A stretch of DNA of 64,000 nt from Jaminaea rosea (lineage: Eukaryota; Basidiomycota; Exobasidiomycetes; Microstromatales). The stretch spans positions 406,831 through 470,830 of the forward strand of contig NW_020289981.1 of the NCBI RefSeq assembly GCF_003144245.1, given 5' to 3'. Each line of letters opens with the position of its first letter. Position 1 is the stretch's first letter. Shown in pieces: positions 1 through 64,000 of this stretch. Position numbers and translations under genes: made by a program. The notes under the pieces are model-generated. The model worked only from the letters and a program-made list of their open reading frames with translations, did no database searches and was not told where the DNA came from.

Positions 1-1879
1 TCTGAGATGTTGATCGTGTTAACGTGGTCGGATGTCTCGTCGGAGAATCCTGAGTGATAAGAAGGGAAGACGACGGTGGGAGAAAAGGCCATGGTCAGGC
101 TATGTGCATTGAGCGGAGGACTCCGAGGCTAGTATTCACCATCTGGTAGCTTGCCCTGCGTAGCATCCTCCTCTACTACCACATCCTTGTCTCCGGGACG
201 ACGCCTGCGCTTTGTGTCTGGCATTCTGTCGAATCTTTAGAAGTGGTCGACGGCGGCCAGAGGATGTCTGTGCGGAGACGACGAGGCCAGCTGGCTGAGG
301 GCCTGCCTCAGGTCCAACGAGGACTAAGCTGAAAGCAGCAGGCGCAGCACTGAGGCTCGCCGAGCTGTTGCAGCCTCACGAGGGTCTAGTAGCGGCCAAT
401 GAAGAGTTGCTTCGCCCGCTGAGAAGAGGATGAGGGCGGGATGGACGTCAGATGCAGCAACGGAAGTGGACGATGGATCCATCCGCCGCCCCTTTGATCG
501 CACCGACGACTCCCATCTCGTCCGCTCCGAGACGCGACCAACGGCTCGGAGCCGGAATCTGAGAGATGGTGAGGAGGAGGGCTTAGTGAGCTGCTCCTCA
601 TCGTTCATCGTCGCCATAGGCTTTCTTTGCAACTCGAGACGAAGCTACGTCTGACACGTGCACAGGCATGGCTCACTCATACAAGTTCGAGAAGGCTAGG
701 CCAATTTTACCCGTGAGGGGCTGCCTCTGCCTCAAGAAGATCACCGGTTGTGAGGCTCACTATTCCACGGCAGACATCCGGCCGCAAGCAAGCATTCTGC
801 GTCTCATTATCGCAATCAGTGACCAACCCGACCAACGCAGGAAGGTTGACTGAAGAGGAAGGTGTTGACCGTCGTTGCAGGGTGGGAAAGGAGAGAGTAT
901 CACCCATCAAGCCGTATCACAGCGATCGAATGAGCGGCTGAGGATCAGTCATGTTGAGGGCTCCCTCGTTGCTCTCATGTGGCGCTCGATCGATCAATAT
1001 AGGGCTCGGAGGAGAGGCAACACGATCCCTGTTGACACGGTCGGCCAGGCAAGTACGGGTCAACGTCGAAGCCACTCAGCGGGGAGGAAATCGCGCAAAC
1101 CCTCCCCTGCTGGATCAAGGTAGGTCCGCCAATTACAACATGCTGTCCCTGTGGAGTATAGAGGCCGAAAGTAGTTTCACATCATGCTCACACTCAACGC
1201 ACTTTCCTGGGAACTTTCCGAAGCACACCCAGGAAAGGCAAACGCCTCATGACCGCTCGAGCATCGAGCGCCAATCCCCTTCGCCTTTGCCTGCGGACCA
1301 TTTTCTCGATCGATTACTCCTCGTGCTACTCGCCGTTGGCGCCGATGCTGTACATTGTGCTCAACCCACGCCCACTCTGTGCGCCGACCGTAAGTCGTGT
1401 ACCGTACGGGCGTGTTAATTTGAACGTGACCCTCTCGTCCTCGATATCGGCGGGCGCGCGGGCGCATTGGCAATGAGGATGTTCTCCCATGCGAGAGAGG
1501 GAGAGAGGGAAATCTTGCCTCATCTATCGCGTCTAGCGTAGCGTGGCCAAGCAGCTCAGGCTCGGCCTTGTCTTCGTGCGTAGGCAGCGTGACGTCGCCG
1601 AGTAAGGCTAAGAAGAAGTAGCTTGTGTATCATCTAGTAATTGACTCGAAGCACGTCCTCTACACTATCACGATCAAGCTCTCGACGGCCGCCATGAACT
1701 TCTTCTGCACCTTCAGCCTTTTCCCTTCTCCTCTACCAAGCTCGGTGCGAGGGTCTCTTCTTGGCGGTGCTTGAACGCCGTGAACTGCCCGTCGTCCGCG
1801 ATCGATTGCCAGCTGCACTCCTTGAGCTTAACAGGATCAAAGGGATAAGGGGCTCAGTGCTCTGCGCAGGCAAGTAAGC

Positions 1880-1926
1880 ATGTGGGCGCGGTGGGCACGG
1901 CGGGCGCGGCGGGCGCTGCGGGCAAC
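1880..1926. repeat. Imperfect GC-rich 9-bp-like repeat
   Basis: A short run of near-identical GGGCGCGGC/GGGCACGGC-type units is followed by a CTGCGGGC unit. It lies in the intergenic region, about 1.3 kb upstream of the peptide-precursor gene. No function can be assigned. Confidence 0.5.
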
Positions 1927-3104
1927 TTTTGGGTCGCGGTCGTGGAGGCGGGGCAACGTTTGCGCTAAAAAACCCTTTCTTTGAATGATACGGCCGTCTT
2001 TGCTTCCGACTAATTGGTCAAGAAGGTGGATGAGAGTTAGCGCGTTGACGAGGGTCTTGGTCTCCTATGTACTTAGTGGTATTCGCCCGACCATGACACT
2101 TCGAATGAGGCTCCGCCCGCACCGAGCTCGGGAAGCCTTGTCCGAGAGCGGCACAGGGGACCGACGCGATGGATTCCTCGCTTCTGGTCTTCGCCTGGAA
2201 TGCCCCGTAAGAGCAGGCAATAACGGCAGTATCACGACTTCAACCGGCCGACCCCGTGCACCGATGCTGTGCCTGGTCCCACACAACATCTCATCCCTTG
2301 CTTCGTCGGTGACGGTGGGGCGATGGGGGAGCTCAATCATGAGTGACTACGAGATGCTGCTTCACGGTGCCCGCGTTCCTCCTCATGCCTGCTGGCATGC
2401 TGCCGCTGCGATACGGGCGGTGCCCACGATGAGGTCTGCGTGCCCTGCATTCCCCCCATAGGCCAAGCAAAGAATCGTCCCTGGATGTGCTCATCGTTGC
2501 TCGATGGTCGACGCTCGGCATGGTACGCTCTCCCTGACGCTCTCGATGCGCTCGATGGGCCGATGTTTACGCTGCCCTTGGAAGGGGCCGGCTGCCCTGC
2601 ATCCTCCTTCACACGCACTCGTGCACAAATTGGATGAATGATGATGCTGCTACTGGCTGCCGGTGCTGGTGCTTGAGCAGCTGCCTGGGTGTCGTGGCGT
2701 GATCATGGTCGGCCGCCTGAGCAAGCAGCAAGCAGCCGTCAATGCCGTCGCTGTTGCGGCTTCACTGGGTCTGCCAGCAATTGCCTACGAGCGGCTTCCC
2801 ATCGTCGGGCCCCTTCCTTGGGTGTGTGGTCGTTGATTGAGAGCTGAGTTTTAGCTGGTCTTGTGCCTGCCTCATTTACGGGAAAACTCCGCAGACACCA
2901 CCTTGCCTTCTCTGCAGGGCCGTGCCAAGTCGGCCGCCGCCCCGCTCTGTGCCCTGCCGTGGCCCACAAACTCTCACTGGGCGCTGGTGCTGGATCAGGC
3001 TCAACCCGCACCCCTGGTCCAGGGCTCCAAGGGGCCACTCCCTCCCCTCACTTGACTTGGTGCTTTCGATTGCCCAACGCCGATCTTGGCGGTCGAAATC
3101 GTCG

Positions 3105-3110
3105 TTATAA
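3105..3110 (+). promoter_or_regulatory. TATA-like element of the peptide-precursor gene
   Basis: TTATAA lies 118 bp upstream of the start codon at 3228, in otherwise GC-rich and pyrimidine-rich DNA. The position is plausible for a core promoter element with a short leader. The assignment rests on position and sequence only. Confidence 0.35.
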
Positions 3111-3227
3111 TGACTTGATCGACCTACCACCACTACCAGCGAACCCCTCCTCATCAAAAACCCCGAATTCGAACACACCAACGTAACACCTTCCCCTCCC
3201 CCCTTCACTACTTCTGCTTCGCGCAAC

Positions 3228-4198
3228 ATGAAGTTCTCCCTTGCTACCGCTTTCTCCCTCCTCGTCGCCTCTGGCCTCGTCGTCGTCTCAGCCGCGCCTG
3301 CTCCTGTGAGTGCTTAGTCTAAGTTCATCATCTCGAAAGAGAACGTGGTGGGAACGGTCTTATGTGGCAGAGATGGGCAGCTTCCATCCACTCAACTTGA
3401 CTTGACAAGCGGAGAGCTGGATGTCGGGGCATCGCCTTCACCATCAGCATAGAGGCAGCACGCTGACACCATTCACTCCACACGCCTCGCCCTTCCCCAT
3501 CCACGCCGACACACGCGCGTCTCCACTTCACTACATCCTCACCTCGCTCTAATCATCTATCTTGACTCTCTAGGAGACTGCGGACGCTGTGAAGAGGGTG
3601 AGTATTTCGCTTCCTTGCTACCACCAACGCGCCCCGCCGCATTCCCACCCTACCAGACTACTGACCACCACCACCAACTCCCTCCTCATCCCCCCATTCA
3701 TCCTCGCAGGACGACAAGCCCGCTGCTGACTGGGGTCGTGTTGCCGCATGGAAGCGTGACGAAGAGCCCGCCGAAAACTGGGGCCGCGTCGCTGCCTGGA
3801 AGCGCGATGAGCCTGCTGCCGACTACTACGGTGGAGGCCGTGGCGGAAGCTGGAAGCGCGACGAGGAGCCAGCTGAGAACTGGGGCCGCGTAGCAGCTTG
3901 GAAGAAGCGTCTCGACAAGCCCGCTGCCGACTACTACGGTGGTGGTCGTGGTGGCAGCTGGAAGCGCGCAGAGGACCCCGCCGCCGACTACTACGGTCCC
4001 GGCCGTGGCGGTAGCTGGAAGCGCGACGAGGAGCCTGCCGCCGACTACGGCAGGGCTGCAGCATGGAAGCGTGAGGGATCGGACAAGGTTGAGGCCCGTG
4101 AGGAGCCCGCCGCCGACTACTACGGCCCTGGCCGCGGCGGAAGCTGGAAGCGTGAAGACAAGCCCGCCGCTGACTGGGGACGCGCCGCCGCCTGGTAA
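3228..4198 (+). CDS. Secreted Kex2-processed repeat-peptide precursor (nine peptides, two families)
   Basis: Three exons: 3228-3305, 3574-3597 and 3710-4198, giving 196 residues. Residues 1 to about 22 form a clear signal peptide (MKFSLATAFSLLVASGLVVV followed by SAAPAP). After a short pro-segment ending in Lys-Arg (residue 34), nine units follow (35-50, 51-66, 67-84, 85-101, 102-120, 121-139, 140-155, 156-182, 183-196). All but the last end in Lys-Arg; the fourth ends KKR. Family A cores are WGRVAAW, WGRAAAW and YGRAAAW (five copies). Family B cores are YYGGGRGGSW and YYGPGRGGSW (four copies). Every core ends in Trp, and the last is followed directly by the stop. Acidic and Pro/Ala-rich spacers (DEEPAE, DKPAA, DEPAA) precede the cores. 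This is the architecture of Kex2-cleaved secreted peptides such as alpha-factor, Rep1 repellent and dikaritin RiPP precursors, but the cores match none that I know. No tailoring enzyme (e.g. UstY-like DUF3328) lies in the window. Function unknown. Confidence 0.9.
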
Positions 4199-5054
4199 TC
4201 ACCTCTATCACCATGGGCACCTTCAAGCGCCACCACACTGTCATCCTTACCATTAGCTTGAAATAGGGCTATTCCTCCTCTACCCTACCATCGACAACGC
4301 CACCCCACACGCATCATCACGGTCACCCTCCTCCATCGATTCAACTTCCTTCACCTACAGTACACAACAGCGTGCGCTCTCGTCAATACTCACGCGGAGG
4401 AGCGAAGGCAACGCAAGAACACCACTAGTCGAATCCTCCCGGCGCCACCATGACAATCACCCACCACCATCAAAGACCGAATTTCCGTCTCGTTTCCTAT
4501 CGTTCCATCGTACCATAGCCTTCTCACTTCGACTCCCTAGTCCCCTTGTGTTCTCAATTTTGTCTCTACTAGTCTCGTCACGACTCGCTCATAGTCATTC
4601 AATCAACAGACCTGTTTCGTCGTCCTGCGAAGCTCGTGTGTCGCCCTCCTCGCTACCAGCCTCGGCACCGTCAGCTGGACCCTGTCACTTCACGCTAGTG
4701 GACCAGGGTACACGCTAGCACGCTAGCGTCCTGTCACCGGAGGTTGAGACGTCACGCCACGAGCGGAGCTTCGTCTTTCTCCGTTTAACTGATTGTGGTA
4801 CACAGCAATCACGGGCCAGAGCTGAAGCTAATCAGACTAGCGTCATTGACATCGCTCTCTTCCATCAGCACGTCGCATCCTCTCCTCGCCGCGATCGAAG
4901 AAGCGGCAGAGATGAAGGAGCGCCGCGACCACCGCCACTGTCCACGTCGAAAGGTGGTCAAAGTGAGCTTCGCTGGCTATTAGACAATACTGTGATGCTA
5001 CAAGATGTGAATTGCGCTGCTGGTCCACGCTCAAAATGATCTCCTCATCCCTCG
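4199..5054. other. Intergenic/3' region between the peptide precursor and the RBR ligase
   Basis: No gene is seen. Downstream of the peptide gene the DNA is C/T- and A/C-rich, as in a 3' UTR. Three copies of CACGCTAG occur at 4691-4698, 4711-4718 and 4719-4726. The last two create overlapping GCTAGC palindromes. The genes on both sides end here (convergent). Confidence 0.5.
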
Positions 5055-6686
5055 TCAAAGCTCATCCTCCCAAGCAGCTTGAATCGCCGCGAGGGCCAGC
5101 AAATGTTCTTCCTGGTCCCTCCTTCTCGCCTCTCGTCGCTCCGCTCCCTCTCCAGCCACGTCTTCCTCTTCTCCATCCCCGCCCTCTCCCTCGTCTTCTC
5201 CACCAGCGGCGCCACTGGCCGGGAGTAATCCATCGAATAGCCTGTTGTAACATCCCGCCCCGGGAGTGTTGAAATGCTGGTAGGGCCTGGCCGCATTCAA
5301 CCTCGTCCCGCACAAGTAGCAGAAGTGGGCCTGACACTTCGAGCAGATCATGTGATTGCAACCCACCGTCTTCTCTACGGGGGAGGAGCAGTGCGGACAG
5401 GGAGTGGCGTGTTCGCTCAACCACCGTCTGTTTGCCTTGTCCTCCTCGAAGCGTGCCTTCAGCCTCAAGAGGTTCTTCTTGCCATACCGTACCTCCATGG
5501 CTGCTCGCTCATGAGGGGAGGCTGCATCGTAGGCGGAGAGGAGGGCGTCGCTCGAGGCTATTCTGCAAGGATTGGGAGAATGCCAGGTGTGCCTGCACCA
5601 GGAGCAGAAGGTGAGAGAGCAGGAGGGACATTGCCTGAAGGATTGGTAGCGGGTGGAGTCACGGTCCTCAGGCCGGAGAGGAGCGAGGGTCTGGCAGCCT
5701 GTTCGTGGACAGGGGACCGCGGACGGGTCTGATTCTGCAATGTGCTTGGCGACGAGGAAATGTAGGCGGGAGATGAGCTCCGGGTGGGAGGGGGAGAGGA
5801 TAGACTCGACCTCGCTGATGGAGAGGAGCCCTTGCCCGTTTGATCCCATGCTGGCGCCAGCTTGCCCGTTGCCCTGGCGAGCGGAAGAAGTGACGCAGGA
5901 CGGATCGGGACACGAGGTAGCGAGTCGCAGCGATCCCTCAGTCAAGTGAAGGTTCAGATAATCGGTGAGACAGTCCTTGCAGAAGACGTGCGAGCAGGCT
6001 TGAAGCTTTACGCAAGCTCCGCCTCGTTTGGCATCGAGACAGATGGAGCACATGAAGCGCCCGCCTTCGAAGGCTGCATTGCTGGCTAGACGGTCGTAGG
6101 CGAGGAGGATGTCGCTGAGGGACCGGGTGGTCGACGACGAGGAGGTCGTCGATGCGACTGCGGTTGGCTCTGTGAATGACAAGCTTCCCTTTCCCGGCTT
6201 GCTTGCAAAGGGTCCAAACCCGGCGACAGCCTCTTCTGCCCATCCTTCGCGCAGCCATTCGCCCCACGTCCAGAGGACTTCGCCCTGCATCTCTTGCCAC
6301 ATTTCTGACAAGCGACTCGATAGCCACGCTGCTTGTGCATCGTCTTTGCAGCTATGATCCAGCCAGGGGGCTGCAAGGCGTTTGACAATGGGTGGCTCTT
6401 TGAGTGGGTATCGCCCGGGCAGCGAGACGACGAGGGTCAATGGCGGCAAGTGGGCCAACTGGAGGCTGCCGGGAGAGCAGCTAGACGTCGATGCCGCTTG
6501 TGAGATGCCCACACGGAGCTTTTCGGAAAGTACGACTGGTAGAGCAAAGGTGACAATATGCCGATCATCAGAGCCTTCGCGACGTCTCTGTATGCTGACT
6601 TGATCGCGGTCCGGATAGATGGCTTCGAGAGCCAAGAGCTCGTCGTCCTGCAGTGCAAGCGCTTCGTCGTCTTCTCTTGAAGCCAT
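5055..6686 (-). CDS. RWD-domain RBR-type E3 ubiquitin ligase (RNF14/Itt1-like)
   Basis: Intronless, 543 residues. An N-terminal RWD domain (about residues 10-155) carries the typical acidic start and the YPLKEPP motif. A full RING1-IBR-RING2 unit follows. RING1 begins at CSICLDAK (213) with the following Cys/His ligands to about 264. The IBR spans about 306-374 (CPRTGC, CPSC, CSWC). RING2 runs from about 430 (CPHCSSP) and keeps the GCNHMIC motif, whose Cys443 corresponds to the catalytic thioester cysteine of RBR ligases. The order RWD-RING1-IBR-RING2 is that of human RNF14 and yeast Itt1. Family knowledge points to ubiquitin transfer, with RNF14 acting on stalled translation factors; the target here is inferred only. 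The tail after 490 is acidic and low-complexity. The start at 6686 is the first Met and begins the RWD domain directly. It is divergent from ZPR1. Confidence 0.92.
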   Translation of the reverse strand: MASREDDEALALQDDELLALEAIYPDRDQVSIQRRREGSDDRHIVTFALPVVLSEKLRVGISQAASTSSCSPGSLQLAHLPPLTLVVSLPGRYPLKEPPIVKRLAAPWLDHSCKDDAQAAWLSSRLSEMWQEMQGEVLWTWGEWLREGWAEEAVAGFGPFASKPGKGSLSFTEPTAVASTTSSSSTTRSLSDILLAYDRLASNAAFEGGRFMCSICLDAKRGGACVKLQACSHVFCKDCLTDYLNLHLTEGSLRLATSCPDPSCVTSSARQGNGQAGASMGSNGQGLLSISEVESILSPSHPELISRLHFLVAKHIAESDPSAVPCPRTGCQTLAPLRPEDRDSTRYQSFRQCPSCSLTFCSWCRHTWHSPNPCRIASSDALLSAYDAASPHERAAMEVRYGKKNLLRLKARFEEDKANRRWLSEHATPCPHCSSPVEKTVGCNHMICSKCQAHFCYLCGTRLNAARPYQHFNTPGAGCYNRLFDGLLPASGAAGGEDEGEGGDGEEEDVAGEGAERREARRRDQEEHLLALAAIQAAWEDEL

Positions 6687-7020
6687 GATGGTAATTGTGT
6701 GCGAGCCGGAGGCTTGCTGAATTCAATGCTGCTATCTCATCGGTCCAGATGTAGACGATATTCTCGAGTTGGTGGCGAGAGGGAAAGTAGCGTCCAAGCC
6801 AGAGTAGAGCTGCAAGTCGGACGAGTGCTGAGGGTTTACCAGCGGACTGAGCTTTGATTAGCCCGAGGGAGTGGAGGTGAATAGGACAAAGACTAATCAC
6901 CGTTGAGCGCTGCGCCCCGCCACTTGTATTCACTGAATTTTGGTCCTCGTTCGACATCCTTCCGCTTCTTCTTTCCGGACCACCAACACCACCCGCTAGC
7001 GTATCCAATTCACCGACAAC
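6687..7020. promoter_or_regulatory. Shared divergent promoter of the RBR ligase and ZPR1
   Basis: These 334 bp separate two start codons that point away from each other, so both promoters must overlap here. I see no clear TATA box. An ORF on the minus strand crosses it but looks like a chance extension. Confidence 0.6.
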
Positions 7021-8881
7021 ATGTCAGGACAGGCTCACGACCCCTTCTTCAGGCCCATTGGGGAGCATGTGGCCGATGATGCTATTCAGACGGATCCTAA
7101 TGCTGACCCGCCCAAGATGGTAGAGGAGATTGTACGTGCGCGAGCTTCGAAACGAGGATGCTGCACCTGCGCCACCAGACAGTCGCTCATCGACCTCACT
7201 GCTCCTTCCCTCCACAGGAATCACTCTGTTTGCGATGCCAGAACAACGGAATCACTCGCCTTTTGATGACTTACATTCCGTACTTCAAGGAGGTCCTGGT
7301 AGCTTCGTTCTCGTGCGACCACTGTGGCGAGAGGAACAATGAGATTCAGAGTGCGGGACAGATCCAAGGTGAGCAGAAGAGATGCTGCGACAACCATCCT
7401 GGTTACCTTGTTCTGACCCCGACAATTCTCCCTCCTCGCCCTCAGAACGCGGCTGCGTCTACACCGTGCATGTCGTCGACTCGAGCGACCTGGACCGCCA
7501 AATCGTCAAGTCCGAATGGTGCACACTCAACATTCCCGAGCTGCAAATCGAGATTCCACCCAAGCGCGGCCAACTCACCACAATCGAGGGTGTCATTTCT
7601 GATACTTTGCGAGACCTCGAGCTTGACCAGCCCCTCCGCAAGCACATGGCTCCTGAGGCCTATGAGAAGATCGAGGTTCTCTGCAGCAAGCTGAGAGAAA
7701 TTCTGGGCGAGGAGGCACCAGCTGCGCCAGGGGAGGATGCAGCTGGCTCTTCATCTGCGGCTGAGGGATCGAATGGCCTGAAGAGCCACGGCCCAGTGGG
7801 CTCCACCTCTACTTCACGTCAGAACCGCAATTTCGCCCCCTTCAGCTTGCGACTGGATGACCCCTCGGGCAACTCCTTTGTCGAGTTCACAGGCGCCATT
7901 CAGGGTCGAGGCACGACCGACAACAAGTGGACGAAGCGGGAATACCCCCGTTCTCGCGCCCAGAACGAGGCCCTCGGTCTTGCAGGGCCCGCGGATGCTT
8001 CAGCCCGTGCTGGCTCGTCAGCCGCAAGCGCCGCTGCGACGAGCAAGAAGGTGGCCTCAGCAGCAGAGGCCGAAGCTCATGCGATGTCGCATGGCTTCAC
8101 CGAGGGCGAGTCCGACTTCAACAACGAAGAGATCTACACCTTTGAGGGTACTTGCTCCTCCTGCAATTCTGCGTTGGACACAATGATGAAGAAGGTCAAC
8201 ATCCCCTACTTCAAGGACATCCTCATCATGTCGACCAACTGCGATGCTTGCGGCTACAGAGACAACGAAGTCAAGTCCGGTGCGGCGATCAGTGACAAGG
8301 GGCGCAAGATCACTTTGAAGGTGGAGGACGCCGAGGATCTTACAAGAGATATCCTCAAGAGCGAGTCGGCCGGCTTCTCCATCCCCGAGATCGACTTGCA
8401 CCTCTCGCCCGGCACATTGGGTGGACGCTTCACCACCCTTGAAGGTCTCCTCCAACAAGTCTACGATGAGCTCTCCGAGCGCGTTCTCATGCGCGGCGAC
8501 TCGTCCGCCTCATCAGACAAGAGCGCCTTCGAGTCTTTCCTAGGCAAGCTCAAGAGCGTGATGAGCGCAGAGGCCTGTCCCTTCACTGTCATCTTGGATG
8601 ACCCGCTCGCCAGCTCCTACCTGCAGAACCCCTATGCTCCAGATGTTGACCCGCAGATGAGCGTCGAGGAGTACGAGAGGACTTGGGACCAGAATGAGGA
8701 CCTTGGCCTGAACGACATCAATGTTGACAACTACATGAACGAGGAGGACGCCGCTGAGGCCAAGGCGCTCAATGAGGGGCCAGAGAGCGCTGCTGCCATC
8801 AAGAGGAAGGCGGAAGAGGCTGCAGAGGGGGAGGGGAGACCTGCGCCGCCCAGCGAGGCTGGTGATGACGTCAAAGCGTAG
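7021..8881 (+). CDS. ZPR1: ZPR1 zinc-finger protein
   Basis: Exons 7021-7131, 7218-7368 and 7446-8881, giving 565 residues. Two ZPR1 modules are plain. The first holds CLRCQNNG...[10 protein letters not shown], the second CSSCNSALD...[10 protein letters not shown]; each is followed by a long beta-rich domain. In both modules the two CxxC pairs are spaced by a helix ending in PYFK, as in the family. ZPR1 is conserved in eukaryotes; it binds eEF1A and acts as a folding chaperone for it, and it shuttles between cytoplasm and nucleus. The C-terminus is acidic and Ala-rich, normal for fungal members. The splice sites are standard GTACGT and GTGAGC donors with CAG acceptors and keep the frame through both zinc motifs. 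Length is slightly above that of yeast Zpr1. Confidence 0.95.
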
Positions 8882-9220
8882 ATCAAATTCCTTCTTGATG
8901 TATAAGATGCTACGCTGAGTCGACTTGATGCTGTATAGTAATCGACGATTGGCTGGACTCGCTCTTTCAGTGCTTCATCGACTTGGACGGCGTCACGCCA
9001 CGCGACATCGCACGGGCCACAGACGCCACGCTCAATCGATCTCATCTCGCGTCGTCCTTGAACTTGCAGCCGCCCGATGCGTTTCGTCCAGACTTGCTCA
9101 GCTTTCCTTGCTTTCTTTCCCTCACGTCTCACACCTCATCCCCGCGGCGGCCACATACCAGTCGCAGGCGTCCACGACGTTGATATAAGCGCAGTCGTCC
9201 TTCGCTAAAGACTAGCAACG
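8882..9220. other. Intergenic between ZPR1 and the MPDU1-like gene
   Basis: These 339 bp between two genes on the same strand contain the ZPR1 3' end and the promoter of the next gene. The last ~140 bp upstream of 9221 are pyrimidine-rich, common before fungal start codons. No gene is seen. Confidence 0.5.
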
Positions 9221-10157
9221 ATGTCGTCCCTCCTGCAAGCCATCACCCACTCCTTTCCTCCTTGGCTCTCTAACCTCGGCGTCTCCATCCTAGGCCAGGA
9301 ATGCTACACCATCACAGTCTATGATGCCGATCTCACTCACACGCCCTGCCTACGACTCGCAATCTCCAAGGCCCTAGGTCTCGGCATCGTCATCTTTGGC
9401 TCCCTGTTGAAACTGCCGCAGATGTACAAGATCGTCAGCGCCAAGAGCACAAAGGGCATCAGCTTGGCAATGTACGCCATGGAGTGTTGGGCCTTTGTCG
9501 TGTCTTTGGTCTATGCGTACAGGGGCAAGCTGCCTTTCAGTACTTATGGGGAGAATGCAAGCTTGACTGTGCAGAGTGAGTGCAGAAAGGGAGCAAGGAT
9601 GGGCTTGGTTGACTGCGAGAGGTATTGACAGTCATGCATTCCCCCCTCGCGCTGCGCCCGTAGACTTCATCATCACCCTCCTGATCATCAACTACGCCCC
9701 CTCACGACGCTCTCACCAACCCTACGCTGGTCCACCTAATCGCACTCTCCCCCTCCTCCTCACCTCGATTACCATGCTCCTCACAACCTCCTTCCTCCTC
9801 TCCCCTTCGCTCTGCCCACCCTCGCTCCTCTCCCTTCTGCAAGCTACGACAATCCCCGTCTCCCTCGTCAGCAAGCTCCCGCAAATGGCTCAGCTACACC
9901 GCGATAAGGCTGTGGGCAACCTCAGTGCGCTCGTCGTCTTCGCCCAGCTAGCCGGTACCATCGCGAGGGTGTTTACGACGATGACGGAGACGGATGATAT
10001 GCTACTGCTGGCTGGATTTGGGGGAGCGACGCTCTTCAACGGCATCATCGCCGCGCAGTATGTCATGTACTGGAATGGAGATGAGAGGAGCACCTTCAGC
10101 AGCGGCTTGATTGATGAGAAGAGGTACGCGGGATCCAGCAGTGTCAAGAGGGATTGA
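9221..10157 (+). CDS. PQ-loop membrane protein, MPDU1 family
   Basis: Exons 9221-9575 and 9664-10157, giving 282 residues. Two PQ-loop motifs are visible: KLPQMYKI with KSTKGIS just after it (about residue 65), and KLPQMAQL with AVGNLS (about residue 215). About seven hydrophobic segments surround them. The arrangement, and the N-terminal CLRLAISKALGLGIV stretch, match MPDU1 (Lec35/SL15), an ER protein needed for use of dolichol-phosphate mannose and glucose in N-glycan and GPI synthesis. That function is family knowledge and was not tested here. The intron breaks a codon after GTGCAG A; splicing restores the frame directly into transmembrane segment DFIITLL or NFIITLL, depending on the split codon. 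The gene converges with the Kha1-type antiporter. Confidence 0.88.
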
Positions 10158-10489
10158 CGGCGACGGCGAGGAGCGCGTGATACTTGCATCGAGAGAATGT
10201 TGCTGTCCAGACAGCCAGTTGGACGCAGAGGAAAGAAGAGAGGGTAGTGCAGAGACAAGAAAAAGTCGGACAGCATCTTCGCAGAGCTGTGTCGAGATGG
10301 TCATAAATTATCAGAATGAATCTACTGACATGAGAGGTCGGAAGAGTCGGTCGTGAGAGAAGTCGTGACTGGAACGAGCTGATGAGGTGACGCGAGTTGG
10401 TGTGGTAAGCCTGGCTAGCAGTGTCTGATGATACATAAAGATGGAGCGTAGAATTTCGACAATCTCTCGAGGAAGGCTCGCCGCCGCTC
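10158..10489. other. Convergent intergenic: MPDU1-like and antiporter 3' ends
   Basis: These 332 bp between two stop codons hold the 3' UTRs of two converging genes. No coding region or notable repeat is seen. Confidence 0.5.
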
Positions 10490-13400
10490 TCAAGCCTCCT
10501 CCTGCGCGTTCATCGCAGAGGAGATTCTCCCCTCGGCGGCGGTGCTGCTAGTATTGTTGCCCGAGGCAACGACAAGGGTAAGGGGAACGTGCAGAGCCTC
10601 CGCTGCATTGTTGCCACTATTCGTCTTGGCAGTCGAGAGGACATTGAAGATGGCAAAGGCTGGCTCACCGACCACCTTGCATGTCTCTCCGTTGACGAGG
10701 CGGCTTGTCGTTTCGAGGGAGAGGACCGGTTGCGATGTCGCGCTGGTGGTGGTGATGGTGTCTGCCTCCGCTGCTGCTGCTGCACCAGCGATGTTGCCCT
10801 CGCCTGATGTCGCCTCCTTCTTGCCATTTGCTCCCCACCCGTAGTGCAAGAGCGTTTTCAGCTCATCCCTGTGCGACCCCAACGTCGGGTTCTTCCTGCC
10901 GCGTCCTACAACGACCAGGCTGGGCTTCTTCTGCTGAATCACCTCAATCATGGCCTTGAGCAGGCGCGCACTGCTCACGGTCTGTACCGTCAGCCTGCCT
11001 GCATCGCGCGCTACAGCAAGACGAGGGTCCCTCTCCAGGCGTTGCAGAGCAATATCGTCTTCGAGGAGCGACTCGAGAGGAGATCGATGCGGCCCGGCAT
11101 TGTCGCCCAGGTGCGAGCGCGAGTAGTAGGTGTCCTGTACGCCGCCGATAGTGTTGCCTCCGCCGGCTTGAGAGGGGGACAGGCTGTGTGCATGATGCAC
11201 CGTAGGCGGGACAGTGGGCAGCTTCTCCCCCTCTTGGCCCTCCTCTGCCTCTCCGCAGCGTTGCAGCCTGAGAACCGTGCACGTCAAGTCGTCATTGGTG
11301 GCAGCCAGGCGCCCAACAAAGTCCAAAGCGACCCGGTCGTCGGGCCCACCCATGAATGTCAGGAGGACATGCGGGCGCCCAGCGCTCATGCCTGCTGAGC
11401 TGGGGGCTGCACCACGTTGCACAAGGAGACCGACGTCGCAATCTGCGCTCTGGATGAGCTTGCGAGCGAGAGCCGTATGCTGGCTACTGACCTTCGTGAG
11501 CTGCTGATCACCAGTCGCATTGGTTGGAGACGTGGCGGTGGTGAGCGCCGAGGACTGGTTGTGCAAGGTCTGCGTCGTGGAGCCTCCGCGGCCGAAGATG
11601 CCGTCGAATGGGCTGGCGAGAGTGGAGGCGAGACCCTGCTGCGATGATTGGTGTTGAGGAGAGGTCTGCTCACCCACCAAAACGGGCATGGTCCATGGAA
11701 GGAGGACAAGGTCCGATGCCACGTTCCTCGCCCGCGACGCAACTGTCGAACTGAACTGATCTGTCGACACGACACGCATGGCCGTGCGCACAGCAATCCC
11801 CTGCAGCTGGGCAAAGGTACGGAACACGTTGGAGATCGGATCGAGGCGCATCGTGTCGTCACTCTCTGCTACGCGCATGACAGCTGACGTGCGGTCGGTG
11901 AGCTCGACAAGGCGGAGAGCGTCGAGGTGAACAGGAGAGCGGACGGCCGAGCTGCGGGTGTCGGTGGACGGGTAGCCGCGTGCGAGAGGTGCAGGAGCGT
12001 CGTCGCTGATGTCTTCCTTGTCGTCGTCGTCACCATCGCCGCCGCTGCCCTTCTCGTCTGCTGAAGATGAGCTGGTAGAAGAGTGTGCCATGCGGTTGTT
12101 GCGCTGCCTCAGTCCATCGCCACTGCCGCTGAGCGCATGACCGTCATCGAAGGCAGCCGCCACGTTGGGACGCATGAGTCTGACAAAGGTCATGAGGCCA
12201 GGCAGGTGCTCAAAGCTCGTGAGAACGACCATGAGTCTCTTTGTGCCAAGCGACGAGGCCCGGACTCCTTCAGGATCGCTGCTGTCACCGCTACCTGCGC
12301 TGCCGCTCTTGGAGCCCTTGGCCACGTCGTTGTCGTCCTGATCATCGAGGGCGCGACGATGCTTCTCAGGGTAGATCCACAGGGTGAGTGGTGTAGTTGC
12401 GACGGTCGTGACGACGGCCATGAGAACAAACATGGAGAAGGTCTGCGTGTTGAGGATGCCTGCCGACAGGCCAATGTTGAGGACAATGAGCTCGACCAGT
12501 CCCTTGCAAGACATGAGCGTGCCAATGGCCGCAGATTCGCGCAAGTTGAAGCCCATGAGCTTGGCCGCGATGGCGCATCCGCCGAACTTGGACATGAAGG
12601 CTACGATGATCGTCGCTATTGTGTAGCCCCAGATGAGGCCGGAATTCAGATCGCCCAGGTTTGTCTTGAGTCCACTCAGCGTGAAGTAGAGAGGCAGGAA
12701 GACGACGGAGACCAGATCCTCGATCTTCTCTGTCAGGGCGACGGCGAAGCCTCCTTCGTGCGGGACCATGATTCCGACTAGGAAGGCGCCGAAGATGGGA
12801 TGAACGCCAATGATGTCTGTGATCCACGCTGAGATCAGCATCAAGATCAGAGTCACGGTGATCATCAGTTGGTTGGGGCCGTTCTCGAAGCTTCCCGTGC
12901 GATTGGCGAGCCAGACGAAAAGGGGCTTGATGAGGAAGAAGAGGATCAAAGTCCAGCCCACGGCACAGAGAAGGACGTAGACTGCTACGACGCCCGATGA
13001 AGCGTTGACCAGAGCAACGGTAAGGGCGAGGAGAATCCAGCCGACGACATCGTTGCCCACTCCGGCGGCGAGGACGACTACGCCGACGCGAGTTGAAAGG
13101 AGCTTCATCTCGGTGAGGATGCGAGCGAGGATAGGGAAGGCGGTGATTGACATGGCGACGCCCGTGAAGAGGAGGAAGTGGCCGAATGTGACCTGAAGGC
13201 GAGAGAGAGCGTGCGGAGATGACAGTGGTCAGTCGATCACATAAAGACGAGCTTCCATCTAGGAACGCAGTCCACACTCACCTTGGTCTCATCAACGAAA
13301 TTGTCATAGATGCCCTTGGAGAGAGCAGCGCCCAGAGCAAGAGGCACCGCAATTCCAACAAGACTGACGGTCGCACACTCCTTGGCGGACTTCCTCATCA

Positions 13401-13863
13401 GGCGCAAGTCGACCTCCAATCCCACGAGGAACATGAAGAGCACCAGACCGATGGTAGCCACCAGGTTGAGGTAAGGCAGCGAAGGGACGGGAAAGATATG
13501 TGCCGAGAAGCCAGGAATGCGTCCCATGACCGTAGGACCGAGGATGATGCCGCCTATGACTTCGGCAATGACTGTAGGCTGATTGAGGCGCCTGAAGCCA
13601 ACAGCCAGGACCCGCGAGAAGATGATGATAATGCTAGCTTGGATGATGAAGAGCCGGATGGGATTGGCGGTGGTGAACTCGGTCGGGTCGATGCCCGTCA
13701 GCACCGAGTCGGATGTCGCTGCCCGAGCAGCGAAGACTGGGGCGAGTTGACGATCCATGGCGGTGAGAGAGAAGGTCGAGGGTGATGTTGTGGGCATGGC
13801 CGGGGAAGATTGACCTTGTATGCTGTACCTTATGAAGACGGTCTGTTGATTGTTATGTGGCAA
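10490..13863 (-). CDS. K+/H+ antiporter of the CPA2 family (Kha1-like)
   Basis: Exons 13863-13282 and 13192-10490, up to 1094 residues. The N-terminal half has about twelve hydrophobic segments of a Na+/H+ exchanger domain. It includes VIAEVIGGIILGPTVMG, the family's extended crossover region, and GVGNDVVGWILLAL with the conserved Asp. The second half is a long cytosolic region with two weakly universal-stress-like parts (LMVVLTSFEHLPG near its start, PSLVVVGRGRKNP later), separated by Ser/Asp-rich linkers. This layout matches yeast Kha1 (873 residues), a Golgi-type K+/H+ antiporter for pH and cation homeostasis; the plant CHX proteins are relatives. The intron is phase 0 after ETK and continues with VTFGHFLLFTG. 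Internal Mets at MPTTSPST and MDRQLAPV are also possible starts, since the first transmembrane segment lies after both. Confidence 0.9.
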
Positions 13864-14849
13864 AGTGTTGGTCTGTGCTGGTCGGAGTCACGATGGGATA
13901 GGGGTCAATCAGGTCAAGTGGCGTCGTCGACGACGACGACGACTGGCGGTCTCCGTCGGTGAGAGATCGAGTGGTGAGGAGGGGGTACGACGACTCAGAT
14001 GGCTCCCGCCTCTAGCCCCTATTGGGGTCGAGATCGTTGTTGACGACGAAAGGTGGCGCCAAGTGATCTCCCGTTGCGGGGCTTGAAGGTGTGAGAGAAA
14101 GAGGAGGGAGAACAGGATGATGGAGAGGGAAAAAGGGGGAGGCCAAAGCGGAGAAGGGACATTTTAGTCTATTTACGCTCCCAAGCGCTTAAGCCCCCCG
14201 TCCCTCGTCTCGTCTCCTGCCCCGCTCTCGCACGCACGTTGAGGCTGTTGCGTCCAGGCACAGATGGGCGCAGACGCACAGCTAACCTCGGCCCGCCAAG
14301 ACGCAAGACGCCCGCTCGCTCGCCTTGACCTTGACCTCGACCTCAACTCGCCTTTTGCTCCTGGGGGTCTTGCCCCACTTGCCCTTGCAGCAAGGCTCCT
14401 GCTTCCCCCGCTCCCTCTTGCTCTTTGCTCACCATATCACGACTTCCACAGTACCCTTCGAGAAGCTATGTGAGCAGGGAGAGGGTCTAGGCTGTCGCTA
14501 GCGCCCGCGATACCACGCTGCTGCCAACATCACGCGATGCCGCGTAGAGCGTGCGCCAAGTCAGTCTGCGGGAACGAGGCTTAATGAAGGCCGGAAGGCG
14601 CCGTCCGTATGACTGGAGGAAGTAGCATTGACCCTGGACCTGAAGTGGGGCCCGCCTTTCAGGCAAAAGGGTGCTAGCGTGGGACGATGTCTGAGCTCCT
14701 GTCCGCCTGCCTGTACTTCCGTTGCCGCGTGGAGGGCGCGAAGCTGCTCCCGACAATGTCTCGACGCGACGAGGGCAAATCGATTTCCATCATTCGACCT
14801 CCTCCACGTCATCGCCGGCCTCTCTTCCCCCGTCCTCACCGACGCAGAG
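13864..14849. promoter_or_regulatory. Divergent promoter region, antiporter and conserved WFQW protein
   Basis: These 986 bp lie between two divergent starts. They contain a CGT/CGA-rich simple stretch near 13921-13946 and a purine-rich run near 14095-14160. No coding segment can be supported; the short open frames lack motifs. Confidence 0.5.
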
Positions 14850-16262
14850 ATGGAGGACTCAGATGACTACGAGGCCACGCGTCAGGAGACAATCCGACAG
14901 AACAAGGAGCTGCTCGCCAGCTTGGGACTCAATGTGAGTTGTCACGCTTCCTCACTTTGATCGAAGCCTTGTCTGAACCGCATCCTTCTCCACCGCGCTC
15001 CCAGTCCAGCACAATCCGCATCGGCTCCCCTCCTCCTGAGCCCAAGCCGCGCAAGCCGTCAGGTCGCAAACGTCAGCAATCTCAATCCTCCTCGCCCGGT
15101 CCTTCCACCCAACCCCTGGTCCCGACCCGTGAACGCTCTGCGCGCGTAGCTGCTCGAGGGTCACGTCGCGTCTACAATGAGAAGGACCTCTCCTCCTCGT
15201 CCTACCTCAAAATCAAGCGTGAACCTCCAGCGCCTCGCGAAGGCTCGCGCAAGTCTGGGCGACTGGCTAGTGGAAGCCGTCGTAGGTATGGCGATGACAG
15301 CGACGACGACAAGGGGAGGCGTGATTCGCGTTACTACGAGCCCGACACATCTGACCCAGACTCGGACGACTACGTCGGCGGATCGCGACCACGTCCCGCT
15401 CCACCGGTCAAGATCAACACAAAGCCCGCGCCGAGGCAGCTCGTCCCAAACGTAAAGGACTCGGCCCGTCCACCGAGGATGTACCGCCCCCAAGGGGAAG
15501 ACGAGAGTGACGAAGAGCTCGACGCCGAAGGTCGTGCCATACGCCAGCCGTTACCTCGTAGGGCGAAAGACGGTTCCAACGAGCTGGTGTTTGAGTCCCA
15601 CTGGGATCACTTCAGGCCCAATCTCACCCCCGAGCAAGTACTACGAGGCGGCGCATTCGGCGGCACGTACTTCAAGGAGCATTACTCGCGCGTCCTGCGC
15701 TGCGACCTGGACGTCCAAGCAGAGCTGAACGAGATGCCCGCGCATTGGCTCAGAGGAATGGACTTGGGGCGTTTCGTGTACAGCGAAAATTATGATATTG
15801 AGGTCAACCGATATAGAAAAAAGGCAGGGCAGAGTCTGGATGCGTGGGAGGAAGCGGGGTGGATTGCTAAGAGAGACCCCAGAGGGTGGTTCCAGTGGTG
15901 AGTTCGCAACGCAGACTCCCCACAATGATCCTTGCTCGCGCGGTGACTTATTCCTCCACACCTGCCTCTTCGCCATCTGCCGCAGGTACATTCACTTCTA
16001 CCTTGGTCGCCGCAGCACGGATGATGCGCGTCAAGTATCTCGCTGGCAGAAGGCCGTCGGCCAGACGGGCCGCTTTCGACGTGCAGCTGACAAGAGCGTG
16101 GCGAGCAGGCAGATCTGCTGGCAGTGGGCTGTCGATGCGGGCTACGAGGCGCCGGAGCCTCAAGCCCCGCTTGTTGGGCCGGACGGAGGGGATCGCCTCC
16201 AAACGCAGGACAGTGCGGATGAGGAAGGGGACGGGGTGAAGAGTGAGGACGATGAGCCATGA
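14850..16262 (+). CDS. Conserved protein of unknown function with C-terminal GGAFGGTYF/WFQW domain
   Basis: Exons 14850-14933, 15005-15897 and 15986-16262, giving 417 residues. The first exon encodes only 28 residues, ending RQNKELLASLGLN. A similar I-x2-N-x2-L-L-x2-LGL motif opens several fungal chromatin proteins such as Cmr1/WDR76; that comparison is from memory. The middle is disordered, rich in Ser, Arg and Pro, with basic clusters that could serve nuclear import. The C-terminal ~170 residues form a dense, tryptophan-rich domain (GGAFGGTYF, AGQSLDAWEEAGWI, DPRGWFQWYIHFYLGRR, DDARQVSRW). I recognise this as a domain widespread in fungi and algae, but know no experimental function. The last intron splits the Trp codon inside WFQWY, and splicing restores it. 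The tail is acidic. Nuclear location is inferred. Confidence 0.8.
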
Positions 16263-16400
16263 GGGCGGGCAGGTGAAGCATGGTACCCAACGAGTGGCGC
16301 TTGCTGGTCTCGAGCATTGAACACACACGACCAAACGAGATTGCTGTCCACACACGCTCAATCTCACTATTATTCACCCTCCCTCCTCGCCTCTTCCGTA

Positions 16401-18443
16401 TCAATCAACATCCAACCCCAACCTCCTGAGCATATCTCTTCTGTCCGCCTCCTTCTCCCACTTGCGTCTGCGCTCTTCCTCCCTCCAGTCTACTCCCTCT
16501 TGATTCCCATCCCACCCTCTAGGCTCAACATCAAATTCCGGTCCCTCCGTTACCTCACTGATCCTCTTTGCCAACCGCTGTATCGCCTCCTGCTCGGAGG
16601 GACCGCATCGCAAGCCGAGGCGGAAGAGCTCGACTTCACCTATGAACCTACCGCCTGACGATGAGGGCGTTGTGGAGGGAGGAACAAAGGTGGTGCCGAT
16701 TTGGTGCGGGTGGACGGGTGTTTGAGGACTGACGCCAAGGATGAGCTCTAAGGCTGCAGAGCGATGGGCATCACTTGGTAGACTGTCCAAGGTGCTGAGA
16801 GCTCGCTCTAGGCCAGGTCTTGCCTCGCCGAGGGGAAAAGCAGTGGATGGTGGTCGAAGAATGTTGCGCAGCTGTACGTCCGAGGCTAGAGCGACGACTT
16901 GCGGTCGCGTGAGAGGTTTGGGGTCGTCCCGGCGGAGAGGATCGAGAAAGATGAGTGGGTCGGGCTCGGGCGGGTAGTGAAGTGTTGTGAGCGGGGTAAG
17001 GGAGGGCGAGCGAGCCCGGTAGAGAGCGCGTGGTGCTGGCTTGCCGTCGTCTTCTTGCGGAGCAGACATGCTCGGCAACGTGGGCAGAGCTCCTTTCTCG
17101 AGAGGGTGAGAGAGGTCCTCTGCCGCCGGCTCAGAGAGCGTTGATGTTGACGCCGCAGCACAGTCGGCAGTAGCCTTCGCTGACATCGCTGTGTCCTCGG
17201 TCTTGCCGATCTCAACCACTCTTCCCCTCCTCCTCCTCTGCTCCTCAGCCTGACCCGCCTCCAGTTCAACGTCCTTCAGGAAGTTGTTGCGCACAAGGAA
17301 GCGCACGACTTGGGCAACAGTTGAGACATGTTGCGCTATCTCCTTCTTGAGGAGAGCGTGGAGCAGGTTGCGTGGCTCGAATGGGTTGGGTGGTGGGTTG
17401 CGCGGGCGTGGCCGAGGGCGAGAGGTTGAGGCTGCTGCTGCTGAAGAGTGGCCACCTGTTGTGGCTGGCTGTGAGTGGGACTGCTTGCATTGATTGCCAA
17501 AGTTGCAGCGGCCTTGCAGGTAGAAGCGGCAGACGGGTGGGCCTGCTGGAGTGGATGTCGATGCCTGTGGAGCTTGATCTTGATGGTCTTGATCTGCTGG
17601 CGCAGAGATGCCGTGCTCTGAAGGTGCCCCATCCGAGTCCGATTCGCTGTCACTCGAATCTTCATCATCATCTGATGAGTCGTCCGAGCTACCGGAATCG
17701 TTCACATCGCCATGCTTCCTCTTGGTCCCAGTGTTCGTGGCGTCTGACCCTTTCACCGGAGCCTGCTGCTTTTGCTGAGGTCTAGGTCTCGATATGCCTC
17801 CTCTCGAAGCATCGTCCCAAGCCTCTGCCCTCTTCTCGGCGACGACCTTATCGCTTGGCCAACGCTTCTTCCTCTGGTTGATCCACTCAGCTACCAGCTC
17901 GGGGGTAGAGAGAGAGATGTTCAGGCCGGGGATGGTTTCCATAACTGACTCTGAGGATTCGGTCTGCGAAGAGGCGGACTGTCCTGCCTTCCGAGCTCTC
18001 CTTTGGGCCTCTTTCCTTTCTTCGATGAGTAAAGGGTCGATTCGCTCTAGCTCTGCTTTGCCTCCTGGCGGGTAGATGAGGTGTCGATCTGCTCGGTGGA
18101 GGGTGAGGTTGAGGGGGGACGAGGTGCGGTATGGGCATGGCTGCTGACTGGATGCTATGGAAGATGATGGGTCTGAAGAGGAGCTGCATGGTAGTGGTAC
18201 TAAGTGACCGCATACAAGGTGACCTGTAAGACCATCGTCGATTGTTGGAGGTGGGGGAGGGCGACGTGATGGTCCACCTCCTCGACCTGCCCCACTGCCG
18301 CTGCCGCTGCCGCCTCTTCCTCGCCCTCTACCTCTGCCTCTGCCTCTGCCCTGCCCGAACGATTGTGATCCATTGCCTGGGTAGCTAGGTCCCACGCTGG
18401 GCCAAGCACCACGACCTTGCGGCGGGTGTGGCTGGGATGCCAT
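16401..18443 (-). CDS. NUFIP1/Rsa1-like snoRNP assembly protein with CCCH zinc finger
   Basis: Intronless, 680 residues from the Met at 18443. An in-frame Met at 18620 would add 59 residues of poor quality, so I prefer the shorter start. The N-terminus is a Gly/Arg low-complexity stretch. A Cys/His segment (PCPYRT...LHRADRH) resembles the NUFIP1 C2H2 finger. The central motif ISLSTPELVAEWINQRKKRW is close to the NUFIP1 conserved region (helix binding Snu13/15.5K). A CCCH finger C-x7-C-x5-C-x3-H (CRFYLQGRCNFGNQCKQSH) follows, after an acidic Ser/Asp tract. NUFIP1/Rsa1 links R2TP to box C/D snoRNP assembly in the nucleus; applying that role here is inference from the motif. It converges with the WFQW protein gene and diverges from the INO80F-like gene. 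Confidence 0.78.
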   Translation of the reverse strand: MASQPHPPQGRGAWPSVGPSYPGNGSQSFGQGRGRGRGRGRGRGGSGSGSGAGRGGGPSRRPPPPPTIDDGLTGHLVCGHLVPLPCSSSSDPSSSIASSQQPCPYRTSSPLNLTLHRADRHLIYPPGGKAELERIDPLLIEERKEAQRRARKAGQSASSQTESSESVMETIPGLNISLSTPELVAEWINQRKKRWPSDKVVAEKRAEAWDDASRGGISRPRPQQKQQAPVKGSDATNTGTKRKHGDVNDSGSSDDSSDDDEDSSDSESDSDGAPSEHGISAPADQDHQDQAPQASTSTPAGPPVCRFYLQGRCNFGNQCKQSHSQPATTGGHSSAAAASTSRPRPRPRNPPPNPFEPRNLLHALLKKEIAQHVSTVAQVVRFLVRNNFLKDVELEAGQAEEQRRRRGRVVEIGKTEDTAMSAKATADCAAASTSTLSEPAAEDLSHPLEKGALPTLPSMSAPQEDDGKPAPRALYRARSPSLTPLTTLHYPPEPDPLIFLDPLRRDDPKPLTRPQVVALASDVQLRNILRPPSTAFPLGEARPGLERALSTLDSLPSDAHRSAALELILGVSPQTPVHPHQIGTTFVPPSTTPSSSGGRFIGEVELFRLGLRCGPSEQEAIQRLAKRISEVTEGPEFDVEPRGWDGNQEGVDWREEERRRKWEKEADRRDMLRRLGLDVD

Positions 18444-18704
18444 GGGGAGTGTTGTGGAGACGTGAACCAAGAAGGCCTGGTGCCAAATTTCGACGCCTCC
18501 AAGGCACGGAAGCGCCCACGCGAGTGGTCCAGTCCATGGCCGACGACGCGCTTGACGGCGGTCCACGCAGCGAGTGCATTGATGCACTCCTCGCTCGCTC
18601 GCTCCTTCCTTCCATCCCACCTTGCCTGCTGACTATCAGCTCCATCCGCCCTCCATCACCCCTCCGACCTATCTGTCCATCCGCTGCGGTAAAGCTACGG
18701 CAGC
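18444..18704. promoter_or_regulatory. Short divergent promoter, NUFIP1-like and INO80F-like genes
   Basis: Only 261 bp separate the two start codons, so transcription in both directions must be driven from here. The + side is pyrimidine-rich (TCCATCC-type runs). No TATA box is evident. Confidence 0.5.
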
Positions 18705-19639
18705 ATGGCATCTCCTCAACCCGCACCAGGCACCTCCATGCAGGCAACTCGCGGTCCTCAACCTGGCTCAGCCAGCGTAGCCGTCAACAAGACGACGCAA
18801 AACGCTCACAACTACGCCTCAACCGTCGCAACCCAATCTGATGTAGCAAAGTATCGCGGTAAATACAAGGAGCTCAAGGCCAAGATCAGGGACATTGAGG
18901 CAGAGAATGATGAGATCCATTTGAGGACCTTGAATCTAAAGAGGACCATACAGAGGATGAGATTGGAGAGGGCGTGAGTCTGGCGATGCAATGCTGAGTT
19001 GGGTAGATGTCATCGGACGGAGATGCTGATTGTGTGATCACCTCTTCGATCGTCATCAGGGTCTTGTACGAACGCCTCGAAGCAGCACAATCTAGCGCAG
19101 CAGCAGGATCGGCCTCGATGCCCGCCCCCGTCATCAGGCCCGCCTCACCCCCACAAGACGGTCGCCCCGTTCCACCACCACCTGTCTCCGCGCCCATCTC
19201 TCAGCCTCCTCAGCCTGCTCAAGCCTCCGTCCCTTCCTCATACTCCGGTGAAGCAGCTACCGGCCCGATCATGATGACGCTGCCCTCAGGCGAGAGGGTA
19301 GTCCCTTCGGTCCTGGCGCCGCCGCCGGTGAGGGACAGGGATTATGCGACTCAGATGATGCAACGAGGCATAGGGATGGGCGCGGGCACCGGAATGGAGG
19401 GAGGTACGAGCTCCACGTTGCCGCCGCCGATGAGGCCAGGAATGGCGCATGCCCAGTCAGGTTCGCCTCCTGCTGCGCCGGGGATAGGGGCAGGAGGACC
19501 GCCAGGAGGTAGCAATGGAGCAATGAAGGTGACATTGAGGAGGGGAGGTGGAGGAGGGCAACAGCAACAGCAGCAAATGGGTGGGGAGGCAGCATCACCT
19601 TCGCATGGAAGAGGGTCAGCAGGTTCCCCGCCTTCGTGA
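18705..19639 (+). CDS. INO80 complex subunit F-like coiled-coil protein
   Basis: Exons 18705-18973 and 19060-19639, giving 282 residues. The conserved block is a helix at about residues 47-96: KYRGKYKELKAKIRDIEAE, then RTLNLKRTIQRMRLERA, and across the intron VLYERLEAA. This pattern (YRxKYxELKxKIxxIExxN ... RMRLERxxLYERL) is shared by the INO80 subunit family that includes TFPT/INO80F and the N-terminal helix of fungal Nhp10-like HMG proteins. No HMG box is present here. The rest is Pro/Gly/Ala-rich and probably disordered, with a polyGln/Gly-rich end. A role in INO80 chromatin remodelling is inferred from this one helix. The intron splits an Ala codon within the helix, and splicing joins it cleanly, which supports the model. 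Confidence 0.75.
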
Positions 19640-19794
19640 GGTGGGGACAAGGAAGAGGAGGGCGGGGCGAGAAGCATTGAAGCAATCGCATTCACGTCAG
19701 AGCACAAGATTGTCACCCACGACCCAGAGACCTGGCGCACATTCGTGATTGCATTGCGAGGCCCGCTGCTTCTACTTGGTTCGCTCCGGTCCCG

Positions 19795-22083
19795 TCATGA
19801 CGGGTCCTCCTCTCCATCTTCGCCTGCAGACCCCTCGTCCCCCGCCCTTGGATCAGTCCACGTCTCAATGGGCAAGGCCGCAGAGCAACCTGCCGCCAAA
19901 AGAAAGAGTGTCGTACACACAAAGCCGAGCATCCCATGACCGCCTCCTCCCCCACCCGCCTCGCTTCCCGTCCCAGCAAGCAAGGTCCCCGCCAGCAAAG
20001 GGGCCACGATCCCCGCTAATCTTCCTAAAGCGCTCGCTGTCCCCGCCGCTGTACCTCTAAGCCCCGGCGGGCTGAAGACCTCAGGCGTGTACCCATACAG
20101 GGCAGCGTACGCTGTACTCGCCGCAAGGCTCACTGACATGGTTGCAAGTGTCGCCGTCACTCCGCTGGCCCCTGAAGAGGAAGAGAGGAAGAAGAATGTG
20201 GCGATGCATGCCCCCGTCGCGAGGAGGGAGAGGGCCAAAGTGCCGCGACGACCGAAGATGGGCGGAGGCAGCTGTACGAGGTAGGAGGATAGGAGCGGTC
20301 CAGGGAGGGAGAGCAGGGAGTAGAGGAGATAGGAGAGGAGCGCATTGTGCTCGCTGTCTCCCGCCGTCTTCGCCCTGACCGAGGCCGAGGCCGAGGAGGA
20401 GCGGGTGGCAGGCGTGACCCGCTCAGCGAGCAGCTTGGGCAGGAAGACGTTGAACATTGTGAATCCCAGATTGACCGTGATCCAGATCGCCCAGACGAGA
20501 AGGGTTGTGCGACGCCAGTAGGGGTCGTAGAGCAGTGTGCGATACTTCTCGCGAAGGGTAGTAAGGGTATCTCGCCACGTCGAATCGGAGGCTGAGGGAG
20601 AGGATGCTTCGCGAGGTGTGTCTGATGCTCCTTGAGCCGTGCCGGAGGTGCTAGGCAAGGGCCTGTAGCCGCCGGAGCGTTGCAGCCCGCCGGAAGAGGG
20701 ATCTCCGTGCGCGTGACCTTCGTCATCGTCCTCGCTATCCTGCTCCGCTTCATCTACGTCAACCTCGTGACGAAGCATACTACCCCTTTGGCCCCCTCCA
20801 TCGGGCCCTTCGCTCCCACCAGTCCTCCCCTTTCCGACTCTACTCGCCCTCCTATCGCTCACGTCGCCCAACTCAACAGGTAGCGGCCGCGCATTGTACT
20901 CGGCGATCTTCCTTAGAGCCTCCCTTGCTTCCTCTCTCCTCCCACTGGACACCAAAAAGCGCGGACTCTCCAGCAATGGGAAGAAGACCAGTCGCAGCAC
21001 TACGAAGAAGGCGGTGAGAACCGCTAGGAAGCCGAGGAAGTAGCGCCAAGTCTCTGAGTTTGAGGTGGGTGTGGATGGGAGGACGAGGATAGCGATCAAG
21101 GCGCTGAAGACGGATCCGGCGGAGAAGAAGACGCTGAGCGCTGTGAGGAGGTACTGTTTGCGCACGGGGAGGTTCTCGAGGAAGACGGTCCCATCTGTTG
21201 GCATTGAGCCTCCCAGTCCTAGGCCCAGGCCAAACAAGCATGCGCATAGCGTGACGAAGCCCGGAGCGAAGGCAGCCAACGTGCCGAAGGCCGCGACGAG
21301 AGTAAGAGTACCATTGAACGCTCCCCGTCGACCATAGGTGTCTGAGTAGGCACCCCAGGCTAGAGCTCCGAAGGTCATGCCGGTAAATGTAGAGGAGGAG
21401 AGGAGACCGATGTAGGCATCTGAAATTGCGTAGTTGACTTGGACTCGCGGAAGAATGATGGCCACGCCTTGGAGCCACATGCTGCGCGCGGTATGAAGGG
21501 CAAGGAGTCAGCCTGCGACGTGAGAAGGGAAGCCTACACCTGCGACTTCCGCTCACTTATCAGCTGCCCATCCACAGCCCGTCAACACTAGCAAGGCCCA
21601 CTGATATCGTCCCATCCCGATTGCGTCAATCGTTCTATCGAGCGGCGTATCCCCATGTGCCTTGGCCCTCCAGGCCTGCATTCCCTCCTCATCTACCTCG
21701 TCCGCGGGTGCGACAGTAGGCGCTCCGGCGGTGGAGGCGCTCCGCATCGGCTTAGGCCGAGGGAGCGTATCGAGGAGGGAGGATGAAGAGGTACGCTGCG
21801 TACCCTGACGCGGGAGGTAGAGGGAGCGGCTTCGTGATGCCGGGTCCAGAAGGCCCGGTGCACGTAGCCGCTGAGAATCAGGCACGCCCTCGCCATGGCG
21901 TTGTCCAGGCTCGATGAAGCTGAGTGCGCGTGATACAGCAGCTTCGCCGCTCTCCTCATTGCGGCTTCTTGAGGATAGGGGTGGGCGAGGTGAAGGTTGA
22001 CTTTGCCCAAGGAGCTGCGAGCCCTCGCCCCAGGGTCCCGCCGACAGGTAGTCCGCCTCCTCTGCGCCGCTGTTGCCTGACAT
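19795..22083 (-). CDS. Major facilitator superfamily transporter (SV2/sugar-porter-like)
   Basis: Exons 22083-21557 and 21481-19795, giving 737 residues; an alternative Met at 22098 adds five. The N-terminal ~150 residues are cytosolic. Transmembrane segment 1 begins at YQWALLVLTGCGWAADN and continues across the intron as MWLQGVAIILPRVQ. The MFS signature loop between segments 2 and 3 is GALAWGAYSDTYGRRG. A second half-set of six segments follows a long, acidic, Ser-rich central loop (about 130 residues). The DNMWLQ signature resembles fungal transporters grouped with SV2 and inorganic phosphate/organic solute carriers; the substrate cannot be told. It converges with the INO80F-like gene. Confidence 0.88.
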
Positions 22084-22471
22084 GCTGTAGTGCTGCAAGG
22101 CTATGTGGCAGTCTGTACTGCCAAACTATTGGATGGGTGTCATGCTTGAAGTTAGAGTGAAGAGGGCCGTCTGGAAATGTGAGAAAGGCTCCGAACGAAT
22201 CAATCCATCAGTCAATCAACTCCTCTGGCCCGCTCGCGGCTCGCCCACGTCGACTGGCGTTTCCGTTGGCCCCTGCTTCCTGCGTCCGTGCGTGTGCGGC
22301 GCTTTGGCCGACGTCGACTGGACCGGCGCAACCGCAAGCGCAAGAATGCGGGGAAGGAATCAAGGGACGTTGCCGGCGCCTCAATCTGGTGCTGCGCCTC
22401 CTTCTTCTTCCTCTCATCCTCAAAGCGAGCAAGCAAGTCTTCCAACCGGCCCATCCCGCCACGTCACCAGC
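22084..22471. promoter_or_regulatory. Divergent promoter, MFS transporter and HIBADH
   Basis: These 388 bp separate two divergent starts. The HIBADH reading frame stays open upstream to 22103, but the codons before 22472 show no conserved sequence, so I treat them as leader. Confidence 0.45.
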
Positions 22472-23691
22472 ATGCGTCCATCTTTTCGCCTCCTGAGCCA
22501 GGCCGCAAAAACGCCAACGCGTTCCTCCTCCATCGGCTTCATCGGCCTGGGAGCCATGGGCCGGGAAATGGCTCACCACCTCGTCACAAAGACGCTCGCT
22601 GAACGAACACAACAAGGTCGTCCCACCAGCTTCGTCGTCTGCGATTCCGATCACGCGACCGTAACACGCTTCATCGATGGTCACTCGTCTCAAATAGCAG
22701 CCAAGGCAGGTCACACCTTGGTCCCAACAGCTCAGCCGAGCAGTGTAGCCAAGCTATGCGGTACTGTGGTGACTATGCTTCCCTCTAGTCCGCAGGTGAG
22801 GGACGTCTATTTGGGAGAAGGAGGAATCATGGCTGGTCTGCAGGACGCAAGTCCTACTGCGCAGGAGGACGGGACACTGCTCATCGACTGCACGACGTGC
22901 GATCGCGCTACGGGAGTCGAGGTGGCCGCCAAGATGGGCGAGACGTACGGACCCTCATCGGGACCAAGCTCAGCGGTGACCATGCTCGATGCTCCCGTCT
23001 CTGGCGGAGTATCAGGAGCCGCTGCTGCCACTCTCACCTTCCTTGTCGGCTCCAATAACACCGCAGCATTCGAGCAGGCGAGAGACGCAGTGCTGAGCAA
23101 GATGGGTGCACGAGCTATTCACTGCGGGCCGAATGGCGCTGGGTTGACTGCCAAGATTGCCAACAATCTCGTCCTCGGGGCAACCATGCTTGCTACGGCT
23201 GAGGCAATGGCGCTTGGTGTCAAGGGAGGATTGAGCGCTGAGTGAGTTACGGGTGGGCAAAGCGGGAAGTATTCATTGCGGTAGACTGACTGCGTCTTCT
23301 CGCTCCTTTGGCTACGCTCAGACTTCTCGCGCACGTCCTCAACACCTCAACTGGTCGCTCTTGGTCGTCCGAAGTGAACAATCCCGCTCCAGGCGCCCTG
23401 CGTGGCACCAAGCATTCACCACCAGCAGACCGTCATTGGGAAGGCGGATTTGCTGCTCGTCTTCAAGCAAAGGACCTCCGTCTTGCCCTCGCCGCAGCCG
23501 AGGATGTGGGTCTCTTGGTACCGATGGCTACCATGGCTAGCAAGATCTATGACAGGATGGAATCGATGGACGAGTACAAATTCAAAGACTTCAGCGTGGC
23601 GTTCAAGGCACTGCTGGATTCGGCGGAGGCAGCTCAGGCGGAGAAGAGGGAAGCTGCGGCTGCGAGGGAGAAGGCGGGAGTGGCGGTGTAG
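22472..23691 (+). CDS. 3-hydroxyisobutyrate dehydrogenase, mitochondrial
   Basis: Exons 22472-23241 and 23322-23691, giving 379 residues. A basic, Ser/Thr-rich N-terminus (MRPSFRLLSQAAKTPTRSSS) fits a mitochondrial presequence. The Rossmann motif GFIGLGAMGREMAHHL binds NAD. DAPVSGGVSGAAAATLTFLVG is the substrate-binding signature. GLTAKIANN holds the catalytic Lys. In the second exon, the GGFAARLQAKDLRLAL block is the family's conserved C-terminal helix. The enzyme oxidises 3-hydroxyisobutyrate to methylmalonate semialdehyde in valine breakdown. The start was chosen at the Met that opens the presequence; the frame is open further upstream without conservation. The intron splits a Glu codon. 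Confidence 0.93.
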
Positions 23692-23991
23692 GAGCGTGAT
23701 TCTTCAGGGTACGAAAGGGAAAGAAAGCGCAGCCAATGGACATACCCCAGGAGGGTGCATGAGAGACAGGCGCATAGCGCGATATATTGTTACATGACCG
23801 TAGTGGACGAGCACCGCAATATCCATCAAACCTAGCATCACATCCAACTTGTCATTCCTTCTTCTTCCGTCCCTCCCTTCATACAATCCCAGTCAGATCC
23901 CGTGCCTGATATCTTTCTCCCTTACTCTCTTTACTTTTCAATTCCGTGACGTCTCTCTCCCATCCTTCATTCTCTCCCCCTCCTCACCCGC
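23692..23991. other. Convergent intergenic, HIBADH and PPR 3' ends
   Basis: These 300 bp between two stop codons have a T/C-rich second half. Nothing further is recognised. Confidence 0.4.
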
Positions 23992-26900
23992 CTACCTGAG
24001 CAGCGCCCTCGCCCTCAACACAAGTGCAGGAGGGAAAGCCCTCTCCTCCATCCTAGCGACCACCTGCTCAGCGTTGTACATGCAGCCCGCCGCAACCTCA
24101 AGCGCAATGATGCGCTCGTAAGTGGACGGCTCCGGGCATACGCCGGCGAAGGCGCGCGATACGAGGTGAAGGGTGTCATCCAGTGACGCCGGCCCGGGAA
24201 CGTCGCTGCTAGCGCTGCCATTGTTGCTGAGATCGCTGTTGCTGTTGGCGCTACCGCTGCTGCCCATTGTAGCGGCCAGGACCTGCTCGATGGGCATTGT
24301 CGCCGACTGCTGAGCCAGGGGTGCGCCACGGGAGGCAGGGTGTTGCTGATGCTGCTGATGCTGGTGACGGGGTAGCGGGTGGTTGCCGTGCGAAGCAACT
24401 CCGGCAGGAGGCTGAGCCATAGCAAGGAAGATGGCTCTGGCCTTGACCAGTCCCTCTCCCGTTCCTTGCACATCAGCGCTCACATATCCCTCGATCGCGT
24501 GATTAGCGATGTACGCCGTCCTGTCCACGCCCAAACGCATCATCTCGCCCAAGAGCCCGTCGATCAGGTCCGCTCGCCCGTGCTGAGCATACACGGCCAG
24601 CAGCGCCTCGTACGCAACGGCGTCGGGGCGAGCGCCAGTCTTGAGAGGGATCGACCGGAAGATGTCTCTGCATCGCTCGAGATTGGCCGAGTGGCAAGAG
24701 ATGAGCGCTGACCAATGAGGACCGGAGACGGAGACGCCGGGAGTGTGGTCGCGCAGCAGACGGAGGAAGATGGCGTTCATCCCTGCGACGTCGCGGGGTT
24801 CTATGGCTCCGTGAACATCGAGCAGGAGCCTACGCGAGTGCAGAAGGAAGAAGAGTGATTAGCTTTGGTCGCTTTCGTCCACCTATGGTACGCTCTTCGA
24901 CTCACTTGTAAGTGTGACTGCTCGGCTTGACTCCCCTCTCCTGCATCTTTCCCCAGTAATACAACGCCTTCTCCCTGTCGGGCCTCGTATACGTGAAGAA
25001 CTGAATCATCGAGTTGTAACCAGGCGGGCGAGCCACAAAAGCCGGATCCGACTCCATGGCCTCGAAGATTTGCTCGGCTGTCCCAATGTCACCGACGCGG
25101 ACCGCGCAGTTGAGCGAGGCGCCGTAGGTGATTGAAGTGGGCTTGAGGCCAAGGGAAGGGAGACGTTGGTAGAGCTGCAGAGCGCGGTCGGCGCGACGAG
25201 CACGGCCGAGACGCGAGATGACAGTGTTGACCAGGTAGATGTTGGGCTGCACACCCAAACGCTGCGATTCGTCCCAGAGTTGCTCGGCAAGCAGTGCCTC
25301 GTCCGTCGAGTCGCGGATGGAGGAGATGAGCGCTGCGTAAGCGTTGGCACTAGGAGATGCACCGGTTGACAGGAGAGCATGACGGACGTTGTGCGCCGAC
25401 TCAACGTCACCGCCGTGAGCGAGGGCCGAGATGACATTGTCCTCAACCTCTATCCAAGCAGCGCGTTGCCATTCAGCGTCGAGCGTGGAGGCCGACGCGA
25501 TGGCGGCGTGAGCCATATCACGCAGCTCATAGACGCGTTGCAGCTTGCCGGCGCGGCCAAAGAGGTTGAGTAGCTGGGCGATTGCATCCGGTGGGGCGTA
25601 CGTGCCGTTACAGTCAAGCTCGGTACGGAGGAGGCGGTAGGCGGCGTCGATGTTGGGCTGCTGCTGCTGACTACCGCGCTTGACGCGAAGCAGGAACTTG
25701 AGACGTTCACCAAGGTCGAGGTTGATGGCGGACTGTGCAACGGGGGACGGGACCTGGTCCGATGAGCCGAGACTAAGCTCAATGCCGCTTTCGCCAAGAG
25801 AAGTGGGAGCAGTAGACATCGTAGCAGAGGCGGCATCATCGGAGGAGAGTACAGGCGAGGGCTGCTCTACCGCTGATGGAGAAGTCGACTCCCGCAGAGT
25901 AGCCTTGAGCTGAGAAAAGTCGGGCAGAGCGATGAGTCCCTCAATTGCCTCCAGCTTTTCGATCCAGGCGCTGGCAGTCTCGATATCACCAGATTGGGCG
26001 AATGCAGTAACGAGTGTCTCCGTGGTAGAAACCGAAGGGCTGGGCAGGTCGTTATCGTTGACGACTAGCCTCTCAAACAGAGCGATGGCCTCCTCCGGTG
26101 CGTCGAGGAAGATGGTGGCGCGAATGTAGGCAGAGAAGACTTGCTCGTCGTTGGCGTTGATCCACTTTGGTGAGCGCATTGAGACGATGGCGGCGACGAG
26201 GATGTCCTTGAGTGAGGCTATGGCTGCAGTCGAGTCGATGTCTGCCGCAGCGGCGTAGCACTCGATCATGGCCGTGTAAGTTGCCGCATTGGGGCAAGCC
26301 TTCTCGCCAGCAGCCTGAACCATGGCGTAGACGGCCTGTGCTCGCTCCACGTCGCCCTTTGCAGCGCAGCGGGCAAGAAGAGCATTGTAGGCCGCGATGT
26401 CCTGAAGACCGCTGGGCGACGTAGTCAAGACGCGCCATGCCTCGCTAGACGCCTGCTCCTCAGCAGCCACATCGGGCACCTGGGTATCGGCCTGCTTCTC
26501 CTGGTCACGGGCGCAGAGAGCCTTGACCAGGACGGCGGACGTGCTACTGTTGGGCAGACAGCCGGCCTCAAGCATGTCCTGGTGGGTCTCGCGCATCTCC
26601 CGCAAAGACTCGCCTGGCTGACGGACCTCCTCCTGGGCCTGGAGCGCGGCATTGAAGCCTGCGGTCGTCTGCTGCGAGGCTGGTAGCTGACGGTAGGCCG
26701 CTACGAGGGTTGAGACGGCTACGCGGTCTCGCCTCTTTTTGGCATCGATGAGGTCTTGATAAAGCTCTGCAGGAGGGGCAGTAGTCGTTGCAGTGATGGC
26801 TGCGGGCGAGGCCTGCTGCGGCTGCTCATTGGCGGCGAAGGCCGACTTGAAGCGGAGGGCGTGGTTGCTGAACGAATCGCGGTTGACGAGCGGTCTCGCG

Positions 26901-27274
26901 GTGAGATTGCTCGAATGACGGCGTCGAGGAGCGAGACGCAGGCCGCGAGCCTGAGCGATGTGCTCGTCCTCGTCCTCGAGTGGATTGGAGCCATCATTTG
27001 TTGAAGAAGAGCCGGCCTGAACGACTGCTCTTCCTCCGGTATTGGTATAAGACTGGTACGCACCACGTCCTGCTGAGAACTTGGCTCCACCCGCGCCCGA
27101 GCCGGGCCCAGCACCAGCGCTACTCAAAGAAGCTGCTGCTCCCGAGCTGGCACCGTTGCTGGCTGATCCAGCTGCGGAACCACGAAAGGCATTGGCTCCT
27201 TGATGCGCTGCCTGGAAGTTGGCAAAGCGCGAGAGCTGGATGGCGATCTTCGAGAACGAAGAGGCCGGCATCAC
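23992..27274 (-). CDS. Pentatricopeptide repeat protein, probably mitochondrial
   Basis: Exons 27274-24906 and 24829-23992, giving 1068 residues. Helical-hairpin PPR units recur along the whole length, for example YNALLARCAAKGDVERAQAV, YTAMIECYAAAADIDS, NTVISRLGRARRADRALQLY, ITYGASLNCAVRVGDI and YNSMIQFFTYTRPDREKALY. They show the family's spaced Tyr/Asn/Ala/Gly pattern and P-x2-x-T/Y starts. The N-terminus (MMPASSFSKIAIQLSRFANF) is basic and lacks acidic residues, fitting a mitochondrial presequence. PPR proteins bind organelle RNA; in fungi they act in mitochondrial transcript stability or translation. The RNA target cannot be told. The second exon after the intron continues with the repeat pattern (GPHWSALISCHSANLERCRD). 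Two Mets (27274, 27271) could start it. Confidence 0.88.
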
Positions 27275-28243
27275 GGGGGTAGAGTCAGGCTAAGCTGTTC
27301 CAATATGGGAGGGAAAAGGGAAAGAAGCCACCTAGGCAGGTGGACTTTGGAAGTCCCAGCAGAGCAATTGGCTAAGCTGAGGATCGAGTGACGAGGGCTG
27401 TGAAGGCAGGCTGTGCTGCTTGCGGGCCGAGAGTGAGCGCGGCCTTGGCGAGGATGGCAGGAGATTTGCTTGATGTAGCTGGCTTGAGTCTTGGTGCCTT
27501 GGCGATGAGGGCTCGCTGTTGATTGGCTTGGTGGTCAGAAAGAGGACAGTGATCTTGTTTAGCTGAACGAGGAACAAAGGTGATTGGACCCCCGGCACGA
27601 GGCCGGCTCAGCCTTTGGAGTCAGTCAAGTAGCCTAATTTTTGAGGCGGCTCAGTCCGATGGTCGACCGCTTTCCGTCCTGCCTCGGGTGCTTCAGGCTA
27701 CGCAGTGCTGAGCATACCCAGCTAGCGCCTCAGTCCTTTGCTCGACGTGCGCCGCGTGGCGCATCCTGATTAAGCACCGCCCGCCGTCGAGGGCCGCTCG
27801 ACTTGACGCCCCGTCACTGCGCTGCACGCCCGCCTGCCTGGCGTCACTCTGTGGCTCTGGCCTCTCGTGCGGAGACGTTGAAATGCCGGCGACTTGGGTG
27901 CCAGAGAGAGGCGAGGCGAGGGTCCATTCATCGTCCACCTGGCCGCCCTTTGTCGCTTCTTGTCGTCCTTTTCACTACTATCACCACTACTACCTTGTCT
28001 TTGCTGGTCAATCACACGCTCAGTAGTCGAAGAGCACCATCAAGGAGAAGACGGAGACAAAGCGCTACTCCTCACACGCGCACGAGCATATCTCAACAGG
28101 GGCAGGTCCCCTCCTCTCTCTCCTCTCTCCTCTCAGTAGTCGCTAAAAGCAGAACAGCAAACTACTTTTCCTCCTGAGCAGCCCGAATCTTCAAGGCCGA
28201 TCCCCCTTCTCTCTCTGCTCATCACCACATCACCTCGCCAACC
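27275..28243. promoter_or_regulatory. Divergent promoter region, PPR and four-TM protein genes
   Basis: These 969 bp separate divergent starts. A CT-rich run (CTCTCTCC repeats) lies about 110-140 bp upstream of the + gene at 28100-28136 and ends in a CAG, which could be the acceptor of a 5' UTR intron. No gene is supported. Confidence 0.45.
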
Positions 28244-29170
28244 ATGGGTCGTGGCCGAGGCTTCGAGTTCTGCTGCTGCGCCATCCCGCTCATCAACGTA
28301 GGCGCCTACCTCGTCGTAATCGAAGTGGCAGTCGTCTCCTTCATCATCGGCATCCTCGCCCTCGCTCCACACGCGATCACTGCAGGCGAAGGCGTCATCC
28401 CCTCGTGGGCCAAGGCCATCGTAGCTGCCATCGCATTCGTCAATTTCGCCTGGCAGTTTGTCGGCCTCGTAGCTATCAAGCGCGAGACGACTGGCCTTTA
28501 CCATGCGTACGTGCGCATTACCACCCTTCTCACTCTGGCCGTCATTGCAGTCACTGTAGCCTTTGCGGTCCTCTCCGCAGTCAAGCACTCAGACGCCCAT
28601 CAGACGTGCATCAACAATTACGGTGCCTTGCCCTCCACCACCTCGTCCGGCTTCACCAACAGCGACATCCAGCAGAACTACGGCGATCAGATTTGCAACT
28701 ACTTCATCTGGGCCCAGACAGGCGTCATGTTCGGTTTGATCGTCCTCTTTGGTCTCATCCAGCTCTACATGAACTTCTGCTCGCGATCCTACGGTGCCAG
28801 CCAACGATCTGCCGCCAAGGACTACAAGACCGAGATGCGCGGAGCAGACGATGAGATCCCCCTCTCATCGCGCAACACGCACAACAATGTAGGAGGAGCA
28901 GCTTCGCCTACGTGGGAGGCGCCGAGGGATGGTGGCGTGGCGCATGGGGCTGGCGGTAATGGCGGGTACGACTACAATGACTCGTCATTTGCCACCCTGC
29001 CTGGCGGGTACATCGGACAAAAGTCGTCCAGGATGGGGCTCGAGGATGATGAGCAGATGATTGGGACGAACCCGCACGGTACGAGCACGGGCTACCCGGC
29101 GTACGCTGGTGGTGGTCCTCACGCGAACGCTGCGGCGCCTTACCCGGCCTACGAGTCATACGCGCGATGA
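28244..29170 (+). CDS. Four-transmembrane protein of unknown function
   Basis: Intronless, 308 residues. Four hydrophobic segments are visible, at about residues 14-42, 58-80, 90-112 and 158-182. The first is preceded by a Cys-rich FEFCCCAIPL stretch that could be lipid-modified. Two Cys residues in the loop between segments 3 and 4 (QTCINNYG and DQICNYF) could form a disulphide outside the membrane. The tail is hydrophilic, rich in Gly, Tyr and Ala, ending in a PYPAYESYAR-type motif. The layout resembles small fungal MARVEL/tetraspan-like membrane proteins of basidiomycetes. I do not recognise a specific family, and the function is unknown. Confidence 0.8.
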   Translation: MGRGRGFEFCCCAIPLINVGAYLVVIEVAVVSFIIGILALAPHAITAGEGVIPSWAKAIVAAIAFVNFAWQFVGLVAIKRETTGLYHAYVRITTLLTLAVIAVTVAFAVLSAVKHSDAHQTCINNYGALPSTTSSGFTNSDIQQNYGDQICNYFIWAQTGVMFGLIVLFGLIQLYMNFCSRSYGASQRSAAKDYKTEMRGADDEIPLSSRNTHNNVGGAASPTWEAPRDGGVAHGAGGNGGYDYNDSSFATLPGGYIGQKSSRMGLEDDEQMIGTNPHGTSTGYPAYAGGGPHANAAAPYPAYESYAR

Positions 29171-29604
29171 GCGATGAGCCCTCGATGATTGCCCAAATCG
29201 GCTGCTTCAAGTCGCAGCATCAGTAGCGGAAAAGCGGCACGGAACTCCACCGCCTATCAGCAATAGTCGAAGCAAGAGCAGCAGCAAGATCATCAAAGCA
29301 ACCGTCAACGTGTATAGACCCCTCTACTCCTCCCCTTCCGCCCAATCCTGTCCTCATCTCCACCCAGCGAATTCGCGAATTGTACATTCTCCCTCCTATG
29401 ATCGACCTCTTTCCCCTCCGTCGCGACGGACATTACCTGTCTCATCCTCTCCCTCCTCCTCCCCCTCCTCCTCCTTCTCCTCCTCAACACTGTCCATAAT
29501 GAAGCTCAATACCATCTCGTCAACCCGCACGCGCACACACAAAGAGTGAAGCAAGGTAGATTGTCATTGATCCAGTCTAGCACCGCGTCGAGCCACCTGA
29601 CCCA
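29171..29604. other. Convergent intergenic, four-TM protein and phosphate transporter 3' ends
   Basis: These 434 bp between two stop codons hold a CT/CCT-rich simple run at about 29440-29490. They probably represent the 3' UTRs. Confidence 0.4.
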
Positions 29605-32600
29605 CTACAACCCCATCAACCTCATAATCACATATCCCACGCTCCCCACCACAGCCGTCGCAGCAATACTAGCCGGCACACCCACCTTCAAGAAGTCCTT
29701 TGCCGTCACGTACCTTCTCCCCACCGCATCGACCTGGCTCACCGCCGTCATGTTGGGGAACCCGCTGACGGGCAGCCCACAAGCCGCAGAAGCAGTGAGC
29801 GTGGTGGCCATGATGAGGAGAATGGGGTGAGGTGGGCCCGGCTCCAGGGACTGGCCCACTTGCAGAGCGATCGGGACGAGCAGGACCGCGGCGATCGTGT
29901 GGGAGATGAAGGTGGCGACGATCAGGGAGATGAGGAGGAGGGAGAGGAGGACTGAGTAGAGGGGAAGATCCGCTACGAGAGACTGCGAAGGTGCGAAAGC
30001 GAGCCAGTGGGTGACAGTCAGCAAAAAAAGCTCAAGATATTGGCTCGGTGCGCACGCACCTGAATCACATCATCCAGCGACTCGAGCAATCCTGACGAGG
30101 TGACCGCCTTGCCCAACGCAATTCCACCCATGGCGAGAATGACCACGGTCCAAAGGAAGTTGTTGAAGTCCTCCTTGTTCAGGATGCCAGTGCCGAAGAA
30201 GAGGACCATGGGCACAATAGCAATCACGCCCATGTCTCCAAGGACCCTGCGTGCGGGCAAGCGAGCAGTGAAGTTAGGACTATGTTCTCGTCATCTCGCT
30301 GTCTTCCTCGCCACTCCTTACTCACCACTCAAAGTTCCTCTCCAAGCACCAGAGCACGATGGTACCCACAGTGACCGCCGAGATGAACCACTGGATCCCG
30401 TTGAACCTGTCCTGACTCTCCGGAATCTTCTTAATTACCGTTCCCCGGCCCGACCCATACGTCCAAAGGAGCATTATCCACACGATGACCAAGCTGAGTC
30501 CACTGACCGGAATGGTGATGGCGAACCATTGCAACCAGCCCAGCCCATCGCCAGGCATGTACTGCAGCGCAATCAAGTTCTGCGGTGAGGCAATGGGCGA
30601 GGTCTGGCCGCCGATGTTCGAGGCAAGTGCGACACCCATGATCATGCTGGGCCCGAAGGAGGACTTGTCCGGGAGGTTGCGGAGGATCGGCTGGATGAGA
30701 GAGTAGAGCAAGACGGGCGCTGCTACGTTGGAGATCCACATAGAGGCGAAGCAAGCTACGCACATGTGCGCCAGGAGGACGAAGGAGGGGCGCGTGCCTG
30801 CCAGACGGAGCACTTTGGTGGCAAGGAGCTTGTCGATGTTGTATTTGGAGAGGGCGGCTGCGATGGTGAAGCTGTGGATGAGCGGAGCAAAGGGGAGTGG
30901 GAGGAAGAGGGTGAGCGAGTAGGAAGATAGGACTATAGTGATCGCGAGCAGGACTCACCCTCCAAGCAGCAGACACATTGATGGAGTGAACATGGTGGAG
31001 AAGATCCACTTGGTCGTCTCGCTTGCGTCCATCCTTCGGTCCTCGATATCGTCCGTCCTGCCCACGCGCAGAGTCACCACCAAGAAGGGCACCAGTAGCG
31101 AGGTCACAAAGAGCGGGATGACCTCTGTCGCCCACAGGATGGTACAGAATACCAGCATGGCCAAGCAGTTCTGTTCCTCCACGCGGGGAAAGAAACGCAG
31201 CCCTGGTGCTTTGAGAAGAAGGAGGAGCATAGTGAGGGCTACGCTGAGCTGCAGTGCTGGAATGCCCAGCCAAGTAGGCAGGATGTATCCGCACACCTTG
31301 GTCGGCTTGGGCTTCTCCCCCCCTTTGCCCGCCGAAGAGCCCATGACCGTCTGCTCGAGCGAGGCACCGAGCGCGCGTCGCTCAATGCCGATCATCTCCC
31401 TCCAAACGGTATTGCGCTGCCAGACGACCTGCTCTCTCAGGTGCCCCTTCAGCTGCGAAGTAGCCAGCGTGACATCTCCCGAGGTGACCACCTTCGCATA
31501 GTAGTACGTGAGCGTCTCAATCTGCTCGCCCAGTGCACTGATCGTCTCTGGCTTGAACGGGTACTGCTGTCTGACCACCTGCTCCAAGTACGTATTCTTG
31601 AGGCTGGAGCCGAGAATCTTATCGTACTTTTTCAAGATCTTCTTCAGCCCGGTCTCGTTGAGTTGGACGAACTGTTTCAGCTCGGAGAAGGTGACGTACA
31701 GGTCGGTGATGCGACGCTTGTAGGTGATGCGCAGATCGATGGCGTAGTCATTCTCTGCTGTCCAGATTGCTGCGCCTAGGAATCCGCTCTCACCAGCTGC
31801 TGGTGGCGCTGCTCCGGTATCGCTGGTCGCGGCAGCCAGGTCTGGGTCGACGATGCCAAGGGAACGACGTTGCGAGGGGCGACGCTTGAAGAAGGCAGAC
31901 CAGGGACGCGACCCGCCTGAGGACAGGGTGCGTTGCCGCTGAGGCATGTTGGGGACGGTGTCCAGCTCAGGGCTGCGAGGACCATCGCTGGATCCGACGG
32001 AGAGGCCGCTGGCGCTTTGGCTTGGCTTGAGCTTGCCTGCACTGGCGTCTGCCCTGATGTCCCTTTCTGCTTGCGACGCCTCGTTGTACGTGCGCGGATT
32101 GCCGAATAAAGCATGCAAGCTATTCTTCCTCGCCCTGTTCTGACCGCTCCTGGTTGTACCCGCAGCACTGTCTCCTCTCTCTTCGCCCTCCCCCTCATCC
32201 TCATCGTCACTCCCATCATCCGAGTCTCCGACCCCACTAGCCATGTCAGCCCTCTCAGCATCCTCCAGATTGTGCTGCAGCTTCACTAGATCAGCGTTGA
32301 GCTCCTGCTCCTTGAGGACGTAGAAGTCGCAAATACGGCGAACTTCACGATTGAGAAGGCCCACAAAGACCTTATCTGCGTCGCTGTTGGAGTTGCCGAG
32401 GAGAGAGGCTGTCTCGCTCTCGAGATCGTCGATGCGGTCCGCGGAGGAGGCGGCTAGGGCTTCTTCTGGTGTTTGATTCTGTTCAAGATTGTAGATGGCC
32501 TTCTTGAGATTCGAATACGCGACGTACTTGTCGGCCCTGCGCAGCAAGGGAATGGAAGAGTCAGTGAGATGGCCGTAGGAAAAGGGGCTCGTTGGGTGCA

Positions 32601-32656
32601 GCGCCAGCTCACCAATCCGGCACGCTATTGAATTGCAAGCTGTGAGAGAACTTCAT
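29605..32656 (-). CDS. SPX-domain low-affinity phosphate transporter (Pho87/90/91 type)
   Basis: Five exons: 32656-32613, 32536-30959, 30871-30326, 30246-30060 and 29982-29605, giving 910 residues, the size of yeast Pho87/Pho90/Pho91 (about 880-925). The SPX domain starts at MKFSHSLQFNSVPDW and continues across the first intron as ADKYVAYSNLKKAIYNLE, the usual inositol-pyrophosphate-sensing start. Its end has LKKILKKYDKIL, with the basic surface residues. A DASS-type transporter of about twelve segments follows (EVIPLFVTSLLVPFLVV, NIGGQTSPIASPQN, VILAMGGIALGKAV, ACGLPVSGFPNMTA). Members import phosphate at the plasma membrane or export it from the vacuole (Pho91), and SPX represses uptake; location here is not decided. 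An in-frame Met at 32860 could add 68 residues, but SPX domains begin at MKFS. Confidence 0.93.
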
Positions 32657-33226
32657 CTTGTTCGGATCCCTGTTGAGGTACGAGAATCGGCGATGGCGGC
32701 GATGTCGAGATGTAGCGTGGAGCGGAGCAAGAGGGATGTGTTCCTCGCCCTGAGCGTCGTCGTTTGCTTCAAAGAGGATTGAAGACGATGAGGGGTATTC
32801 CTGTGTGCGATTTGGTTTAGCAAAGAGGTACTCGTTGATTCCAGCGAGTCGTAGCGGCATGCAAGTTGTAGGTGGTGATGACGAGGAAAAGGCGCTAGCA
32901 CAGCATCAGCGTTGTAAGCATAGCCATGCAGCAAAGGGTGATGATGAAAGTGTTAGAGGACGAGGGCTGCCAAGATCAGCAGCCTTCAGCCTCGACTTGG
33001 CCCTGACGGGCGGCGGACTGGACCCCCCAAGTCGAATCGATTGATTGATGCGGGGACGCAAGCACACGTGGGTCACCAGCCAGATGGTCCAGAGAAGATA
33101 GCGCGACTTCTTGACCTTCAACCTCATGGATCATCCATTCGAACTTCGTGATGACATTGAGGAACAGGCAGAGTGGGTATAAAGAGATCAAACAAGCCAC
33201 ATCATCGTCATCGTGTGGGTCGCGCC
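32657..33226. other. Intergenic upstream of the phosphate transporter
   Basis: These 570 bp separate two minus-strand genes. They hold the transporter promoter and the 3' end of the GT4 gene. The transporter frame stays open to an upstream Met at 32860. No other gene is seen. Confidence 0.45.
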
Positions 33227-35531
33227 TCATGCCAGCATGAATCGCCCCCAGACCAAGAATAGAATCAAGAGCAGCAGCACAGCCAACTTGACCCAGCCAC
33301 CAGTCAGCGGCGCCTGCTTGCTCTGACGATCCCTCAATCTCTCCAGCTCCTCATCGCTCAGCCTCTGGCTGCGTGGAGTCGAGCGTCTGGCAATGGCTTC
33401 CTCGTAACCGCAGACTACCGCGTCCATGGCGTCCCACCAGGTACGGCGCCCGGCCTCGAGCTGAGCTTGGCGTCCCATGGTCATGCGCAGCTTGCGGTCC
33501 AAGATGAGACGCTCCAGATGCATGCTGTATGAGCGAGCACACGAGGTGAAGGCGGATGTACCAGCAGCCATGGCTGTCGCGAACTCGGCAGGCTCCTGCG
33601 GACGAGCGATAGACATGAATAGGGAAATGTGATGGTCAGCGTACGGCTGGTTGCAGCTCGCATCCGCTGCGCAACTCACCGGAATAGGCACCGGCAGACC
33701 AGGCGTTGTCCTAGCCGGCTTGCTAGCAGGAGACATCGATGGGCTCCTCCCATCGGTAGCACTTCGCTGCATCAATGGCCTCCCTTCTACGGCGACTCGT
33801 GGCGGGCTGCCCGGCACTCCCCTACCCTTCGCCGCCTTGGCCACGTCCAGCAACAAGCCTGTCCTACCATGCGTCACCAGATCCGACGTTCCCTGGGCAT
33901 GGAGCCCCACAACGGGCAGCCCACAAGCCAATGCTTCCAACACCACCTGTCCGAAGGTCTCTGTGTGACTCGGGAAGGCCGAGATATCACTTGAGGCGTA
34001 CATCGCCGCCAGCCTTGTCCCCTTCTGGTGGCCCATGAAAGCTACATCCAGCCCGAGCTTCTTGCTGAGCCTCGTGAGGTCAGCACGAGCTGGTCCGTCG
34101 CCTACGACGACTAGCTTGGCTTTGGACCGGACAGAAGGGGGCAGGAGCTTGAAGGCCTCAATGAGGAGGCGAATATTCTTTTCCCATGAGATGCGGCCCA
34201 CGTAGAGGAGGACGGTCTTACCCTCCCCGGAAGAGGCGCTGGCGTCAATGAGGTTGTTCTTCTCGATTTGGTGGACGAAAGCCGGTGGTGGAAGGGCGAA
34301 GCCATTGAGGGGCAAGTCTGGAATCCCCGCAAGACTCTCGTACGCCGGAGGGGGGCTGAGCTCAGGAGAAGCTACGGGCGTCTTGATGAAGCTCTCGTCC
34401 CTCTTCCCATTTGGCCCAGACATCGTCAAGCCCAGCTTTTGGGCCATTGCGCTCACGCCCGCCTGCTGGACCGCTGCCTCGTGATGTCGACGTTGCTCAG
34501 CGTCGGCGGGTGAGCATCCCCATCCCGCGCGCAGGTTCTCGTCGCGTGCTGCGGGAGTGAAGAGGGAGGTGTCTACGCCGCGAGACCAGATGAGGACGTT
34601 CTTGAGACCCTTTTCCAGTAGCATGGAGCGAGTGGATTCCGAGGGGCAGAAGGTGAGCTCGCAGCGCGAGTGAAGGGCGCGGGTGAGCCTAGTGGGCGCG
34701 ACAGAGCTCTAAAGTCAGCTCGATACCGTGACACGAGCGTGACCTCTTGCTGCGTCGACTCACTTCCACATCGTCGACTCGAGCCAGGGCATGCCGAAGA
34801 GGGCTGCGTACGTAGGCAGATTCGTGTGGTACGAGGCAACGCAGGGCACGTCTGGGAGCCACTTTTGTACGATGGGCAGCATTTGGGCGCCAAGCCAGAT
34901 CGGGTCGACGAAGTGGACGACCTGAGGGCGAGGGCGAGCACCATGGGGCGTTAGTGAACGAAGAGATCATGTATAGGTGGGCGAGGGGGCACGTACATCT
35001 GGCTTGAATTGATGCAGGCGCCTGATGAAGCGGGGTCTTGTGAAGTTGAGCTTGAGGCCTGGATAGATGATCAGGGGCAGTCCGAAGGTGCCAACTACAG
35101 GGTGACCGGCGTATTCGCGCTGTAGCAGTCGCCACGCTAGGTCAGCTTTGCTGTACTGTTGGAAGCCCGTCGCGATACTCACAACGCCTGTTTCGGGTCC
35201 CAAAACCATAGCGTCGTGCCCTTCAGCGTTCAGATGCTCCAGCAAACGCGCTAGTGTGCGGGTGACGCCCTGTGGAGCGGAGGGAATTGGTCAGTCGAGA
35301 GACAGGCTGTAGGGTGATTGTAAGAGGTGCTTTTGCTCACATCGACCTTGGGCAGCATGTTCTCTGCGGCACAGAGGGAGTAGGATCAGTGATCGCTCTT
35401 GAACCATCTTATCAGCTCTGGGTCCTCTCGAGCTCACCAGTGACAATAGCGACCCTCAGCTTCCTCCTCTTGCCGGACGAAGCAGCCTGCGCGAAGCTCG
35501 CGGCACCATCTTGAACGGTGGTGGCGTTCAT
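33227..35531 (-). CDS. GT4-family glycosyltransferase with C-terminal membrane anchor
   Basis: Seven exons: 35531-35438, 35363-35341, 35269-35183, 35119-34997, 34921-34764, 34688-33680 and 33595-33227, giving 620 residues. The N-terminal Rossmann start is RKLRVAIVTENMLPKVDGVT, followed by LLEHLNAEGHDAMVLGPETG, PLIIYPGLKLNFTRP and VVHFVDPIWLGAQM. The C-terminal domain has LLYVGRISWEKNIRLLIEAF, KLVVVGDGPARADL and the E-x7-E motif ETFGQVVLEALACGLPVV. The tail ends in one transmembrane helix (LAVLLLLILFLVWGRF). The sequence resembles GT4 enzymes such as bacterial alpha-mannosyltransferases and plant SQD2, so a nucleotide-sugar donor and lipid or glycan acceptor are likely; neither can be named. 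The second exon is only 23 nt. A Ser/Pro-rich insert sits in the second domain. Two introns (35120-35182, 33596-33679) have lengths divisible by three and no stops, so retained forms would stay in frame. Confidence 0.85.
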
Positions 35532-36464
35532 CTTGTCGTGTCGACAGTGAGCAGAGACGTTGATAAGAACCGTCCCTGAAGAGGATGTATGATGCCGTTG
35601 ATGGTGTGGTATAAAGCGACAAGAGCGAGCAGTGTCCGATCGCGACCCAAACACGGTGGCGACCGACTGAGACGAGTGGACACGATAGGGAACGCGACCA
35701 CACCACAAAACTGCCCTCCTCTTTTCGTTCGTCGTCGGGAATACATGAGATGCACACCCACTGCCCTCTGATCGCCGCCAGCCTCGTGTACCTCTGACAC
35801 TTCCACTACAGTAGAGATTGTCTGGCCCCGCTGCTCCCGGATGTGCGAGTCGGGGGGCGTGGGGGCGTGGGGGCGTGCGATGCGACCGGGGCGAACGTGT
35901 CAAGGGGCTGGCGCAGCCGAGCCGACGGCAAGGGCGACGGCGGAGGGGGGGCTACGAAGATTTGTGGCGAGCAGAGAGATGTGTCGGCGAGTCGAGAAAG
36001 ACAAGAGGCATTCATCGGTTAGTAGGACCAGCATGAGCCAGACGACAAGAGACAGTGAAGGCAAGCGTGGATGAGTGTCGCACGAGAGTGAGTGTGAACG
36101 GTGATGAGCCGCGTGGCGGCGGGGCTTAGCCTGGAAGCCTAGTCTCCACGTTCCTGGCTGGATCACGCATCAATCGACATTCCTCACCGCTCCTGATCAT
36201 GTCTGCTCACGTCAAACCCATGCCATCTACCTGGCTATGATCTTACAAGAATGCGTCATTGACATGGAAAGGAGAGAGTGACAGGGAAGCTCTCCTCTCG
36301 ATGGGAACGAGACAAGCGGGTCGCGGCGATGCGCGGGGTGGTGGTGGTGTGTGTATGAAAAGAGACGTGATGATGAAATCGACGAGCGAGCAACCCCATC
36401 CTGCCGCCGCTGCCCTCCGAGTCGTACTGCAAATCGCTAGCTATGCTGTAGGTGCGCGCTGCGA
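35532..36464. other. Intergenic between GT4 and ribosomal protein L9 genes
   Basis: These 933 bp contain the GT4 promoter and the L9 3' end. A G-rich run of the GGGGGCGTGG type lies at 35852-35877. No gene can be supported; the open frames on both strands are below 110 codons and lack motifs. Confidence 0.45.
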
Positions 36465-37261
36465 TTACTCCTCGACCTTCTCGATCGTCGTCTTCTCAGC
36501 CGGGTAGATACCGTCAAGGAACTTTCGGATATCCTTGTTCTTGACGAGGCACTGGCCGTGAATGTCCGCCGCCGACTGCGAAACCTCCTCGATGTCGTTG
36601 CCCTCGACGAGGACCTGGTCCTTCTGGCTCGGGTCATCGCGGACGGTAACACCCTTCCTCATGGTGACGTGGCGAACCCTCTTCTCGCCCAAGAAGTTGC
36701 GGATCTCCAGAGACTGCTTGTCGCCGGCGACGATCATGTTGATGGGGAAATGGGCGTAGACGGCGCGGCACTTGTACTGGAAGCCGAGGGTGACACCCTT
36801 GATCATGTTGGCGAAGACGGCCTTGGCGGTACGGAGGCAGGCAAGGTGCTTGCGACCACCGTGCCAGACGATGAACTTGATCTTGTCACCCTGGGGCGAC
36901 TTGATCAGGCGCACGTCCATGTTCATGTGCTTGACGTGCTGCGCGATAGTGGAAAAGCAAGGCGAGAGAGGTGAGCGATTGGGCTTGTCGGTGAACGATG
37001 AATGGCTGGAGGCAGAGACAATTGCTGGAGGGAGCAGCAGGCTCGCCGTTGCCCGGCCTACGAGAGTTGGCAGGGATCCAACGACGCCGTCCAACATCTG
37101 ACCACTCGCTCCGCCGATCCCATCTTGCCTCCCATCTGGCTTCGACTGCTCACCTTGGTCAGCTCACCACGGGGCCCCTTGATGGTGGCCTTGCGGGCGT
37201 GAAGCTTGACCTCGATTCCCTCGGGAATGGCGAGCTCAACGTCCTTGTACACTTGGAGCAT
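36465..37261 (-). CDS. RPL9: 60S ribosomal protein uL6 (L9)
   Basis: Coding exons 37261-37154 and 36938-36465, giving 193 residues. The sequence matches eukaryotic L9 throughout: IPEGIEVKLHARKATIKGPR, GELTK, then across the intron HVKHMNMDV, HGGRKHLACLRTAKAVFANM, IKGVTLGFQYKCRAVYAHFP, INMIVAGDKQSLEIRNFLGE and GNDIEEVSQSAADIHGQC. The length is normal. The protein sits at the P-stalk base and helps factor binding. The coding intron is 215 nt, two to three times the usual length in this window. The start Met is preceded directly by a CTCAC-type branch site, pyrimidine tract and CAG, so a 5' UTR intron probably ends at 37263, as is common for fungal ribosomal protein genes. Confidence 0.95.
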
Positions 37262-38375
37262 CCTGGAGGAGTGCGAAGGGGTAGGGTTGAATGTGAGCGA
37301 CCGGATTCGCAGCAGCATTATGAGTGCCTGCTCCTCTCATCATCGTCGTCGTCGTCGTCATCGTCGCTGCCGCTGTCGTGGTCTGTCGTCGATGCCACTC
37401 TCTCGCCATCTCTGCTTTCCACGTTCGAGCGACCCTTCTTGGCGCCAGACAAGAGTGCAGTGGCAACCGCTCACGGAGGAAAGACTCAGTCCTTCCTCTG
37501 CCTCCTTTCCAGCAGCCGTCAGCCTCACAGAGCGACTGCGACTGCGACTAGCTGAGCTCGATGACCACCTCCCTCAAGCTCTATGCTGCGTTTTCTGCTG
37601 TCACTGGCCGTCGTGATCCTTTGAGATCTCTCTCTCGTCGTTCCTCGTCCTCTTCTTCTTCTTTCATCCTCTCAACTTGCCAGGCACATCCTTGGCCTAG
37701 CGACGAGAGTGACATCGACGGCCGGCATTCGGTTCTTCCAGCATAGCGATAGCAGCGATGACGACGACGACGATGATGATGTAGCAGCTTCGTTCAGCTA
37801 ATACCCACTTGACGAGGTTTGATGAAGGAGGGAGATGGGGCGTGAAGATGAGGACGAAGCTAGCTCGATGGACTGAATTCACTTGACTGCAGCCTGGCTC
37901 TGGCTCTGGCTCTCGCACTCGCACTCGCTCTCTGGCCCCGAGCCTCGTCCGCCCCGCTCTCGAACGTCGAACCTCGAAACGGGGCGGGCGGCCGCGAGCG
38001 CGAGGTCCAGTCAGGTAGCCCGCCGCTGCTGCGAGTCGAGTCGGACCGCCTAGCTCGGCCGAGGAAGGGAGCAGGGAGGAGACCGCAGCCGGAACGGCGA
38101 CTTCGAGGAGGCTACCAAGACGACAAGCAAGTAAATGGCGCTCAGAGCGAACGCTGCAGGATACACAGCACAACTAGAGCAGCGCTGAGCAGATTGACTC
38201 GACGCAGCATCCGCGACAAGCATCTGCGCTACAATGCAGCACGAGCCGCACCTGCTTCATGAGCAAACAGCAATGTTTGTGATTGAGCAGCACCTGGTAC
38301 CTTCATTTCCGCCGCCAGTCCAACCTCTATCGTATCGAGTACTCGAATTTACTGCCATTGATTCTCCTTCACCCC
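37262..38375. other. Promoter region of RPL9 and 3' end of AGM1
   Basis: These 1.1 kb contain short CGT/CAT trinucleotide runs at 37341-37366 and the complementary GAC/GAT runs at 37757-37781. GTGAGC at about 37475 on the minus strand could be the donor of the proposed RPL9 5' UTR intron. No other gene is seen. Confidence 0.45.
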
Positions 38376-40292
38376 TCAAACATCCGTCTCCTGCACCAGT
38401 CTTGCAACCGCAGTCGCCAGCTTGTCGAGCTCTGGCGCAAGAGCGCATTCGGCGTACACTCGCACGGCATCCTCCGTCCCACTCGCCCGCACAAAGCTCC
38501 TCGCTCCCTTGTACTTGGCCACCTCATTATCGATCTTCGCCTGCAGTCCCACAGGACTAATAAGCTTACGCTCAGCATCCTCCGTCTTGAAGGCAAAGCG
38601 GTCCTTCACGGTGACCTTCAGCAGCTTGTTAGGAAGATCCTCGTAGGCCCCATCCCAGTCCTCTGCGCCCCATTGTCTAGAGCGCAGGATGACCTCGACC
38701 AGGAGCATGTCACTAATCGCATCTCCTACCGTCTGATTGATGAGCTCGACGAGAGCTGAGAGCTGAGAGAGGGCGTCCTCCGCTGCAGGGCTCGAGGGCT
38801 CGGCCTCCTTGATGGTGCGCTGCGCCGACTCCGAGAAGAGGACGGTGCCGTGCCCGTTGGCCTCGAAGTAGACGCCAACATCGTATCGCTCTGCTGCGGC
38901 ATGCAGGTGCTTCACGCCCGTGGGTGTGCAAGTGACAGGCACGCGCTGCTGAAGATACTTGGTCGACGACCCGTTTGCATAGGCTGTCTGCACGCAACCG
39001 ACCTCGAGCTCAACGCCAGCCTTCTTGACCAACTCAACGATGTAGTCTGCTGCGAGGCTGGCAATTTTGTCTCCGTCGAGCAGACGGAAGCTGTCCGGCT
39101 GGGAAGCGGGGCCACGCAAGTAGTAGAAGACGATTCTGTCGGCGTCCCCGTCGAAGGAGCACATGCGCTCTCCCGGAGCAAGGGACGACTCCTTCTCGTA
39201 GCCGGAGGGGAGACGCTGGTTCGTCTTGACGTAGTCTGCTCCACAGCCGCTGTTGAGGGCACCGGGCGTTTTTGTGTCGGTGCGTTGCGCTTTGATGAGA
39301 AGGTACTGTTCGCCGATGTGCTTCTTAAGACCAATGAGAGCTGCTGCGCCTACGCCATTGGCGCAGTCGACGATCAGAGGGCTGGAGGTGGGTGGGAATT
39401 TTGAGACCAATGAGATGTAGGCTGCGCTCAGCTTAGCATAGTAGCCCTGCGTGCGAGTAGACAGGAGACGGGTCAATATCGCTGCGACGATGCGCGGTGC
39501 TTGATCTGCTATTACAGCTCACCTCTTCCGTAGGCTCGCCATACGCATCAGGCGTTCCCTTGGTGTTGAGTGCCTTGACGAGGTAGTGCAATTGAGGAGT
39601 GGTCTTGAGCCCAGCATCAATGATGTTTGCTCCCATGGCAGCGAGGCCGGAGGCCAAAGCTTTGCAGAGTGCAGGGCATGTAGGGCGAGTATCATGGCCA
39701 TAGACTACGCTGGCTGGGGTGGAGAGGTTAATCTTGGCCGTTGAGATGAGGGTCTCAAGGGCTGCAATGAGCTCGTCGGCGTTGGTGGCATTGACGGCAG
39801 CTGTGCAGTGGCTTTCCCATGACGATTCGAGCATCTCGCCCCGAGCGTCGACTGCCTTCAAGCCATTGTCCTGGCAAGGCAAGGGGAGATGATGAGGTCT
39901 CGTCAGCTCGGCTATAGCGAGCTTGTCCTGCCTCGTCAACGCCGCTCACCTCTTCGGGGTTGTGGCTGGCTGTGACCATGAGGCCGACCGTCTTTCCGCC
40001 GAGCTTCTTGCTGCGCAACGCGCTGATGAGGGCGATGCGGTAGCAAACGCTCTCCAGGATGGCTCCTCTGCGCGTGCACAAAGCAGCAGCAAATTTAGTC
40101 TTCCTCCTACGTCTCGACCTCTGATTCCCAGCCCCCTCCCCGACCGACTCACTTTGTCCTCACACCAGCTGTACCGTAGGTGAACTTAACTGCCTCTGGC
40201 TTCGGGTACTCTTTGACTCCCTCGTGGATGAGCTGTGTCGGCAGACCCTCCGCCATTGCTCTCGCGGCAGAGATTGTGCTAGGCAAAGCCAT
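38376..40292 (-). CDS. PCM1: Phosphoacetylglucosamine mutase
   Basis: Four exons: 40292-40153, 40067-39950, 39870-39523 and 39446-38376, giving 558 residues (family 540-560). The active-site loop TASHNPEE carries the phosphoserine (Ser81) and lies at the end of exon 2. The metal-binding loop is FDGDADRIVFYYL. The sugar-binding motif is EANGHGTVLFSE and the phosphate-binding loop RASGTEDAVRVYAE. The enzyme converts GlcNAc-6-phosphate to GlcNAc-1-phosphate, leading to UDP-GlcNAc for chitin, N-glycans and GPI anchors. All four functional loops are intact. It is divergent from the RBM39-like gene, with only 257 bp between the starts. Confidence 0.96.
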
Positions 40293-40549
40293 TGTCGCGG
40301 CGATTGTTAGGTGTGAGAAGGAAGCAAGTCAAGGGTCCAAGTGTTGATGTTGAGGTGTTGCAAGTGTTGAGTGTTGAGCACGGACGCCGGCCAGCATGTT
40401 CGCCACGTGGCGTGTGTGCCGACGTGGGGCAAACGACGCCGGCAGTGGATTGGAATTGGCTGAGCTTGTCTTGCTTGGTGAAGCTTGCCGTCGTATCCAT
40501 CACAACGACCACCATCGCCACCTCAGCTTGATCATCTTCACTGCTGAGC
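40293..40549. promoter_or_regulatory. Divergent promoter, AGM1 and RBM39-like
   Basis: These 257 bp are shared by the two opposite genes. A repeat of GTTGAGTGTTGAG/GTTGATGTTGAGG type lies at about 40341-40378. No TATA box is seen. Confidence 0.5.
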
Positions 40550-42654
40550 ATGGCGCAATCGCACAGTCCATCAGCATCGCCGTCGCCGCCACAGCAAGAT
40601 CCTGCTGATCGAGAGAAGGCTCTCGCAGATCAGCTGCGACGTCGAGCAATGGCATCCAAGAATCCAAAGAATACAGCGTCGAGCTCTCCCCCTGCTCCTC
40701 GTCGTCGTGGGGATCGATCCTCGCGCTCTCCTCCATCTAGATCTTCACAGTCGCCACCTCCTCGATCAACGCGAAGATACGACACCGACAGCCCCGATCC
40801 TGAGCCAGCTGCAGCATCAAAGAGCAGCCGTCGCAGTGACCGCGGTGACCGTGAGCGCGAAAGGCACAGAAGGAGAAGCGGCAGAGACTCGGCTGATCCC
40901 GACAGCGACCGTCGACGATCAAACGGCCATGATTCCCATCGCCGAGCGAGTGTTGCTAGGAGCACCCGAGATGAAGACGATGACGATGATGCTCGCAGCC
41001 AGCGAAGCAGTCGCCGATATGACAGTCGAGAGCGCGACCGCGATCCTTACGACCGTCGACGCCAGCCATCATCTCGTCGCCACGACTATGAGTACGACTA
41101 CTATCGCGGACCCCCACCGCCTCGAGGAGGCTATGACTATTACTCTCCCCGCTCAGACTACCATCGTGGCGGCCGCTACTCCTCTCGACCTCGCTCCCCC
41201 TCTCCTCCTCGCCGCAGGACGCCCACGCCAGAGCCAGATGACTATGAGCGCAGGTCAGTCTTTTGCTCGCAGCTGTCTGCTCGCCTTACGCAGCGTGACC
41301 TGGGCGAGTTCTTCGAAGAGAAGTTGGGAGAAGATACTGTCAAAGACGTTCGCATCGTAACAGATCGTCACACTGGACGCAGCAAGGGCATCGGCTACGT
41401 GGAGCTGCGCAGCGAAGACCTAGTACGCAAGGCATGCGACTGCTCGGGAGAGAAGATATACGGTATTCCCATCCTCGTTCAGCTCACCGAAGCAGCCCGC
41501 AATCGCGGCGAGGGAGCTTCTACAGCTGCCGCCCCCATTCGACCCAATCTCATCGCTCAGCTTGCCCCAGGCGCACTGGAAAACCTCCCTCTTCCACCTC
41601 ATCTCGCAACCGCAATGGGTCACGTAGCTCCAGGGCATCGCAACGCCACCTATCACGCGAACACTGACGCTCGCCTCTACGTCGGCAGTCTCCACTTTAG
41701 CATCACCGACGCAGACCTCAAGGCGGTCTTCGAACCGTTCGGCGAGATTGACCATGTCGACCTGCATCGCGAGCCCAATGGAAAGAGCAAAGGTTTTGCT
41801 TTCGTGCAGTTCAAGCGCGCCGCAGAGGCAGAGAGGGCTATTGAGCACATGGACAATTTTGAGCTTGCTGGGCGTAACATCCGCGTTGGACACGTCAATG
41901 CTCGTGGACAAGAAGGCAAGACGGCTGCCCAGCTCAGGAATGCGTCAGCTGGTGGTGCAGCTTCTCCCCCTGCGCCAGCTTCAGCTCAAGCTGCATCCTC
42001 TTCCGCAGCTGCTGCGCAAGCAGCCATGCTGGCAGCGGGTAACACCGCCACGCTCACTTCAGCGTATGACGATGGCGGAGGGGGAGGCTTGACCTCGCAG
42101 AATCGCGCAAATCTCATGGCTATGCTCGCTAGGAATGACGGCAGTCAGGCATCCCCTGCCGCTGCTCCAGAGCAAGTCCGTCCCGCCTCAATCCCCGAAG
42201 CCAAGAGTCGCGGCGTTCTTCTGAAGAATATGTTCAATCCTGAAGAGTGCGTGCAGTGCCCCGATATCATCACGGATGTCTCTGTATCGCAACGTAGACT
42301 GACCGTCCATCTTTCCCCCGTCTCGCCCGCAGAGAGACCGAACGCGACTGGGACAAGGATCTTGCTGAAGACGTCAAGGGAGAGTGCGAGTCCAAGTATG
42401 GGCGAGTGGAGCAATGCCTTGTAGACAAGGACAGCAGCTATGGCGAGATTTACCTCCGCTTCGCAGACATCGACGGTGCCTCAAGAGCTATTGCTGGGTT
42501 GAATGGGCGATGGTTTGGAGGAAGACAGGTGGGAGCCGTTTTGTGAGTGTGCCGCGTGGGTCAGGCGAAGACTGAGAGAGTAAGGCTGACCAACGAATCT
42601 CCCTTTGGCGTCGACAGCATCAGCGAGGGAATTCTTTCCGCTCGTTTGGGGTAA
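40550..42654 (+). CDS. RBM39/CAPER-like splicing factor (RS domain, three RRMs)
   Basis: Exons 40550-42246, 42333-42542 and 42618-42654, giving 647 residues. An N-terminal Arg/Ser/Asp-rich region (about 1-230) resembles an RS domain. RRM1 starts at SVFCSQLSARLTQRDLGEFF (about 234) and has GIGYVEL as RNP1. RRM2 starts at RLYVGSLHFSITDADLKAVF (about 374) with KGFAFVQF. A U2AF-homology RRM at the end begins GVLLKNMFNPEE, continues over the intron as ETERDWDKDLAEDVKGEC and finishes VEQCLVDKD, GEIYLRFAD, GAVFISEGILSARLG. The order matches human RBM39 and S. pombe Rsd1, which act in 3' splice site recognition. Both introns have good splice sites; the last exon is only 37 nt. Confidence 0.93.
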
Positions 42655-44942
42655 AGACGCGCAAGCATGAAACCTCCTCCGCAAAGCACAGGCAGCACAG
42701 CAAAGCAGCCTCGCTCCTCCTCTCCCCGCTTGTCCCGTACGCGCAGGCCCTACTTGAGCTCCCGGTAGGAGAGTCGCCTGTCACGCCAATGAATGGCGTT
42801 GGGTTCGAGCAAAGAGTTTGCGCTAGGCAGGTGTTGGCGGATACGGTCTTTCTCATCATCTCCCTCTTCTCTCGTCCTCGAGCGACGACCGCCCAGGCTC
42901 TTCTTCCACTTCACCTCTTCCGCATCTATCCTTGTCGCCCACAGATGATCACGAGGCGGCCCCCACCTGCCCATCGTCGTCTATGCGCGCGGTGAGATTG
43001 AAGCATCATCACAAGCGTCCCTGCAGGAACGCGGGGCTTGCCCTTCATCTCTGACATCCCACCATTCCTTTCTCTCATCCTGCAAAACCCCACTCTATCC
43101 CTCTTGCACCCCACCTGCCTCTGATCTCTGGTGCGTCCGTACCACTGCAACGGGGCCGGCGAGCAGCAGCGTAGCGTAGCGTCGCATCAGCTTCGCATCG
43201 CCCACGTATCGTACTTCTCAAGCACGTTGCAGTAAGTTCTTTTTCGCCTCGTCTCGCATTTTCCCTCGATCCAAGTCGCGGCAGCGTCGGTGCGTCGTAG
43301 CGCCGATGTGATTCCCGGCAGAAGCAATTCTACCTAAAATAGCAAACTCAATGAATTCAGTTCTGAAAATGCTTTAGCGACTCGAGGTCATGTGGGACCG
43401 TGAGAAAGGGGCGAGCGAGCAAGCAAACAAATGATTGAAGAGCCGGCATAACGGTGAAGAGTGGGAGGGGAGGTGGCCGATCTGGCTCTCGGAGGTCGGC
43501 TGATCATGGGCATGCTGATACTCTGAGAGAAAACATCGTTGCGTAACCGGCCGGCCGTACGAGTGGGCCGTTCGGGTGGGAGGGGGTGAGACCGGCGATC
43601 TCACCTTGGCTCTCTCGACGATGATCGCGCTCGACCGGCCCGGCCCTCGCTGCTTCACATCGCTACCCGCTATCGTATGGAATTGCGTCTTATCACAGCC
43701 CTGGCTGAGGGTGCGGAGGATGTGGGAGCAAGGTGTGGTCTCGCCGAGGAGGAAGGAAGAGGTCCCTCCTTTCCTCCTCGGTTTCTGCAAGAGGGGTCCA
43801 AAAGTTGTGCAGCCTAAGTGCTAGTGACGAATGCTAGCCGTGACGGTGCACAGTGCTGAGAGGGAGCGCTTGTCTGGCAAGGCTGCTACTCGGCGGTATT
43901 CTACGCTGTTTGCTGCGCTGCGTGCTGCGCTACGCTGTACTTTCTTCTGATCGCATCGCATCGTCCGCCCGGACGGCAGCCCGATAGCCAGGCAGCAGTG
44001 AGCGAGGCAAGCAGCATCGACGGACAGAATTAGCGCCCCTCTACTAGCCAGTAGCGTGGTGCAAGGGGACAGGCAGAGAGTGGGTCCAAGCGTTCAAGCG
44101 GGGGGGCGCAGGCGGGCAGGCAGGCAGGATGCCCGAGTGAGCGCTTGCGCCCTGTTGGCGTCGTCGTCTGTCCAACCCACCCTCTCCGAGGCTGCTTCAC
44201 CTGGAGCTCGCCAACCGGTCCATTGATGACCTGCCGCCTTCGCCTCTGCCGCATCCCTGGATTCCACACGAAGAAGAGAAGAAAACGAAGTCGACGAGAA
44301 AGACCCTATTTCTCTTTTCAATTGATCCCATCATCACCATCTTCATCATAGATCAGGCAGACCCCTCCGCGTCTTTGGTCGTACAAGGCGTTCACTGGCC
44401 CCGCCGTAGATTAAGAGCTGGGCGCAGCTGCAGCAGCAACAGCATCGAGTCGAAGGCCGGGCGAGAGAGCAAAAGATTAACCCCGCGGTATCGCAGCGCC
44501 CATCTCACGAGAGAAGACGGTCTTTCCACCGGCGGAGCCATAGTCGAGCTAGCTCCTGGCTTGACATCTCGCAGAGCTTCCTTTCTTCCTTTCTGCCTCG
44601 TCGACTTCTCTACTCGCCCCTACTCCATCGGCTCCTCGCAACGAGGGATTGCTACGTCAGGCCATTTAGGACGAGGCGCCGTCTGAACCGTCCCTCATAG
44701 AGGACGAGCGCGGGCTGTCCAGCGTCTTCGCCTCAGCTGCATTCTCATCGGCCATTAGCAGCCGCCCCACGATCATACAGGCGTATTCGTCTCGTCGAGC
44801 CAGGCGAGAAACTGCTGGGCGATCTCGCGCTCGATTGTCACGCGCCCTCTTCGCCCTTCTATGGCGAAATTGAGCATCGCATCTGGGACGTAACGCCAAG
44901 GAAAAGAAGCGCAAGTAGCCGGCTTGCTAGGTCGGCCGCGAG
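42655..44942. other. Gene-poor interval upstream of the ARF-GEF gene
   Basis: These 2.3 kb contain no supportable gene. The open frames do not exceed 140 codons and lack motifs. Simple repeats occur: GTAGC units near 43173-43186, GCTGCG-type units near 43909-43938 and GGCA units near 44111-44130. A small A/T-rich stretch lies at 43330-43375. The region must hold the 3' end of the RBM39-like gene and the promoter and leader of the Sec7 gene; a noncoding RNA cannot be excluded. Confidence 0.45.
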
Positions 44943-47900
44943 ATGTTTGCCCTACACAAAGGTGAGCTTGACTCGTACGAGATGGATCGTCAAGAGCGTA
45001 GACCGACCCGCCTCTCACCCCATCCGTCTCGCCTGCAGCCTTCCAACAATCAACCCAGTCAGTTCACGAAGCAGCAGAAGCTGAGCGGGACAGGCGGAGG
45101 AAGATGTCGGGCACCACTCATACCGGCGCCGGCAGGGGTAATGGTAGCGGAGCTACGGGGAGCGATGTAGGCGGCCGCCTCGAGTCAGATGGCAGCAACA
45201 GCGGCCGTTCCTCGCGAGCCCACGTCGACGCCATGCCCGAAAGGGTAGCTTCATCTCAAACCCTTTCTCCGGTCTATCCATCCTCTCCATCACACCACCT
45301 CCTTGAAAGAGGCCAGCATTCGAGGTCAGCGACCCCAGTTGGCACTTCTAGCAGCAACGACAGCAGCTCCGACCTCAATCGGCGTGCAGAGTCGAGTCGA
45401 GAGCGACCAGAGCTGGGCGTCCTTCGACCACCTCCATCTGGCGGCCTGCCTCCTATCCCGGCTGATCAGACTCCCTTGTCGACGCCATCGCCGGAAGAGC
45501 GCTACGTGCTTCCTCCAGACGCCATTGTACGAACACCGAGGCGACGGTCCAGTCGACCGGGCTTCAACAGCACCCCATCTTCCCCGAGGATGCTCCCTCC
45601 ATCGCCTCCTCAGCCCCACGACCTGATGCAACGACAGAACAGCAACGGCGGAGGAAGCGGCAGTGGGAGTGGCAGCGGCAGCGGCAGCGCCGGCGTCAGC
45701 CGTAGGGGCTCCAGCAGCAGAGGTCCTCCAACCTCATCGTCCGCGGCACCAGCTGCGGCTAGTCTGTTGAGCCAGCGACAGGACTTTTCTGCCACGCCCA
45801 GGCTCATCCATGATGCCGTCTTTGCCATCTCTCCAAGCGCAGAGGAGGATGTTCCTCCTCCAACGATGAAGCATCCTCGAGACATTGTCGCGCCGGTAGC
45901 CGCAGTCCCACTTCACCATCATCTGTCAGAGCTTCGACCAGAGGATACCCGCCCTGCGCCACCACGCTTTTCAGAGGACTCCGTCGTCGACCCTCGGGCG
46001 TCCATCTACGGCGCAGCGCCCACTGTCATCCCCACAACGCCGGGCTCATCCAGCCGATTCAGGATCCCCAAGAGTCTGCGCCGGAAGAAGAACCCACCGA
46101 GGCAGTCTGAGAGCAGAGGCAGTCAAGCGTCCGAAGCGGACTCCAAGGCCCTCTCCAGTAGCCCAGAGATCGACACAGTCGCTGCGGCTAGACTACGAGG
46201 GCCAGCTCCCGCATCCAATGGCCGCTTCTCCCTCGACACTCGTTCTCATGCCTCCCATTCCTCAGCATCGACGGCAGCTCCGGGTAGTCCAGGGCAGAGG
46301 GCAGCGGCGCTCAGTCTCGATGAGCGGAGGAAGTCCTCCCTTGCCGCCAACCCACACGCTACAACCGCTGCTAGCAGTAGCAGACAACGTATCTCGACAG
46401 AGTCATCGGGATCGAGCTTCAGGCGACGATCGATTGCCCTGTTCGGTGGAGGCAGTGGAGGCGGCGGAAACGGTACCCGTGAGCGCGATTCTGATCGAGC
46501 GTCGTCCAGCGGCCGACCCAGCCTATCAGTCCCTTCTGCAAATGAGCCGACTGTCAGCATGGGAGGCATCGCAGTCCCGCTTCAGGCTCGCCCCTCCGAA
46601 GGATCGACGTGGCATTCCGAGAGCTCTTCTCCTTCGATGTACAACAGCTCCCGCGATAGCTCCAACGACATGGCTCGGGCTTCCATCTCATCCTCTGGGG
46701 GAGACGTAACATCTCGAAGCGCAGCAAGGAGCGGCAAGGCTGCATCCTTTTCAGCCTCGAACACGAGCTTGCAGGCCACCTTGGCTCCTTTCCCACGTCG
46801 CAGCTCTGGAGCCAACAGCAATGCATCGCTCGCTGTGCCCGGCCCTGCATCTCCTGCAAGTATTGCCCCTACCTCGTCGTACCTGGACGCTCAGGCGCTC
46901 GCGAATGCAACCAACAAGCCGCAGCCATCGATACCGCCGACTTCGAGCCCTCCGCCACCCCCTCTTCAGCAACAACTTCGAGCGAGATCTTCGAGCAACC
47001 TCCTCCTTCGTCGCGTAGGGTCCAGCGGTTTGCTAAATACGGAAAGCCCGCGCGACTCGTTGAGCGGAGACACCAGCAGTCGAGGCGGCGCTCCCGCTAC
47101 CACGCCTGGAAAGGGCAACAAGCTGATGCGCGGCCTCACTGGTCGTAGACCGAGGACAGCAACGCCCGGAGGCAGCCGTGATGGTTCGTCAGACTTTGCG
47201 CGATCATCCGGCGATGCTGCGCTTAGTCGCACCACCCCATCGAGGCCATCAACCGCGACTGCGATCAGCCCCGCGTCTCCTCTGGGGACTACCGCAGCTA
47301 ACGACTCGTCCAGGCTCGAGGCTAGCGGTGGAGCTGCTGCTCTATTCGGTGGTGGAGGCGGAGGTGCTAGTGGTGGTGGACGTCCCCGTGCATCGTCATT
47401 ACTGCCTAACCTCAACATCTTCGGCGGAGGCAACACCAGGACAAGGGCGATGTCGTCTTCCGGTCGCCAAAGCCCTTTTACTGGCCCTGCTGCCACGCCC
47501 ACGCCTTCTCGAGGTGCGCAGACCACGACACCTACGCCAACGCTCAATGTCAACGCCGACGCGAGTGCGGCAGGTAGCACAATTTTACCTGACGAAACTC
47601 AGCATTCGTCGTCCGCCTCGACGAAGAAGTATCCCATCCTACCCGACGAGGCCCCAGACGAGTACGTAGAGCGCATCCTCCTGACAGTCGACCACAGCGA
47701 CGTAGCGACCATGCTGGCCTCCTCGACGGACGAGTTCCACCTGGAAGCTCTGCGCGTTTATATGCGCCGCTTCCTCTTCGTGGGCAACCCCCTGGATATT
47801 GCGCTGCGCAAGATGTTGATGGAGCTCCGCCTTCCGAAGGAGACGCAGCAAATTGACCGTGTGATGGAGGCCTTTGCCAAGCGGTATAACGAGTGCAACG

Positions 47901-49170
47901 AGGAGCTGTTCGCATCGGATGATCAGCCGTACATACTGGCCTTCTCGCTCATGATGCTCCACACGGACGCATTCAATCGGAACGCCAAGACGAAGATGTC
48001 GAAAGCGGACTACGTCAAGAACACGGCCTCATCGGGCGTGCCGCAGGATATCCTCGAGTACCTGTACGACAATCTCACATTCACTCAGTTCGTCTACTCG
48101 GATGAGGCGGCAAGTGCTGCGCCTGTCCCCATCAGCCCAGCCCCGCTGAGCGGTGGAGGGGAGAAGACTGGATTCCTTGCCAGCTTCGGTGCAGGATCAA
48201 AGGACAAGGGAGACAAGACGGTCGACGCCTATTGGATCATCAGACAGGGGCGGCTCAGCTCCCTCTGCCCGAACATCGACAACATCATACCTGAGGACGA
48301 TCCCTACTCTTACACCGGCGCCGCCACGCACATAGATGTCCCAACGCTCGCAAGAGCTTACATGTCTGCGCCTTCCATCGAGGTCGTCGCCTCAAGGCGC
48401 TCTTCCGTCTCGACGCCCGCGCCAGCAGACAACCTCGCTCCCGGTGCCACTGGGGCAGCAGGGTGGTCAGGCCCAGAGATGATCGGCAACGGTGGACTGG
48501 GCAACGAGCCCGACTCGACACTTACGCTGCGCATCTTCAAGGTGGGCATCGTGAATCGCAAAGACGAGGTCACGGAGAAGACGAAGAAGAACAGCTCCTC
48601 GAAATGGAAGAGCTGCGGAATGGTCCTTTCCTCTTCTCAGCTCCTCTTCTTCCGCGACCTCGTATGGATTGACGCGCTTCAGGCTCAAATTAGCGAGCAG
48701 CTGGCTGATGCGACGCCAGAGGAGAGGAAGAAAGGCATCTTGATCACGCCCAAGATCACGAACTTCAGGCCGGATGGAGTCTTGTCGCTTGGAGACGCCA
48801 TTGCGCTCAAGGACGATAGCTTCGATCGTGACGAGAGCGTGTTGAGGTTGGTCGGCGTGCAGGGGACAGTTCAGCACGAGTACCTCTTCCAGGTGCGCGA
48901 TAAGGGCGATATGAACGTGAGTACGAGCAGGGTGAGAAGCGGGTGAGAACATGAAAGCTGATCTTCGATCGTCCCTAATAGGAATGGATTGCCGGCATCA
49001 ACTTCTGCGCTTGCTTCAGAGCAGCAGGTCTCAAGGTGACAAACCTTGACACATTCGCGCTCATGAACGGCGACAGGCTCCTTGGAGGCAACTCGATGAG
49101 TCGCTCCTCAAGTCAAGGTGGCTCAGACAGGCAATGGTCCACGAGTGACCCCTTTGCGCAACCCGGCCCC

Positions 49171-49204
<34 letters not shown>

Positions 49205-50388
49205 CGTCATCAGCTACACCAGCTCCGCAAGCTACCCCTGCTCAGCTGCTCCGAGCCAAGGTCGCGGCTCGACGTCGCGAGCTCGTCCCCAAGCTTGAAA
49301 TCGTCAATCGCACTCTCTATGCCCACTCCAACGAGCTTCAGGAACTGCTTCGCCTGGCGCGCCAATTCACCATCATGACTCCCTTCCAACGCTCGACCCG
49401 AGAGCGTATCGAAGCAGCCGCTACCCCGCTCGCAGCCCGCATCCGTCAGCTGCGCATCGAAGTGGCCAAGTACGAGTGTCGGCAATACATCCTTTCATCG
49501 GAAGTGCAGGTGAATGACCGTGCGGCGTCACAAGCGGCGGCCAGTCAAGACAACTTGATGAGTCCGTCGCTCATCGCTCTTGCGCAACAGGAGCGCAAGG
49601 GCTCCTACTTTGCAGCTGAGGGCTTCGGCAGCAGCGAAGATGACGGTGGGCTCCGCTCCTCTCAACGATCCCCGACAGAGATGCGCAAGGCCTCGAGCGG
49701 GAACGTCGGGTCACTGCGGCCCGTAGCAGAAGCGCCAGGAGAAGGCAGTGGTGAGACGGCGTCAACCTCGTCTCTCATCCCGGCCATCGGCTCTTTTGCT
49801 CGTTTGGACAGCAGCGACGCCGTCGCCGTCGCTTCATCAAGCAAGAATTTCGACTTCCGCTCCCGTATCTCGCGCTCACGCGTCAAATCCAACGCAACTT
49901 CAAGTGGAGCCGGAGGAGGGTCGGGCAGTCACCATTCGGATACGGCGAGCCTGAGCTCTCGTTCCAACAAGAGCGGCGGCGCTAGTGGCGTCAACCCAGC
50001 AGAACGAGCTGAGAGCTGGAACACCACCCGTGCCTTCCGTGACCCGGACCGTATCTCCGTCGCTCAGCTGCCTAGCTTGGAAACGATCGAGGCCGCCACG
50101 CGCGAAAAGGCTAGACGCCGTGTTGCACAACAGCCTCACAACAAGGGCGGGCTTTTCACCTCTACGTACAGCAGCACGACCCTGTCCTCCCCCGACGGCG
50201 GTACTGGGCAGAGAAAGGGGAGCATCGCGAGTAGTGGGCCAGGCGGAGCGGCTTCGTCGAGTGGTGGAGGAGCGGCCCCTTCTACGTTTAGCTACACGAG
50301 TCATGGCTCGAGAGGATCGGATAGGGAAATACCTGTCAATGATCGCAGACTTGACCCCCCTGTGTTCATGTCTACCTGGGGGGCCTAG
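44943..50388 (+). CDS. Sec7/PH-domain ARF guanine-nucleotide exchange factor (Syt1-like)
   Basis: Exons 44943-44961, 45039-48916 and 48982-50388, giving 1767 residues. The first exon is only 19 nt (MFALHK plus one base); splicing at GTGAGC/CTGCAG continues in frame with AFQQSTQSVHEAAEAERDRR into the Met at 45104. A start at 45104 is the alternative. Residues to about 860 are Ser/Pro/Gly-rich and disordered. The Sec7 domain (about 867-1025) has FLFVGNPLDIALRKMLMELR, LPKETQQIDRVMEAFAKRY with the catalytic Glu, and PYILAFSLMMLHTDAFNRNA. A PH domain follows (about 1165-1305; KWKSCGMVLSSSQLLFFRDL, ending EWIAGINFCACF). A helical C-terminal part comes next. The order matches yeast Syt1, which activates Arl1 or Arf at the Golgi; the substrate here is inferred. 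A GCA run encodes polyalanine at 49171-49203. Confidence 0.88.
49171..49203 (+). repeat. (GCA)11 microsatellite coding polyalanine
   Basis: Eleven uninterrupted GCA codons lie in the last exon of the Sec7/PH gene, between Pro/Gly- and Ser/Ala-rich segments. An uninterrupted triplet run is likely to vary in length between strains without shifting the frame. Confidence 0.9.
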
Positions 50389-50961
50389 GCGCGCAAAGGG
50401 CTCGTGGCTATACTCTTCTTCTCTACCATTTCCTGTCGATGGTGTTTCTTTCGACTTTTACAGCTAGACGTCATTCAATATCGCTGGCCACGCTTTCCTC
50501 CCCACTCTGTGTATCATCTCTCTCATGACACGCGCGCACGAGCACCCACCAGTTTCCCCAATCAAAATCAGGGTCTCCTCATCATCTTCTCGTGCGTTTG
50601 ATTGAGCTTGCGGCTGCATGATGAGCTCTTGATGTCGCTCGCTCTCATCGCTCTCTCCTCTGCTCGCGGCTCGACGCTCCACCGGCGGACCGGCCCGCGT
50701 GAAAAGCCGGATCGAGGAAAGCGGGTGGACTTGAGCTCGGAGCGCGAGCGAGGTCTTGCTCTGACGCAAGGCGGCCAGCCTCCATCCCCCGCACGCCTGG
50801 CCCTCGGCAGGGCGGCTCACCAGTCGACGTCCCTGTGTCCCAGGTGGGCCGGTCGAGCGAGAGTAAGCGGGGGGAGGGGAGAAGGGGGCTGCGACAACGA
50901 TTGAATACAAGTGCCGGTCAAGCAATCTCTTTCCTTTCCTCCTTCTACAACATCATCCAAA
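50389..50961. other. Intergenic between ARF-GEF and FOX2
   Basis: These 573 bp hold the Sec7 gene's 3' end and the FOX2 promoter. G-rich DNA near 50865-50890 precedes the FOX2 start. No gene is seen. Confidence 0.45.
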
Positions 50962-53949
50962 ATGTCGGATTTCCCCACTCACGAATCCGGAAAGCTTTCC
51001 CTCAAGGGTCGTGTGGCCCTCGTTACCGGCGCCGGTAACGGGCTCGGTCGAGCGTGAGCGTCGCAGCGTGGCCCTCCACGATGCGATCAAGCTGACCTCA
51101 ATACCTCCCTTCTGTCGCTCAGCTATGCTCTCGGCCTTGCCGCACGAGGTGCCAAGATCGTCGTCAACGACTTGGGTCCCTCGACGCAGGACAAGAACCG
51201 CAAGGCAGCCGAGGTCGTCGTCGAGGAGATCAAGAAGGCAGGTGGAGACGCTGTTGCCAACCTTGACTCGAACCTCGAGGGTGCCAAGATCATTCAACAG
51301 GCCATCGACAGCTTTGGTCGAATCGACATTGTCGTCAACAATGCTGGTATTCTGCGCGACAAGTCGTAAGTAGGCGTTATGACCCTTGCGACGCTGTGAG
51401 CGTATGCTAACCTGGACCTCCGTCTATCGCTGCAGCTTCAAGTCGATGAGCGACAAGGAGTGGGACGCCATCACGGCTGTCCACATCACTGGCTCGTACG
51501 CTTGTGCTCACGCTGCTTGGCCTCACATGCGCAAGCAAAAGTTCGGCCGCATCATTAACATCTCGTCGGCCGCTGGTATCTACGGCAACTTCGGTCAGGC
51601 AAACTACTCTGCTGCCAAGATGTGAGTGCGAGCGAGGCCAGGAAAGGCAGAAATTGAGCTGAGCTGTACGAGTTTCGTGCTGACCTTGCTCTGCTGCTTG
51701 CCTTTTGATCGCTCAGGGCCATGATCTCGTTCACCAAGACGCTCGCCATCGAGGGCGCCAAGTACAACATCATTGCCAACTGCATCGCCCCCATCGCCGC
51801 ATCCCAAATGCTCGCCTCGGTCATGCCGCCCGAGATCCTCGAGAACCTCAAGCCCGAGATGGTTGCCCCCCTGGCCACCTACCTCGTCTCCGGCGCCAAC
51901 ACGGAGCACTCTGGCCTCCTCATCGAATCTGGTGCTGGCTTTATGGCTGGCGTGCGTCGTGAGCGATCTCGCGGTGTCGTATTCCGAGCGGACGACACTT
52001 TCACCCCTTCGGCAGTCGGCCAGCGTATCGACGAGATCTTGGACTTTGACGAGTCGCCGGAGTACCCTGAGAAGATCACCGACGCCAACCACCTCGAGTT
52101 CCTCGAGAGGGCCAAGGAGGCCAAGGCTAACGACCAGGGTGATGGCAAGGTCCGCTTCGACGGCAAGACGGTTCTCATTACTGGTGCTGGTGCTGGTCTG
52201 GGCAAGGCCTACGCCCAAATGTTCGCCAAGCTCGGCGCCAACGTCGTGGTCAATGACTTTGCAGAGAAGGCAGCCAACGCTGTCGTCGACGAGATCAAGA
52301 AGGCTGGCGGCAAGGCTGCCCCTGCCATTGGCTCGGCGGAGAATGGCGAGAAGCTCGTCAAGGACGCTACTGATGCCTTCGGTGGGCTTCACATCATCGT
52401 CAACAATGCCGGTATCCTGCGAGACAAGTCCTTTGCCTCGATGAGCGACGAGGAGTGGCACGCAGTCATCAACGTGCACCTCCGCGGCACCTACAGCGTC
52501 TGCAAGGCTGCTTGGCCCATCTTCCAGCAGCAAAAGTACGGCCGCATCGTCAACACCACCTCGGCGGTGGGCATTTACGGCAACTTCGGCCAGGCCAACT
52601 ACTCTACGGCCAAGGGCGGTATCCTCGGTCTTACGCAGACGCTCGCCATTGAGGGTCAGAAGTACGGGATCCTTGCAAACACCATTGCGCCCAACGCAGG
52701 CACTGCCATGACTTCGACGATCTGGCCTCAGGAGATGGTCGACGCCTTCAAGCCTGACTTTGTTGCCCCGGCCGTAGGCTACCTGGCCAGTGAGGCTAAT
52801 CAAGAGGTGACTAAGGGTCTCTTTGAGGTCTCTGGTGGATGGGTCGCCGCAGTCCGATGGCAGCGCTCTGGTGGTCACGCGTTCAAGTTCGGCAAGACCC
52901 TCGAGCCCGAGATCATCGAGCAGAACTTCAGCAAGATCATCGACTACGACCCTGAGCGCGCCAGCTGGCCTGCTAGCAACCAAGAGTCGATCCAAGACAT
53001 CATGGCCAACATCAGCGCCGGTGGTGGGGACGACGACGAGGAGGAAGAAGGCGGCGAGGGTGGCCCCGAGCTCGAAGCTTGGATCGACGAGGAAGACCCG
53101 GACTTTGTGAAGGAAGCCAAGCGCCAGCAGCTTGAGCCCGTCGAGTACGCCTGGGACGAGGACAGCACCATCCTCTACAACCTAGGCATCGGTGCTACTG
53201 CTCAGGAGCTGCAGTACGTTTACGAGGGAGACGACGACTTCCAGCTGATCCCCTCGGCCGCGGTCATTATCCCCTTCGCCGCTTCCTCTGGCATTCCGAT
53301 GGACTGGCTGCCCAACTTTGACCCGACCAAGCTGCTCCACGGCGAGCAGAGCGTCGAGTTCAAGGTCAAGGAGCTGCCCACCTCGGGCAAGGTGATCAAT
53401 CACCCCAAGATCGCCGAGGTGCTCGACAAGGGCAAGGCTGCCTCGATCGCCGCGCGAACGAAGACCGTCGATGCGCAGAGCGGCAAGGAGCTCTTTGACT
53501 CCCACTCTGTCGTCTTCATCCGCGGAGCTGGCGGCTTCGAGGGTAAGAAGCAAGGTCGTGATTGGGGAGCAGCCTCTGCCCCCAACAAGCCGCCTAGCCG
53601 CAAGCCCGACTTCGAGAAGGACATCAAGACGGACGAGTCGCAGGCTGCCCTGTACCGTCTCAGCGGCGACAAGAACCCGCTGCACGTCGACCCTTCCTTT
53701 GCCAGCATGGGTGGCTTTGAGAAGCCGATCCTTCACGGACTCTGCTCGCTGGGTGTGTGCGTGAAGAGCCTGTATGAGGAGTACGGCTTCCCCAAGGCCT
53801 TCAAGGTTCGCTTTGCGGGTACGCTCTTGCCTGGTCAGACTATTCAGGTCAAGGGATGGAAAGAGGGTACGAAGATTGTGTGGGAGGCCATTTGCAAGGA
53901 GACTGGCAAGCCGGTCATCTCGGCTGGTGGGTACGAGACCTGGGAGTAG
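50962..53949 (+). CDS. FOX2: Peroxisomal multifunctional beta-oxidation enzyme (Fox2/MFE-2)
   Basis: Four exons: 50962-51053, 51123-51365, 51436-51621 and 51717-53949, giving 917 residues. Two SDR dehydrogenase domains are followed by a MaoC-type hydratase-2 domain, the fungal MFE-2 order. Domain A (about 14-290) has [26 protein letters not shown] and the catalytic YSAAK. Domain B (about 320-580) has [26 protein letters not shown] and YSTAK. The hydratase part (about 640-917) ends with [16 protein letters not shown] and PILHGL, its active-site signature. The enzyme hydrates trans-2-enoyl-CoA and oxidises the (3R)-hydroxyacyl-CoA. An acidic linker ([15 protein letters not shown]) joins domains B and C. 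The protein ends GGYETWE, without the usual PTS1 (SKL-like) tripeptide; see the finding. Converges with the SAP30-like gene. Confidence 0.96.
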
Positions 53950-54316
53950 ACGCGCATTTCTGGATCATCAAAGGTGCTCTCTTCTTGCTTGAACGAATGG
54001 ATATATGTCTCACGATCATAGCGATTACGAGTGAGCAGGTCATCGTGCGTCTGATTCTGGTTAGAGATTCTAGGCGACTGCTGGCGTGATGCGCTTGTGG
54101 TCTCCTGGCGCCCGGGGTTGAAGAAGGGCTTCGAGGACAGCTCGAGGCGGCAACAGCACCGCGGAAGGACTTCAGCGACCAAGAGAGCTTTGTGTGTGGT
54201 AAGGGGCGTTGGTATTGGAGGTCGAAAGCAGCGATACAAATACATGCTAGACAATCATTTCCTGGCCGTTGGTGTCAAGGGAGGTGAGGTCAGGCGAGTC
54301 CACGATCTCCCATCGT
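53950..54316. other. Convergent intergenic, FOX2 and SAP30-like gene 3' ends
   Basis: These 367 bp between two stop codons are relatively A/T-rich in the first half, as expected of 3' UTRs. No gene is seen. Confidence 0.4.
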
Positions 54317-55135
54317 CTACGCGATCTTGAGGCACTTGTCTGCGCGGCGTGAAGAGGATCGTCAGCCAGTCAATCCCCCCATATCCTCAATGTCAGCGCA
54401 TCTCTCATGTCCGAGGCGCACTTACCCTTAGTCCTACACCTATACAGGAACCCAACAACCACCTCGCCTTCCTTCGGGGCCTGCTGTGCAGCGAAGTGCT
54501 TCTGTGCAAGCCCCGCCAAATAACTCTTGGCGTCTTCCTCGTCAAAGAAGTCGTCAGGACAGGGCTCCCCTTCCCTTTCCCTCGGGACATCCTCGCCGTC
54601 CTCTGCGTCGGCGTGGGAGCGCTTCTTGCCCGCGGAGGGGCCACCGGGAGTCGTCGTCGCCGGTGGGGAACGAGCGCGAAAGCGGTCGGAGGCTTTACCG
54701 GAGTAGGACGTTGATGTAGCTGCGGCAGATGCTAAGGCTGCTCTACGCTTTCCGGATGCCTCGGCAAGGATCTCCTCCTCTGTTCGTTGGTCCTCGGCGC
54801 CCTCTCCTTGTCCTGTCTCATCGTCCGCTCCTTCTTCGCCTGCGGCTGCGTCATCGTCTTCAGCCTCGTCCTCCTCATCGTAGAAGTCTGATGGAGTGGA
54901 AGAACGAGCGCGCGCTGGACGCGCTGGTGGATAATTGGGAGCGAGGGAATAGTACTCTACGTAGGATGTGAGGGCGGATGTGGGGAGGGTAGAGAGGTCT
55001 ACTGTTGGTGGGGGGTTGGCTGTGAGGGAGCGTGGTCAGCATATAGTGACGGCTTGAGACGAGGGAATGTTCGCTTCAGCATGACTGACCCTTGTCTTTG
55101 TCTGCGGTAGCCGCAGCAGTAGCGGTTGTCGACAT
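54317..55135 (-). CDS. Acidic conserved protein with possible SAP30-like motif
   Basis: Exons 55135-55090, 55019-54426 and 54339-54317, giving 220 residues. The first exon encodes MSTTATAAATADKDK; its donor is GTCAGT, weaker than the GTGAGT usual here. The second exon opens with PTVDLSTLPTSALTSYVEYY, a short helical motif of the form DL-x2-LP-x2-AL-x2-Y. This resembles the Sin3-binding motif of SAP30-type proteins, but the match is brief. An acidic stretch (FYDEEDEAEDDDAA), a basic segment with KKRSH, and a final helix (DAKSYLAGLAQKHFAAQQ, then VVVGFLYRCRTK) follow. The last exon adds only DKCLKIA. A role in a histone deacetylase complex is speculative. The gene shares a 332-bp divergent promoter with the Vms1 gene. 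Confidence 0.65.
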
Positions 55136-55467
55136 GATGACCGAGTCTTGGCGTAGGTGGAGTGTATGCAGAGAGAGTGGTGATGTGGGTGGTATTGCGA
55201 GCGACGCGGGGAACGAGGCTGGCTGCTCCCGTTCGTCGTCGGACTGAGGCCGCTGCCATGTGCCATGTGCCTTGAGCCGCGGCCCAGCCTGCAAGTCGTG
55301 CGACTGTGGGTGAGCTGCGACCTGACGTGAGTGGAGCCAAGATTGATGCGCCAGTCCGACTTGCTCAGCATTTTTCAGGATCCTCGGCATCGATACCACT
55401 CGTCCTGGCATTCACACGGCATCGACTCCTTCTACGCTACGGCTCTCTACACCGCAGCTTCTCTAGC
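55136..55467. promoter_or_regulatory. Divergent promoter, SAP30-like and Vms1 genes
   Basis: These 332 bp lie between divergent starts. The Vms1 frame is open upstream to 55306, but the extra 54 residues lack the conserved start, so I treat that part as leader. Confidence 0.45.
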
Positions 55468-58194
55468 ATGGCGTCAAGACCGCCTTCGCCATCCCAGGCG
55501 GGGCCAACGAAGCAGCGTCACCATCCTTTGCTGCAACGTCCTCTATACGCCTTCCACCTTCCGCCAACGATCCTCGAACACATCAAGCTCAGATCAATAG
55601 ACGTAGAGCCAGCGGCAATAGCACCAGCAGCACGCAATACTACCCAGGCGACAACAACCTCCATCTCTGCATCTGCGCCCTCCTCCACCGGCCTCACCTG
55701 CACCCTCTGCGCTTCACACCCAACCTTCGCCTCTCCAGCACACCAACGCGCCCACTTCCGCAGCGACTGGCATCGATACAACCTACAGCTCACGCTGAAG
55801 GCACCCAAGGGTACTGCACCGCCAGTAGTCGATGAGAAGCAATGGGAGGCATTCGTCGAGGACCTGCCGAGTGATGATGAGAGTGGTGCGAATACGCCTG
55901 CCACAAGCGATGAAGAGGGAGCCGGAGGGACGCCCCAAAAGGCGGCTGATCTCGTGTCACAAGTGATGCGCAAGCTCAACATCGGGACTAATGGCAGGTC
56001 GGACGGGGCAAATGGAGCAGCAGACGAGGACAGCGACCTCGAAGACGAAGAGTTCGATGCTGATGGCAGGCCGCGTCGCAGCGTGACCGCTAAGTCGGCC
56101 CTGCTGTGGTTCACTACCCCAGCGCCAGACTCAAACACTCCAGCTCTGCTCGAGCAAACCCAGCTCGGCATGTACCGCACCCTCTTCCCCGACCCGGCCT
56201 CCAAGTCTGTCGAGCATCTCCAGTCACAAGCGGCCGCAGACCCAGCAGGATGGCATCTCGCTGCGCTCAAGGGCATGCAGAGCGAGCCTCTTAGGCGGCC
56301 AGCGGCACATAAGGGTAGCAAGGGGGGATGGAGAGGAAAGAGACTCAAGGGAATGGACGAAGCTGCAGGTCTGCTCGGAATCAGTTTCTTGGAGGGCGAA
56401 GGATTCATTCCTGGCCTGGTCACGCGGGTCGGGCAGGAGGCGAGCAAGCATGCTGATCTCGAGGAGGACGAGGAAGAGTCGGATGGGGAGATTAGCTCTT
56501 CTTCGGACGAGGAGGAGGAAGTGCAGTCAGACCTTGCATCTACGGCCTCCTCAGTGCCCCGCGGCATCGACCCTCCCCTTCGCACTTGGACCATCATCCT
56601 CTTCGGCGGAGGCCACTTCTCTGCAGCGGTCGTAGCACTCAATCCCTACCTTCCACCTAGGGCAGCCACAAAGAACAGGCCGCTGCCGGCTCCGGGCAGC
56701 GATGAGGAGATCTTGAACGAGGATCGCTGCATAGTCGTGTTGGCGCACAAGGCCTTCCATCGCTACACGACGCGAAGGAAGCAGGGTGGGGCGCAGTCTA
56801 CGCAAGACGCGACAGGCCGATTCGCCAAGTCTGCGGGTGCGCAGCTGCGTAGAGCGGGGGAGGCTGCCCTCGCGGAGGAAACAAGAGCGCTTTTGGGGAT
56901 GAGAGGTTGGCGCAAGCTTGTGGGGGAGAGCGAGCGAATCTACGTCCGGGCCAACGCTCGAGCAGCAAGGGGCATCCTGTGGAGTTGGCCTGGCGCCTCA
57001 GGAGCAGACATGGCTCATACAGCCTCGCCGCTCGAAGGACCGCGCTCAGATGGGAGACTCTGCACCATTCCCTTTTCCACTCGTAGCAGCAAGGCCACAG
57101 TAGGAGAATGCTTGCGCGTCTTCGCTGAGCTGTCCCGCGTCAAGATCGCGCGACGTACTGAGGCAGAGCTACAAGAGGAGGACGAGACCTATCGCCGTTC
57201 GCTCGCAAGTAATGATGCAAGCGCCAGAGAGGAGCTGAAGAAGCGCCGTGCTCGAGAAAGGGAGGAGAGGGAGAAGGGGATGAAAGCCGCGAGAGAGGAG
57301 GCGAGACGGAAGCGAGAGATGAGGGGCAGTATGAGTGGAGAGGAGAAGAAGAAGAGAGAAAGGGTCGAGAGGCTGGTGGATATGGTGAGGCGCGGAAGGA
57401 TCCAACCATTGGCCAACCTGTGGGAAAAGCACGGTGCTGAACTGCTTGAGGGCGGCGTTCAGGCAGATATCAACGCCCCTCTCCCGGCGTGGTGGAGGGC
57501 CAGCGAGTTGACGCCCAGCAAGGACGGCGTCGCTTCGCAGAAAGCGCAACTGGTTCCGTCGACTCTCCTTCAGCTGGCGGCAGAAGCAGGCCAAGCAGAT
57601 GTGATTCAGTGGCTCCTGGTAGAGAAGAGGGCTGACCCGACGATTGGCATTCCACCACCCCCGGCAGAGCAAGCTGCAGTGCCAGACAGCGCTGAGGCAC
57701 CCCAATACTGGTCACACCGTACAGCCTACGACCTTCTTCCTTCCTCCTCTCGGCCAGCGCGCAACGTCTTCCGCCGCCTGTTCGCACAACAGCCAGATTG
57801 GTACGATTGGGCTGGCACCGGCGTGGGTGGGGCGCGAGTGGAAAGCGCATTGACGGAGGAGATGGAGGGCAATCAAAACAGAAGGAGACAGAATATGAGG
57901 GAGAAGGCTCGCGCGAGACAGGAGGCCGCAGAGGCCAAGAAAGAGAAGAATGCCGCTGCTGCTCCTTCTCCTCAACCGGAGCCTGTGATTCCAGCACCAG
58001 CGCCCGTCGCGTCGTCCACGACGAAGAATAGGCTCGGTGGTCCCGGTCCTGCAGGCGGTAGCACTGCGCCGAGAGCTCTGCAGCAGCATGTGGATAAGAT
58101 GGAGGGTGTCAGCCCGGAGATGAGGATGAGAATCGAAAGGGAGAAGAGGGCTCGGGCGGCTGAGGAGAGGATGAAGAGGTTGCAGGGCCAGTAG
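55468..58194 (+). CDS. VMS1: Vms1/ANKZF1 peptidyl-tRNA endonuclease of ribosome quality control
   Basis: Intronless, 908 residues. A C2H2 finger near residue 75-110 has CTLCASHPTF with HQRAHFRSDWH. The VLRF1 release-factor-like domain (about 370-565) begins WTIILFGGGHFSAAVVAL. It contains KQGGAQSTQD, where the Gln corresponds to the catalytic Gln of Vms1, and SAGAQLRRAGEAALAEETRA, the conserved helix. Ankyrin-type repeats (LLQLAAEAGQADVIQWLLVE) follow, then a coiled coil and a basic C-terminal helix where the Cdc48-binding VIM motif normally lies (MRIEREKRARAAEERMKR). Vms1 cleaves the nascent-chain tRNA on stalled 60S subunits and delivers Cdc48. All these parts are present. The start at 55468 follows the conserved N-terminal region; an open frame upstream begins at 55306. 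Confidence 0.9.
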   Translation: MASRPPSPSQAGPTKQRHHPLLQRPLYAFHLPPTILEHIKLRSIDVEPAAIAPAARNTTQATTTSISASAPSSTGLTCTLCASHPTFASPAHQRAHFRSDWHRYNLQLTLKAPKGTAPPVVDEKQWEAFVEDLPSDDESGANTPATSDEEGAGGTPQKAADLVSQVMRKLNIGTNGRSDGANGAADEDSDLEDEEFDADGRPRRSVTAKSALLWFTTPAPDSNTPALLEQTQLGMYRTLFPDPASKSVEHLQSQAAADPAGWHLAALKGMQSEPLRRPAAHKGSKGGWRGKRLKGMDEAAGLLGISFLEGEGFIPGLVTRVGQEASKHADLEEDEEESDGEISSSSDEEEEVQSDLASTASSVPRGIDPPLRTWTIILFGGGHFSAAVVALNPYLPPRAATKNRPLPAPGSDEEILNEDRCIVVLAHKAFHRYTTRRKQGGAQSTQDATGRFAKSAGAQLRRAGEAALAEETRALLGMRGWRKLVGESERIYVRANARAARGILWSWPGASGADMAHTASPLEGPRSDGRLCTIPFSTRSSKATVGECLRVFAELSRVKIARRTEAELQEEDETYRRSLASNDASAREELKKRRAREREEREKGMKAAREEARRKREMRGSMSGEEKKKRERVERLVDMVRRGRIQPLANLWEKHGAELLEGGVQADINAPLPAWWRASELTPSKDGVASQKAQLVPSTLLQLAAEAGQADVIQWLLVEKRADPTIGIPPPPAEQAAVPDSAEAPQYWSHRTAYDLLPSSSRPARNVFRRLFAQQPDWYDWAGTGVGGARVESALTEEMEGNQNRRRQNMREKARARQEAAEAKKEKNAAAAPSPQPEPVIPAPAPVASSTTKNRLGGPGPAGGSTAPRALQQHVDKMEGVSPEMRMRIEREKRARAAEERMKRLQGQ

Positions 58195-58233
58195 ACGGCT
58201 GTGGGCTTTTGATAATAGAATGGAGCGACGGCT

Positions 58234-58391
58234 CTACATCGCAATCTCCTTCGACTCTTCGAACGCTCGCGCATCTGCTTTCTGCCTCCTGAGGCTCCTC
58301 TCAATGATCGTCCATCCGGGGTTCGCGGCGCTGATGAGCCAACCAGACTGGGCCAACCGTTCCAAGGACCGTGGCCTCCGCTTTGCGACGA
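58234..58391 (-). other. Possible last exon of an unrecognised minus-strand gene
   Basis: Read on -, the DNA encodes about 52 residues ending in a stop (58234-58236). They include LERLAQSGWLISAANPGWTI and ADARAFEESKEIAM, with about three quarters G or C at third positions, as in real genes here. A TGAAG acceptor at its 5' end could join a donor GTGAGT at about 58480, giving an intron of about 90 nt. Further upstream exons are unclear. I do not recognise the protein. It could be a chance open frame in GC-rich DNA. Confidence 0.3.
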
Positions 58392-58721
58392 CTCTTCAGG
58401 GGGAGCCGTCGTCCACTCCATTGCTCATCTGGTGAGGCAGGCGGATAAGTGCCTGGTCGCACCGGGCCGCACTCAACTCACTGCTTTGAGTACGCGACGT
58501 CCGTCTTCCCAGACGAGCGCAGTAATCGGGCTGTTGCCGTATTGACGAAGAGCGGCTAGCACCCAATTTGCGGTGCTGTAGTGTTGCCGTCGGTCCGGGA
58601 TTCCAGCGTGTTGGGCATGCGAGCCTGTATGTATTGTCAGGCTGACTGGCAAAGGACAGCGCAAGGAATAGCCCTAATCTGTGTTGCTCAGAGACGAGGC
58701 TGGTGACGAGCAAGCGGTCAA

Positions 58722-59639
58722 GTGATGGCTGGAACTGTCCAGATCTCCTCACGTTCGAGCTTGAGCAACAGCTCACTCACGACACGCTTCCAACACCACG
58801 ATTGCGCTTCCCCGTCTCAGCTGACTTACCGTGGCATGGGCTGTCACATCTCCCATAAGGCCCACCCTCACGTATGTCGGTCCCGAGGCTGCCTCTCATC
58901 CGAGTCCAACACTTCGTTCAGTCACCACTCGCGAGGCCTCGAGTTCCTCACACTCTCTGTAATCACACATGCTGCAGGGTCCACAGTGTCCCCTCCCTCA
59001 AAGTCGTACGAGCCTGCCCTTCCGCCTGCAAGTTGCAGCGGAATACCACGTACCAGGTACGTGCTAATGGCATGTGGCTCACAGGTCAACGCTGATAGCT
59101 ATCACATCACGTCGCCAGATTTCTTGCCTTTGTTCTCCATGCCGGTCCCAATTGCCCGCACCTTCGCGAGGCCTGTGAGCAAGCAAGCAAGCAAGTACGT
59201 GCCGATTATCAACGGAGAAGACGGTTGGCCATGCGAGTCTCTCCTGCTCGGATACGGCACACGAGGGGGGGCGATGCCGCGTGCAGGAAGATGCGTGGAC
59301 TCCTTCCCGCTGCTTCTCATTCAAATCGGCTGTCACGCTCGCGAAGCACACTCGTTTGGTCCTCATTCGGGCTTTTTTCTCTGTTGGGCTTCCTTGGGTC
59401 GTGAGAATGAGCCCCTGCTTCTCAGGTTCTGGGGTGCCAGACTGGACTCCCTGAGCATGGAGCGCGGGCCTTTGATGACCGCGTATGACATCCCGTGCGA
59501 CGTCCTTGCGACGTCGGCCTCCGGCGAAGGCTCATGCGGTGTCAGTGGCAACCATTGTCGATTCTCTTCGAATGCTAGCTCTGTCCCGTACTTTGTCTTC
59601 CGGAGACACGCGGGTCTCACGACATTTGGCCGGGACTAG
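58722..59639 (+). other. Orphan open reading frame, 305 codons
   Basis: A single uninterrupted frame of 305 codons, Cys- and Ser-rich, with no signal peptide, membrane segment or known motif. Chance ORFs of this length should be uncommon at about 58% GC, so it deserves mention. The Met start is preceded by no obvious leader, and a minus-strand coding-like segment lies nearby. A real, lineage-specific gene or a chance frame are both possible. Confidence 0.25.
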
Positions 59640-59764
59640 ACTTGGGCTGGCTCGAGCGTGACGCAAAAGGGTTGGAGTTGCAGTTGTCTCACAGTAGCGC
59701 TCATTCATGGTCACCGTGGCCGAGCCGGGATCCAGACTAGCGGAACACCACTTTCATGCAATGA

Positions 59765-60622
59765 GTGTATCTGGGCTTGTGCGACCCACATCTCCCTTTG
59801 TCCTCCCTTCATCGTTGCGCCGCTCGGACGACGCGAAGATCCGGTCGCGCAGCCAGCCCAGTTGACGACCGCGGGCATCATTTGTCGGTCTTTCACTCCT
59901 GCTGTGTTCTGTCAGGGTGTCAGCCTCCTCTACTTTTGGTCTTTTGGCCAGCAGCGGGCTGTGGGCGTGCATCTCCAGACCAATTTGACCCGCTCGCGTC
60001 GCGTACACGTCGATTCACTCTGGCTCCCTCGCTCACTGGCCCGCTTCGCCGGCTCGTCCCTTTGTACCTGTCACATCCGCCGCACCGCACAGCCTGCGCT
60101 TGCACTCAGCTTCGGTCCTGTTCGGGTGACGATGAGATGTGCGATCCTCTCTTTGGTGTCACATTGGCGGCATTGGCGTATGTCGGTCGTGGCGTCGTCC
60201 ACCTAGAGAAGCCGCACGGACGCCCATTGCAAGAAGAAGCAAAAGCCAAGGATGAGGCCAGGGCAGCGGCGGAGCGAGGAGCGAAGAGCGAGAAGCAGCT
60301 GCTACTACGGGCGGCAATGGGCGTCCACATTGGTCAATGTAGTGGAAGCGGGAGACGGACAAAGAGATGCAATCGCTTGGCCGCTGTCGTCTTCACATCG
60401 AAGACCGTAGGCGGACGGGCGCACTGCTCGGCGTTATCAAGAGAATGCTTGCCCGAGACACATTCAGTGATTTCAACGAGTTTCCAGTGTCACACAGAGA
60501 CGACGTCACCCGCCATAGCATCGCCCTCCGCAGGGTCAGTCCACCATTCATTAGCCGCAATCGTCTGCTGTAGCATCAACTTGTCTTTCTCCTCTCCTAT
60601 CATCGAACCGCCCCTGCCTTGA
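59765..60622 (+). other. Orphan open reading frame, 285 codons
   Basis: A second long frame in the same gap, in another phase. The middle holds a charged, helix-prone part (EEAKAKDEARAAAERGAKSE) with Cys/Pro/Ser-rich flanks. There is no family match and no clear splice link to the preceding ORF. Coding status is uncertain. Confidence 0.2.
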
Positions 60623-60801
60623 CTCTTGGCGGGCACCACCTCCTCTTCCTATCAGTCCTGACGACGACGACCAGCGACGAGACGACTGCTACGAACGACT
60701 GCGACGAACGGTCACGACAGTGCGCTATAGAGGCTCCTTCACCTCATCTTGAGCTCTGACGACTTACGACAAACGGCGACGAGAACGAGACGACCTTGCA
60801 T

Positions 60802-60882
60802 CCTCGCACCTCGCACCTCGCACCTCGCACCTCGCACCTCGCACCTCGCACCTCGCACCTCGCACCTCGCACCTCGCACCTC
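60802..60882. repeat. Minisatellite: eleven copies of a 7-bp unit CCTCGCA
   Basis: Eleven perfect CCTCGCA units run from 60802 to 60878, with a partial CCTC unit to 60882. It lies in the cyclin gene's far upstream region. Because 7 is not a multiple of three, the array stays open in all three frames, producing repeated ArgThrSerHis-type translations on + and a complementary one on -; those ORFs are artefacts of the repeat. Confidence 0.97.
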
Positions 60883-62216
60883 ACTCTGCTCAACAACCTC
60901 AAAGCCATTGTCATTCCCCCTCGCATCGCTCGTGCGACTCAAATTTTCTTTCCCACCTCATCCTCCAGATTGTCCTCTTGAGGCAGGCGAATCAAGCCAG
61001 CACTCAGAAAACCTTCTTGTGCGTCTGGCCGCCAGAACCGCAGGAACACCTCGTCGTGTGAGACGGCATTCTTTGATTCGCTGGAACGACGGTTGTCCGA
61101 GACCTGACGTGTGAGTGCCAAGGTGACAAGCAAGCTGTGACGATGTGGAACGAGGGAAGCGCTAGACTGGGTGGTCCCCCTGCGCCCTCTCATGCGCCAT
61201 ACTGGGTGGTCATGGTGATGGTGGTGATGACGACGATGATCTGCGCGCTCTCCTTGCCGCTCGCTGTCAACGCTTTTTGCTATGCTGCGCTGCCAATATT
61301 TCCCGATCGAGGGTCCCCCACACAGTCGATCTGGCTATGGGGCGGAGCGGCGTCGTGGTAGCGAGGCAGCTTTGACGCCAGCATGTGACAGTCGATAGCA
61401 AGCAGCAGCAGACGTCAAGAAGAAGGGGTCCATCATGTCTCGATGTCGACGTCGATGCCGATCCAGTGGCGTGGCACGCTCGCAAGGGGGTCCCAAGTTG
61501 CAAGGGAGGAGGCGGCGAGTGTTGGTCTCAGGTCGCTGCCCTGTCCGTGCTCGGCGTGTCATCCCTTGCAGCCAGCCAGTCGCGGCGCGCAGCTCGACGA
61601 CGACGACGTTGGAGCGCGACGGCAGAGGCGGTAAAGTCGGGCAGACGGCCAACCTTTTTGCGCTATTCTCTTCGACACTGACGCCTCGCTCTCCTCCTTC
61701 CTCTGCCCGGCAACAAAACACTAATCTCACCACACTTCATCGCTCATCGCCACGCCAAAACTCCTTGCTTCGACATCTTGACGCCTGACTGGATTCCTCT
61801 CTCGGTATGGCCCGCCTGGCTACTCCGCTGCTACGCCATGCTACTACCCCTGGCTTCTTGACAATCGACATCGACTGGCGTGCGTGCGTGCGTGTGCCGC
61901 TATGACGTCCATGCCCCGCAACAATGCGTCGATGGCTGGCCCGGCCTCGCTCGCCTTGCTCCCTCCTGCCCCTAATGCCCCTCGACGCCTCTCATTCCTG
62001 CCATCTCCCTCTCGCGCCCTACTGATGGGACTCTGTCACTTTTGTGATCCATCGCACCGGGTCGGGGACTTTTGACAGGCGGGCACTTTGGCCCTTCCTC
62101 ATCCCTTGGACCCCGTTGGCGTGGCGTGGCGTCCGAGCCAGTCATCGCTCCCTGCATCAGCCATCAGCCTACGCCCACAGCGACGGGCGGCGAGCGACGA
62201 CAGCGACGACAACAAC

Positions 62217-62346
62217 AGGCTCAGGCTCAGGCTCACGCTCCACGCTTAGCAGCAGCCCCGCTCCCTAGCAGCTTGGCTCGAGCTCGAGCTCGACCTCGAC
62301 CTCTTGCCCCGCCGCTGCTGCTGCTGCTGCTGCTGCCGCCGCCGCC
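62217..62346. repeat. Cluster of simple repeats in the cyclin leader/promoter
   Basis: Four short runs follow each other within 130 bp: GGCTCA hexamers (62217-62234), GAGCTC-type units (62276-62290), CGACCT units (62290-62302), and (GCT)7(GCC)4 at 62314-62346. They lie about 500-620 bp upstream of the cyclin start, in the promoter or 5' UTR. Confidence 0.8.
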
Positions 62347-62838
62347 CCCTCCTACATCCTCTGTTGATCGCCGGCGGTCGAGCGAGCAAAGGAGCGAGAG
62401 CGAGCTAGCTACCTGGCTTTGAGGCGTCGCAGGTCGCTCGGGCCATACCTCGCAGCAGCCATCGACGCCGCCTTCGCTCGACAGGCAGTCACAATCAAAC
62501 GGTAAGGAGTCGCGCCCGCATCGCACAGACCCCCGCCGAATCCTCTTCGGAGTAGGCGATGGTCTTTGCTTATTAGTCGTGTGAGACTAAGACTGACACC
62601 CGCTACTATCCTCCGTACCACCACCCAACTTTTCTTCCCTACCTCTTCCCCATCTTGGCCTAATCGTTGCACCTTTCACCACCATACGCTCTTTGCATCC
62701 TACGCACGCGGCTCACACTCATTCATTCTCGGCCCATCTCAACGCTACGACGCAACCCAACGCAACGCCTGCCCTACCGATTACTATCCGCCTGCTACCT
62801 CATCTGCACTCGCACTCTGCAACTCGCCGCACGCAATC

Positions 62839-64000
62839 ATGTCCACCTCCATCAGAGCTACCGACTACGACGGTGCCACCGCTTCCAACTCGACTGGCAT
62901 GCCAGCATCGGCTTCGGCCTGCTCGCTCTCAGCGCACCGCCTCCCTGTCCCCTACCACCGCCGATCAGACTCGGCCAACTCATCAACCAGTAGCAACAGC
63001 AGCAACAGCACCGCCGTCGCAGGACTGAGCGCGCGCACCAACAGTCTCAAGCGTCTGGGCAGCGCCTCGCCCTCAAAGCAGCATGCCGCCGTCCTCTTGG
63101 CAGCCAAGCGCGCCTCGATGCGCGGTACGCCATCAAAGGCAGCTCCGAGCTCCTTCGGCTCTTCTTCCTCCTCGTCTGGCTCTTCGTCAGCGCTCCCTGT
63201 GCCCATCATCGTCGCTCCTGCACCGACGCCGACTCCCAAGCCGAGTGCGTCTCGCTCGATCTTGATGGAGGACGACTACCAAGAGGAAGTCGTCGCCCAC
63301 ATGCACAGCCTCGAGGCAAAGACGCTTCCCAACCTTGAGCTCATGAACGCTCAGCCTGAGCTGCGATGGTTCATGAGGCCCTACCTGGTTGTGAGTGCAC
63401 AGCCGCCGTGGCACCCACATCAATGCAGTCGCTCACACCTCTTTACCCTGTACTCAGGACTTCCTCCTTGAGATCCACCAGACCTTCCGTCTTCGGCCTG
63501 AGACTCTCTACCTCACAATGAACATTGTCGACCGCTACGTCTCCAAGCGCATCGTCTTCAAGCGCCACTACCAGCTCGTCGGCAGCGCAGCCCTCCTCAT
63601 TGCGACCAAGTACGAAGACGCCAAGGACCGAGTCCCCACCGTGGCCGACCTGAGCTCGATGTGCTGCCAAGCCTACGACGAGTCCGCCTTCCTCCAGATG
63701 GAGGGGCACATCCTCCAGACGCTTGGCTGGCAGCTCGGTCACCCTACCGCTGAGGCATGGATGAGGATGCTCTGCCGCGAGGAGGACGGACGCACCCAGA
63801 GCGTCGCGCGCTTCCTCATGGAGCTTACCCTCTACCACCGCGACTTCATCGGCGTAGCACCCTCAGTCATCGCGGCCGGCGCGCTCATGCTCTCTCGTTT
63901 CGTCTGCCAAAGCAACGTCACGCCCCTGGGCATGCAGACGCAGCAGCAGCAGGCTGGTGCACGGGAGATGACTACGTCGACTTGGATGGGTGCAGATGTC
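62839..64000 (+). CDS. CLN1: G1 cyclin, Cln1-like (3' end beyond the window)
   Basis: Exons 62839-63390 and 63458 to the window edge; 365 codons are visible and the frame is open at the end. A Ser/Ala-rich N-terminus of about 130 residues precedes the cyclin box. The box starts at MEDDYQEEVVAHMHSLEAKT and has QPELRWFMRPYLV, across the intron DFLLEIHQTFRLRPETLYLT, VDRYVSKRIVFKRHYQLVGS, ALLIATKYEDAKDRVPTVAD and EGHILQTLGWQLGHPTAEAW. These match fungal G1 cyclins of the Cln1 type, which activate the cyclin-dependent kinase (Cdc28/Cdk1) at Start and affect morphogenesis. B-type cyclins have a different MRxIL start of the box, so I call Cln1. A GCA/CAG run near the edge codes Gln. The C-terminus, where PEST signals usually lie, is not visible. 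Confidence 0.9.

Follow-up and report, generated by a model that had tools for sequence, protein, structure and literature searches.

What does a basidiomycete make from a gene whose product very probably breaks up into short peptides that all end in tryptophan? Such a gene lies on the plus strand near the start of the window (the whole 64-kb stretch that we analysed, which is C7:406831-470830 of a 16.6-Mb genome in 21 contigs). The glutamyl-tRNA synthetase of this genome has its best match, among the named organisms of the 120 hits listed, in Parajaminaea phylloscopi (75% identity over 88% of the query), before Sympodiomycopsis kandeliae (71% over 83%); a further fragment shows 85% over 51%. 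On this one gene, we regard the fungus as a Microstromatales relative. An earlier note had placed a peptide precursor with two introns at 3228-4198, and the gene was found at exactly that place, with the start codon ATG at 3228 and a stop codon that ends at 4198. The three predicted exons would splice into a 591-nt frame that encodes a precursor of 196 amino acids (Table 1). Its N-terminus has a lysine, then about 19 hydrophobic or small residues, and then a site between VSA and APAP that, by eye, fits the -3/-1 rule. We interpret two antisense ORFs at the locus (166 and 216 amino acids) as mere shadows cast by the GC-rich repeats on the other strand. Farther along, the window has long overlapping ORFs on the plus strand at 58707-60622.

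Table 1. Features of the precursor gene, in positions of the window. Exon and intron boundaries were inferred from the splice consensus and the reading frame.
Feature	Position	Strand	Description
Exon 1	3228..3305	+	signal-peptide-like MKFSLATAFSLLVASGLVVVSA (3228-3293), then APAP, the start of the pro-region
Intron 1	3306..3573	+	GTGAGT...TAG, phase 0
Exon 2	3574..3597	+	24-nt microexon ETADAVKR, the end of the pro-region and the first Kex2 site
Intron 2	3598..3709	+	GTGAGT...CAG, phase 0
Exon 3	3710..4198	+	nine repeat units and stop codon TAA
Core 1 WGRVAAW	3731..3751	+	spacer DDKPAAD
Core 2 WGRVAAW	3779..3799	+	spacer DEEPAEN
Core 3 YYGGGRGGSW	3824..3853	+	spacer DEPAAD
Core 4 WGRVAAW	3881..3901	+	spacer DEEPAEN; KKR comes next
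Core 5 YYGGGRGGSW	3932..3961	+	spacer LDKPAAD
Core 6 YYGPGRGGSW	3989..4018	+	spacer AEDPAAD
Core 7 YGRAAAW	4046..4066	+	spacer DEEPAAD
Core 8 YYGPGRGGSW	4118..4147	+	long spacer EGSDKVEAREEPAAD with a single monobasic Arg
Core 9 WGRAAAW	4175..4195	+	spacer EDKPAAD; the stop codon comes next, without KR

The nine units fall into two families. Five have cores of the form [WY]GR[VA]AAW (family A: WGRVAAW three times, WGRAAAW and YGRAAAW once each) and four have cores of the form YYG[GP]GRGGSW (family B: YYGGGRGGSW and YYGPGRGGSW twice each). The earlier note had described nine units split by Lys-Arg with these cores, and we recovered all of them; one of the separators in exon 3 is KKR and the rest are KR. 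It had also pointed out that both families have an aromatic start, Gly-Arg, three small residues, and a final Trp, and indeed an Arg stands four residues before the final Trp in 9 of 9 cores. Eight of the units are 14-17 amino acids long, and unit 8 has 25. The spacers are acidic and contain proline. Most are rich in Asp or Glu and continue with P-A-A/E-D/N; they begin with DD, DE, LD, AE, ED, or EG, and P-A-A or P-A-E is found inside all nine. In none of the nine units is there an XA or XP dipeptide (the step for Ste13) directly after the KR. Instead, XP and AA are the second and third dipeptides of the spacer in five units (1, 5, 6, 7, and 9), and XP and AE are in two more (2 and 4). The microexon at 3574-3597 is the sole source of the first Kex2 site. 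Skipping it would preserve the frame and lose the first KR, so splicing could switch the release mode of the first unit.

Could this be a chance or low-complexity ORF? All eight of the KR or KKR sites in exon 3 are preceded by Trp, and the Trp of the ninth unit sits at the stop codon. When we shuffled the residues 20,000 times, the maximum was three Trp-preceded sites, which was reached three times (versus eight observed). Furthermore, silent differences between units are much more frequent, per site, than replacement differences. Across all nine units, we obtained pS = 0.71 versus pN = 0.13 for family A (five units, 10 pairs) and pS = 0.47 versus pN = 0.042 for family B (four units, six pairs), where pN is lowered because the pattern that cut out the units already demands most of the core residues. 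Together, the shuffles and the contrast between silent and replacement differences rule out a chance or low-complexity ORF. The repeats stay alike as protein, and with a Trp before every dibasic site in exon 3 this marks the product as a genuine peptide precursor.

Relatives of the precursor were sought in 5.8 billion proteins. Among the 8,000 best candidates (those sharing the most words), which were scored, none reached E ≤ 10, and so there is no argument to be made from conservation. Short fungal genes are frequently left unannotated, which makes the absence of homologues a weak result. Two pairwise alignments, with P0121 (E = 0.001) and P0122 (E = 0.054), reflect a signal peptide, the Trp-dibasic layout, and composition, and we do not claim homology to either. 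A Pfam search gave a chance-level match to DUF4088 (E = 2.2) and nothing else; in particular, the MF_alpha domains had no match in the precursor. The literature search for the five core strings returned no relevant paper, which agrees with the earlier note, whose author knew of no described peptide with these cores.

Within the genome, a protein search returned only the exons of the gene itself. A pattern of three W-KR repeats had two matches, both within the precursor gene (and none in the control), and a repeated KR[DE]A pattern had no match. This gene is thus the sole precursor of its type that we found in the genome. These patterns cover only the codons written into them and only the Trp or EA types of precursor, so further genes for such repeat proteins may exist.

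We next considered which kind of precursor it is. KEX2-processed repeat proteins (KEPs) have a signal peptide and at least three similar repeats between dibasic Kex2 sites, in an organism with Kex2 and Kex1; here the N-terminus looks by eye like a signal peptide, there are nine units in two families, and, as discussed below, the genome encodes a kexin and a protein that is Kex1-like by its layout. Judged by its predicted protein, the precursor is a KEP, and it most resembles the Trp-ended, alpha-pheromone-like KEPs of basidiomycetes. The earlier note had proposed a secreted, Kex2-type repeat precursor of alpha-factor-like design, which the layout supports, and had considered such a design to be unusual for a basidiomycete. 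That last point is out of date: such KEPs have been described since 2019 (PMC6339444, PMC7329392, PMC9769878). According to Le Marquer 2019, there are basidiomycete KEPs with Ste13 signatures, and 77 of 1193 KEPs have two motif types (two KEPs have three), which means that a precursor with two core families is no novelty (PMC6339444). Umemura 2020 gives 5.30 KEPs per basidiomycete strain (PMC7329392), and Vogt 2022 reports that Ste13 motifs and cores with a C-terminal Trp occur in many KEPs of basidiomycetes (PMC9769878).

The Trp-core KEPs in Vogt 2022 (490115 and 447393 from C. cinerea, and others from Pleurotus and Lentinula; PMC9769878) have a signal peptide, as our precursor appears to, and share with it short units split by dibasic sites and Trp ends. 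For example, C. cinerea 490115 in Pichia yielded QYKAPSW and QMRPPSW, which have Lys or Arg four residues before the Trp, as do all nine units here (PMC9769878). To compare more sequences, we joined published cores into one composite query. Among 1,981 candidates, eight proteins had E ≤ 10: five of them at E ≤ 0.0033 and the other three at E = 0.074, 0.64, and 3.6. The named sources are Pleurotus pulmonarius and P. eryngii. In these eight proteins, Trp precedes 34 of 41 dibasic pairs; because the query itself had the Trp-dibasic layout, the fetched set proves that such proteins exist and not how frequent they are. An XA or XP start is found in 28 of the 33 units with a Trp end in this set, in contrast to 0 of 9 here; the cores differ as well, and we do not claim homology. 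A basic residue four positions before the Trp was seen at only 5 of the 32 distinct Trp ends of the fetched proteins; it is not a general rule for basidiomycete Trp cores and marks at most a subset of them. The KEP from Trichosporon oleaginosus (core QSWGGCGGRGTPCW, PMC6339444) is also from a basidiomycete and has a Gly- and Arg-containing core with a final Trp, but as described in that source it has two Cys, a PCW end, and a Ste13-signature spacer, whereas our precursor lacks Cys. This protein was not recovered by the composite query even though its core stood in the query three times.

Is the machinery to process such a precursor present? The genome has one match to the P_proprotein domain, in an exon on C12 that encodes Peptidase_S8 and the P domain (the frame that we read does not reach the N-terminal part of the protein). 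Against solved structures, this exon has its best matches in three chains with the name Kexin (E = 1.4e-123 to 7.3e-122). There is also one match to DPPIV_N, on C10, in a protein of the Ste13/Dap2 and DPP IV kind with Peptidase_S9 and, by eye, an N-terminal membrane segment; from its domains and layout, we call this protein Ste13-like, and so the genome appears to encode the dipeptidyl peptidase that is expected alongside Ste13-signature KEPs. The S10 carboxypeptidase domain has 14 matches at about seven places. By eye, the best of these (on C15) has a C-terminal segment that resembles a membrane anchor and an acidic tail, as in Kex1, and on the basis of domain and layout we consider it to be Kex1-like.

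Given the gene layout, the protein-level constraint on the repeats, and the presence of genes for kexin and for Kex1-like and Ste13-like enzymes, it is very probable that the precursor is secreted and cut by Kex2 and Kex1. The signal peptide would direct it into the secretory pathway, Kex2 in the Golgi would cut after every KR or KKR, and Kex1 would remove the basic residues to leave Trp ends. (The Trp end of the ninth peptide would come from the stop codon.) A Ste13-like dipeptidyl peptidase or other aminopeptidases may partly trim the acidic Pro spacers. With XP and then AA or AE as the second and third dipeptides, Ste13 would act only after the first dipeptide was removed in some other way, and one Asp or Asn would be left before the core. 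Because none of the units has a Ste13 step after the KR, versus 28 of 33 in the fetched set, we do not expect Ste13 alone to remove the spacers completely. A spacer could also persist: for C. cinerea KEP 447393, the cited section reports both GPPAPSW and DDDPEGPPAPSW from culture fluid, i.e., without and with an acidic Pro spacer, and the latter retains its spacer as the peptides here might. Both derive from the non-repetitive C-terminus of that protein (PMC9769878).

The products would probably be linear peptides of 14-17 residues with the spacer (up to 25 for unit 8) or of 7-11 residues if trimming leaves just the core, alone or preceded by one Asp or Asn. According to Vogt 2022, Trp-ended peptides were detected in mushrooms, and mass spectrometry showed linear Trp-ended products of basidiomycete KEPs (PMC9769878). 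We think that linear products are likely, with less assurance than we have for secretion and cutting. The alternative is a dikaritin-like RiPP, in which crosslinking of aromatic core residues would give cyclic products. Each core does contain Tyr or Trp, and the layout fits the precursors of dikaritins (ustiloxin, phomopsin, and asperipin), which are KEPs with aromatic cores. Also, Umemura 2020 places 22% of all KEP genes near genes for UstYa (DUF3328), and of the 76 KEPs that are homologous to the putative basidiomycete pheromones of Le Marquer, 17 are near a DUF3328 gene (PMC7329392), a mild argument that some members of that group are modified. But across basidiomycete KEPs as reported there, UstYa is nearby for only 103 of 1680 (6.1%; PMC7329392). 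Our genome-wide HMM search for UstYa was empty (the control genomes were equally silent), and no UstYa domain or tailoring enzyme was found among the 10 neighboring ORFs that we chose and scanned (C7:398191 to 428337). Three of these ORFs have no Pfam domain; in the other seven, the domains are of a housekeeping or transport kind: tricalbin-like C2/SMP, RBR-type ubiquitin ligase, ZPR1, PQ-loop, Na/H exchanger, NUFIP1/CCCH, and MFS transporter. These searches weaken the dikaritin option that the earlier note had raised, and we consider crosslinked products to be quite improbable.

The alpha-factor-like layout that the earlier note had recognized also raises the question of mating. Like ascomycete alpha-pheromone precursors of the MF-alpha or ppg1 type, the precursor would be secreted and cut by Kex2 to give multiple copies of short peptides. 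It differs from that type in having no MF_alpha match and no Ste13 step after the KR, and PF02116 (STE2) had no match anywhere in the genome. The same profile method did find STE3, as three pieces at C11:288447-289451, which is the only STE3 locus that we found. For STE3, as for STE2, the control genomes were silent; since the controls were silent in the STE2 and UstYa searches, the absence of either is not proven. About 0.6 kb from STE3 lies a 59-codon ORF (C11:290051-290230, minus strand) that ends in GCVVA and has a second, internal DKPGRPASGCVVA end. It has the form of a precursor for a CAAX lipopeptide pheromone with two tandem copies of DKPGRPASGCVVA. A CAAX scan of 20 kb listed five CAAX-like ORFs, and only this one has such repeats. 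Tandem copies of a lipopeptide pheromone in a Microstromatales relative may merit attention in their own right.

We also scanned upstream regions for ACAAAGGGA, which we take to be the pheromone-response motif of Ustilago. The 1.5 kb upstream of the KEP gene has one match with one mismatch (the mean for shuffled sequence was 0.25), versus three near matches over the same length ahead of the CAAX precursor (L023:231-1730). Three more lie within 0.55 kb (L022:9451-10000) in the region of STE3 and the pheromone gene, and all six have one mismatch each. The idea that the mating transcription factor controls the KEP gene is weak, as it is built on one near match to this motif.

An alpha-type mating pheromone, beside or in place of the lipopeptide, would fit the layout of the precursor and the upstream match, and the T. 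oleaginosus KEP has a core that is strikingly like those of ascomycetes (PMC6339444, in the part cited). Against this, the STE3 gene and the CAAX precursor are adjacent on C11 and the KEP gene is on C7, and it is the separate locus on C11 that seems to serve mating. With no match to STE2 (in a search whose controls were silent) and just one upstream motif, the alpha-factor-like design suggested by the earlier note stands but the role as a mating factor is weakened. The precursor is probably not a mating pheromone, and we regard an alpha-type pheromone as very unlikely.

If not in mating, what might the peptides do? The roles named in the earlier note, as signals, surface-active peptides, or toxins, all have a place among the readings that we considered. 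Ustilago belongs to the subphylum Ustilaginomycotina, as does the nearest named relative of our fungus (Parajaminaea; Microstromatales, Exobasidiomycetes). Rep1 of Ustilago maydis, a smut-lineage protein with Kex2-cut repeats, likewise lacks a Ste13 signature, but the cited text gives its peptides as 37 amino acids long (PMC6339444). Gly-, Arg-, and Tyr-rich cores could adhere to surfaces, as surface-active or cell-wall peptides of this kind would. Kex2 products in the tens of residues, on the hyphal wall, are typical of the Rep1 type, and the lengths of the units here (14-17 amino acids in eight of nine) do not fit. We judge a Rep1-like role to be improbable, to about the same degree as crosslinking.

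The peptides might instead act on other organisms, either as antimicrobials or as effectors on a plant or microbial neighbor. Each core carries a single Arg, together with one or two Trp, and is preceded by an acidic spacer; acidic spacers occur in some antimicrobial precursors. On the other hand, a core has just a single positive charge. According to the cited part of Le Marquer 2019, plant pathogens have more KEPs than animal pathogens or saprotrophs do (by number and not by share of the secretome), and KEP expression differs during plant infection (PMC6339444). Vogt 2022 favors biotic interactions because kep knockouts grow normally: none of six kep knockouts of C. cinerea showed a visible phenotype (PMC9769878). 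The synthetic KEP peptides tested there were without antibacterial activity (PMC9769878). Overall, action on other organisms seems unlikely, but less so than the roles in crosslinked products, surfaces, or mating.

We favor the explanation that the peptides act outside the cell, most likely as non-mating signals to the fungus's own or neighboring cells. The signalling role is the part of this explanation that is inferred above all else, and the normal growth of the six C. cinerea knockouts (PMC9769878) does not help it. Taken as a whole, the statement that this is a KEP, processed by Kex2 and Kex1 to linear Trp-ended peptides for non-mating extracellular signalling, has in our view about an even chance of being correct. 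As for a receptor, the STE2 search (with its silent controls) offers no candidate, and the lone STE3 locus adjoins the CAAX pheromone gene. A more specific proposal is that the two related families are Trp-ended hormones that act via a receptor outside STE2 and STE3, which would give the fungus an alpha-factor-like, non-mating channel beside an orthodox lipopeptide system. We offer this tentatively, as its chance of holding is well below even.

Basidiomycete precursors of the alpha-factor-like kind have been on record since 2019, and neither the three papers cited above nor the titles and abstract openings from our literature search give the Trp-ended KEPs a function. The precursor could be a clean test case for the function of alpha-factor-like peptides in basidiomycetes. 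The case is unusually clean because we found a single gene with Trp-KR repeats and one locus each for the kexin P domain, DPPIV_N, and STE3, along with a candidate lipopeptide pheromone. Tests by deletion or with synthetic peptides would suffer less interference from the mating system or from obvious paralogues. And with spacers that have no Ste13 step after the KR, the precursor could reveal how peptides of this kind are shortened when that step is absent.
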